Source: Gossypium raimondii
Taxonomy: Eukaryota; Streptophyta; Magnoliopsida; Malvales; Malvaceae
Direction: 5' to 3'
NCBI RefSeq assembly: GCF_025698545.1
Contig: NC_068577.1
Coordinates: forward strand, 2,761,501-2,825,500
Length of the DNA: 64,000 nt
Of this stretch, positions 1 through 64,000 are shown in pieces. Below the pieces are notes generated by a model that had not been told where the DNA came from, ran no database searches, and worked only from the letters and a program-made list of their open reading frames with translations. Every line of letters starts with the position of its first letter. Positions within the stretch are counted from its first letter, which is position 1. The translations under genes and the position numbers were made by a program.

Positions 1-1392
1 AATGTTTTAATTGAATCCTCAAAATATCAATTAAACTCTTTTATCGGTCTTGCCATTAGCTTTGACTTTTACGTGCCAACTCAAATTCGACGTTAAGAAC
101 ACCTAAAACGTGTAGATCAAATTATAAACATGTTTATCTTTTTTAAATAAGTTTGATTCAAATTATTCATATGATAAGTACACATATGTTTATAATTTGA
201 TTCACGTTCAGTGCTTAAATTAATAACTAGTCCTACGAGAAAACTTGATTAATCAATACTGAAAGTTTGAGGGGTTGATTAAAATGCTTTGAGGCTTAAG
301 GACTAATTTAGAATTTAGGTGATAATTCAGGCTGTTTGGTGGAATTAACCCTATCAGCCGTTATGCTTTGGGAGCAAGTGATTCGGATTCCGTGCTTACA
401 TTAGCTTGTACCTAGTTAATTTGTGCGGTTAATTCATTTAAGAAAAAAAAATGTTTTTCTGTTTCTTTTTTGAAAATTTATTTGAAAAATAATAGAAACT
501 AATATAGAGAGCTAACAAACGGACACGGTGGTTCCTTACTAGGTACGCGGAGTGCGCAGTACGCATCCTCATGCTTTTTCACGTCACACGAAACCAAAGT
601 ATCATCATGAATTATTTTTATTTAATTATTCTTTTTTTTTTCAATTAAAAAGATTCTTCATTATTAAATTGTCTTTATTATGTTAATAATAGTAAGCTTT
701 ATTGAATTCTATAAGTAGTTAAACGATTGTTATACGTTTTAGTTAATTTTAAAAAATATTATTTATAAAATTTACAAATTGTTTTTTATTTTTAGATTTT
801 AGTTTAATTATTGACTTTTGTTGACGATTTGTTTTTAAATTTATTTATTGAATTAATCTCTACTATTATTTAAATCTGATGTTATAAGTCAACAGTATTA
901 ATTGAAAAATTATAAAATATGTTTTTATTTAAAATAAATTATATTATTTTAAGGTATTTTAATCTTTTATTTACACAAATAAATAATTACATACGGTTAC
1001 GGTTTAGGGTCTAAAGTTGAAAACATGACTTTTGAGTCAAAAAGACCTTTCATCTTACCACTCAACTAAAATTTTATCTTAAAAGTATTTTGTATATTAT
1101 AACTTTATTATCTCCATCAATTATATATATTGACAATATTATCGATGAGTTGATGTCACAATTTAACAATAACTCGTATTTGATGACAATATCATAATAA
1201 ACAATCTTAATTTGATAAATTTAGTGTTTAAATTCGTTTTACGCATAATTTAATCTATCTGTTTCATTTTAAAATTGTTCACATTTCATGTGCTGTTATT
1301 AATTAGTTTCAAACCATACGTTTATTTATTATATATTGTTTTTAAAAACACAACTCTATGTTCTAAATACGTAGTTTTCACATACATACATG
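1..1392. other. AT-rich intergenic stretch, no gene seen
   Basis: Long A/T runs with stops in all frames. A short G/C-richer patch near 515-600 stands out in base use but carries no open frame or motif I recognise. I see no RNA gene or complete transposon here. Confidence 0.6.
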
Positions 1393-1750
1393 TGTTGGGG
1401 ATTAACCCGGTTTAAGCAACGAACACAAATATTTTATGTGAAAAAACCCCTCCAAAGTGGACAAAAAACTACGGGTAAAGATAATTTCACTAAAACGGCA
1501 AAAACAAAGAGTACAAAAGATGAAGATAAAACTAAATCCCGAAACTCGAAATAATTAAGAACCCTGAAAATGTAAACATAAAATTCTTTGAAAGCCTGCA
1601 AAAGCTAATAGCTAAATGTGTAACGGGTTATTTTTCTAGGGTGGAAAGATGACCTATTTATAGGCTAAATTTATAGGGAAAATAATATTAAAATAAACCA
1701 CACTAATCAGAGCTTAAGTGAGAAATTAAAAACAGAGTTTAACTGGAAAA
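1393..1750 (-). mobile_element. LTR fragment, probably Copia-type, minus orientation
   Basis: The stretch starts with TGTTGGGG, has mixed base composition unlike its AT-rich surroundings, and carries a minus-strand TATA motif (CCTATAAATAGG, read from about 1654-1667). That motif lies in the same kind of context as the TATA of the complete Copia LTR at 7610. The right edge is not defined and no partner LTR or internal domain is visible. I call it a solo or broken LTR; family is inferred from general resemblance only. Confidence 0.4.
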
Positions 1751-2430
1751 AGAAAAACCGAAAAATACAAGATATAACATACATACACGTGTGATGGAAA
1801 TTTTTATTTTTAAATTGAAAATAAAAGAGAAAATTAAATCTCAAATTCATTTAAATTTATATATATTCTATTTTAAATATTTAATATATTTTAAAATTCT
1901 ACCATATAATAAATGTTATATGTCACTATTAGTATTTGGTTCATTTTATAAAAAAATGTAATAACTTTATAAATAGATATAAAAAATAAACAAAAGTTTT
2001 GGCGTGTGGGGTTTAAACTTGATCGAGAGATGACAATTAAAACATCAATATCAAATGAGATTAGGTAAAATAAAAACCTTTTTAAAAATTTAAAAAAAAA
2101 AAAAGGGAAAGAAAGGTGTTGATAATCTAAGATGGACATAACTCGATAATGATTGGGGGTTGAGGGGATTTCATGAACAAATTTCTATGCCAATTTTAAG
2201 TAGTGGGAGCAACTTCCCTTTTTTAGCCCAAAATGTACGCTACTTTTAATTTGTCCTACTATACATTTGTATTTTTGGGATGGTTGGCCTCATAAATTTA
2301 TATATATATTCTTTTTAAATAATTAATTAATATAAATTATTGTGAGTATTAAATTGAATAATTAATTTCACTAAAATTAATTCAACTACACATAGATTAC
2401 ATTGTTGAAACTAAAGTTGATAATAGGTTG
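1751..2430. other. AT-rich intergenic stretch
   Basis: No gene seen. Long A and T runs dominate; open frames here are low-complexity. Confidence 0.6.
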
Positions 2431-2438
2431 GGTCGGGC

Positions 2439-2980
2439 TAGAGGTGATCATGGGCCGGGCCGGATTTGGATAAATTTTTATGCCCATATTTCGGGTCGGG
2501 CTGGGCCCGGGCCTAAAATTTTGTCCAAGCCAGGCCCGAAAGAAAATTGCTAAGCTCGAGCCCAGCCCAGCCTGACCCATATTAAAATTTTTTTAGCTTA
2601 TTTCATTAAATAAAAAAATTTAAAACAAAAAACAAATAAAAATGAGACTAAAACAATTCTTAAAACAATACACAAATTAAAAATATAATAAAAAGTGGTT
2701 ATATTAAAATTGAAACAAATTAGAACTAAAATAATAGCCAAATTAATAATAAAACAAAAGTATATTTGATTAAAAATAAAATATATATTTAATATATAAT
2801 TCGGGCCGGGCCGGGTCGGGCCCGAGCAAAAAAAGTTTTACCGGAGGCTCGGCCCGTTTTCTAAACGGGCCTAATTTTTTACCCAAACCATATTTCGGGC
2901 CTATATTTTTACCCGAACCCTCCCATTTTTCGGGTGGGCCGTCGAGCCGGGCCGGGTAGCCCAACCCATGATCACCTCTA
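2439..2980. mobile_element. hAT-like MITE with GC-rich subterminal repeats
   Basis: A 542-bp non-coding element with terminal inverted repeats TAGAGGTGATCATGGG / CCCATGATCACCTCTA. Next to both ends are dense GGGCCGGGC-type motifs, and the centre is AT-rich. The 8 bases on each side (ggtcgggc and ggctgggg) match only in part, so the target duplication is weak. The better preserved copy at 27090-27611 (522 bp, same ends, 8-bp duplication with 7 of 8 bases equal) supports the hAT assignment. Confidence 0.65.
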
Positions 2981-3383
2981 GGCTGGGGCGAGACAGTGCA
3001 AAAAATCAGATTCGTATTATTATTTTTATATTATAATAAGTGATTCTCAACAAATTGAATATACATATTTTTAAAATTTTATTTATACTTCAAAAATAAA
3101 AATGGTAGCAAAATTAATAATAAAACAATAACTATACAAACAACAACAACAAAATAGTAGCAATATAATAGCGAAATAGTAGCAAAATAGCAGCATAACA
3201 AAAAATAATAATATAACTTTTTTTTGTTAAATTCGGCCCAGGCCAAAAATTTTTGCCTGATGCTCGACCCATTTTCTAAACAGGCCTTATTTCCTTGTCC
3301 AAACCCATTTTTCAGGTATATATTTTTGTCCAAATCCTCTTATTTAGACCTGAATAGGTGACCCAACCCATGATCAGGTCTAA
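2981..3383. mobile_element. Decayed right arm of an older copy of the same MITE family
   Basis: The segment ends in CCCAACCCATGATCAGGTCTA, a mutated form of the family end, and carries the same order of 'cattttctaaacaggcc ... tccaaacccatttttcaggta' motifs as the right arm at 2840-2980. The bases left of 2439 (ggttgggtcgggc) look like the matching left end, so the younger copy at 2439-2980 seems to have inserted into this older one. Confidence 0.5.
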
Positions 3384-4117
3384 CTGAAACTCAAACCTTA
3401 GTATTCAATATCTCAAGCTCTTAAGATCTCCTTATCATTTTAATCAAAGCCTTATTAACACCTCGTTATTTTAAAAAGTTTATGCAAACTTGCATTATAT
3501 TTAAATGAGGGGAAAGGCTAATGAGATATTGGCTCAATGATAAGATTGAGGCTCTCGATTTTATTTAATTCAATGTTTGAAATGATTAATTTTAATTCGA
3601 ACTGTTGATATAAAAATCGATCCTAAATAATATACTAACACTTGGATCCACGTACAAGTTATCACTAAACCAATAATTTGTTCGGATATTTATTTTCAGT
3701 ACTTAAATTAATATTTATTCCTACATTATCATTTTAAATAAATTGAGTTCTAATTGATTGTCGGTCGATATAGTTAACAATACTCATTAACATTTACCAA
3801 TTAGATTGATATTAACCAATCATTTAACGATTGAGTTTATACTTAAAATTTTAATTTGAATTGGTACCATGAGTTAACCTAACATTAATTCAATGAAAAT
3901 GACTAAAAACTCTTCTTCTTTTCTTCTTTTTACGAAGTAATAGATATTGATTTAATGGTATTTTTTAGATTTTCTATAAAATTATAAAATACTTGGGATT
4001 TAAACTTAGTCATGATCTTTAAAGCCTCAACTTTATCGTTCAACTAAAATTTCATTTAAATTATATATATTTACTCACATTGTGGGTATACTATAATATA
4101 ATGTAAATAATGTTGAA
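3384..4117. other. AT-rich intergenic stretch
   Basis: No gene seen. Around 3530-3600 and 3965-4050 there are short tracts of the form 'ggctcaatgataagattgaggctc' that resemble eroded SINE heads, too weak to call. Confidence 0.5.
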
Positions 4118-4536
4118 GGGTAAACTACAAAAATAATCACTTATGTTTGAAACGTTACGTTTTAGTCACTTATGTTATCGTTTTGTTACGAAGTGGTCAC
4201 TCTACCATTAAGCTCCATTACCTCCCTAACGATGATCCTACATGGCAGTCCAAATGGGTTTTAAATGCCAACTTGGATGTCCTATGTGGCAATCCAAATT
4301 AAATTTACTTAATTAAAAACCTATTTTCATCCCAACAACTAGACATCCAAATTGGCATTTAAAACCCATTTGGACTGCCACGTAGGACTGCTGTTAGGAA
4401 GGTAACAGAGTTTAACGGTAAAGTGACCACTTCATAATAAAATCATAATGTAAGTGACTAAAACGTAACATTTCAAATATAATTGACTAAAATATAATTT
4501 GATGCAAACAAAAGTGACTATTTTTGTAGTTTACTC
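4118..4536. mobile_element. Foldback MITE, family A (GGGTAAACTACAAAAATA ends)
   Basis: Almost the whole segment is an inverted repeat. The left arm runs from GGGTAAACTACAAAAATAAT with 'agtcacttatgtt' and 'ggcagtccaaatgggtttt', and the right arm returns 'aaaacccatttggactgcc' and 'tttttgtagtttactc'. The loop is at about 4320. A second copy lies at 60175-60624 with an intact 9-bp target duplication. Here the flanks do not match, so one edge has eroded. Confidence 0.7.
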
Positions 4537-4929
4537 TAAAATTTAAAGGAATTCAAAGACTAAATACGTGATTTGATTTTTTTTATTTAAAGGAATTAAA
4601 AGACTAATATATTTTTTATTATTAATTTTGATTTTTGATTGTAATAATTAATTATAATTACAATTATTTCGTGTTAAATATAATTATAATCATGTAGAAA
4701 AAAAATTTGAGTCTTTGGAGTCGAGATGGCCCATGGGAAGGCATTAAGAGTTAAAGGTTGGGCTGAATCCATTATTGTAAGCCCAAGCTCATGTTTGAAC
4801 TTTTATGAGCTCACCGCCCGTTCAGAGTTTGGTTTTTACTTTATTTTACCTAGAACTGTTGAAAATTTTTAATTCTTTAAGTAGACTTTTAATATTGTTA
4901 TATGTTTTATATATATATATATATAATTC

Positions 4930-5062
4930 ATGTCCATTTTATGATTCATGTTCGAGGTTCGGGATTATCCCTTCCAACAATGTTGTCTCCAAGGTTTGAA
5001 CCTGAGCTCTCCCCTTGAGAGTGCAATGTATCTTACCATTGCACCCGACCTCTTGTTGGTAT
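4930..5062 (-). mobile_element. tRNA-derived SINE-like element
   Basis: On the minus strand a tRNA-like head is visible: a box A-like 'gggtgcaatggtaag' and a box B-like 'ggttcaaacctt', about 35 bp apart, followed by a body ending in an AT repeat (4908-4925). The stem pairing of a real tRNA is absent, so this is not a tRNA gene. Confidence 0.45.
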
Positions 5063-6090
5063 TTGATTACACCTTAAAAGAGTGCATGTCACCCGTTTAA
5101 ATTTGGGGATAAATATCAAAATCATATATGAGTTTTGATCCAATATACAATATTATACGTAGATTTTAATTTTGTTCAATTTTATATATAAAATTTTGAT
5201 CTGAGTCAATTTTCACAAATCAACGACAATATTATCGAATTAACACCGTCTTATGTTGATATATTGCATACACAAACAATTATATTAATCCAATATGAAA
5301 ATAAATGTATTTATTTATTAATTCAAGTTTCATGCATATAATTACACCAAAGCAAAGTTTATGTATAAATTTGATATTTACCCTTAAATCTTGTTTGTAG
5401 AACTTTTAAACAAGGGCAAATCCAAAAACTAATTTAGGACGGGTCAGAATTGAATTATAATTTTTTAGAGGTCAAAATATAATTTTATCATATATTCATT
5501 TATGATTTCATTATTTTTAAGGAATTAAACAAAATTTCCCATTATTATGGGTCAAAATGTAATTTTACCATATATTAACTTATAATTTTTTATTTACGAG
5601 GATTGAATTGTAATTTTTATTTTTGGCCCAAGGGCCGGTCTTCCCTCGTATAAAATAATTTTCACACTTATATATATAAGAATGATCCACTTATACTGAT
5701 GTAAAACTAAAAATTGATAAATATGTAATTATTTTATTTATTAATTTCACATATACATTACATTATGAACATTAACATATTGTATCTAATAGAATGTCTA
5801 CAGCTAATAGTTATAACTATTTTTTTTAACGAATTACAACAAAAGGAGGGCAATGTCATAATAACAACTCGATTAACACAACTTGAACCCAGATTACAAC
5901 TAAAGTAGTGAATACCCTGACTATTAGGCTAGTACATAGGGTTTATAGCTATAACTATTAAGATGGCATATAATATGGTAGCATATTTGTAATAAATTAA
6001 AATATAAATAAAATAAACCATAGTTGTAGTGGTTCATTTATTTGAGTAATATATGATAGGATGCCAGCAGCCAAGTTGTGTTGATGATGA
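5063..6090. other. Intergenic stretch 3' of the CIF-like gene
   Basis: No gene seen. The 5430-5645 part shows repeated 'gtcaaaatgtaattttaccatatatt' type phrases and ends in a 'ggcccaagggccggtcttccctcg' motif, like eroded non-autonomous elements at 16815 and 58650. The 5835-5960 part has a weak SINE-like head on the minus strand. Confidence 0.45.
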
Positions 6091-6968
6091 TCAATTAGGT
6101 ATAAGCTTAAAAGGAGGCTTGGCAAGTGCTGGTGATGGATCATATTTCCCGTAGTCTCTCATGTTTGCTCTAAGCAGCCTTTCATGGACTGCACTTGCTT
6201 CACCACTATCCTGTTTTTTAATTTATATTTTAAAAAATGATTAATCCACAAAACACAAAGTAAATATGTCAATTAAGGGAAATTTTAATGAAAAAAGAAA
6301 AAGAAAAAGTGGGTTTAGTTAATAATTTTAATAGGTAAAAGACTTTGGGGTTTATATATATATAAAAATTATCATCAAATTTGTCAACCATATTTAAAAA
6401 TAATAATAAAAAATATCATCACATTTCAAGCTTTGTCAACCATGATTGAAGGTTATGATTGACACCACCTAAAAATGAATTTTTGGTCAACAGTTCTTCA
6501 AGCACAAGCAATTTTTTCATTCCAAAGCCAACTTCCTCTTCCCTAGAGTTGGCGGGAACCGCCATGGAAGGTTAAACCCAAACTAAGATACTACTGGTTA
6601 AACCATATATATAATTATACGCACACAGTCTATGAAATGCACAAACCTCAAAGCTTGCATCCGTTTCCTCAGCCAACAAGTTCAGGAACTTGGGTCGTCG
6701 ACCTGTAAAATTGGGTCGTCAAACTGTTTATGTATTCTAAACCCTAAACAACTCTTGTTTTTTGTAGTTTTAAGGTGATGAAATCGATTGATCATTAAGT
6801 AATCCGATACAAAGATTTCGTGGACAAAGCGTGCATGACTTTTGCACCAGATTAAAGCTGCAGCACAAAAGAAAAGAGACATTGAAGAAAGAACCCACCT
6901 GCCATTGAAGTTGATAAAAGAAAAGCTGAAACCATGACAAAAAGTAGAACAATCTTCTTCACATGCAT
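6091..6968 (-). CDS. CIF: CIF-type sulfated peptide precursor (Casparian strip integrity factor-like)
   Basis: Three exons on the minus strand, 6899-6968, 6647-6702 and 6091-6210, join in frame at GT-AG sites to give 81 residues. Residues 1-23 form a signal peptide: two lysines, then a hydrophobic core ending STSMA. The middle part is GRRPKFLNLLAEETDASFE. The last 21 residues begin DYGKYDPSP and end KPPFKLIPN just before the stop. That C-terminus has the hallmarks of CIF1/CIF2: the Asp-Tyr start, where the Tyr is sulfated by TPST, and the PPFKLIPN end. In Arabidopsis these peptides are ligands of the root receptor kinase GSO1/SGN3 and control Casparian strip closure. Processing and sulfation here are inferred by family. 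The 'AVHERLLRAN' stretch before DY is also typical. No neighbour is functionally related. A TATA motif lies about 90 bp upstream of the start. Confidence 0.85.
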
Positions 6969-7054
6969 GTTTACACTATTTTTTTTCTTTTTTGCTAATA
7001 TTTCAGAAGCTTTTTATTTTCTCATTCAAGGGAGAATATGAACCAAATGATAGC

Positions 7055-7062
7055 TATATATA
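7055..7062 (-). promoter_or_regulatory. TATA box of the CIF-like gene
   Basis: TATATATA on the minus strand, 87 bp upstream of the start codon at 6968. It is the only TATA-like motif close to the gene in the right orientation. Confidence 0.45.
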
Positions 7063-7265
7063 TTGCAAACAACACATGAATTTCTAGCCAAGAGTGACCC
7101 ACAGGCCATAGAGTTAGGACCAAAATAATTGATTGTACTTTATGTTAAAGAATACATTCTTTTTAAGAAAATTATTTCACTTCACAAAATTGTATATGTT
7201 TTATTCGTAGTAAAAAGATAAACTTAGAAAATATTGAAGAAATATGTTGTGATATTTGAAACGAG

Positions 7266-7604
7266 TCAAAATTTGTTTTGGTACAATAGGGAAAAGAAAA
7301 AAAAATTATATTTGGAATCCTCGTGCAAGAGCGACAACAAACTTAAAGGTGGATTGGACAAATACAAACTAGCACCAGCAATAGCTTCTGTTTGAGCTAA
7401 ATTAGCAAGGTGATGAGCACACCGATTTTTTTCTCGAAGAATGTGATGGACATTCGGTACCCGACCCTCCTGTATCAGGACTAAATAATCATCTATTAGT
7501 GTCCCCAAAGGGTGGCCAGCCTCAAAAGGTCGAGACAACATATTCACCACCCAAACTACGTCCTGTTTCACAATCAGTCGAGTGATTCCCAAACTCTTAA
7601 CTAC
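7266..7604 (-). pseudogene. LINE RNase H domain, C-terminal part (split by Copia insertion)
   Basis: Minus-strand frame with an RNase H (RVT_3) look: GITRLIVKQD, then IQEGRVPNVHHILREKNRCA and AHHLANLAQ. This is the C-terminal half of the RNase H fold found at the end of plant LINE ORF2. Its N-terminal half continues at 9984-10167 on the far side of the Copia element. The original open frame was interrupted by that insertion, so no full product can be made. Confidence 0.75.
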
Positions 7605-7609
7605 CAAAC

Positions 7610-8035
7610 TCTTAAGTATGACTCCTATTTTCAGTCAAATTTGAAAAATAATCTTTTAGTTAAACTCTGCTTATTTATTTCAGTCAAACACTGATTAGTT
7701 TAGATTATTTTATTATTATTTGACATATGAATTTAGCCTATAAATAGGCTCTTTTACAACCTTAGATAACACACCCATTAGATTAGAACTCATAACACAT
7801 TCAGAGAATTTTGTGTTTACGTTTTGAGGGTTCTTTGTTTTTCGGGTTTTCGGGGTTTAGTTTTATCTCCATCTTTTGTACTCTTAATTCTTTTGCCATT
7901 ATAGTAAAATTATCTTTGCCTGTGGTTTTTTATCCTCTTTGGAGGTGTTTTTCCACGTTAAATTTGTGTATTCATCTTCTCAATTTCTTCCGCTATTTTT
8001 ACTTGTTTGTTGCTTAATTGGGACGATCCCTAACA
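7610..8035 (+). repeat. 5' LTR of the Copia element
   Basis: 426 bp, ending CCCTAACA, with a TATA motif TATAAATA at 7739-7746. It begins TC where the 3' copy begins TG, a point change in the terminal dinucleotide. Confidence 0.9.
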
Positions 8036-8082
8036 AGTGGTATCAGAGCTAGTTCAATTTTTATAGATCAACCCATTCAGAT

Positions 8083-9237
8083 ATGGCAACAACAAGATTT
8101 GAAATTGAGAAGTTCGATGGTGAGACAAATTTCAATCTGTGGCAAGTTCGGATGATGGCAATTTTAGTTCAATCCGGTTTGAAAAAAGTTGTTACCGGGA
8201 AAAAGCCTGAGAATCTAAATAAAACAGAATGGGAAGAGTTTGATGAAAAGGCCTTGTCTGCAATCCAGTTGTGCCTCAAGAATACGGTATTGCAGGAGGT
8301 ATTGATGGAGAAGACATCATCCGCCTTGTGGAAAAGGTTAGAAACTCTTTATGCGACTAAGTCTTTGGCTAACTATTTAATGTTGAAACAACGTCTATTT
8401 ACGTTTCGCATGAACGAAGGTGAGCTTTTTAGAGATCACATCAGTCAATTCTTTACTCTTTTAAATGATTTAAAGAACGTTGAGGTTCATATTGATGATG
8501 AAGATCAAGCTATGCTATTATTGTGCTCTTTACCCCCTTCATACAAGTCTTTCAGGGAGACCCTGATTTATGGCAGAGACAAAATCTCGTTTGAAAATGT
8601 GAAGGGTCATTTGTTGAGTAGAGACAAACTTGACAATGAGCTTCATTTGGATAGCAAGGCAAATAGGCAAGCTTCCGTTTTGGTAGCATCAAAGAAACGA
8701 GACAAAAGGTGTCGCTATTGTAAAAAGTTAGGTCACGTCAAAGCAGATTGTTATAAACTGCGAACTAAAAGAGCTGCTGAGAGTAACGAGGAAGATGTAG
8801 CTGATGCTAATTTGGCCGATGAAAGCGGTGATGATTTCTTGTTAGTGTCAACGAGCGATAACTCCAAGCTCACGTCCGAGTGAATTCTAGATTCGGGATG
8901 TTCTTTCCACATGTGTCCCAATAGAGAATGGTTCTCTACATACAGTTCGGTTGAAGGTGGAGTTGTGCGCATGGGAAACGATTCATCTAGTAAGGTAATT
9001 GGTATTAGTACTGTTAAAATTAGGATACATGATGGGACGATTAGGACACTCTCAGATGTCAGGTATGTAGCTGATTTACGAAAGAATCACATCTTCTTGA
9101 GTATTTTAGACTTGAAAGGATGCAGAATCAACATCAAGTCAAGCAGCATTAAAGTATCTCATGGAGCTCTCGTTTTGTTAAAAGGTAAAAGAACTGGCAG
9201 TCTTTATATTCTGGAAGGTTCTACGGTGGATCGGTGA
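8083..9237 (+). pseudogene. Copia gag-protease reading frame, broken by a stop at 8881
   Basis: The first 266 codons (8083-8883) form a UBN2-type Copia gag: N-terminal 'KFDGETNFNLWQVRM', a central 'SLPPSYKSFRETL', and a CCHC knuckle CRYCKKLGHVKADC near residue 209. A TGA at 8881-8883 stands where Copia proteases usually have Trp. Beyond it the same frame continues ILDSGCSFHMCPN, which carries the DSG protease active-site motif, up to a stop at 9235. From 9278 the pre-integrase signature ('RQLGHKREKCM') follows in a shifted frame. The missing later domains and these breaks mean only gag could be made. Confidence 0.85.
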
Positions 9238-9557
9238 AATCGGACGTCCTCGTCTGCTCTGATCGAAGTCAACTCGTTTGGAGCGGAGGCAACTTGGTCA
9301 TAAGAGGGAAAAATGTATGACCGTTTCATTGAAGAGAGGTTTTCTTTTGGATGCAGGTTTTGAAAAGTTAGGGCACTGTGTTCGTGAAAATCAAACCCAG
9401 GTTAGTTTTGATTTGGCAGTGTACAAGTCGAAGGCTAGAAGTCTTCCAGTTTCTAAGCACAGATTCGACTCAATTAATTCCCTGCATAGTTCAAGATAGG
9501 CTCGTGGCGGGCTTTGGCAAAGATGGCGTTATGGAAATATGAGTCAAGGTGGAGATT

Positions 9558-9983
9558 TGTTAAGTATGACTCCTATTTTCAGTCAAATTTGAAAAATAAT
9601 CTTTTAGTTAAACTCTGCTTATTTATTTCAGTCAAACACTGATTAGTTTAGATTATTTTATTATTATTTGACATATGAATTTAGCCTATAAATAGGTTCT
9701 TTTACAACCTTAGATAACACACCCATTAGATTAGAACTCATAACACATTCAGAGAATTTTGTGTTTACGTTTTGAGGGTTCTTTGTTTTTCGGGTTTTCG
9801 GGGTTTAGTTTTATCTCCATCTTTTGTACTCTTCATTCTTTTGCCATTATAGTAAAATTATCTTTGCCCGTGGTTTTTTATCCTCTTTGGAGGGGTTTTT
9901 CCACTTTAAATTTGTGTATTCATCTTCTCAATTTCTTCCGCTATTTTTACTTGTTTGTTGCTTAATCGGGACGATCCCTAACA
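9558..9983 (+). repeat. 3' LTR of the Copia element
   Basis: 426 bp, starts TGTTAAG and ends CCCTAACA. It matches the 5' LTR at an offset of 1948 bp with no indels. The TATA motif is at 9687-9694. Confidence 0.9.
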
Positions 9984-10545
9984 CAAACTCTAATTGCAAA
10001 CCTTCCCAGACACCCCATAACTCTAATTGCAAATTATCGGTAACACCAATTGTCACCATGAACCTTTGAACCCACTCATCTACAGAATTCCATAACAACA
10101 CGCGTGTAGAAGCTAACCCCGTGCTATCCCTTACCACCCTATCGATATTCAAAAAAAAGCAACCCAACGAAGGAGGCTTCCAAGCAACCCAACGAGGGCC
10201 GCAATGGATACATGAAACCAGGGATAGTCACGCTTGTTCAATATCCCAAGCAAAATTTCGTGCATATGCTAGCATTTGTTGTGGTGAATCCAATATTCCT
10301 TGAAAATTTCATTTGTTCCTATGTTTCCATTAACCCCACAAGATAACTGTAAGCATCGTACCCCATAGAAGGAGGAAAACTCAACAACTCCCTAGACCAA
10401 CAATTATGTTCAAACCACTACCAGAAAGGGACAACAAAGAAACCCGATTGCATGTTATCACCCGCAAGGATGTCCAAACCTCCCTTGCAAAGGGACACCT
10501 GCGCAAGATATGATTCGTAGTTTCCAAAAGCAAACCACATTCCGC
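9984..10545 (-). pseudogene. LINE ORF2 remnant: zinc-knuckle (zf-RVT) and N-terminal RNase H part
   Basis: Read from 10545 down, the minus strand shows 'CGLLLETTNHILRRCPFA', the Cys-His motif of the domain that precedes RNase H in plant LINEs. Further down comes 'LELWGVWEGLQLE', an RNase H helix that continues at 7604 beyond the Copia insertion. Stops and frame changes occur between the two parts, so the element was already decayed before Copia entered. Confidence 0.7.
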
Positions 10546-11544
10546 ATAGGGTGTTGAATATTTATTTCAAGGTAAATGCTTAAATTAGGTCTAATCTTAA
10601 TTATAGGAGTTGTTCATATTAGGACTAAACTTTTCAAAATGGTCATAGAAAGGTCTAATTTTTACAAAAGTATTCAAATAAAAGTTTTTCATGCACTTCA
10701 ATTTGTAATAAAAATTAAGTAAATGCTAACGTGTTTAGAATAAAACACATAACAATTGTATTAAATATTGTTTGAAAAGAAAAAAATAAAACATAATTTG
10801 AAACCGATATACGACATTTAAAATATTTTATTTGAGCACTTTTGAAAAAGTTTGACATTTATTTGATTATTTTAAAAGGTTTAAATGTTAAGTCATTATA
10901 TGACTATTTTGAAATGTTTGATTTTTATGTGAATAACTCTTAAAAAGTTGGATCAATTCAAAAGAGATTGTATTTGATTATGAATATAAATAAAATCTAA
11001 CGACACTAGGGTTTGGATTTTTAATTTGTTGCGATAATTTTTTTATCAAATAAACTTTGTATATAAGCGAGGCTATCTAATCCAAGATCAGAGCATGCCA
11101 CTGGTTTTATAGAGAACAAAAAGTTGTATTTATAAATTACTCATCTATTAGTGAAACTTGAACTTTGACGCTTGCTAAAGTATTAATGATTACTCAACCA
11201 ATCGAACCAACCCAATATAATATCATGAAAAGAATTATAAAAAAAAATGCTTGTAAATTGGCTCTAGATGTGTTCGGATACCATAAAATGATGAAAAGAA
11301 ATTATAATTTCCAAGAAAGTAATCACACTATTGTTATAATTCTTTAGACATATTTGTTTGGCATATTGTAATTATATCTTAAAAATAAATATTTAAATAA
11401 AAATAAATATATTCAAATATACTTATATGTATATAATTATAAACAATTACACTTAAATTCATTTTTGAAATTTGCTAAATATGATACAAGTGGGGTATAA
11501 TAAGTTTTTTGAACAATCTCATTATAGGTTTTGATAATATTTGT
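10546..11544. other. AT-rich intergenic stretch with a weak foldback
   Basis: From about 10615 to 10960 phrases such as 'aaacttttcaaaatggtcata' and 'tatgactattttgaaatgtttg' mirror each other, suggesting an eroded foldback element. No gene seen. Confidence 0.4.
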
Positions 11545-11690
11545 TTTGTTTGACATAATGCTTAGAACTATTTATAGCCCCTTTCCAACTTACAAATAGG
11601 AGGATAATGCGCTTCAGTACACTCGAACTCACGTTCTCCTGCATTTACAGTAATATTCATGTCAATCGAATTAAAACTCAATGTTCAGAT
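11545..11690 (-). mobile_element. SINE, cotton-type family copy
   Basis: Minus-strand copy of the family seen best at 27692. It has box A-like 'gagttttaattcgattgaca', box B-like 'gagttcgagtgta', and the body 'gcgcattatcctcctatttgtaag'. Confidence 0.6.
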
Positions 11691-12437
11691 AAAAAAAAAG
11701 TGTAGATCGTAGAGGAATTGATTTCTTGGTCGTGGGACGTGCCAAAAGGATTAATTATGTTGCCATAAAATAAACATTTTATTGAACATCACTTAGTGCT
11801 TTTAATTATCTTCATAAAAGACAAGGACAAACGCACCAAATACAACTGAAAAGACAGTGGTGGAGAATAAAGATAAAATAGCACTGTGCTTTGTTTTCTT
11901 TTTTTTTTAAAGATTATTCTTTTGTCTTTTTTTTTCAAAATAAAATTGGGGTTTAAGATATATTATCCCCTCAATTAACTTAATAAGTCAACTTCCTAAT
12001 GAAAAAGTCAACTTAATAAAATTGGCTGACATTTTTCAAAAAAAAAAAAAAAAAAAGAAGGCTGGCTTACTTGTGTGTGTACATATATCCTTTAGATAGG
12101 CTTGATTTAGCAGTATAGCAATGGGGGGCTGTGTTTAGGGTTTATTATGTGTATGCATACATCATCATCCACATACATAAATTCATAGCATGCCTGTTGC
12201 TTTAATGGAGTCTGAGTGTATGTATCAGATATATGTGTTTATGATGTTATTTCATATGAAAAGCTTTGTTACTTGAAGCACTTGATTTCTTTTCATCTTT
12301 CCATGATTCTCAAGCAAATGTCTAGAGATTTGATTTATGATATTGTCTCATTTAATTTGGCAATTGGCATTCTTGGATTTTCACAAAGGTCTGAAAAGGG
12401 TTATTCGTGCTAGCAAAAGTTGAGATAACTTTCAATT
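11691..12437. other. Intergenic stretch
   Basis: No gene supported. The 12060-12240 part has a mixed composition with 'atgcatac' and 'catacata' repeats but no codon bias or hairpin I trust. Confidence 0.5.
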
Positions 12438-12943
12438 AAGTCGGGTTGAATTGATATAAAATTTTAGGTTTGTTTCTAAGTTTAGGTTTGATTCAACTTA
12501 AAAAATAGGTTTAAAATTTTATTCAAATTCGACCCAGATTAAAAATGTTAAATCTGAGCCCGGTTTGGCCTGTACGTATTAATTTTTTAAAACTATCTTC
12601 TTTATACTTAAAATAATACTAAGATAGTTGCAACTTTGCAAGCAAATACCTCTAAAATAGTAGCAAAATTAACAATAAAATAATAATTATATAATAATCA
12701 AACAATAACAACAAAATATTAACAATATAATCACAAAACAACAACAAAACAACAGTGAAATGGCAACAAATAAAATAGTAACAAAAAAGGAAGTTTAAGC
12801 TAATTCAGGTTGGGCCGAGCCCAAGCCTGACCTATTTAGAAAATGGACCTTATTTTTTGTTCAAACTTATTTTTTGAGCTTATATTTTTATTCAAACTCT
12901 CTCACTTGGATGTTAGCCCAACCCATGATCAAGTCTACTATAT
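12438..12943. mobile_element. Degenerate copy of the GGGCCGGG hAT-like MITE family
   Basis: Same layout as 2439-2980. A left part has 'gtcgggttgaattgata', the AT-rich centre carries 'agtagcaaaattaacaataaaa', and the right arm has 'ttgggccgagcccaagcctgacctatttagaaaatgg' style motifs and ends CCCAACCCATGATCAAGTCTA. The termini are mutated. Confidence 0.5.
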
Positions 12944-13212
12944 AACAATGAAACTAACCCTGCAGTGCACTAGAATTCTTACTATAATCCTTGCTTGAAA
13001 TTCAATATGTTGTTGAATTAAGACCATCATACTTTAAAAAATTCAACACATTGTACAAGAACAAACAAACCAACAACTTCAATGTTCTAGCCAAACACAT
13101 GTATCGACAAAGAAATGGATATCCATCAAGTATCGAGATGACTATGCCGAGAAACCAACTTTTTCACTATTGATGTCGTTGATGGAGATGGAGGTTTGTA
13201 TGGTGTCTAATG

Positions 13213-13428
13213 CTTAGTTTAGAAATGCTTCTTAAAATTATTTTTGAGAAAAAAAACACTTTTGGGGAGAAGTTAAAATTTTCATCTGAAAAAAAGTATT
13301 TTTGGGCTAATTTTTGGCTTGAGAGAAGCACTTTTTCTCTAAAAAAGCAGCTTGTTTAGAAATAATTTTGTCCCAAGAGTATTTTTTTTTTGTCTCAAAA
13401 GTATTTGAAAAGCATTCCTAAACTAGCT
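13213..13428. mobile_element. Short MITE with CTTAGTTTAGAAATGCTT ends
   Basis: The left end CTTAGTTTAGAAATGCTT and the right end AAGCATTCCTAAACTAGC are inverted copies with one or two changes, and the inner part is also inverted ('aaaaaacactttttg' with 'gaagcactttttctc'). The flanks share 'tctaat' on both sides, fitting an eroded 8-bp hAT-type duplication. Confidence 0.6.
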
Positions 13429-13439
13429 CTAATAGCCTT

Positions 13440-14060
13440 TAAAGGAAGAGATTAGGTTGAAATGTTGGTCGCAGGTGAAGTTGAACATAGTAATAGTAGG
13501 TGACTCTTCAATAGGTCACTAAGAAGGCAATTGTTAGACCCAAAATTGAAACGAGCTGAAACCACTAAATCATACCCCAAAGACACCTCACTAACCTGGC
13601 AAAGGTAAGTTGGCGAAGCGACTCGGGGCCTAATTGCCAACCAAATGACAACCAACATTGGAGGCATGGCCATGGCCTAGCCTCGTACTCATCATGGGCC
13701 AACCTTCAACAATGACGTCGAGATTCACTCGGGGATACACAATACAACTACAAACCCTCACCAATCAAATCACTGTGCACACGTCGAGAGTCCCTCATGA
13801 CAATGATAGCTAAGCCTTATGATCAACACTAGTTCGGTGATGTACCTACTGTTACTCTGCTCAACTTATTCTCCAACCAACATTTCAACCTGTCTCTTCC
13901 TTCAGAGGCCGTCAGGCACCATGTGAACCTCCATCTCTATGAAAAAGACATCAACAATCAATCTCATGGCGAAGGCTGTCTTCTCTACTATAACGAACTT
14001 TCACTCCCTGAGAAATCGGAAAATAGAAGATAAAATTCTGAGTTTGAGTACGAACCAATA
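13440..14060. other. Non-repetitive, G/C-richer stretch of unknown origin
   Basis: Base use here is clearly less AT-rich than its surroundings, yet no long open frame with a recognisable domain exists on either strand. A minus-strand frame of 73 codons (13452-13673) has no known motif. It may be a decayed transposon body or gene fragment; I cannot assign it. Confidence 0.35.
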
Positions 14061-14156
14061 ACATAAATGAAAAAGAATTTACTTATTAATTCCATCGCAA
14101 CCCTATGTCTTAGTCACCTATATATATATGTGCGATTCAAAACAAAAACTCAAAAA

Positions 14157-16176
14157 TCAAGCTGAATTACAAGACTCCTCGGAAGAGCATACTTGAAAAA
14201 TGGATCCAAGTTTTTTCAATGCTTTGGCTCGTAAAATCAGAACATCCTTGGATGCATCAGGGTCTTGAAGTACCTGGATAACAAAAAGATCAATAGCAAA
14301 AGACACCAAAAATTGCATCGCATTTTTGTATTAAGGAAGAAAATGGTTTATTACTTACGGCTAAGCAGACACGGGACAAAGTTGTTTCAATATCAACCAC
14401 ATTGACCTTCCAAAGGGATTGAAGCATGGCTTCCCTTTTATCTTCCAAGGCTTTCATTAAGTTTTCATCTTTTTTTTCTCCTTGGTTCACTTTCTTTAGC
14501 TCTTCTTGTATCTGAATTAAATTAACAGCACCTACAAAACGAGACATATACACATACTTGCCCCGTTTTCATTTGAAAATTTCGAAGTTCAATAATGCAG
14601 AACATTGTACCTGAAGCTGCCATTACTTGTGATTTCACACGGTGCCCTTTATCACGCACCCATTCAGCTATAAAGGGTACCTTCATATACCGCTTGTCTT
14701 TGCCGAGTTCGCTGGCACCTTTCCTTATGTAAATGTACCCAATAGTATGTAGCATTGCCTCACCAAAAGCTGAAAGCGGTGGAAAGATATAAGTTCATGG
14801 CAAAAGTTAATATGTAAGAAGCAAACTGAGTTTTGTACTAAGTAAGAAGCTTACCAGCTTTTGAAAGTCGTTGTGCTTCGCCATTTGCCCAATAAATGAA
14901 CTCATCCGTCTGACCATCGAGGAACGGCTGAAGCCGGTTTTTCAGTGTTACGATGAGCTTGTCTTCCCTTTCTTTCTGCAATACCTGCAAGGGAAAAAGG
15001 AAAAAAGAAAAAGAGGTAAAGCAATATAAAAGTGTGAAGAAACACATTCAGATGAGAAAATGGAACTTGTCAAGAGGGTTTTACCTCCATCTTTTCCCTA
15101 ATTTTTTGTGTACGAGCTTCCTTATCTACTAAACTTTCTTCAAATTCAACTTCAAGAGATGACAAAGTAGCCATTGCTAGTGTGCCTACGTATTCATCGA
15201 AGTAGTCACTTCCGAAAGCCATCCCAAATACAGCTGAAGGATCCAACATGGAGCCTCTAGCACCCAAATAATATGAAGAACTGATAAGGATCGATCCCAT
15301 TTATGTCTTTTTCACGTTTACATTCAAATTTGAAAGAGCATAAATTTGAAAAATCACAATGAAAGGATATAAACTTACGGTATGATTCCATCCTTTCCAT
15401 TTTTGTCATAATCTTCACGTTTGTCAGGATCACTTAATACCTGATAAGCCTCAGAGAGTGCCTTCATATATATATAAAATCAAACACTGTAAATTAATCA
15501 CCATTACATCATAGGAACTTGAAGATGAACATGTTGAAATCCAATAACTTACAGCAAATTTTTCATCGGCTTTTGGATCTCCGGGGTTTTTATCGGGATG
15601 AACTTGCCTTGCCTGAAATAACACCACATAAATGAATTATATCAATTGTTTCAAATCCCATCATGTGCAAACTCTTCAGTGAGGCCTGTTCAAGCGCAGA
15701 CGACACTTTACAGACTTCTTTATGGTAGAGTTGGCACTGCCTATAGCTCTCAACATCGCTATTCTACCGCGTGAATTACCCTTTTCCAACTAAAAAAGGC
15801 ATACCGAACAAAAACCAAGAGGCTAAAACCGAGTATAAACGCTCCAAGAAAGCAATACCGGTATGTTAAGTGTCCGTAATCATTCACATGAATAATAATT
15901 CAGAACATTTTCATTCCCCAGTTTCAACTTTCAACAAACATTTGGATGGCAATTATTTTTTCATCCAAAAATCCCAAAACAGATACATTTTTATGATGAA
16001 GTTATACATATATATATTTGTATATTTAGGGGGAAAAAAGGAAACCCAGAAATGAAAACATGATGGAGATCATGAAATGAGAAGCTTACTTTGAGGTAAT
16101 AAGCCTTCTTGATTTCAGCTGCGGATGCACTAACCTTGACACCCAATATATCGTAATATGAGGTATCACTCGTCAT
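14157..16176 (-). CDS. J-domain chaperone with DnaJ-X C-terminal domain (DNAJ10-like)
   Basis: Eight exons on the minus strand: 16090-16176, 15553-15612, 15379-15461, 15085-15256, 14855-14984, 14611-14769, 14359-14531 and 14157-14273, giving about 326 residues. Residues 5-70 are a J domain with the HPD motif at 34-36 ([10 protein letters not shown]), which stimulates Hsp70 ATPase. The rest is the DnaJ-X domain of plant proteins like At1g76700: 'DPSAVFGM', '[20 protein letters not shown]', '[11 protein letters not shown]', '[18 protein letters not shown]'. Exon 4 could also start at 15280, adding 8 residues in frame; the shorter form fits the family better. After 'LGSIFQ' the end ([11 protein letters not shown]) is unlike relatives, which are longer, so a last exon may be missed or the gene shortened. 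An in-frame ATG at 16242 exists, but family starts favour 16176. Confidence 0.88.
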
Positions 16177-16486
16177 TGTCACAATATTCTCCTTGGAACT
16201 GCTTTTAACATTACAATTAGGCATCCAAAATACAAACAACAAGAAGATTTATATAATAACAATCCCAAAAGATGAATCATCATTCAAATGTATTACATAA
16301 ACAAGAATTTAAGAGTCAATAATCAAATTCGTGAAATGAACTTACATGGAATGTGAGATGAACAGAAAAGGTTAAGCAAGGCAAGGAAGTGGAAGATGGA
16401 TAAAAACCAGGAAATCAGTCAGGGATATTAGAAGGGAGTGATTATATTAGAAATGTTGAGAAATGTAAGAGGATAAAAGGGAAGAT

Positions 16487-16526
16487 TTACGTGGGGGTTC
16501 CATGGTTACACGTGTGAAAACGTGAG
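16487..16526. promoter_or_regulatory. Cluster of three ACGTG cores upstream of the J-protein gene
   Basis: TTACGTGGG (from 16487), TACACGTGTGA (from 16507) and AACGTGAGG (from 16518) fall within 40 bp, about 310-350 bp upstream of the start. ACGTG cores are the binding sites of bZIP factors in ABA and stress response. That role here is inference. Confidence 0.4.
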
Positions 16527-16699
16527 GGGCAATAGAGATATAGAATGTGGAGTTAAGACTGTTGCAACGTCCACCCCATGTTGTAAGGAAAACAAACACA
16601 TTTGCTTCGTGTTGTCGTGTTGTAATGACAAAGTGCCAAATCTTTGAAAGGAAGCTTCTATTGAGATTTTCAGTTAATACCTAAATCTCATTTCTCATT

Positions 16700-18150
16700 A
16701 CATGCAACAAAAGGTTCGGTACTTAAAAACTTATTTTTTCTCAAATATCTACTTAAATTTTCATTCTGTTATTTGGTTCAGTTTTTTCTCTTAACGGTGG
16801 TTGTCATGTGCACTGATGGAGCCAGGATGTTAATCTTAGGGGCAAGCTAAAATTAGAGGCGCTACATTAAACCTTTATAAATTTATAGTATTCCAACATG
16901 ACAATTGATTTAAATATATAAACAATCGATTTAAAAGAAATAATATTTTTGAGAAATTGAAAAAATTCTTAAACCTTGAAGGGCTAAATTGTATTTTTGA
17001 GAGGACCATAGTATATCTATAAATGGCTAAATTGCAAAAACTTTAAACCCTTGAAGGGCCATGGCCCCCCTCTGGGCCTCTACTAGGCCCCGACATTGGC
17101 CATGTGGTGCCAATCTGAATGACCCACGTTTATTTAAAATAAAACATTGATTGACATTGGCAACTGGTGGTTGAAGTTGACCAACTGTTGACCTTCCACA
17201 TAGCGTTATTAGAATGCACCACATCATCTTTTTTTTTAATATTATATATAACAAAATATTTTAAAATGTAAAAGAATCATATATAATTTATAAATAATTA
17301 AAAAGTTTAAAAAGTATTTTATAAAATTCCAAAATATATAAATTTAAATTTCAAAAATAAAATATTATATAAAATAAAAATATATATTTAACTTTTAAAA
17401 ATTTAAAAAACTTAATTTTTCAAAATATATATTCTGGAAAATTTCTCATAATTTTTTTCAAAACTCTAAACTCTAAATATTCAAAACAATATATCTAAAT
17501 TTCTAAAATTCGAAAAATATATCTAAATTTCCAAAATAGACAAAGTTAAAAAATATATAAAGTTTTGAATTTTAGAAATTTAGATATATTGTTCTGAATT
17601 TTAAAATTTAGAGTTTTTGAAAACATAAAATTTATGAAAAATTTCCTAGAAAATATATACATTTTAAGAAAATTAAGGTTTTTGTAATTTTTAAAATTTA
17701 AATACCTTTTTTATTTTTATAAAATTTTAATTTTTGTATATTATTTTGATTATTTGGCCAAACTTATATTTGTATATTTTAGAACTAATTTTTTAAGTTC
17801 TTATAAAAATATTTTTAATTTTTTTGAATTATTTATATATTATATATAATTTTTTTATATTTTTACAAATATAATGTATATAATATTAAAAAATTAAAAA
17901 GAAGGGTGATGTGGCGCATTCTAATAACGCCATATGGACATTCAACGATCAGTCAATGCTAGTCAATATTCAATCAATGATGGGTCAATATTTTTTATTT
18001 TAAATAAACTTAATTGTCACGTGACACATTCTTATTAGTTTGATGTGCCATGTAATATATTATAATTGATGTCATATGAAAACCAAATTTTTTAACACCG
18101 TTATAAAAAAACTAAACCAAATAATCAAATAATTGTTTAAGTACTAATAT
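16700..18150. mobile_element. Large AT-rich foldback element with a nested insertion
   Basis: The arms are inverted copies. On the left are 'ttatttggttcagttttttctcttaacggtg' and 'agcgttattagaatgcaccacatc'; on the right come 'gatgtggcgcattctaataacgcc' and 'aacaccgttataaaaaaactaaaccaaataa'. The symmetry continues through the core ('aatatatctaaatttc' against 'gaaatttagatatatt') with a centre near 17535. A segment at about 16815-17100 ('ggagccaggatg ... ggccatggccccc') has no counterpart on the right and looks like a later insertion. No coding sequence. Confidence 0.7.
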
Positions 18151-18998
18151 GGAAAAAAAAAAGAAGAAGCTTTAAATATCAAAACAAAAAGCCATGCATA
18201 GTTTAAAGCAAAATTAAGCATTAAGACTAAACAAAAAGTAAGCAGTAAAGATTGCAAGACACCTATTCCTTGACTCATGTGAACCACAACAAAGTACACG
18301 TTTGATCACATATGTGATCCAAAGCTAGAAATTATATTGTTTAAGAGAAATGTCTTTTTTGATACGATATGATTAAGATGATTAGGTTATGTTGTGTTTT
18401 CTACACGTTTATCATATAGTTATCGTCAAATCACGTTAAAATTTATGTCTGAACTTTATATTAAGATCATAAATTCTCTGATCACATTTAAATACACATA
18501 CATAAAATCGATCGTGACTCAACGGTAGAGAATTATCCACTAATTATATCACTTTTATTATTAAACCATTAGAACATCCTCGACATTATTGTATAAATTG
18601 GTTAAAATTTCTATACGGTGCAATATGCTACTGATCGTTCTAATATCTAATTTCTTCATTATCATTATTTTTACACTAATCTCATATATTTATTTTTTAA
18701 AATATTTTTCTTTAACTTTTCTTTGTCATTACCTTTTTATTTATTAAAGCATACCCTTCAATTACGTTGTTAACTTTTGCCTATATTTTCAGATATTTAA
18801 TCAGCTTTTTTGTTCACAATTTGTCTCTTCTTTTATCTCTCTTTTTAGTGCTCCAATCTGATGGGGATATCTTTCCTTCTTTATGTTACTTCTTTCTTTG
18901 CTTATCTTTCCACAGGCTTTGAGCAATTCCAATCTTACAATGAAAGTATATAAATTAACCTTTTATATTTTGCAATGGCTACAGCAATTGTTGATGTA
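18151..18998. other. Intergenic stretch
   Basis: No gene seen. A phrase 'cgtgactcaacggtagagaattatcc' near 18511 resembles an eroded SINE head. Confidence 0.5.
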
Positions 18999-18999
18999 A

Positions 19000-19203
19000 T
19001 TTATATAGAGAAGGGATTGTATGAAATTGTGATTTTATGTCATCTCTATCTTTTTCTAATAGGAGAATGACAAATCAAATTTTTTTTCAGAAGAAAAAAA
19101 TTGAAAATCAGGAAGAAATATCTGATTTGTCATTCTCCTATTGAAAAGGAATAAGATGACGTGGAATTACAGTTTGATACAATTCTTTCTCATTTATATA
19201 ACA
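19000..19203. mobile_element. Compact foldback (hairpin) element
   Basis: Two arms of roughly 95 bp face each other. The inner 20 bases AATAGGAGAATGACAAATCA (19058-19077) are repeated perfectly as the reverse complement at 19123-19142, with a 45-bp loop. The outer arms match with several changes. This could fold into a long RNA hairpin if transcribed. Confidence 0.65.
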
Positions 19204-19560
19204 TTTTTCATTTATAATAGTTTTTATAATATTATTTTTTTTATAAATTTTTACACTTTAATATTTTTATTATTTTCTATATTTTTTTGTTTTATTATAT
19301 TTTTATTGATTTTTAATGATTTTATAAATAATACAAATTTTTATCACGTGGTAAAATCTTAACTTGCCACATGGCAAAAACAACTTTAAAAAGGGTTGTC
19401 GTTTGTTGTGTAACGTTGACAGTAAACTTTAATGGTCAAAGGGCTTAATTAATTGTAATTTTAACATTCAAAGGCCCAATTGAGTGTAAAAAAAAAAAGT
19501 GGGAGATTTAATTGATTTTTCAGAAAAAGTTCAGGGGCTTTTAAGGCCCTTTAGCCAAGA
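19204..19560. mobile_element. One arm of a family-B foldback element
   Basis: The 'gcccaattgagtgtaaaaaa', 'cacatggcaaaaa' and 'ggccctttagcca' phrases match the right arm of the complete element at 56440-57549. No left arm is visible, so this is a fragment. The stretch from 19561 to 19984 holds nothing I recognise. Confidence 0.45.
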
Positions 19561-19984
19561 AAGAATAACTCAAGTTTGAAGTATGGTTAATATACCATTT
19601 GGTATTTGACTTTAATTATAAAATTCAATTTGGTACTCTAACTTCCTTTTTCATAATGAAATCCAAAGTTAAGGCAAACTATACACTAAAATAATCTTTA
19701 AGGCCGAGGCCTAAAATTTATCATACGCAATTATATATGTAGGTCTCTGAGTCCCATCATGTGTGTGGATTCTAATCAGTTAGTCCAATTTGTTGACATT
19801 AGTCTGGATTGTATTAGTTCTTAATTTATTTGTGCCATAATGATTTGATCCTACTTGACAGTTACTCGGATAATTCGTTTGTAATAGTATGATCCTTATG
19901 ATTACTCAAACTTATATTTGTAATTGTACTTTAAGTGTACTGTAATTGTTAGACTTGAAAAAAAAATTAATTAGAGCCAATAAA

Positions 19985-20440
19985 AATTGTTTAAAATATG
20001 GACTGGGCTCGGTGTTGAACATGAGCTCAAGCAATTCTTTTAAGTTTTTAATGTTTTATATTATGTTATTTTATATATTATGTAATTTATAACACATAAA
20101 ATTAATTATATAGTAATATATAATACTACTATAATGTAAGAATTAAAAATTTAAGATGACTATATATAAAATTATTAAATGTTAAATTAAAACAAGTATA
20201 AATATATTTTTTTAAATTTTGAAAACATAATATAAGCTTAGGTTATCCATTTACAAATATGGACAAGCTTAAAAAAAATTTTAAACTCATATTTCAGGTC
20301 GGACCAAGTTTGAGCAAATATAAAATGTGTCAATATCATGTTTAGGTCTAGTTTGACTTGACCCATGAACACCTTTAACATGACTATCATAACTTATCAT
20401 CGTGAACACCTCTAACATGACCATCAGAATTTATCATTAC
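19985..20440. mobile_element. Degenerate hAT-like MITE plus a short tandem duplication
   Basis: A decayed GGGCCGGG-family copy ends in 'gacttgacccatgaacacctttaacatg' (to about 20380). Its last approx. 37 bp are repeated once directly after ('gtgaacacctctaacatgaccatcag'), a small tandem duplication of the element end. Confidence 0.45.
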
Positions 20441-20649
20441 TTAATGTTAGTCAACATCCATCAATTTGAACCATTTTTTAAAAATTTAAAATAAAAATGA
20501 AATTTAAAATAAAAAAATGTATCATGGGAACTTTTATATAATTTTTGAATTTTTTTAACCTTTTAAAATTTTATCTAATTTTTTTTATGTTTAAATTTAT
20601 ACATTAATTTTTAATTCTTTTAAGAATTTAATGGGCTGTCAAGAATATA

Positions 20650-20903
20650 GAAGAAGTAGGATGGGCGGTTGGTCGAATTTAGTATGAATCATACATGGAT
20701 AGTAGTTGAAGTTGGCGGCTCCTCTAAGTTCCCCATCTGGGATCCCTAGAGAAGAGGATCAAGTTGGCATTTGCAAACAGCTTGATGCATTATTTGTCTT
20801 CAACCCTTTGAGCGAAATGCGGCAAAAGGAAGGAAAATCCATAGACCAACCCCATCGTCTCTACCCCATAGTAACTACGAGATCACCCCAAAGACGCCTT
20901 CGG
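20650..20903 (+). other. Nuclear insert of plastid DNA (NUPT)
   Basis: The sequence 'ttgagcgaaatgcggcaaaa' with 'ctacgagatcacccc' and 'gacgccttcgg' matches, from memory, a very conserved non-coding part of the chloroplast inverted repeat between the rps12 3' exons and trnV-GAC. Compared with that memory, many differences look like C-to-T or G-to-A changes, the usual decay of methylated nuclear copies. Its base composition differs sharply from both flanks. It encodes nothing in the nucleus; an 80-codon open frame over it (20706-20948) is incidental. Confidence 0.75.
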
Positions 20904-22090
20904 TATTTTTTTTATCTTTTTATAATTTTCTATTTTTTATATATTTAGATTAAAAAACATTTCTTTTGAGTTTTCTATTTTCTATTATTTTTACTTAAAT
21001 TAATTAAGATTTCAACAAATTTTATAAAAAAAATTAAGAGATTATGAGTAATTTAGAAATTGTATAAAAAATTATAGAATCTTGATATAGTTCATTAGTT
21101 TAATTTTCATCCTTGAAACAATCAAAAACTTTGAAGGATATGGAGATGTGATAAAAAAATTTCACTTTTCAAAGAATTGAATTAGTCTTTCTAAAGATGA
21201 TAGAGCGATTTAACATGTTTTATTTTTTTTTTAGTAAATTACAAAAAGATGGTAAAGCCCTAACAGTAGCGTACTCTCGAACCTAAACCACATATGGGAC
21301 GGTGAATACTTTGACCATCAAACCAATACATGGGATTCACGTGTTTTATTCTTTTAACACATGATGACGTGACGTGTACACCTTGACATTTTTCATATAG
21401 TTGAACAAATTATTCATTTTCCTTCCTTTTTGTCCTTTTTAAATGTGCAAAAATTTTATCTAGTTGTACAAAAATGTTAAATTATACTTAGATGATGGCA
21501 CACCATTATGTAAGTGAAAAAAGTTATTTAATAAATTTATAAAAAAAATTAGATGTGATTTTTGTTGAAATAGAAAGATTGGGATAGTGAAGAATATGAA
21601 ATTTGTGTTGAATTCCCGTAATTTTTATATGTTAGAGATTGTGTGACCTAAATCCGTCACTTGTTGAAGAAATAAATACAATGGCAAAATAAGGAGATTT
21701 GTAAGGGCGAAAGGTCGAGGGTCGAATAGAACTATTATTCTTGTATTTGACTTTGATTAGAACAAAGTTTTTCAACCCTTAAATAAATATAGTTGAAACT
21801 CTTTTTATATCATTCATTAATTTTCGATATTAGTGAATTTCTCCTGCTCTACTTTTCCCGAAAGGATTTACACTTAAAATATGTATGTTCTTTTTCTTTT
21901 TTTACTGTGCGATCATTCTACCGCCGTTATTGACGTTTATTATAACAATAAATAAAGTATCAAATTATTTAATGAGATTAATAAAATAATAATAAAACGG
22001 AAAAAAAAAAAAGAAGAAAACAATGAACTTTATAGAATTTGACCGTTCTTAGACGAATTATTATTATTAATTTTGATGAAATTTCTTAAA
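20904..22090. other. Intergenic stretch with a weak SINE
   Basis: At 21230-21345 the minus strand shows a tRNA-like pattern ('ttggtttgatggtcaaagta ... ggttcgagagtac') followed by an A-rich end, which fits an old SINE. The rest is AT-rich and empty as far as I can see. Confidence 0.45.
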
Positions 22091-22118
22091 CGATTCTTAA
22101 TGATGAAACATGTTATGT

Positions 22119-22469
22119 TCACCATTGCTTCCATTGAAGAAAAGTGATGATATCTTCCAAAGACTGTAATCTGCAGCTAAGTTCATTGGTTTGAGCTCTA
22201 AGCACTGAGTTTTCAGCCTCAACATGCAAGTAACTCTGCGACGTTATGTTTAAACTCAGTATAATCTGATGATTATCTTCCCTCAACTGAGTTAACTCAG
22301 CCGTCAGATCATCCAAATGCTTCTTCTTCCTCATCCTCGACCTCCTCGCTGATTCTCTGTTCGATGCCTTCCTTTTCCTCTTCCTTTCTTCCATCAATAA
22401 TGCCTGCAACTCCTCTGACACTTGTGTCACCGTTGATGCCCCCGAAGATGTCCCACTCAAAGAACCCAT
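22119..22469 (-). CDS. S1-group bZIP transcription factor (bZIP11/bZIP2-like)
   Basis: A single-exon protein of 116 residues. The basic region (about residues 29-49) has the N-x7-R signature in 'SNRESARRSRMRKKK'. The leucine zipper follows with heptad Leu, Ile and Val ('HLDDLTAELTQLREDN', 'ENSVLRAQTNELSCRLQSL'). The N-terminal 'GTSSGAS' and the block 'NITSQSYLHVEAENSVLRAQ' are typical of group S1, which binds ACGT boxes and controls amino-acid and sugar metabolism, often as dimers with group C. The leader carries a sucrose-control type uORF 67 bp upstream. Relatives are about 140-170 residues; here the frame ends after 'FLQWKQW', where relatives read 'FLN..NG', so the end looks altered by a one-base shift. 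Confidence 0.88.
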   Translation of the reverse strand: MGSLSGTSSGASTVTQVSEELQALLMEERKRKRKASNRESARRSRMRKKKHLDDLTAELTQLREDNHQIILSLNITSQSYLHVEAENSVLRAQTNELSCRLQSLEDIITFLQWKQW

Positions 22470-22535
22470 AGCTGGAACTCGAGACTGATATCAAGCGAAG
22501 TGTTAACGTAAGGACTGAAATTAGAGATAGTAGTG

Positions 22536-22634
22536 TTAGTAATGATAATATAACCAGTAGAGGAAAACCACTGAGAGGGATTGAACAAGAATCATAAACC
22601 CTGAAAGAAAGGTTTCACTCAGAATTTGAGACAT
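22536..22634 (-). CDS. Sucrose-control uORF peptide (SC-uORF)
   Basis: A 32-codon open frame in the bZIP leader. It starts MSQILSETFLSGFM and ends ILVQSLSVVFLYWLYYHY. Conserved SC peptides of S1 bZIP genes share LSE..SGFM and (H)LVQSFSVVFLYWFY. In Arabidopsis bZIP11 this nascent peptide stalls ribosomes when sucrose is high and so lowers bZIP translation. The usual basic middle (INSS.RRRTH) is missing here, which shortens the peptide from about 42 to 32 residues while keeping the frame. The C-terminal aromatic block is retained with changes. Confidence 0.85.
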   Translation of the reverse strand: MSQILSETFLSGFMILVQSLSVVFLYWLYYHY

Positions 22635-22656
22635 CAAAATCTCAAACACCCAACAA

Positions 22657-22717
22657 CTAAAGGTTTAACATGAAGACGTAAGATTTTGATGATGGGTTAT
22701 GGATTTTTGAGACCCAT
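22657..22717 (-). promoter_or_regulatory. Two minimal uORFs upstream of the SC-uORF
   Basis: ATG GGT CTC AAA AAT CCA TAA lies at 22697-22717 and ATG TTA AAC CTT TAG at 22657-22671. With the SC-uORF they make three upstream ATGs, similar to the multi-uORF leaders of Arabidopsis bZIP11-type genes. Whether they act on translation is inference. Confidence 0.55.
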
Positions 22718-22814
22718 AACTCGGTTTTAGATCAAAGAGAAGAAGAAGAATAGAATAAATGATTAGGGGAATCAAGAACGAAAAAGAGTAGAAGTGTTGC
22801 ATGAAGGGCTACTG

Positions 22815-22822
22815 ATTTATAA
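22815..22822 (-). promoter_or_regulatory. TATA box of the bZIP gene
   Basis: TTATAAAT on the minus strand, about 350 bp upstream of the main start and about 180 bp upstream of the SC-uORF, in agreement with the long leaders of these genes. Confidence 0.5.
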
Positions 22823-22949
22823 GCATAAATTATGGATCACTCGTATCTTATTCGTATAATTATAATCTAAAAAAAGTTGATGGAACATGTGGGGTGGGGA
22901 GGATGGAGGCTCCACAACTTGGAAAATTCCAGCTTGGAACCAACTATGT

Positions 22950-23250
22950 CAGTTTACACCACCAGGGTAGCTTCTAGCTATAATAATTTCGTAAATTTAT
23001 TAAATTTTCAGGTTTTGATTTTAAAATGGAACATTTTTTATTTAAATTATTATAATTTATTAAATTTTAAATTAATAATAATAAAATTATACTTTAATAT
23101 CTCCAAAAATAATAAAAATTTGATTGAATTCTTTAAAATTATAAAAATATAAATTATTAAAATAATAAAATTACATTTTAACTATTGTAAAAATATATAA
23201 TTTAATTCTGACTTCCAAAAAAACTTTCTGACTCCGCCACTGATTAATAA
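22950..23250. mobile_element. Eroded non-autonomous element ('ctccgccactg' end)
   Basis: An AT-rich body with 'tttgattgaattctttaaaattataaaaatataaa' phrases ends in 'actttctgactccgccactg'. A comparable body and end occur at 58650-58870 ('tttgatttaattctttaaaaattataaagatataaa', 'ttctaacttcgtctccg'). Its borders and class are uncertain. Confidence 0.4.
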
Positions 23251-23389
23251 ATAGAGAAGAAAATTATTGAAATTGATACTTTAAATACAAGCTCTTTACA
23301 AATGGCGTAGGACATGTGATGGATCACCCACAAGTGAAAATTGTGTGTATGTGGTTTTTAAAGGTTAATCAGCATTAAATATGTTTAAA

Positions 23390-24165
23390 TTATAAATTAA
23401 AATTTAAAGGTATGAATGCAAAAGTTGTTCAAATATTTTCAGAAAAAAAAAGTAATTAAGTCTTTTTTTTTCTGCAGTCAATTGAGTATTTGAACTGTCA
23501 AAATACATTAAAAAAATCCTTAAATTTTTTCAGTTAAAGTTAACGACTCCTATTTTTTTCAGTTAAAGCTATCACGTATCGCAACACAGCGTGACATGTG
23601 GTAAAAAATGATAAAAAATAAAAATAAAAAAATTATAGAAAAATTATAAAATGCTTCTTTTGGTATGATAATTTTTATAAAAAATTTTTTTACGAATTTT
23701 ATATTTCTTTACATTTTTATAATTTTCTTACAACTTTAGAAAATTTTATAATTATTTTCTATATTTCTATATATTTTATGATTTTGTATTTTATATTATT
23801 TTATTAAATTTTAATATTTTTATATTATTTTTATTTTTATTTTTATCTTTTTTTGCCACATTTCACACCGTGATTGTAACATATGGTGGCTTTAATTGAA
23901 AAAACTAGGGATAATTAACTTTAAAAGTCAACTATTAAAGTTAGCTATCAAAAGGTTTTTTTGATGCATTTTGACAATTCAAGTACCTAATTAAGTACAA
24001 AAATAAATAGGGGCTTTATTGTTTTTGTTTTTTTTTGAAAAAGTTTGAGGGCCTTTTTTTTAATGCATTTTGAATGTTTAAATACCCAATTGAGTGAAAA
24101 AAAAACAAGGACTTAATTGCCTTTTTTGAAAAAGTTTGATGGCCTTTGTAAAAATAAATCAAGTA
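23390..24165. mobile_element. Family-B foldback element, degraded copy
   Basis: Inverted arms: 'gtcaattgagtatttgaactgtcaaaatacatt' on the left against 'gatgcattttgacaattcaagtacctaattaag' on the right, with 'cacagcgtgacatgtggtaaaaa' facing 'tttttgccacatttcacaccgtg'. The same parts occur in the complete element at 56440-57549. A second right-arm-like block ('aaatacccaattgagtgaaaa') follows at about 24080, suggesting a partial duplication. Confidence 0.6.
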
Positions 24166-24169
24166 CCCA

Positions 24170-24281
24170 AAATCCCTTTCCAATCCATAAATAAAAAGAT
24201 AATATGTTTCAACGCACACGAACTCATATCCTCTTACACTAATACTATTACTCATATCAATCGAGTTAAGACTCGATCGAG
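24170..24281 (-). mobile_element. SINE, cotton-type family copy (diverged)
   Basis: Minus-strand head 'gagtcttaactcgattgatatgagtaatag' and box B-like 'gagttcgtgtgcgttg' match the family seen at 27692 with several changes. From 24282 to 24786 I see no further feature. Confidence 0.5.
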
Positions 24282-24786
24282 AGAATATAATTATATTTTG
24301 AAAACGTGTAATACAAGTAAATCTCAATAGAAATTTGGTTTAAACTTTATTACCATGTAATTGACTGTGTTTAAATAGCTTCCTTAACACACTCTATAAT
24401 AAAATCATTATTAGATTAATTCTTTAATTTAATCCCAAAATGTATAAAACAACATTTTAATTTTGAACGTCTTTATCTTCTTTTCGGCTTTAACTTCGTC
24501 GTGAAGTAACATTGATGCCCAAAATTCGTCGGTTCTAGACAAATTGGGTCACCTTCTTTAATTTTTTTTATACACAGCACCTCTTCTTTTCTCTTTACAA
24601 CTTTGTTTTTCCGATTTTCACCATTGTTTCCATTAATTTTATAATCGAGTTAGGTTGAATTTCGTTTTAAGAGAAAATCCTTTTAATATATATTTTATTT
24701 CTAAACACTAACTCGATATTTTATTTAAAATATATTAAACTTTTATTACTTAAATTATTCGATGTTGGTTTTATGTAAAATTAAGT

Positions 24787-25301
24787 TATTAAAATAGTCA
24801 CTTATTGTTTTTTTTGGGTTACATTTTAGTCTCTTATATTTGAAATATTACGTTTTAGTCATTTACTTTAACACGTTTTAACATTTTAGTCATTAAGCCA
24901 TTAATTGTCATTAACAGTGTAATGGTAAGTTAACGTGGCACGTTAAATTATCATTTCAAACGATTGGTTCCCATATTTTTTATTTTGAGCAATTTTTTCC
25001 TTTATTTTCCATTCTTTTTCTGCTTCTTCTTCTATTTTCCTCCCTTTTTCCATTTCTTTTAACGTAAAAAATTAAATTACTTAAAACGAAAAAATATAAG
25101 GACCGATTGTATAATTTAACATAAAATTTTCATTTGAAATGATGATTTAATGTGCCACATCAACTTACCATTACATCATTAATGATAATTAACGCTCAAT
25201 GACTAAAATGTTACAATGTGTTAACGTAAGTGAATAAAACGTAATATTTCAAACATAAGTGACTAAAATGTAACATGAGAGAAACAAAAGTGACTATTTT
25301 G
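24787..25301. mobile_element. Family-A foldback element, diverged and lacking the outer ends
   Basis: Left arm 'aaaatagtcacttattg ... acgttttagtcattta' and right arm 'aagtgaataaaacgtaatatttc ... aaaagtgactatttt' mirror each other, as do 'ggtaagttaacgtggcacgttaaat' and 'atttaatgtgccacatcaacttacc'. The GGGTAAACTAC tips are absent. Confidence 0.6.
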
Positions 25302-25355
25302 AAGAAAACAATTCATGAAAATTAAATATGGTTTTAGTTGAAATGATAATTTAAG

Positions 25356-26437
25356 GGTTAAATTATATAAATAATCATCCAACTTTTAAAAGTTTTCATT
25401 TTAGGCATTCGAAAAAAATTGTAATTTAAGCATTCATATGACGTTACTTTTGTTAAAATGATAAACGGAAATATGAAGTGGAATTACTTTTAATTTTTTT
25501 TATTTTTCACATAAATGAGGGTTTGACCCTCTCGTTAAAAGAAATTGGGACAACAGCCACGTCCTCTATGGAAAATTCACAGTAAATTCCAATCTCCCAA
25601 GAGAATACGCAAAAATTAGAGGCAGGGGAAATTGGGTTACCATTCAAAGTGCCTGACAACAGTTTCCAGAAAAAATAACCAATGCCTAAGGGTGGGTTTG
25701 GATGAACGATTGGGTACGGTGCGGTGCGTTTAGTTTACTTTTTGTCTCACGCTACAGTATTACTACAGTATCTAATCTCATCGCCACCGCTGTTTTTACA
25801 CTAACAGTAGGTAAACGCACTGCCCATCCAAACTCACCGTAAAACTTAAACCCCACAACTATAGAAAAAAGAACTCTGCAATTTGTACAAAAGTGAAAAA
25901 GTATAGATTTTGAGAGGAAATTATTTGTTTTTAGATGAGCTTGAAAGGAATGGGTCAAGGGTAGACTTGGGAACTTCCACCTTGTCTTTCATATGTTTAA
26001 TCTACTTCTCTTTCTTGGACTCGCTGTTTCAGTATAATCTTTTGTTTTTCTTCCCTTTCTTCGCCTTTTTTGTCACCTTTGCTGCAAAGGGTCGGTGCTG
26101 GTGGCGACACCATTACTCCAACCGACGAAGCGGATGAAAGAGGAGGCCTTTTTTCACAAAAGATGGGGTTGTTGTCTCCGATTTATTTTAAGGAAAGGGT
26201 TAAACCTCATTTATATTAAAAGATTGGGAACTAAAATGATATTTTTTTAATTTTATTTAAATTATGTAAAAAATCAAAATTTTAGAAATAATTACAGGTC
26301 ATATTTCTATTTATAATTTTAACGGAAGTTACCAAAATAATCGAATTATATAATATGAGTGTCTAAATTGCAAACCTTTTCTTTGGTGCCTAAAATGAAA
26401 CTTTTTAGAGCTGAGTGATTATTTATGTAGTTTATCC
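25356..26437. mobile_element. Mutator-like element with 9-bp target duplication and foreign cargo
   Basis: Terminal inverted repeats of about 130 bp (25356-25490 and 26305-26437) start GGTTAAATTATATAAATAATCA and end TGATTATTTATGTAGTTTATCC. A perfect 9-bp duplication TAATTTAAG flanks it (25347-25355 and 26438-26446), which is the Mutator signature. No transposase is present. Between the arms lies non-symmetrical, G/C-richer sequence, including a minus-strand open frame at about 25990-26110 with a 'MVSPPAPTLCSKGDKKGEE' start. That cargo may be a captured gene piece (Pack-MULE). A small TAA-flanked MITE is nested inside. Confidence 0.75.
25690..25839. mobile_element. Tourist-like MITE (PIF/Harbinger type)
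   Basis: 150 bp with ends GGGTGGGTTTGGATG / CATCCAAACTCACCG and a TAA target duplication on each side (25687-25689, 25840-25842), the PIF/Harbinger pattern. Inside, 'cgccaccgctgtttttacacta' and 'tttgtctcacgctacagta' are family-typical. A second copy is interrupted by the LTR at 61096. Confidence 0.75.
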
Positions 26438-26446
26438 TAATTTAAG

Positions 26447-26987
26447 ACAATAAAAATTATAATATCCAAATCTCATCATATGTATATATTTTATACAAAA
26501 TTAAAAAAACCTCTTAAAATAATATAAAAGTAATAGGGTTTTGATCATTTCATAAGTGAATCGAGACCAATTAATGATGTAAAAATGATGCCACAGAGGA
26601 AAAAATATTTGATGTAAAATAAATATTTGTTTTAGAATTTACGACAATGATTGGTAAATAATTTATAAATTTTATTTGTTTTATTTAAAGATTATATAAA
26701 AAATAAGAACAAGTATAGATATAAGTAGATAGTTGTAGGTGATGGGATGATAAGTTTATTTTATCATGCATGTCTTATATTTTAGAGGAAAATGTTCATT
26801 TTCGTCTTAATACAATGAAACTGATAAAACATAAATTTTAAAACATCCACTTATCTACTTTTGACCTTCAAAATGTTCTGTTTTATATGAACCAAAGATA
26901 ATCTTTTGTTTTTCCCCATTTTATTAAATTCATCTAAACAATATATTAAAAGGAATATTCTACAAACTGAAATCGTGAGTAAGCTCT

Positions 26988-27033
<46 letters not shown>

Positions 27034-27081
27034 TGAAACCACTCATACTAAAAATAAATAAATTATTTAGTGAAGGGATTG
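26447..27081. repeat. AT-rich spacer with a (TA)n microsatellite at 26994-27030
   Basis: About 18 uninterrupted TA units. The rest of the stretch is AT-rich and I see no gene or element border. Confidence 0.7.
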
Positions 27082-27089
27082 GTTCTAAG

Positions 27090-27611
27090 TAGACGTGTCT
27101 ATGGATCGGGTCATTCGGTTCGGTTTGAAGGCCTGTTCGAAAAGTGAGAGGGTTTGGGTAAAAGTATGGATTCGAAAAATGGGATTGAGTAAAAATAAGA
27201 CCCGTTTAGAAAACAGGTCGGGCCTCGAGTAAGATTTTTTGGTCTAGGCTTGAATCGGCCCGAATATGCAAAAAAAAAAAAAAACATGATGCTTTTCCTT
27301 TTGTTTTTTACTCTCTCTTTTTTTGGTTATTTTCTTGTTATTTTTTCACTATTATGTTCGTATTATTTTGTTACTATTTTAGAGGCATTTGCTTGTTAAA
27401 TTGCACCTATCTTAGTGTTATTTAAGTACATATATATTTATTTTTAATTTGTTGGGAAACATTTATTTTAATGTTTTCAGTATTTTTGATGAATTATATA
27501 TATTTTAAAAATTATATAATAAATTTAATACAGACGAGCTAAGTCAGACTCGAGCTTAGCAAACAGACCTAAAATTTTAGTCGGACCCAACCTGGCCCAT
27601 GGACACCTCTA
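27090..27611. mobile_element. hAT-like MITE with 8-bp target duplication
   Basis: 522 bp, ends TAGACGTGTCTATGG / CCATGGACACCTCTA, flanked by GTTCTAAG (27082-27089) and GTTCCAAG (27612-27619), 7 of 8 bases equal. It has the same motif order as 2439-2980: GGGCC-type subterminal repeats and an AT-rich centre. No transposase. Confidence 0.75.
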
Positions 27612-27691
27612 GTTCCAAGACGCTAATATGTGATGTTTCATTCGGGCATAAAATATTAAAATTGAATCTTTAAGTGTTAAATATAGTGGAT

Positions 27692-27840
27692 GATTGAGTC
27701 TTAGCTCAATTAGTACTGGTATTGTTGTCAGTAAAAGAGGACGTGGGTTCGAGTGCGCTGAAGCGCATTATCCTCCTATTTAAGGATTAGGAAGGGTAAT
27801 GGGTAGTTCTAGCTATTGTATCAAAAATAGCATATATAAT
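27692..27840 (+). mobile_element. tRNA-derived SINE, best copy in the window
   Basis: Pol III promoter boxes are visible: box A 'tcttagctcaattagta' (about 27699-27715) and box B 'gggttcgagtgc' (27745-27756). The body is 'gaagcgcattatcctcctattta', and an A-rich tail follows at about 27830. Diverged copies of this family occur at 11545, 24170 and 58310. Confidence 0.7.
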
Positions 27841-28115
27841 AAAAAACATATAATGGGATTGTTTTAAAAAAACGTTAAATAAAATGACAAAACATATTAT
27901 ATTTTTGAGTAGAAAATTTAACTTAGAATTCTAAAAATAATATAATTGAAAAAAAAAATGTAAATCTCAAAAAATCTTATCCGGACACCAAAGATACCTT
28001 AATTTAAAAAAATATTAAAAATGGGTTATTGGACTGCTAATTTTGGGTCAATTTAAGCCCCAAAATAAAGGCCTATAGTCGGCCCACCAAAGCCTGTTTT
28101 TACGATAATAATTAA

Positions 28116-29341
28116 GATAAACTACCTAGTTAGTCACTCAAATTTTAATGTGCTTTCATTTTAGTCACCCAAGTATTAAATCTGTAACAGTAGTTAATTG
28201 TACATGTCACATCATATTTACAATTTCATTTTGTTTAGCCAACTTTTAGGTTACTTTCATTTTAGTCACCCAAATTTTTTTCTAAGTGTTGATTGGGTAA
28301 AAGAATCAAGGATTAAAATGAAAAAGTGGTAAAAATTAAAATAATACACAAAATTTGTCAAATTGTATTTGTTTATCCCATTATTGAAAGTTCTAAAATT
28401 GGGTTTTGAAATATAATTTTTAAATATTAACATTCAATTTTATAGTAACAAATCGATTGACATTATCAATAGATAAATTTTTTTCTACAAATTATTTAAA
28501 TTTAAAATTATTTAAAAAATTATCAATGAAAATTATTGTTTTTAATAGTTGCCTATGAAACCTAAATTTCTTTTGATTATATGATCTTGAATTTTTTCAT
28601 GCTAAGTTAAAAAAAATCCTTACAATTAATTAATTTTATCTTCCATCCCAAAGAAAGCTCATAATTTTTTCATTTCTTTACGAAACAAAGAACAAACAAT
28701 TAATTTAATTAATTGCAAGTTTTTTTTTTACTTTTAGTTTAGCATGGAAGATTTAAGATTATATGATCAACGAAAGTTTAAGTTTCGCAGATAATTATTA
28801 AATATGAGTTATTTGAGTTGATTTCATTGAGGATAATCTAGAAATATAAAATACAAATTTAAAATTTAAAAGGAGATTAAAATAATTAATTTTAATTTAT
28901 AGTAACAAACCGATGGACGTTATCAATGGATAAAAATTTTCAACAATTTATTCAATTTATTTTGATGGCTTGAAATTTAAATTTTCAATATTAAAAAATT
29001 AGAATTTTTGGCAATGGGATAAATAAGTACAATTTAACAATTTTGTGTATTATTTTAGTTTCTACTGACTTTTTCAGTTTAATCTTTGATTTTTTTATCC
29101 AATCAATACTTTAAAAATATTTCTTGGGTGGCCAAAATAAAAGCAACCTAAAAGTTCGGTAAGCAAAATGAAAATATAAACATGATGTGGCATGTCAATT
29201 AACCGTCATTAGAGATTTAATACTTGAGTGACTAAAATGAAATTCCCTTAAAAGTTAAGTAACCAAATTAAAAGGATCTCATTTTAGATGACCAAAATAA
29301 AAACATTCTAAAAATTAGGTGGCCAACTAAATAATTTACCC
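28116..29341. mobile_element. 1.2-kb foldback element with 10-bp target duplication
   Basis: Nearly the whole element is an inverted repeat: 'gataaactacctagttagtcactcaaattt' at the left and 'aattaggtggccaactaaataatttaccc' at the right, with further paired blocks ('cattttagtcacccaa', 'gtttatcccattattg') inward to a centre near 28710. TAATAATTAA flanks both sides (28106-28115, 29342-29351). The 9-10 bp duplication and long arms point to Mutator-type foldback DNA. No coding content. Confidence 0.75.
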
Positions 29342-29359
29342 TAATAATTAATAAGTTCC

Positions 29360-29780
29360 ACCAGCTCTTTTTTCAAAGTTGGTCTAACCCGAGATCCAAC
29401 CTCTCGTCATTGTCTAGCTCGCCCATTCTCCAACTTTTCTATCAAGGACATGTGTGCTTGCCACCCATCTCAATCTGCAAGGTATAGTTTAGTTAGTCAC
29501 TGTCTTGTTCGCCCTCTCCTATTCACCAACATCCTCTTGAGGGCACCTAAAGACACGTGTCACCCCTAGCGGGTAACTTGTTGCCAGGCATGGCATCTAC
29601 TTACCTCTATTACGTCACATCAGTAAACCGTACCTTATAAATATGAAGATAGGCCTCTATGAAGAGAAAGAGAGAAGTAGACACTCAACAATATTAATTT
29701 TAATTGTAATTATAAATTAAAAAAAGTTAGCATCGGCAATAAGTAAAGAAATTGGGTATCACTTGATAATTAAACATGAT
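29360..29780 (+). mobile_element. Possible LTR remnant (G/C-richer, with TATA-like box)
   Basis: Mixed base composition with a 'cttataaatatgaag' motif near 29635 followed by 'cctctatgaagagaaagagagaagtagacactc', a layout like the U3/R of an LTR. No TG...CA borders or partner found. Confidence 0.3.
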
Positions 29781-29793
29781 AAGAGACGAGTTA

Positions 29794-31965
29794 TGTAACA
29801 CCCCTAACCCGTATCCATCACCAGAATAGGGTTATAGAGCATTACCGGAGTTTACTAATTAATTTTCCTTCCATTCAACCGGGATTTCTTCCCCTTTTTT
29901 ATCAAATATATCAATGTTTCATCAATTATCATACAATGAACATTTAAGTCATATTCACATCAATAACATACTTTTCAAGCATTTAAGAATATAATTCAAG
30001 TTACACCAACTTACCGGGTTAAATTGTAGAAATACCAAAATTTAGGGACATTTTAGTAATTTTCCATTTTCCTCGAATTTCCACCCAATCTTGATCTAAA
30101 TTAATATTTCTTTCAATTTATTAATTTAAATAATAAAACAATTCATTTCATGCAATTTGGTCACTTTTTGACATTTTACAAATTTACCCTTAAGGCTTCA
30201 CATTTGTTCAATTTAGTCCCTAAACCTAAAACATGTAAATTGGTCATTTTAATGAAAACTCATACTAGTTGAATAATCATATATTTTCCTCCTCCTCTCC
30301 ATTCCACATCCTTAATGTATATTACATGCTTATATGTAACATTGTCTATAATTTCACCATTTATTTATATATTCATTCAAAGCTGTCCACTTGAGCCATA
30401 GTCACTAAATTATTTATATCTTGAGCTACAGAACTCCAAATTGAGATATGTTAATTTTAAATGAAACTAGATTAAAATATATTCTTACCATAAAATTTTC
30501 AGAATTTTTGGTTTAGCCAATAAGTACAGTTTATTCTCTAAAGTCATCCCTATTCTGCTGTCTGACAGTTCCAACCCTTCTTCACTAAAATTAATTATCT
30601 CCTTGTACAGAATTCGAATGATGTTATAATTTATTTATATTGAAAATAGACTCATTAAGGATTTAATCATATAAATTTAAGCCTATAATTATTTTTATCC
30701 AATTTTTTATGATTTTCCAAAGTCAGAACAGGGGAACCCAAATTCATTCTAACCTTGTCTCACAAAATTTATTATATCTCATGATTTACAATTCCATTAC
30801 TTACACCATTTCTTCTATGAGAAACTAGACTCAATAAGATTCAATTCCATAATTTTTTCATTCCCTAATTCGATTTTCAAAATTTATGGTGAATTTTCAA
30901 ATTTAACCTACTGCTGCTGTCCAAAACTGTTTTAGTGCAAAATGTTGATTACTAAGTTTATAACTCCTTATTCCCTTTCTCTATAATATTTCTCATCACT
31001 TTCACTTATTTCCTTCACTAATATATCAAGAACATAAGACTTTATATAAGAAAACTCTACTATAACATCATTTCTATGCTTTTTCAACAATATCAAACTT
31101 AAAAATATATTGAAATCTCAATGTTCTTACCTTGTCCTATTGATTTCAATCTTTAACTTGATTTTCTCTCTCCTCCAGATTCAATTTCTTGAATCCAACT
31201 TGATATTCTAGCTCCCCATAGTCTCCTTGTTATCTTTCTCTCTTGATGGATATGGAAATTCTTTTGATTTCTAGGTGAAAATGGTAAATTTTTGGAGGAA
31301 GGACCAATTTGTAAAGAAAGCAAAACTTTCTTTCTTTCTCTCTTCTCCTCACGTTGGATGCATGGAAGATGATGGGTTGGTACTTTTCATCTTTCTTTCC
31401 ACATATATATAGTAAATAAATTAATAATAAAATAATAAAATATCATTTAAAAATTAAATTAAAATATTAATAAACTAATAATTAATTAATTAATTAATCT
31501 AAAATATCACATACATGATCATTGCCTTCTAGATTTCTCTCTCTTCTAATTGACCATTTTGCCCTTTATGTTCTTTTAAAATTCCATCCTTGAGTCATCA
31601 CTTAATTTGGTAAAATTGCGATTTAGTCCCTTAAAATTCTTCACATTTTCAATTTGGTCCTAATTCATCCATTTTCCTTGGTTTCTAGATTATTCTACCC
31701 TTAAAATATTTGCACTACTGGTCCTTCAACTTTTTCATATTTACATTTTAACCCCTTAAATTTTGAGTATTTACTCTTGGGCCACAAAACTTTTCTCACT
31801 TTTGCGATTTAATCCTTTCTTGAATTATTATGTCATAATATACTTCTCAATGTTGGCATAACTCAAAATTACCATTTTTATCACTTTATTTCCTTATTTT
31901 ACTATATCAGGAATATTATCTTACTTTCTTACTATAGTAATTTTTTTGGAGTATTATAATTTACA
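29794..31965 (+). mobile_element. Solo LTR, TGTAACACCCC family
   Basis: It starts TGTAACACCCCTAACCCGTA and continues 'tcaccagaatagggtta.agagcattaccgg', the same 60-bp head as the element at 61096. The body is C/T-rich with phrases such as 'caatttagtccctaaacctaaaa'. The 3' end is uncertain, about 31957-31965 ('ggagtattataatttaca'), and the flanks share no 5-bp duplication, so the end may be eroded. No primer binding site or coding domain lies inside. Confidence 0.6.
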
Positions 31966-32740
31966 TAAAAACAATTGGATAAAGGAAACCAGCCCAAACC
32001 CCTAGACATCCAAACCTACACCGCTACCTAAGTAGGACAAAAAGAAACCAGAAAATAGGGGGCAACAGAAGTCGAAAAGGGAAACAACAACATGAAAAGC
32101 ATAAGTTACAAGGTGTGTTGGCAAACAACAACATGAAAAACGGATTTGGAAGTCATTGCCAAACCTTCAATCATGAGAGTAAGGGGGAATCAGGCCTATC
32201 TTTAATGGCATTAAGACACTTGTGCACGAAAGACTCGACACTAATGCATTGATTCTTGAATAGCAGAGTCCATGTTCTCCCTAGCGAGACCTTCAAACCT
32301 TGTTTTGAAGGCACAAAACCATTCGTTAGGGAAACAGAGGCGATGTTTGAAGCCAAGTCAACAATAGAGGAATCAAGCCAATGCAAAGAGATACTAGCCA
32401 CCTATTAGTGTGTGGATTCTAGCAACATACAAAAATTGTACCCTTCCCGACAAGGCTACCGAACCCTGAAACACATGCCACAAAGGAAAAACTGAGAATC
32501 AAGTGAAAATAATCGTAGCAAGACCTTCTCCCATAAGGGAAAGGACCAAAAAATCAACCCCATTAGATAGAGGTTGACAAAAGAAGATAACGATGACTAA
32601 CCCATGGGTCAGTTCTGTAAGAAAAGGGAAATATTTATCTTTTCGAAAAGAGATAAAAAGAGGACGGAAAGGATGAGCAAAAAAAGAATAAAGTCAGAGT
32701 ATAATGTAGTAGTGGCAAGGAGGGCCAGCTATAACCAGCG
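31966..32740 (-). pseudogene. Degenerate retroelement-like body, probably LINE 3' part
   Basis: G/C-richer than its flanks, with a 76-codon minus-strand open frame (32171-32401) that carries no domain I can name. Further minus-strand stretches are broken by stops. The position next to a run of T (31941-31947, poly-A on the minus strand) fits the tail of a LINE. Low certainty. Confidence 0.3.
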
Positions 32741-34205
32741 GTTGTCGATTGTGAAACAAAAAAGAAGACTAAGATTCTGGTAAAGGTGGCAAAATAGCCC
32801 CATCTCGAACCTAAAAACTTGATTTTGGCTTATTTTGTGACGTAGCAGACCAGGATTGTGCTGCATGGTGATAATTGATATTTTATATTTAAAATCATAA
32901 AATTTATATAAAATTATGAAAATAATAAAATATAAAAAATGCAAAAATTATGAAAAATATTGTAGAAATTTACCAAAAAAATGTTAATTATTCAAAATAG
33001 TTTAAAAACAGAGAAAATTACAAATATATATAAAATATAAAAAATATCTACAAATTTACATACAACCTCAATTATCACTTGCATTTTCAACCCAATTTTT
33101 TTTCAAGTTTTACTTTATTTTTAGTTTTTCCTTATAAAAGTTACGTAATAACATTCTATTTATTATTTTTTTCATTTTAAATTTAGTTACATAAGATCGA
33201 CATGCTATTTAATGATTAAATTAATGGTTTTAATAATGAAAGGAACCGATTGATATACTATAGATAGTTTAGGGATGTAATTAGAATATTTTGAAGTTTA
33301 AGAACTAATTTAATTAGAATGAGTTTCATAGTATGAGGATGTCTCGGTGCAATTAACTCTAATTTAAATGTATAAAATTATCAAAATAAAATTTTTGGTT
33401 GAAGTGGTAAAAAATAAATATGTTGGTGATATGAGTTCAAATTTCAATATTTTTAATTTTTATTTATCTTTAAAATAAGAAAACAATAAAAAATAGCCTC
33501 GTAATAATGTAAATTATTTAAAATTTTAAAGTTATTTAAGTAATTTTCTTTATTTAGTTGGTATGGAGTTGAGTTATGACACCAACTCAGTCAAACACTT
33601 AAATAATAGTATAAATATAACAATTAATAATTTATACTAAGATGTAAACATTTAAATTATGTAGGTATATATAATTACGTTGTATATAAAAATTTGAACT
33701 AAACCAAATCGAGTCTAAACCTGGAATAATTAAAAAAAAACATCGAACTTAAAAATGGTTGAATCTAAAAGAATAAATCTAATAAAATCCGAATTTAAAA
33801 ATCCAAACTCAAATAATCAAACTCAGAAACGTTAGCTCTAAATTCTATTAATTTGTCTACAATGATAATTATGAACTTTCAATATAATATAAAACAATAA
33901 TTAAGATTACCATTTTAAATTAAATGCATATTAAATAACCTTTTAATTTATTTTCAAAGACAATTATAACAGCTAACATAATTATAAATGTAATAATTTA
34001 AACACACAAACTACAGGTTGTGGCTTATTTTGGTCGGAGATTTCTTTGTCAAAAATAGCATAGAGTCGTATAAAAATACATAAATAAGAGAATTATTTTA
34101 GGTAATTATTTGGAGTTTTTAATATTATAAGTTAATTTAAGTTGTGACAAATTTTATATTTAATTTTTATTATTATTTTACTACATTATATAATGCACTT
34201 ATTAC
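32741..34205. other. AT-rich intergenic stretch
   Basis: No gene seen. Long A/T tracts and short mirror-like phrases only. Confidence 0.6.
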
Positions 34206-34879
34206 GATAAATTATTTTATGTGTCATTCCCACCATATCATCCATGGTCGTTTTTCAATTATTTAATGATATTTCAACAATTTTTTCATCTCATTTGACA
34301 CATAATTTTGGTAATTTTTTCATCCCAACCCCTGAACCTAAACCTCAAAGCCAAACACTGGATTTTTAACCCTGAACTAGAACCCACGAACCATGAACCT
34401 CAAACCCAAACCTTAAACCTTGAACTTCGAATCCAAACCTCAACCCCAAACCTTAAACCTAAACTCGGAACTCAAACATTAAATCTTTAACCCTAAACCA
34501 CGACCCTTGAAACAGAACCTCTAACATGAATCTCAAACTCCGAACCCTAAACTCAAACCCAAAGCTTGTGCCCTGAATATGAACTTGAACCCAAGGGTTC
34601 GAGTTTAGGGTTGGAGTGTTGGGTTTAAGGCTTGATGTCTGGGGTTTGAGGTTTATGGTTCAAGGTTTGGGATTTGAGTTTGGATTTAGGGTTCAAGGTT
34701 TGAGGTTTACAGATTGGAGTTTAAATTTTATGGTTCAATGTTTGGATTCGAGTTTGTAATTTGAAGTTTATGGTTCAAGGTAAAAAATTACCAAAATTAT
34801 ATGTGAATAACATAAAAAAATTATTATTGAAAAGGGACCATAAATGATGTGATGAGAAGGATACATAAAATAATTTATC
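34206..34879. mobile_element. Foldback element with head-to-head telomere-like core
   Basis: Terminal arms GATAAATTATTTTATGTGTC... and ...GGATACATAAAATAATTTATC are inverted (about 34206-34320 and 34783-34879). Between them, 34323-34590 is a loose array of AACCCTAAACC-like units on the plus strand, and 34595-34778 is its inverted counterpart made of GGTTTAGGG / GGTTTGAGG-like units. The units vary in length and sequence, so they are derived from, not identical to, the plant telomere repeat CCCTAAA. No open frame of interest. Confidence 0.65.
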
Positions 34880-35399
34880 CTCTTAATCCGTTTATGAAAT
34901 TTAACAATATATGAGATAATTTCCCATTATTTTTTTCCTCTAGTAAAAAAATTAACAGTAGACTGGCTGGCTGGTGAAATAAAAGTGGATATACTTTGTT
35001 TTTATTAAAGAATATCCACAAATTGTCAATTTATATTCGACTAAAAGAATCTTCAGAACATTTTATTCCATTAAGGACAACAATTGAAAAGCATGGGCGC
35101 CTTCCATAACAAAAGAAACAATAATCAAGTTGTCACTTAATAAACCATTTTCCTTCTATCAAGTGATACATTTCATGGTAGGAGGAGTGTTATTTGAATT
35201 CAACTCGATCAATCCATCGACCAGTTCGATTAAAAATTAATTTTAAAGTGAAACATTTAAAATTAATAAAAGAATGGGTTTAATTTTCAAAATTGGTAAA
35301 TAATACTTACTCGAAATCAATAAAAAAATAGACACTTAAGCCAATTGAATGCAAGAATCGATCGACTAATAAGTTTGATCACCAATCTAATTATTTTTT

Positions 35400-35840
35400 T
35401 GGTAAAGTAAACAATGAATTACATAGAGTAGATCATAGATAAATTATCAAAAGTGCTATCTTCCTTCAAGATCACTTTAATCCAAAGGGGATCCTCAAAC
35501 ATGTGCAAAGCTTTATCACTCAATAAAACCATTTTTGCCAAAGCATATGCTACCCGATTAGTCTCTCTAGGAAAATAATTCAAGGACCACTTCTGTTCAA
35601 ATGTTAGAATTTGTTGAATCCTTCTTATTAGGGAGCTTTTTGGACCATCAAATTTGCTTTCGCAAATAGAAATAACATTCTATTATCTGACTGAATAATG
35701 ACATTGTCATAACTTTGTTTCTGAAGGAGAAATAAACCATCCAATATACTCCACAGCTCAACAACTAAACTTTTTCCCCAAAAATAATTATATCCCAAGA
35801 TCTACTTCCCTTTCCCATTGTGCATTATCAATCTAATTAT
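35400..35840 (-). pseudogene. LINE RNase H remnant
   Basis: Minus-strand pieces read 'VVELWSILDGLFLLQKQSYD' and 'NVIIQSDN' (an RNase H Asp-containing strand), then in another frame 'VLNYFPRETNRVAYALAKM', the usual end of the domain. Frame changes and stops make it a relic. The stretch from 34880 to 35399 shows no feature. Confidence 0.65.
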
Positions 35841-37440
35841 TAATACATTAAGACTAAATTAAATTAGCACTAAAATAAGGTAAGATTCAAATCGTAATTT
35901 TAACGAAATGTCATCAAAACAAGCAAAAACTAATGTAAAAAGAATTCCAATTTATTTATATATTTAATTTTATTTTTCACTTGTTACGCCTTAAATTGGG
36001 ATAAATTTTAAAATAAATCGAGTTTTATTTTTAAAATATAATGAGAGCAAATAATTGAGTAAAAGTAAAAAGAGCGTTTAATGCAATGAAATGGCATGTG
36101 TAAGGCATGCTGTGAAATGTGGTATTTTTCAAGTTTCCGTAATCATTTATTGTCCCACTATTAATGTTTTCATAAATTAAAAACAATCAATCAGATAATA
36201 AATAAATAAAAAAAAGTCAAAAAGAGAAAGTTTGTTCCTACTTGGAAGCATATTAATATTATAATAAATACCATAAAATAAATAGTACCGAAATTTATTA
36301 AACACACCGTTAGTGACCGAATCATTAACTAATCCGCAGATTCTTGATTTTCTACACTCCTTCACACCTAAAGTCAACATTTTTGCATTGACCGTCATAA
36401 AAATGGATAATTTGGATTTAAAATTAAACTCCGTAATTTGTTCGCATAAATTTCATAGTTAAGAAAATTTATTTATTTCCGTTATTAAAATTAATTATTT
36501 TTATAATTTTATTTTATAAAATAACATTTTGTCCATCGATTATACATAAAACGGGTTAAAATGTAAATTTATTAAAATTTATTATTATATTTTATTTACT
36601 TTAATATTTATTATTATAAATGAAAAATCTTCTATTTTATATTTGCCAAACATCATTATAATTTTTCACCAATTTTGATTTTTCATTAAATTTCAATATT
36701 CAATATTAATTTTGATTTGAAAACATACTTTAGTAAGAAAAATTATTTCAAATATTTTATTTTAATAGCTAATGATAATTTAATTTATAAATATTAGAAT
36801 TTAATAAATTAACTTAAAATTTTATTTAATGAAATAAATTAATATGAAAAAATAACGTTAACTTTTAATATTATATTAATTAGCTTATTACTTTTAAATA
36901 TTAAAATAAAATAAATATTATTTTAATTAAATTTACTTTTCAATCAAAGTGAAGTAAAATATAGTGACAAATTTGCAAATTGATCGTATAAAAACAAATG
37001 AACGATATAGTTAAAATAATAAACTTGAATTTTAAAATAATCAATAAATAATTTAAAATTTTGACAAATTCATTTTTTATAATTTCTAAATATATGTTAT
37101 ATTGAAATCAATTAATTTACTCATAAAATATACAATTTATTCTTATAATTTATATATAAATCGAAAATTTAAAATTAATAAAAAACTGAGTCAAAGTCAA
37201 ACCCATAAGAGATGCCCCCGTGATAAAACTCTTTTGCCCCTTCATTTATTTCTATATACATTCGTTATCGTGTAGTGTACTTTACTGAATTCCTAAATTT
37301 TATTTTACCAAAAAAAATAATTTATTTATTTATTCTAATCTTATTATCCGCTACGATATTCAAGATCGAATAAATTTCTGGTCAGAGGCATTTATGACCG
37401 TCAGATCTACCTCGTGATCCGTGAGTCAGGAAACACAATT
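35841..37440. other. AT-rich intergenic stretch before the Sec14 gene
   Basis: No gene or well-bordered element seen. The CT-rich tract at 37450-37500 probably belongs to the promoter or leader of the next gene. Confidence 0.5.
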
Positions 37441-37710
37441 ATTACCCAGTAAGCACTCTCTCTTTTTCTTTTCTTTTCTTTTTCTTTTTTTTTCCCGTAA
37501 ACAAATTGAGAATTCAAAGTAAAAGAGAAAGACAAAATTCAAAGCTCCTCATATTTGGACTCTTCTCCGTAGAACTTCTTATTCTTGTTTTTGTTGATTG
37601 TAATGCTGGGTTTTTTTATAAGGCGCGCGAGACTAAATTGATCCGATTATAACAAATCTGTGATTACCGGTGGCGGCTGCGCCGTCTTGATTCTTTCGTC
37701 CAGGGCGTAG

Positions 37711-40700
37711 ATGTCAGGGCCACTAGATCGATTTGCTAGGCCTTGTGAGTTGACATTTTTCGTTTTTTCTTTTGAACTTATTTTACTATTTCTGACGTAA
37801 CATTTTATATTCAGTTTGGTTGCTTAGGAAATCCTGGTAGTGCCGATAGAGAAGGAGAAATTTAGAACTTGTTTTGACGAAAGAAGAAAGGGAATCGATT
37901 CTTGTTTAGTCTTTCAGATTATTTTCGTTTACTATGTATTCAATTTGTGTCTTAGTTTGGTAATTTTACAATGCTTTGTTGATTTTGTGTTTTAGGATTT
38001 TCTGAACAATTTTCAGATAATATATATCTATGAGAAGAAAAAGCAACTATAATTAGATTTTCGCTTTGGTTTTTCTTGTCCTTTCTTTATCTAACAACGG
38101 TACTTGTTTGTAAATGTAATCCTCTGGTACATGTTATGAGGTAGGCCTTGAGGGGTTTTAAGGTAGTGATGACCTGATTTTACTATTTCTGGCGTAACGT
38201 TTTATGTTCAGTTTCGTTGATTAGAAATTAGTGGTAGTGCAGATAGAGAAGGAGAAAGTTAAACTCATTTTGACCAAAGAAGAAAGGAAACCGATTCTTG
38301 ATTTGGTTTTCAGATATAAAATTGGAAAATTTAATCGTTATTTTTGTGTTTTAGTTTGGCAATTTTACCATGCTTTGTTGATTTTGTGTTTAATGTTTCT
38401 GAATAATTTTCAGAGATAATATATAAATCTGAGAAGAAAGAATAGAATTATAATTTGCTTTTTGCTTTGATTTTACAAGGAAATCAATTCTTTGATTTTT
38501 CTTAGTATTTCTTTGTTTAATAACAATTAATGACAATACTTATTTGAAATACAATCCTTTGGTATATTGTATGAGGTAGGCTTTGAGGGGGTTTCAGGCA
38601 GTGATGAGAAGAGAGAGAGGAAGTCCGATTTTGAGAACTCTGAAGATGAAAGACGCACGAAAATGGGATCTCTGAAAAAGAAAGCTTTAAATGCATCTAC
38701 TAGATTTAAGCATTCTCTCAAGAAGAAGAGTAGTAGAAGGAAAAGTGATGGCCGTGTCAGCTCTGTATCCATTGAGGATATTCGTGATGTTGAGGAGCTG
38801 CAGGCTGTTGATCAATTTCGGCAAGCATTGATTATGGAAGAATTGCTTCCGGAAAAACACGATGACTATCACAAGATGTTGAGGTGCTCACCTCATACTT
38901 TTTCTCATATTGTAGTTTACTATTGGCTTATTCTTTTATGATGCAAATTTTATAGGTTCCGTTCTCTTGTAAAGTAAGTGGTGGGCAACCTAGTTACCCA
39001 GCATTCTATGCATGCTATGTTGTATTTTCTCTGATGATTTACAAACTTTATTTCATTGATTAAACTTTTGGCTTGATTAGAAAAACATAATAAGAGTTGT
39101 GAGTTTTTTAGTCATGCTATTCTTTTGCTTTTAAAGCACAAGTTGGTTGCTTTCTGCTTGCTGATGTGATATATCCTTTCTGTATATGCTTGAAGGCTTC
39201 GGCATCATTCTGCTGCTCTCTCTTTTTCGCCAAGTTTTAATGCTGCTAGAAGAAATAATTAATTCTAGCCTTGCTTTTACATAGGTTTTTGAAAGCAAGG
39301 AAGTTTGATATCGATAAAGCTAAACACATGTGGGCAGATATGCTCCAATGGAGGAAGGAGTTTGGTTCTGACACCATTATTGAGGTAATTACTGTTCACT
39401 TTTTGCCTGAAGTAGCATTGATTGTCATCCGTGTTTTCACTGCATTTTTGTCCTTGTTTTTCAGGATTTTGAGTTTTCAGAGTTGAATGAGGTTTTAAAT
39501 TATTACCCTCAGGGCTATCATGGTGTTGATAAGGAGGGTAGACCTGTGTATATTGAAAGATTGGGAAAAGTTGATCCCAACAAACTGATGCAAGTTACAA
39601 CTTTGGATCGGTATGTAAAATACCATGTCCGGGAATTTGAGAAGGCCTTCAGTGTTAAGTTTCCTGCTTGTACAATTGCAGCAAGGAGGCACATTGATTC
39701 AAGCACTACAATTTTAGATGTTCATGGTGTGGTATGTGTTTTGTTATCATTTGTTGCCTTTTTAATACCAGAATATTTTGCTGCCACGTAGTTGCTAAGT
39801 GTTGATTGTTTTTCTTTTCACCTATTATTAGGGCTTTAAGAATTTTACCAAGTCTGCAAGGGAACTGATTATGCGACTGCAAAAGATTGATGGTGACAAC
39901 TACCCTGAGGTCTGCCATCTCAATGTGCTTGCATGTTGAATTACAAAGTCATGCTTCTATCAAAGTTCTTATATTGTTTTATGTTGAGCCGAAATTTTAT
40001 GCTGTTTCCTTATCGCTTATGCAGACGCTTCACCAAATGTTTATCATCAATGCTGGACCTGGGTTTAGGCTGCTGTGGAACACTGTGAAGACGTTTTTGG
40101 ATCCCAAAACAACTTCAAAGATCCATGTATTTGAATAATTTTTCTGCTATATTTTTGAAATTGTGTATATTTCTTTTTTCTCTTCAATTCTCATTCCCTT
40201 TATTTGTTGGTGATTTCTAATCATACATAAATGTAATGTGCATTGACTTTAGGTTATTGGAAACAAGTACCAGAGCAAATTGCTTGAGATCATTGATGCC
40301 TGGTAGGTCTTAGAACTTCCATGACATGTTATGTTGTTGACTTATCTCTATCTTACTCTAGTTTTCAATACAACTTTTCCCATCATTCTTTGCACCTAAA
40401 ATATATCTTTTACTATCTATCACTCTATGGTTGGTTCATTCTATCAAAAAGCTTACAGTGATATTTAAATTCCATTCAGTGAGTTGCCAGAATTTCTGGG
40501 TGGTAGCTGTACTTGTGCAGATCAGGGAGGGTGCCTTCGCTCTGATAAAGGGCCTTGGAGAAATCCTGAAATATTGAAGGTTATAAGCTGGTCTTGGTTT
40601 ATAATATGTTGCTGATGCTGTTAATTTCAAGGGCTTGATCAGCGTACTTTGTAACCAAAAAAACATTTCATTGTGTGTATTTTCTCTCAGATGGTTGTTA

Positions 40701-42726
40701 ATTGTGAGGCACGGCGTGCCAGACAAGTTGAAAAAGTTTGGAATGGTAATGGGAAGGTTATTGCATATGCTAAGCCACCTTATCTAATGGTATATGATCT
40801 TTCTAACCCATAATGTTCCTTTTGTTCTGACAATTTTTTGACATTCCTGTCAACTTTCGAGGTAAGATTTTTGCATTATCTCATTGCTTCTTGTGTTGTG
40901 TGAAGCAGTTGAAAGGAAGTGATACATCCACGGCAGAATCTGGATCAGAAGCTGAAGAAATTGCATCCCCAAAAGCAATGAAGAATTATTCACAGCTTAG
41001 GCTGACCCCTGTTCGTGAAGAAGTGGGTTCTTTTGACAACCTAATCTTTCATTTTGGTTATCGAATTGTAGTACATTACTTATTGCTGTATCATAATACA
41101 TTCATTATGAGCATATAAACTGTTTAATACAAGAACTGTTAACATGGATTGCTGTTTTTGGTGCACTCATATGCTTTAGAATGCTGGGTACATTAACAAG
41201 AAACTGGTTATAAAGTATGACTACGTTTTTGCTTTATTTTTGTTTGAATAAAACTATTTGCATTTTTTTAGTGTTTTCTTTGGTTATCAATCAACAATAT
41301 GCTATGATATATGATTATCAGGATTTCATTATGCATCTTATCAGGTTATACACCTAAGTTTAGCATCATTGACATTTTTGGCGGTGTTGGTAATTCTCTT
41401 TTTTGGCTTTGTAACTCATGCAGACTAAGGTTGTTGGGAAAACAAGCCATGCTGGTAATTTCTCAGGCTATGATGAATATGTTCCGATGGTTGACAAAGC
41501 TGTTGATGCTAGTTGGAAGAAGCCAACATCCCCCCTGATGCCTTCTGGTTCCAAAGGTTAATAAATATAATCTTGTATACCGTGTTACCCATTTAGATGC
41601 TACATTTCCTCTTAAAAGCTTGCTTAGTTGTTTTCTAACATGCTTAAGAAAATGAAATGCTATTTTGCAATTCAGGTGTTATAACATTGCTTGAAACTCC
41701 CAAGACCCCGGAAGGAATTCGAGCTCGGATTTTGCTGACTATTATGACTTTTTTCATGACACTTTACACTCTTTTGCGCTCAGTAGCCTGCCATATAACT
41801 AGAAAGCTTCCTGGCGCAGTTTCCGGTCATTGTCAAAACATTACTGAACTTACCCCTGGTGCAACTCAAAAGGAAGAGCATTCCCCTTCTCCACCTCTTT
41901 CTCAGGCAGATCTACTATCTTCTGTGCTCAAGAGGTTGGTTGAGCTCGAGGAGAAAGTTGATACACTACAAGCAAAGCCATCTGTGATGCCTTATGATAA
42001 AGAGGAATTGTTGAATGCTGCTGTATGTCGAGTTGATGCCCTTGAAGCAGAGTTAATTGCTGCCAAGAAGGTAATGTTGGCACCTTTAATTTTGTTATTA
42101 TTTACAAAACCATTGTCCATATTTCTGTTATAACTCTCTAATCTATTCCCTCCTAGTATGTCATTCAAACTAATAGTCCTAGAGTGATGAATGTCTCATC
42201 CTTGGTACTTTAGTTATGAGTTATTTACATGGCTACGTAGCTTCAAATGTTGTCCATATTTAGATGATAATGTTGTCACTGCATTTTGGATTAGTGCAAA
42301 GCTGGGGAAAATCTTCATCTGAAGTTAGATTTATCACTTGTTTTCGTGTCAAATTTAAGACTCGAAGCCTTTAGGCGACTACACCATATCTTGATTTCCT
42401 CTAGGGAATATTTGGTATTAACAGATTAATCAATTACTTTGACACGCTTACAATTGTTTTTTCTTTTATTTCTTGCTCTAATTTTCATTTTGCATGTATG
42501 TGCCCTATCGGATAGGCTCTTCATGATGCTTTGATGAGGCAAGAAGAACTGCTTGCTTACCTAGACAGACAAGAGGAAGCCAAATTGCGGGTACGGTAAT
42601 TCATGTGTTCTATACGTTTCGTACATGTTCTGGTTAATTTTTTATGGTTATGCCCTATGTTCTTATCATGCCATGGTTGTGAATGGTATTCCCTCTCTGT
42701 TTCAGAAAAAGAAGTTTTGCTGGTGA
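37711..42726 (+). CDS. Sec14-nodulin phosphatidylinositol transfer protein (SFH-type), copy 1
   Basis: Fourteen exons: 37711-37744, 38580-38883, 39285-39384, 39465-39731, 39832-39909, 40025-40126, 40253-40302, 40480-40579, 40691-40789, 40909-41022, 41424-41556, 41676-42070, 42516-42590, 42706-42726, giving 623 residues. The order is a basic N-terminus, CRAL-TRIO-N (about 82-146), the Sec14 lipid-binding domain (about 155-340; '[20 protein letters not shown]', '[15 protein letters not shown]'), an acidic Ser/Thr linker ([15 protein letters not shown]), a hydrophobic stretch near 477-498, a coiled coil, and a Lys-rich end KKKFCW. Arabidopsis relatives (AtSFH1 type) exchange PI and PC and shape phosphoinositide patterns in polar growth; the nodulin end binds PI(4,5)P2. 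Residue Cys in '[13 protein letters not shown]' replaces the usual Ser or Asn. The start matches the family N-terminus [12 protein letters not shown]. Confidence 0.93.
37777..38603 (+). repeat. Tandem duplication inside intron 1, including the start of exon 2
   Basis: Two units of about 400 bp (about 37777-38172 and 38177-38603) share 'ttttactatttctg.cgtaac', 'gatagagaaggagaaa' and 'gattttgtgttt' in the same order. The first unit ends 'atgaggtaggccttgagggg', a copy of the true exon-2 boundary 'atgaggtaggctttgagggg' at 38571. The gene therefore carries a decoy acceptor AG at about 38149-38150 upstream of the real one at 38578-38579. Confidence 0.75.
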
Positions 42727-43226
42727 TCTGCCTTTTCCCATGGAGACTACGAATGCTGCATAGTGTTTTGAATTCATTTCTTTTTTACTATTCGCTCGAA
42801 ATTGATTCCAATACAAATCTTGTTGCCCTCAAGTGTACAAGAACCCTAAATGAACTATCCTTCTGTTGTCTTATTTCATTCCATTTTATTTCTCATTTAA
42901 TGTTTGGAATTGCTGCATTTATTTAAGTTAAAGATTCAGAACTTGGTTTTGAAGGGTTTAATGTCAGAAATTTAGCAACCAAAATGATACCTAAAATAGT
43001 AATCTTGGTTGTATCAAATGTACATATTCATGTCGGATACGTACTCAATTTACTTCATGGTTAAGTCACATTAACAGTTTATATTTACACAGATTTTCAA
43101 CTTGTAGCAGCTGCCTAAAATACTAATTTTGGTTGTTTATGAACAAAATGTGACCCCAGCCTAACTTTTTACGGTCTTGAGTTCCTCAACACTTAACGAC
43201 TACATTTTGAACTCCTAAACAATACT

Positions 43227-44010
43227 TTACAAATAATGATACAAAATTTTGTATTATTTACAAAAGTTACCTTTGAAAAATATGCACGTAAATGACCTGT
43301 TTTGAACCATAAATGTTGGTGACGTTAATGGCATATAAAAAAGCAATTACCATTCTAGATTGGATAAAAAGTGGTCATGTCATTTCTCCCGGCTCCAATT
43401 TTAAATGCTTTTGAACTTTTTTTTATTTATTTTTTATTTACATATTAAGCCTTTTAAAATTAAATTTAAATTGCCCCTAAAAATATAAAAATAACAAAAA
43501 TAAGTCCTTTTTAATTTTTATTATTTTTAAAATAATAAACTTAAAAGTTATATAAAATTTTGAGGATATATTTAGGTAATTTAAATAAGAATTTTATATA
43601 ACTTTTTAAGTTTATTGTTTTAAAAAATAATAAAATTAAAAAGTGCTAATTTTGTTATTCTTATATTTTTAAGAGTTATTTAAATTTAATTTCAAAAGAG
43701 ATAGACTTAACATGCAAATAAACAAATAATTTAAAAGCATTTAATGGGTGGCGTCTCCAGTTATCCAATATAAAAAGATAATTATTTCACCAAGCCTTTG
43801 AACCTTTTATATAATCACACTTTAGTCCGGTGTCTTCAATGGCAACGATGACACCCAAAGTAAATATTTCTTTTTAAAAAAAACCAAGGATGGTGACACC
43901 AATGGCAATGGAGTCACTGATGTTTACTGTTCAAAACAAATCATTTACGCACATAATTTTCAAAGTGAGTTGTTTTTGTAAATAATATAAAATTTTGGGT
44001 TATTTATGAA
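43227..44010. mobile_element. Foldback MITE between the two Sec14 genes
   Basis: Inverted arms: 'atacaaaattttgtattatttacaaaagtt' and 'atgcacgtaaatgac' at the left face 'atcatttacgcacat' and 'tttttgtaaataatataaaattttg' at the right, with an AT-rich centre that is itself symmetrical near 43600. It lies between two convergent stop codons (42726 and 44075), ending about 65 bp from the second, so it probably reaches into that gene's 3' untranslated region. Confidence 0.7.
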
Positions 44011-44074
44011 AAAAAGCCAATTTTTTCCGTGGGATGAGTTATCACCACTGCTGTCCGCCACCCAATGTCAAGGT

Positions 44075-47000
44075 TCAGCACCAGCGGAATGGGTTCTGCA
44101 ACCACAATCCAAGAAAATGAGGTGTGAGATATATATACATACACCTCAATATGTATACATATGTAAAAGATTGGACAAGTATTGCAGCCGTAAAAGCTTT
44201 GTAACTTACAAACTTCTTCCTCTTCTTCTTCTTGTCAATGTAGGTTTGAAGCTCTGCCTGTTTATCAAGGGCTTCCCGAAGTGCCTGCATAAGCAACAAA
44301 GGAAAGAAACAATTTATACTTCAAGGGCAGTGAGGAAGACATGCTCTTCTTCGGATTTTTTTGGGGGTATGAGTTCTTAAAGTTAACCAAGTTGTATGTA
44401 TAGATGTTACCTTCTTAGCTGCCCATAGCTCTTCTTCCAGGATGCTGACCCTGCTTAATGCAGCATTCAGCATCTCCTCTTTCTCAGGTGGCATAGCTAC
44501 ATGTTTCTGCATGAGAAAACTCACCATCTCTTCCAACCTAGACATGCGTTTCTTCATGGCCAAGTAGTCGTCACTTGTGATAGGTAGCGGTGGTGGTGGC
44601 AACTTATCAGCTGCGTGGCCTGTGATCTTCGGTTTCGAGTAGTAACATCGAACACAGTACATGGCAGCTTCGCTTAGTTTGCTTGGTATGTTGCGAGACA
44701 AGTGAATCATGGCTACAATAGCCGTAATGAATGTCATTATTCCTCTGAAGAAGCTGGTGCTCATTCCTTTCCCATCATCCTTCACTTGGGAACAATCTGC
44801 AGTTTTGGTGAAATACAAAGTGATGGTGTTAGATGTTACAACATCAGGTTCATAGAACATAATTTCATGGAACTCGAAAGTTAAAAGAATTAGCCTGTTA
44901 GCGAAAATACCTAACCTTTGGAAATGGCATGTTTTTCGTCTTCCACGGATTTAGGCCAAGAAGAATCGTTACCCTTGTCGACAATTGGAATGCATTTGTC
45001 ATAGGCAAAGGAATCAAGGCACTTTTTCTTGATGGGAGACTGCATGATAATGATTTATCTTAATCCAGGATTTCTTGTGTTAAGAAGCACACTAGTGAGG
45101 AAACTTACTTCAAAAAGAGGAGATAGTGGTGTTTTCTCTTCATGCCATTCAGCAGTGCCTGTAGCTGTTTCGGTGGAACAGTCCATCTTCATGTCTCGGC
45201 ATGCTATGTTCTTGATGCCCGACGTATTCCTCGTGTACTTGAACTCATCGTTTTGTACTCTCTAAGATCATTAACATGAACACCCCATTTAATCATTCAT
45301 GAACAAATAAAAAATGCTACATTAGAAACCAATCAATCTTTAGGTGAAAGAACACCTTTAATATTGCTGGATCATTCCATGGACCCTTGTCCGAAACCAT
45401 GCAACCGCCTTTGTCCGTGCAGTCACAGCTACCGCCTAAAAACTCTGGCAGTTCACTGTCAGAGAAATCACAACAAAGAAATGTTTAGACATTAGGTACA
45501 TAAAGAGAGAAACAACGAAGATTTCAATCGGTCAAGAAGGGACTCACTTAGCATCGATTACTTCCAGCAACTTGCTCTGGTATTTGTTACCTAAAACCTG
45601 GTCATATATAGCATAAAAGTTGTTTATCAACACTATAGACATATCAAAATCACGTATAGCTTCAAGCAATTTGGAGAGTTCATATAATTACATGGATCTT
45701 TGCAGTGGTCTTTGGGTCGAGGAACGATTTAACCGTGCTCCATAAGAACCTGAATCCAGAGCCGGCATTGATGATAAACATTCGGTTCAAAGTCTACAAT
45801 ATTGAAAGCATCGAATTAGCTTCATCTTTACTGAAAAAACTTTGTTGCTAACTGTGGTTAAGAAGTAAGACTACCTCGGGATAATTGTCACTGTCGATCT
45901 TCTGAAGGCGCTGAAGTAGCTCCCTTGCAGCCTTGTTGAAGCTTTTAAGACCCTGCAAGTTCATTTATAATAACACATAGGCATTAGATGTGCAATGAAG
46001 CAAAATTTAGAGCATACATACATACATACATACATACATACATACATACATACATACATACATACAGGTAAGCTACAAATATTGCATACCACTCCTTCAA
46101 CATCCAATATGGTTGTGGTTTGATTAATTTGCCTTCTTGCAGCAAGGGAAGCAGCAGGGAACTTAACAGCAAAGGTCTTCTCAAACTCCTTTACATGGTA
46201 CTTCAGATATCGATCCATCGTTGTGACTTGAGTCAGCTTGTTAGCATCGACTTGACCGAGCCTTTCGATATAAACAGGTCGCCCATCCTTATCAACTCCA
46301 TGGTATCCTTGAGGGTAATACTTAATCACTTCATTGTATTCCTTGAAATCAAAGTCCTGAACAACGAAACCGACCCCGAAAGAAGCAAGTTCAAAATGCA
46401 GAATAGAAAGCGTTCAAACATAATATAGCAATGTGATTCAATGTTACTTATTTTACCTCCATGATTGTGTCAGCCCCAAAATCCTTCCTCCATTGGAGCA
46501 TATCAGCCCACATTTGCTTCGCTTTATCGAGTTCGAATTTCCTTGCCCTCAGAAACCTGTAAATCATAATGAGTTAATGGCTTAGTCTTTCATCCAAAGA
46601 TAATGTGCAATAGAATATCTAGTCAATGAAAGATTGTGACCTTAGCATCATATGATGATCATCATGTTTAGCAGGCAGTAGTTCATCTAAGATGAGTGCT
46701 TGACGGAACTCGTTGACCGCCTGTAGCTCTTCAGGGTTGAAGTTGTCGTCTATACTTGCGGCCGATATAACTCTACTATCTCTCCTACTTTTCTTTTTAA
46801 GAGAATTTCTGATCTTGCTTGAGGCACTCACTTCCATTTTCTTAAAAGATCCAAGCTTTTTCTTCCTCTCATCCTCGTAGCTGTCTGTATCAGATCTTTC
46901 AAGACCTGCACAAAACACAGGACGTAAATTCGAACCCTAGCATTTACAACTCTTTCATAAATTCAAAAAACAATAACCCATTGCATTAATGCATGAATCA

Positions 47001-47088
47001 TAGAATGAAAAAGAACAGAAAAAAGAAAAAAGGAAGACTCACCCATTTTAACTTGAGGTTCAACAGGTAGAGCCAAGGTATCAGCCAT
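44075..47088 (-). CDS. Sec14-nodulin phosphatidylinositol transfer protein (SFH-type), copy 2
   Basis: Thirteen exons on the minus strand: 47043-47088, 46641-46905, 46457-46556, 46090-46356, 45875-45952, 45692-45793, 45548-45597, 45356-45455, 45109-45261, 44916-45039, 44411-44796, 44210-44284, 44075-44095, giving 588 residues. CRAL-TRIO-N and Sec14 domains are intact ('[20 protein letters not shown]', '[15 protein letters not shown]', '[13 protein letters not shown]'), followed by a linker unlike that of copy 1, a hydrophobic stretch near 444-465, a coiled coil and a basic end ([14 protein letters not shown]). Introns in the shared part fall at the same codons as in copy 1, so the two arose by duplication, probably long ago given the protein divergence. 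An in-frame ATG at 47163 would add 25 mainly hydrophobic residues; 47088 (ATGG context, MADT start) is preferred. Confidence 0.92.
46012..46066. repeat. (CATA)n microsatellite in an intron of Sec14 copy 2
   Basis: About 13 uninterrupted 4-bp units lie just downstream of the exon-4 donor (46089) in the sense of the gene. Length polymorphism is to be expected. Confidence 0.85.
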
Positions 47089-47231
47089 GATCACAATTCT
47101 GCAACCCTTAAAATTTTCTAGCAAACCAAACACTAAAATCAAAATGCACAACACCAAGATCATATAATCCTAAACCCCAAAAAAGAGAGAAAGAAAAAAC
47201 CTATATGTGAAAGAGAAACTGATGATACCAT

Positions 47232-47249
47232 GTATATATATATATATAT
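47232..47249 (-). promoter_or_regulatory. (TA)9 tract, likely TATA region of Sec14 copy 2
   Basis: TATATATA tract about 145 bp upstream of the preferred start and 70 bp upstream of the alternative ATG, followed on the minus strand by a CT-rich leader (TTTCTCTTTC, TTTTTTCTTTCTCTC). Confidence 0.45.
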
Positions 47250-52324
<5,075 letters not shown>

Positions 52325-52740
52325 TTTGAACAAAACAAGTGTCCATTTTGAGGCTTGAAATTGGATATTGTTTTTGCAAAATTCATGGATTTATGTGGTG
52401 TACTTTGAATTGGAGTTAATGTAATGGTAATTTCAGCATCTAAAAGGGTATGAACAAGATTTAGAGTACATTCCAAAACTATGATGCCATATGGGGCATA
52501 CAATCTTCTTATCTGAATAACTCAGCATGAAGAATAATACTCTACTTTTTTACATCACTCGAATAAAAGGTGGGTTCTTGTACCATGTTTTATAATGGAT
52601 TTAGTCCCTAATCATTCCATTTCTTTTTTTAACTTTCCAGAATATGTGTTATCAATTATGATCCTTTTTTTCCATTAATTCTATCAAACTTAAAATTTAG
52701 AAAAACTAATATGATATTTGGCCAACTGTACAAATAAGAT
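52325..52740. other. 3' flank of the lysine gene
   Basis: Contains the probable 3' untranslated region; an AATAAA-like signal (gaataaaagg) is at 52560. No other feature. Confidence 0.5.
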
Positions 52741-53152
52741 GTTCAAACAGTTAAATGAATCGAACTAGTATTAACTGAGTTAATCGAACTTTTTAATTAT
52801 TTAATCGTTAATCGAATCGAAAATTTTTCAAAAAAATTAATCGAACCGAAATGTTTCGGTTAATTCGATCTGTTAATTGAATTAATCGAACTTTATATGT
52901 TTTGGTTTTTTTTTTGTTAAAACAAGTATAAAACATATCAAAAAATAATTGTATAATGTTCATTTGACCGAATTAACCGAACTAGTAAGAGCCTAATGCA
53001 TATATATAATATTATTTATTAAGTTAATTCGATTAATTAACCGATTTTGAACCGAATTAACCGTTAACCGAAATTCTAAGAACCTTTTAACCGATCGATT
53101 AAACGAATTAAATCAGTTTGGTCGGTTAATTCGATTTTAACCGAAGTTTAAA
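52741..53152. mobile_element. MITE with TTCGGTTAA / TTAACCGAA repeats
   Basis: Both halves are dense in 'gttaatcgaa', 'ttcggttaattcgat' and 'accgaattaaccg' motifs in inverted arrangement. Ends GTTCAAACAGTTAAATGAATCGAA and (reversed) GTTTAAACTTCGGTTAAAATCGAA are similar. It is a common plant non-autonomous element type; class is probably hAT. No coding content. Confidence 0.6.
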
Positions 53153-54748
53153 CGCCCCTAACTTTGATAACCACATATTTAGAAATCCACCTCAAATTAT
53201 TTGATGGACTTTAGATTAGATGCTGAAATTATGCATTTATAAAAGTAGAAGATTGGAAATAACCAAATTATAATGGTGGGATTAAATCTGTAAAAAACAC
53301 ATAGTATAGGGACTATATAGAACTTGACCCGGTTAAAAGTTTATTCCTTGTTTTATTTCTTTTAACTTTTACACGAGTTTTCATTGCATGGGCAAAACCA
53401 TCACAATTTCAACCATTGGTATACGACTTAAAATATGTGATTATAATGTTGTCCAAATTCAACTTAAATTTATTTATGTCCTTTCATATTATTTTTAATT
53501 TTAAAAATATATTTATATTTATTTTAATTTTAATTTAATACTTAATAATTTTATATTTTTTTATTTATTATAATTTTATATATAATTATCTTTTTTAATG
53601 TTTATATTATAATAGTATTATATATTACTATAAATTTAATTTTCATGTGTTATAAATTACATAATATAAACATTCCAAACTTAAATAAATGGGTTGGGCC
53701 AGGCTAGAGCCTCAAATATTTGAGCCCGAGCTTATCCCATATTTTAAAAAAACCTAATATTTTTACCTAAACACTAATTTTCAAGTCAAGCTTCAATCTT
53801 AGGCACTAAGATTTAGTCCATAACCTTTACTTATTTTGTCACTTTGACCTTCTTTTTTTTATTTATCATTTTGACCTTCAACTTTCAAATTTTAGTTAAA
53901 TCGATTTTTTTTAACAGCTAAATTGACTAAATTATAGAAATCTTAAAGCCACTAAGATTGTAGCCCGTGTGATTCTTTGTGTATACTTCATTGCTAACAT
54001 GGATATATTTTTTATTTTTTAAAATTTATTGACTTCTTTTAATAATTTTAAAATTCATTTTTAAAATTTTATGACACACGTATGAATTGTTATGTAAATT
54101 GTCACGTCAATATTGTTAAATTTTAATAATCCAATCAATTTTTCATTAAAAAATAATTTGGCTAAATTTAAAGATGAGCCAAGAAAAATAAGTAGAGCTA
54201 TAGTAACAAAAGAAATAAATGTTGAGGTTAGAAGATACCCAAACCCTAAAATAGAAGATAATTTGTGTATTGTTACAAAGATCAATTATGTCGATTAAAT
54301 TAAGATTCAAACATTTTCATTAAAACAAGAATAATAAATATATAAATTATAGGTGAAATGACAACAAAAATTTATTTCAATTTAATTCTGATATTTAAAA
54401 ACAAAGAAAAAAATCAAAAGGGATATATGATTAATTAAACCATGTACATGACTGTGTATGTAGATGGAAAAATTGTATGAAACAAGAACATCATATTATC
54501 TATATTTTTATGCCACATCGGAATTCTCATCCTAAAAAATATCAAATCTAAATTAAAATATTAAAATTCAAGATAAAATTATTACCATAACATAAAACTA
54601 TTGGAAAAGCATAATATACATGTTTCATACCATTCTTTATCGTACGGTGACAAAAGGGACAAGAAAAGGTGAAATCCAGAACCCTAAAGACCAATCATTA
54701 GAAACGAGAAGGAAAAAAAAAAGGGTTCACCAGAATTTGCTTTGTCAC
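53153..54748. other. AT-rich intergenic stretch with a hAT-MITE remnant near 53680-53830
   Basis: 'gggttgggccaggctagagcc' and 'gagcccgagcttatccc' near 53690-53740 are eroded motifs of the GGGCCGGG family. The remainder shows no gene. Short open frames at 54061-54298 on both strands are AT-driven. Confidence 0.45.
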
Positions 54749-55438
54749 TCAAAATCTTTCCAAATCACTGAGTAATTCTTCATCTCTCAGAAGCTTCTTT
54801 TGCCTGGCAATGAAAGCCTCAACTGTGTTGCGAAACTGTTCATTGCTTAATACATCTTCCGGATATGATGAACTCTTCACCACCCTTTTCTCATCCCAAT
54901 CATTGTGTTTTATGTACTTTTCGGACTCCGATTTTCTTAGTTGCTTGCAAGCTTTGTTGCAGTTCATCGTCTTATGATTCTCCGATTGTGTTCTTCTATA
55001 GCTCTTAATCGTCGTCACCTTTGATGTATGCACATTGAGACTCACTGTTTTGTTTTCGTCTACGCTCTTCTCCCTCTGTTTTCCCCTGTTTTCGGTCTCG
55101 TACCAACGGATCGCCCTGTTTTTCTCGCTCTTTTCGACGAATTCCTTGTAAAGATCGGTTACCGAACCCGAATCTCGACTCGAGAACTGGCCGGCCTTTG
55201 CGAACAGAATGATGACTATAGCGTTCCCGATGACGAACACGAACCGAGGGCTCACGAGAACCACCGACAAGCCTCGGAAATAATCTCCGGCGACGGGGAG
55301 ATGGACCGTGAACCTGGTTATCAGTACTACAAGAACACAAAACTCAACGAATCTCACCACGTTTGCCACCTTCCGTAACTGGTGCCGATGCTTCAACGTT
55401 GCATTTCGCTTCTCCAGTTTTACATGAAATGCATCCAT
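54749..55438 (-). CDS. DUF4408/DUF761 membrane protein
   Basis: One exon, 229 residues. Two hydrophobic segments (about 27-46, 'VVRFVEFCVLVVLITRF', and 63-81, 'PRFVFVIGNAIVIILFAKA') form the DUF4408 part. A long charged, Ser/Lys/Glu-rich region follows, and the end carries the DUF761 signature 'LSNEQFRNTVEAFIARQKKL'. Proteins of this layout are a plant-specific family of unknown biochemistry, some linked with stress or pathogen response. G/C content is clearly above the flanks. The start is the first ATG in frame and gives the family N-terminus. Neighbours give no hint of function. Confidence 0.9.
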   Translation of the reverse strand: MDAFHVKLEKRNATLKHRHQLRKVANVVRFVEFCVLVVLITRFTVHLPVAGDYFRGLSVVLVSPRFVFVIGNAIVIILFAKAGQFSSRDSGSVTDLYKEFVEKSEKNRAIRWYETENRGKQREKSVDENKTVSLNVHTSKVTTIKSYRRTQSENHKTMNCNKACKQLRKSESEKYIKHNDWDEKRVVKSSSYPEDVLSNEQFRNTVEAFIARQKKLLRDEELLSDLERF

Positions 55439-55733
55439 TTACAATAAAAAAAAACTAAACAAAAAAAAGAAGAAAATAAATTGAAGGAGAAAACTAGTAC
55501 AAAAATGGGTTTGTGGTAAAATTCGATTTGGTGATTAAATTCAAGGAGACTAGAAAAAGGGAAGAAGATGAAGATAAACAAAACAGAGGAAACAGAGTGA
55601 GGTGTAATACTAGTAATATTATCTGCTCTGTTTTGTTTTTTTGTAAGGATTTAAATTCTTGTAATTCTTCACTTTGTTCTTTGGGGTTGGGAATTTTCAT
55701 GTAATTGAATTGCTCAGATCTGTGTAGGATTGG

Positions 55734-55741
55734 TATTTATA
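55734..55741 (-). promoter_or_regulatory. TATA box of the DUF4408/DUF761 gene
   Basis: TATAAATA on the minus strand about 300 bp upstream of the start, followed by a leader rich in T and C. Confidence 0.6.
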
Positions 55742-56107
55742 GAGCAGAGGAATATGAGCTTTTAAATTATTTTTTTCTTTTGGGGTTTGAATATCTTTTG
55801 AAAAAGAAAGACACATTATAATTATATTCCTCCCATTGGTTTACTACTTTATTGAAAAAATAAATTGGGTTATTGTTTTTCCATAGCATTATTGATCTTT
55901 TACCCATTTCTCACCACTTCTAAAGTACTTTAATTTGTAGTATTTCTAAAGTAATTAAATAGTTAGATATGATATGTCAGGTGTACCTTATTTTAATATA
56001 TAATGATTAATTTTTAATAGTAAAAATTGATGAATTTTTTAACAAAATGACTAATATGTAATGACTAATTTATCAATTTTTTTAGTAAATATGGTAAAAT
56101 ACAATCC
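55742..56107. other. Intergenic stretch
   Basis: Promoter-proximal AT-rich sequence upstream of the DUF4408/DUF761 gene. No other feature seen. Confidence 0.5.
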
Positions 56108-56335
56108 GACTCCTAATTCAATGGCCTCCATGGTGCTTTTACCCTGCTTTGGGTTGTGTCATTAAGGTTGCCCAAGGGAAATGGCTACTTGGTTTTCATA
56201 GGCGGATTGAGAGAATGTCGATACTATCATGTGAGCGATGGGCAATAGCAAATGGGTTGGAGGAGGCATAAAAAGCAAGGTTATCGAATATTTTTATGGA
56301 AAGTGATTGCTTAGAGGCAATGCAACTTAACCTAG
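56108..56335 (+). pseudogene. LINE RNase H fragment
   Basis: Plus-strand pieces 'GCVIKVAQGKWLLGFHRRIE', 'CERWAIANGLEEA' and 'ARLSNIFMESDCLEAMQLN' are the first two thirds of an RNase H (RVT_3) domain, with the catalytic Glu and Asp positions in view. One in-frame stop after LEEA. No flanking LINE domains remain. Confidence 0.7.
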
Positions 56336-56439
56336 ATAAAACTTATTCAAATTCTATATTTATATAGATAAGAAGTACACATGTTATAAAACTCTACTTC
56401 TAATGGACATTAAAGTCCTAAAATACATCAAATTTATCT

Positions 56440-57549
56440 GGCTTAAAGCTATAAAGAACCCTCAAACTTTTTCAAAAAAAAGCAATAAAGACCTTGTTTT
56501 TTTTTTCACTCAATTGGGTACTTAAACTTTTAAAATGCATCAAAAATGCTCTCAAACTTTTTAAAAGATAAAAATTAAGCCATTTTTTTTTTCACTCAAT
56601 TGGATACTTGAACTGTCAAATAAAAAGGTTTTTTTACTGTTAACTTTAACAATTAATCGTTAAAGTTAATCGCCCTTAATTTTTTCAGTTAAAACCATCA
56701 TGTGCCACAACCATTGTGTGACATGTGGCAAATATGATAAATAAAAATAAATAAACGTTATAAAATTATTAAATTTTAATAAAAATCTGAAAAATTGTAA
56801 AATATATAGAAATGTAGAAAAAATTATAAAATTTTATAAAGTCGTAAGAAATTTATGAAAATGTAAAGAAATATAAAATTAGTAAAAAATATAAAATTAT
56901 TGTACCAAAAGAAGCATTTTATAATTTTTTATAACTATTATTATTTTTTATTTTTTTGTTTTTGTTTTTGTTTTTCGCCACATGTCACGCTGTGTTGCGA
57001 CACGTGATGGTTTTAACTGAAAAAAATAGGGTCGTTAACTTTAACAGCCAACGATTAAAGTTAATGGTTAAAGGGCATTTTTTATGCATTTTATGATTTT
57101 TATAAAATTTTACTATTTTCATATTTTATCTTATATTTAATAAATTTTATTTTTTTATTTTTATTAAAATTTAATAATTTTTATTGATTTTTATTTTTTG
57201 TTAATTTTTTTCCATGTGTCACGTCGTGGCTTTAATTGAAAAAATTAGAGGCAATTAACTTTAACAGTCAAAGGGTCTCTTTGATGGATTTTAACGGTTT
57301 AAGTACTCAATTGAGTGCAAAAAAAATGCAGAGGCTTAAATTTTTTTTTTAAACGTTTGAGGGCATTTTTTTATGTATTTTGAAAGTTCAAATATCTAAT
57401 TGAGAACAAAAAAAAAACCCAGGACTTATTTTTTTTTAATTTGAGGGCCTTTTTGATACATTTTGAAAGTTTGAGTACCCGATTGAGTGAAAAAAAATAG
57501 GGGTTTAATTTTTTGTTTTAAGTTTGAGGGTTTTTTATACACTTAAGCC
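56440..57549. mobile_element. Family-B foldback element with near-intact 9-bp target duplication
   Basis: 1110 bp with ends GGCTTAAAGCTATAAAGAACCCTCAAAC and (reversed) GGCTTAAGTGTATAAAAAACCCTCAAAC. Flanked by AATTTATCT (56431-56439) and AATTTATTT (57550-57558), 8 of 9 equal. Internally 'tgacatgtggcaaatatg' faces 'cgccacatgtcacgctgtg', and a further arm-like block repeats at 57180-57330, so it looks like a composite of two foldbacks. Non-coding. Confidence 0.7.
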
Positions 57550-57558
57550 AATTTATTT

Positions 57559-58309
57559 TGATCTTGATAGACATCTACTTAATGATGAAATATTCATACC
57601 AAGTAACAAATATTGAGATTTGAACCCATGCACTAATATTTACAAAATTTTTAGTTTACAACTTCAAGATCAAGCAAAGCTTTATTTTATTATTTTATAC
57701 ATTTTAATGTTATTACATAAATTGTTTCACGACGTTGTTTGTGTATATTAATAATGTCGTTAATTGAGTTTGTGTCACATGTCAACTCAATATTAACTCA
57801 ATAAAATGAGAATACCATGATAAATAAATTGAGTGCCTTTAATATTATTAATCTGATTTATTACCTATTTAAAATTTATTTTACTCACAGTTTAAACTAT
57901 TTTTTTAATTCCGCACATATTGCATACAAGTTATTATTAATTTCAGACATTTACTTCATTATTTATTTATGTTATTCACATGTATTCTAAATACACGGTT
58001 TCCATGTATGAAAGTGTTTGATAAAATTTATAATTTGATTTAAAATTTTAAAATGATCCCATCTAGCCTTTTAGTTATTTAATAAAACATTTTTATTAAT
58101 CAATTATTGTATTTATTAACAAAACCATGCATAAGATTTTATTATTTTATTTTAAAATTGAATAATTAAATCACTATTTTCAAATATCTAATTATTTTTA
58201 TACAATGCTTACTTTTATTCATTCGCTCTCCTTCAATTAGGGTTTTAATCAAATTTAATATATATTCTCAAATTTAATATATATCTATTTTTTTAATAAT
58301 TTCATTATA
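57559..58309. other. AT-rich intergenic stretch
   Basis: No gene seen. 57570-57700 contains a phrase 'gagatttgaacccatgc' typical of SINE box B regions read on the minus strand, too weak to call. Confidence 0.5.
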
Positions 58310-58480
58310 AGTTCTAATCATATTTGTTTTTTTTAATATATAGAATTATCTATAACCCTTTCTCAATCCATAAATAGGGGGATAATGCGCTTGAGTATAC
58401 TCGAATCCACATCTTGTTACATTGACAAATATAGCCATACTAATCGAATGAGCCGATTGACATTCATCCAAAAATTGGGA
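58310..58480 (-). mobile_element. SINE, cotton-type family copy
   Basis: Minus strand: head near 58440 ('catteggtcattcgattag'-like region), box B-like 'gattcgagtatactc' and the body 'aagcgcattatccccctatttatgg'. Boundaries are approximate. Confidence 0.5.
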
Positions 58481-58649
58481 AAAAAAATAAAGAAAATACA
58501 TATTTATTCCTAAATTAAAATTAATGTATTAATTATAGTACAACCCTGTAAGTAATAGAATTAATGTATTAATATTATTGGATGAGAATGTATGAACCAT
58601 TATTAAAGCACATTTACTAATTTATTTATTTACTTCATATTTATATTAT

Positions 58650-58880
58650 CGCAAAGGGCGTTAGGGGGCTAGCAGGGGCCCAACCTACTTCAAATGAAAT
58701 TTTAAATTAATAAAGGTAAAATTACACTTTAATCCTTTGAAGATGATAAAATTTTGATTTAATTCTTTAAAAATTATAAAGATATAAACTATTAAAATGA
58801 TAAAATTATATTTTTACGAAATCATAATTTAATTTCATCCTCTTAAAAAAATTTTCTAACTTCGTCTCCGATTATCACTT
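58650..58880. mobile_element. Eroded non-autonomous element ('gggggctagcaggggcc' head)
   Basis: Head 'ttagggggctagcaggggccc' and end 'ttctaacttcgtctccg' with an AT-rich body. Related bodies occur at 22950 and in the insertion at 16815. Confidence 0.4.
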
Positions 58881-60165
58881 GCTTATTGAAGGCAATGTCG
58901 AGGTTTTAAATGTTACCGGTTTACATAGGCGGTTAATTTAATATATTTTAATAATTAAATACAAATGGATTTAAGAATAAACTACAATAATTTGTAAATA
59001 TATAATTTAAAAAATATTTGTCCGAATGGCGACATTTGTTGAGCATCCATTAAGTTTTAAACATGTATTTTTATATAATTAATTAAATATATATTTAAGA
59101 AATTCATATTTTTATTTGAGGCTCGTTAGTTAGAAGATGAACCAAAATGCTGACAATGACTTGCCCACGTGGCGCACGAAGGCAGCCTTAACAAGTTTAA
59201 AATTCCGAAATTCCGTTCCTTACTCACTAAGCAGCCGTTGCCACGTCAACGATGTAACCTCACCCCTCTCTCTCTCTCTCTCTCTCTGCTTTATTACTTT
59301 TAGTACTTTCATTAACTGCCATTCAGTTATTCACTCCTCTGTGCGTTAGACCCACCAATAATAGAGTGAGACCTCTTTTTCTTTTTTCCTTTTGTACTAT
59401 TATGCCACGTGGATTTGGACGTTTTAGTTTCGGCAGACACTTACCAGTTACCACCACAAGATTTAGATTTTTAATTTCTTCATATAGGGCTAATTCACCA
59501 AACGTCCTCAAACTATAACCCTGATTTTAAATCGATCCTTAAACTTCAAAACATTCACCAAAAGTCCTTCAGTCAGTCTAGCAATTAATTCGAGTGTTAA
59601 AAGCATGTATATATTGTATAAGCAACTTGAATTTAATGCGTTTTAAAAGAAAAAATTAACCCTTGTAAAATTTACCGACACTGATTATTTTTTAACCTAT
59701 CTATAGTAGTTTTAATTTAACTTGAATGGTAAAACAATTTCACATGATAAATCCAAGAATTTTTAATTGCAAACACAATCACATACACAAAAAGGACCTT
59801 TGAGCAGCAAGAAACGACATTAATCGACAGAAATTATTCGTAAATTGCCCAGTTGAGGAAAGTTTTTTTTAAAACCTAGTGGTTCCCAAAAGAGGAATGT
59901 GCTTTGTGGGACAAGATGGGTTTAGAGTTCTATTTGTCCCTTTATTTTAGGTTATCCATTTCAAGCTAGTGGCAAAATAAAAATAAAAAAAAAAGTTAAA
60001 TCTAAGTTTATTTTAATTATTTCATTCAATCATTTTTCATTTTAAAATTTTCAAGACCTTTATAATCGAAAAAAAAACAATAAAGTTTTTGTAAAAGTTT
60101 CGAGAACCTCAAAGTTAATATTTTTAAAGCATCTATTTGTACAATATTTATTTTTTTAATTTTAT
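58881..60165. repeat. Intergenic stretch with a (CT)n tract and two G-box motifs
   Basis: A (TC)11 tract lies at about 59266-59288. CCCACGTGGCGC (59163) and GCCACGTGGATT (59404) are G-box type motifs about 240 bp apart on either side of it. The local base composition resembles a promoter, but I find no coding exon on either strand within reach. The remaining part is AT-rich. Confidence 0.45.
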
Positions 60166-60174
60166 TTTAAATTA

Positions 60175-60624
60175 GGGTAAACTAAAAAAATAGCCACTTA
60201 TGTTTGTCTCAAATTATATTTTAGTCACTTATGTTTGAAATGTTACGTTTTAGTCACTTACATTATTGTTTTGTTACGAAGTGGTCACTCTACCATTTAG
60301 CTCCGTTACCTCCCTAATGGCAGTTCTACGTGTCAGTCCAAAGGAGCTTTAACTGTCAACTTGGATGTCCTATGTGGCAATCCAAATTAAATTTATTTAA
60401 TTAAAAACCTATTTTCATCCCATCAGTTAGACATCCAAGTTGGCATTTAAAGCTCATTTGGATTGCCACGTAGGACTGTCGTTAGGGAGGTAATGGAGTT
60501 TAATGGTAGAGTGACTACTTCGTAATAAAACGATAACTTCAGTGATTAAAACATAATATTTCAAACATAAGCGACTAAAATGTAACCTGAGGTAAATAAA
60601 AGTGACTATCTTTGTAGTTTACCC
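60175..60624. mobile_element. Foldback MITE, family A, with perfect 9-bp target duplication
   Basis: 450 bp, ends GGGTAAACTAAAAAAATAGCC and GACTATCTTTGTAGTTTACCC. TTTAAATTA flanks both sides exactly (60166-60174, 60625-60633). The inner symmetry and all internal blocks match 4118-4536. The 9-bp duplication suggests mobilisation by a Mutator-type transposase. Confidence 0.85.
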
Positions 60625-61095
60625 TTTAAATTATGTCACATATGATCTGACATGTCATTTAACATTTAAATTGTCGATTTTAGTAACATATGGACCTAAT
60701 TAATATAACCAATATAGTTTGAAGATGTAATTAAAAATATTTAAAATTTAGAGACCAATTTAGAATTAAAGTTATAATTTGAGAATGTTTGGTACAATTA
60801 ACTCTTATAAAATGGTATTAAACAAATTTGAGTTTGAATTTAAGTTGTTAAAATCATTCTTAATTTTCAGATGACATGTTCCAAAAATAACATAAAATTT
60901 TAAGACTTTAGTTATATTAATAAGTGTTAGTTTTGGAAGATGTCATATGAAAAATTAAGATTGATTTTAACAACTTAAATTCGAACTTAAATTTGTTTAA
61001 TTGAAATATTAGATTACATTTGAAATTCAAATTTTATAATTTTATTAATCAGGGTGGGTTTACCTGCGATTAGTGTAAAAACAGCGGTGGTTGTG

Positions 61096-63949
61096 TGTAA
61101 CACCCCCTAACCCTAAACCGTCACCAGAATAGGGTTACGAGGCATTACCGGACATATCAAACAATCTACAAATAATTCTTGAACAAATAACAAACTTATT
61201 ATAATATAATCATAATTTCATATAAATATTTTTATTGCTAATTGACTTCACTTTTTTTTTTCTAAAAGAAAACTCAATATAACCCTTTATAAATATTTAA
61301 CCTTCCTGCAATTTCAAACCGCAACCAATTCAAAACCAATATCACAATCCATACAATTTCATATTCAAATACACCTAAACATATTTTAAACATCAACTTA
61401 GTAATTTACTAAATAATAATTCGCATATATTGTTTAAATTAATAAACTTCATTCATTCTATTTCAATTTGTTACCAAATATACCAAATATGTTATGATAA
61501 TTATATTTCCATTTCATTACACCAAGTATCAAAATATTATTTTAGTATCATTTTCAACCAAAAGCATAAGACACTTTCAAGTGACCAATATAACACCTAA
61601 GTACATGTCACTTTACCAAAAGAAAGATTACATCACCGAATTTTGTACTGGAGTCGGGATCGCTCTGGATCTTGAAATAAACCTTAATTTCTACTAACTC
61701 ATGCATTTAAAACAACTGTCTGTACTGAGTATATTATACTCAGTGGTATTACTATCATTCAAATTATAATATAATAACCAAGTAAATTAAATCATTTAAC
61801 TTTAAAAAAAATTATCAAACTAATTCATTTTTAACTTTCATTTCTCAGCATTTACAATTCAATTTGGCTTTCATTAGTTAATATCTTATACTATCATATT
61901 ATGCCATTACTTATCTCATGAACATTTAGTTCATGTTTTCTATTCACATTTTCATATTCAATTCACATTTCAAATTATACTCCACAATCACATTTCTTTT
62001 CAATGGCTCAACTGATTCATTTCGTTCGATTTAACTTTTCAATTAATTACCCCTATTAACAGACTCGAACTTTGGCGGATACACGGATCCAACCAACACA
62101 CCATATTGGCACCTAGTGCCTCATTAGATAGTTCGAAGCAAAGTTGATACTCAATGTCTCATTGGCCAAGCCGAAGTAAAGTGATACCCAGTATCTCATC
62201 AAATCTATCCGAAGTAAAATAGTGACACCCAGTGTCTCATCGACGCGAGGTCGAAGTATCCTTGAACTCTTCCAACCCTATGGCATGCCAACTATATCCG
62301 ACTCAGCCCGACTAGTTAATAGGGTTTCCAATTCTCAATTCAAATTCACTTTCTTTTCAAAATGTACTTTCAATATCAAATTCACTTTTTTACTCACTAA
62401 TCAAAATTCAATTCAATACTAACACATATTTCTCATTCAATTCAATTTTCTAAATTCAATTCAATAAAGTTACTTACCTCAATATTTACTTATCATAAAT
62501 TAAATAAATTTAAAATTAATTTTTAATAATGAATGACTTGAATTATAGTAATACAAACCCGAATTTCGCGATTACTCCTCGATAACTTTTTCATTTCCTT
62601 TCAATGCCGATGTCTCGGGTTATTTGTTAGCTACGAAAATTAAAATAATTTACAATCATTAATATATCACTAATTTACATTTAATACTAAACTTAAATTC
62701 CAATTTTAGTCCTAACTAAATTCATCTATTTTTCCATTACAATGTATATCCTATTCCTATCCAAATTCCATATAAACTTAAATTTAACTATCAAATTTTC
62801 ATCAATAATTTCATAATTTCGAATTTCTTTCAATTTAGTCCCTACAACACAAAACTTATAGCCTAGTTTACAATTTAATCTTTTAATCAATTCTAATCAA
62901 TGATTCTATCAAATAAACGCCTAATTCAATCATTTATTCAACATGAACCCTATTAAAAATCTACTAATTTTCAAAATTTCAACTTAAATTCAATAATATT
63001 CAACTCTAGGACTCCAAAACATCAAAATTATAAAAAAGGGACTAAATTGACTTACCAAATTAAACCCCAAACTTTAAAAATCCTATTTCTCCTTTTCTTT
63101 CTTTTCTTCTTTCCTTCTCTGTTTCTTTTCAATTCCATTTTCTTTTCTTTTCTTTTACTTTAGTATATTATATTATTATAGTAACTTAATAATTATTATT
63201 ATTTCTTAAATATTAAGTAAATAAATATGTATTTTACAGTTGTATGCATATGATTTATTACACTTGTACTTTATTATCACCATACATCTGTTAACTTATT
63301 AATTTGTTCATTGATCTAATAATATAATATCAATTAAATAATAAAAATAAGAATAAATATCTATCTAATAACAATTATAAATATTACAAATGTACACATA
63401 TATTTTACATTTGTATTTTATCATCACCATCCACTTGTCATAATTTCAATTTATTTATCATATAAAATCTTTTACTAATTAATAATAAATAAAAATATTT
63501 TTTCTAATTATATATAAATAATACAAATGTACTCATTTAAATTAATACACTTGTATTTTATTTTCACCTTACACTTATCTTTTCTTAATTTATTTCATAA
63601 TATAATAATATAATCAATTTAATTTATAATATAATAAAATAATAACAATAATAATATATTTAAACAATCAAAGATTTTTATGCTTTGCCGTCTCATTCAT
63701 CAGAATAAGCTTAATTTCCTATTTAGTCCCCCTTATCTTCTTTTAATCTATAATTAGACTTCCGCACCTTATTCAATTCAGTCCTTTTTCCTAATATCTA
63801 TTAACTAAGCTAAATTCACCAAATTTGAACCTACTTAAACACTCAACTAGACTCATGATTACTCCTAATAATTATTTACGAACTCGGTTTACTAAAATGG
63901 AGGCCCTATAACTCATTTTTTCGGTGCCTATAAATTTTGGGTCATTACA
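61096..63949 (+). mobile_element. Solo LTR, TGTAACACCCC family, inserted into a MITE
   Basis: About 2854 bp from TGTAACACCCCC to GGGTCATTACA, with TGTAA/TTACA terminal inverted bases. TTGTG precedes it (61091-61095) and CTGTG follows (63950-63954), a 5-bp duplication with one change. There is no primer binding site, polypurine tract or coding domain, so it is a solo LTR left by recombination. The head is shared with 29794, but the bodies differ. A small internal tandem repeat is present. Confidence 0.75.
62110..62260 (+). repeat. Four imperfect tandem units inside the solo LTR
   Basis: Units of about 38-42 bp, each with 'c(c)cagtgtctcat' and 'cgaagtaaa(g)tgata' parts, e.g. at 62110, 62149, 62187 and 62227. 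Internal tandem repeats of this kind occur in long plant LTRs. Confidence 0.6.
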
Positions 63950-64000
63950 CTGTGAGATTAGATACTGTAACCTGAGACAAAAAGTAAACTAAACGCTCCG

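Follow-up and report, generated by a model that had tools for sequence, protein, structure and literature searches.

Does the minus strand at 6091-6968 of the window, by which we mean the whole 64,000-nucleotide stretch of Gossypium raimondii DNA analysed here (C13:2761501-2825500), encode a complete CIF-type sulfated peptide precursor, and, if so, is that precursor an unusual member of its family? The first-pass annotation had proposed a complete gene of three short exons (70, 56 and 120 nt), whose precursor begins with a signal peptide and closes with a peptide DY...KPPFKLIPN, and had held the middle of the peptide to be a notable departure from CIF1/CIF2. Joined translation reproduced the exon lengths, coordinates and junctions as well as the 81-residue product, and the complete gene was thereby borne out; the proposal about the peptide middle fared differently, as discussed below. 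A short gene in three exons such as this one is overlooked by simple ORF calling, and a correct model of it helps work on the root barrier and on salt and nutrient uptake in this plant.

The three exons join in frame to encode the precursor MHVKKIVLLFVMVSAFLLSTSMAG-RRPKFLNLLAEETDASFE-DSGEASAVHERLLRANMR-DYGKYDPSPALAKPPFKLIPN followed by a stop codon, the last of these segments being the C-terminal end (Table 1). Residues 5-20 are strongly hydrophobic by hydropathy and are followed by SMA/G, as judged by eye, so that the N-terminus is a signal-peptide-like, putative secretion signal. Both introns have GT-AG borders, the donors given in Table 1 being paired with the acceptors TTTTACAG/GTC for intron 1 and AAAAACAG/GAT for intron 2, and the pyrimidine tract of the intron 2 acceptor (AAATTAAAAAACAG) is poor. 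Scored against what we take to be the eight-letter donor consensus, the donors used are two of only three GT sites with at least 5 of the 8 consensus letters in the 1.2 kb scanned. Skipping of exon 2 was ruled out as a working frame: exon 1 (70 nt) stops in phase 1, and only together with the 56 nt of exon 2 (126 nt in all) is the frame kept. An alternative in-frame acceptor inside exon 3 was likewise rejected, as none of the nine AGs from 6205 to 6155 lies at a multiple of three from 6210. At the other end of the gene, Asn21 of the mature peptide directly precedes TGA, with no extension, unlike CIF4. Pro7 and Pro9 are both present, as in the CIF1/2 type, and are candidates for hydroxylation.

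Table 1. Features of the CIF-type gene and of its neighbours, in window coordinates
Feature	Position	Strand	Description	Evidence
Exon 1	6899..6968	-	70 nt; ATG, hydrophobic signal-peptide-like segment MHVKKIVLLFVMVSAFLLSTSMA; donor CAG/GTGGGT	joined translation, hydropathy; conserved in C3 copy
Intron 1	6703..6898	-	196 nt, GT-AG, phase 1	5' part conserved with C3 copy
Exon 2	6647..6702	-	56 nt; propeptide ...GRRPKFLNLLAEETDASFE; donor GAG/GTTTGT	C3 exon of equal length with equal junctions
Intron 2	6211..6646	-	436 nt, GT-AG, phase 0; acceptor with weak pyrimidine tract	
Exon 3	6091..6210	-	120 nt including stop; DSGEASAVHERLLRANMR, mature peptide and TGA	
Mature CIF1/2-type peptide	6094..6156	-	DYGKYDPSPALAKPPFKLIPN; ends at stop codon, no C-terminal extension	match to PDB 6s6q_C; 18/21 to GmXAP3 and SlCIF1
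TATA-like box (candidate only)	7057..7062	-	about 95 bp upstream of ATG	pattern match; C3 copy partly alike only
Upstream block	7105..7164	-	45/60 bases common to region upstream of C3 copy	BLASTN between upstream regions of the two copies
bZIP	22469-22119	-	neighbouring gene	bZIP domain by Pfam
SEC14-like, opposite orientation	39471-39731	+	neighbouring gene	CRAL_TRIO domain by Pfam
SEC14-like	46350-46090	-	neighbouring gene	CRAL_TRIO domain by Pfam

The peptide itself is plainly of the CIF1/CIF2 kind. Across the six-frame translation of the window, the last 21 residues are the top CIF1/CIF2-like 21-mer, with a BLOSUM62 score of 85 as against 29 for the next best, and the best such 21-mer in each of eight first-order Markov shuffles scored 21-40. 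A search of PDB sequences with the precursor, at E up to 10, returned a single distinct match, CIF2 (6s6q_C; E = 5.7e-4, residues 61-81). At the same limit a Pfam search of the precursor returned no family, and neither a search of viral_contigs found a relative nor a PMC text search the string DYGKYD. Compared with reference peptide sequences taken from published papers, the mature peptide is identical at 18/21 positions to soybean GmXAP3, at 18/21 to tomato SlCIF1, at 15/21 to CIF1 and at 14/21 to CIF2. The precursor, at 81 residues, is also close in length to the 83 residues published for each of the two Arabidopsis proteins.

What settled the model was a second gene copy that shares its exons and junctions. 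Within the 750,779,957 bases (281 contigs) of the genome searched, the product of exon 3 is encoded at two places, the C13 window and contig C3, and a degenerate pattern for PPF(K/R)LIPN followed by a stop codon matched at these same two. In the C3 copy (C3:61531633-61533008), the exons measure 73, 56 and 123 nt and are joined at the same residues as in the window gene, and the introns are longer; it encodes the 83-residue precursor MHNLKKIVLLLFLVSTFLLSTSMAG-RQSKFVNMLAEEVDAAFE-EEGVEGEAIHERLLRANTK-DYGRYDPTPALVKPPFKLIPN. The two precursors align over their whole length, with 60 of 83 columns identical, and hence also upstream of the DY motif, where a failure to align had been fixed beforehand as counting against the gene. 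The mature peptides, DYGKYDPSPALAKPPFKLIPN in the window and DYGRYDPTPALVKPPFKLIPN on C3, are identical at 18 of 21 positions. By the NG86 method the whole coding sequences differ with dN 0.163 and dS 0.35 (ratio 0.46, 81 codons). Within the mature peptide there are 3 nonsynonymous changes in 48.2 sites and 5 synonymous changes in 14.8 sites, a ratio of 0.145 from small numbers, and on this codon comparison the mature peptide appears constrained between the two copies. The propeptide gives 0.46, also from small numbers, and the first 24 codons, the signal-peptide part, give 1.65, i.e., no constraint, a value based on just 1 synonymous change and 5 nonsynonymous ones.

The neighbourhood supports the same assignment. 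Read on the minus strand, the window holds SEC14-like, SEC14-like, bZIP and CIF genes in that order, and the block on C3 comprises SEC14 (61496594, +), SEC14 (61503077, -), bZIP (61518459, +) and CIF (+), so that neighbour order and orientations are identical in the two blocks. In the Arabidopsis literature, At4g34580 is SFH1 (SEC14 type), At4g34590 is bZIP11 and At4g34600 is CIF2, with At2g16380 (SFH7) and At2g16385 (CIF1) forming a similar pair; in tomato, Solyc01g109860 and 109870 are SEC14-like, 109880 is a bZIP gene and 109895/109900 is CIF. Judging from these consecutive locus numbers, SEC14, bZIP and CIF genes would be adjacent in both species. One paper has CIF2 as At4g34300 and the tomato gene as Solyc01g099895; we took these as misprints, as other papers give At4g34600 and Solyc01g109895. 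The order of neighbours is strong support for orthology and is independent of the short peptide. Two CIF1/2 genes in matching blocks, as compared with one reported for tomato, fit a block or whole-genome duplication. Elsewhere in the genome, SEC14 and bZIP matches lie about 7 kb apart at C4:2517398/2524185 and at C11:43159377/43166012 without CIF1/2, and a SEC14 pair on C12 (3685019, 3690861) has neither a bZIP match nearby nor CIF1/2. The C4, C11 and C12 pairs suggest traces of further ancient copies of the block, with CIF kept in two.

We therefore consider it very probable that the window carries an intact CASPARIAN STRIP INTEGRITY FACTOR gene of the CIF1/CIF2 type, orthologous to At4g34600/At2g16385 and SlCIF1, whose product would be a root-stele peptide for SGN3/GSO1. 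According to published work, CIF1 and CIF2 are made in the stele and sulfated by TPST; as long as the Casparian strip still leaks, they diffuse to the endodermis, where they meet SGN3/GSO1 (and GSO2), and their signalling ends after the strip has been sealed. Published work on tomato places SlCIF promoter activity and expression in the root stele, as for CIF1/2, and describes an interrupted strip in slsgn3 mutants. Transcription, sulfation, hydroxylation, receptor and role of the window gene would by analogy follow those of its orthologues. On this basis, the 81-residue precursor would be taken into the secretory pathway, its C-terminal 21-mer would be sulfated on Tyr2 and hydroxylated on Pro7 and Pro9 (perhaps Pro14), and one cut before the DY motif would suffice to free the mature peptide, as the peptide already ends at the stop codon. 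The peptide would probably be made in the root stele, leak outward via gaps in the Casparian strip and, for as long as these stay open, reach SGN3/GSO1 (and GSO2) on the endodermis. For binding to SGN3/GSO1 and GSO2, the pertinent observation is the likeness of the peptide to CIF2 in PDB 6s6q. A search for plant sulfotransferase with PF03567, the family to which we take TPST to belong, gave no match in this genome or in any of 14 control genomes and is thus uninformative on TPST.

With two genes of this type present, the work may have been divided between them. The window copy differs from the tomato peptide in having Lys4 for Arg, Ser8 for Thr and Ala12 for Ser, and has an LTR element upstream; the C3 copy, identical to the tomato peptide at 20 of 21 positions and closer to it than the window copy is, has the nearest sequence. 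A window copy with its own expression or receptor affinity is conceivable on these grounds, though we regard it as unlikely.

The element in question is a young copia-type LTR element on the plus strand at 7610-9983 (LTRs 7610-8035 and 9558-9983, 419 of 426 positions identical) with the target-site repeat CAAAC, a gag region and a piece of Pol_BBD; neither an integrase nor a reverse-transcriptase domain turned up in the two of its open frames that were searched. It begins 641 bp upstream of the CIF ATG and might alter expression of the gene. Another reading, in which the C3 copy does the work and the window copy is silenced or decaying after losing promoter function to the insertion, could draw on the closeness and youth of the element and on changes in a neighbouring gene of the block, i.e., the shortened uORF and the shorter C-terminus of the window bZIP relative to the C3 bZIP. 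However, the window gene is intact in its frame, its start and stop codons and each of its four splice borders, the mature peptide appears constrained between the copies, and the 641 bp upstream of the ATG, including the block shared with C3, are uninterrupted by the element. We hold silencing or decay to be quite improbable.

Further sequence that may stem from such elements lies on both sides of the CIF gene. An open frame at 7266-7634 (-), which reaches the end of the LTR, matches RVT_3 (reverse-transcriptase-like/RNase H) and is probably the remnant of an older element; the LTR element would have inserted within it or next to it. Stretches at 1421-1721 show 76-84% complementarity to the LTR of the element at 7610-9983 and may be left over from a relative of it.

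The neighbouring bZIP gene has changes of its own. Upstream of it lies a uORF of 32 residues at 22536-22634 (-), MSQILSETFLSGFMILVQSLSVVFLYWLYYHY, which resembles the sucrose-control uORF of group-S bZIP genes, a group listed in a published paper. Among the 12 bZIP loci fetched from this genome, one of which is the window's own, 8 related loci were tested for this uORF, and all 8 have nine extra residues (such as NSTFIRRTQ) between GFMI and LVQS. The window uORF is shortened in frame by 27 nt, which might affect sucrose control. The window bZIP (22119-22469, -) ends at 116 residues (...ITFLQWKQW), while the C3 copy continues for more than 30 residues beyond that point; from the uORF change and the shorter C-terminus together, the window bZIP copy may be drifting.

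We return to the middle of the CIF peptide, KYDPSPALA with its second Tyr, which, it had been suggested, could alter sulfation or the preference for GSO1 or GSO2, and the tissue role. Compared with Arabidopsis CIF1 (At2g16385) and CIF2 (At4g34600), the window peptide shares the DYG start, Pro7 and Pro9 and the PPFKLIPN end and differs at residues 4-6 and 10-12: Arabidopsis has NNS/HSS where the window has KYD and RLER/KLVR where it has ALAK, and lacks the second Tyr. Tyr5 is moreover followed by Asp, and a review notes that Asp or Glu near a Tyr favours TPST. Nevertheless, the same middle is found in the soybean peptide GmXAP3, DYGRYDPSPSLSKPPFKLIPN (GmXAP3a/b; Glyma.13G201100, Glyma.12G235600), in the tomato peptide SlCIF1, DYGRYDPTPALSKPPFKLIPN (Solyc01g109895, also given as Solyc01g109900), and in the C3 copy. 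All of these and the window peptide have in common xYDPxPxL with Tyr5, and the soybean and tomato peptides share the C-terminus as well; relative to GmXAP3, the window has Lys4 for Arg and Ala10 and Ala12 for Ser.

The published tables likewise do not indicate altered sulfation. In the soybean and tomato mass-spectrometry searches, tyrosine sulfation was allowed as a variable modification. The GmXAP3 forms in the soybean table are sulfated at Tyr2 or not at all and are hydroxylated at Pro7, 9 or 14; for the complete 21-mer the table gives Hyp9,14 only. The tomato SlCIF1 representative carries sulfo-Tyr2 and Hyp9 with Tyr5 plain. Such tables, which mark Tyr2 and not Tyr5, give no reason to expect sulfation of Tyr5, though they are no proof that Tyr5 is never sulfated. 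Tomato SlCIF, which has Tyr5, is moreover reported as expressed in the stele. A divergent CIF with changed sulfation, receptor preference and tissue role is thus very improbable. Soybean (a rosid), tomato (an asterid) and the two gene copies studied here all have the "YDPxPxL" form with Tyr5, so that, on the peptides compared, the middle of Arabidopsis CIF1/CIF2 looks derived and looks a poor yardstick. The window gene is an ordinary CIF1/2 family member of this plant, with no novelty in Tyr5.

Membership of another branch of the family, i.e., a pollen or embryo peptide of the CIF3, CIF4 or TWS1 type, is hardly credible. These peptides share the DY start and the Pro-rich middle, but the comparison with CIF1-CIF4 and TWS1 that had been proposed as a check places CIF1 and CIF2 (15/21, 14/21) well above CIF3 (7/21), CIF4 (8/23) and TWS1 (9/25), and against TWS1 the score of the window peptide is reached by 12 of 500 shuffled peptides. 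The endings of the CIF3, CIF4 and TWS1 types (...PxPIPH, PGPVPH, PGPIEH) are absent from the window peptide, which ends in KPPFKLIPN with PPFKLIPN directly before the stop, as in CIF1/2. There is also a separate CIF4-like candidate on C6 (C6:345244-345306), a peptide frame EDYGVWNPTPRSGGAYASPVPHAA followed by a stop codon, which is 67% identical to CIF4 with a weak E-value of 0.476; given this frame, the genome probably also has a pollen-type ligand.

Finally, a chance reading of unrelated exons, with which the missing Pfam match would agree, is in effect refuted by the C3 copy, which has the same exons and lies in a matching neighbourhood; the score is also far above those of the eight shuffles.

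Rfam and tRNA searches across the window found nothing. At 48062-48604 (+) lies the first exon of a PLP-dependent decarboxylase (Orn_Arg_deC_N), which we presume to be a diaminopimelate decarboxylase.
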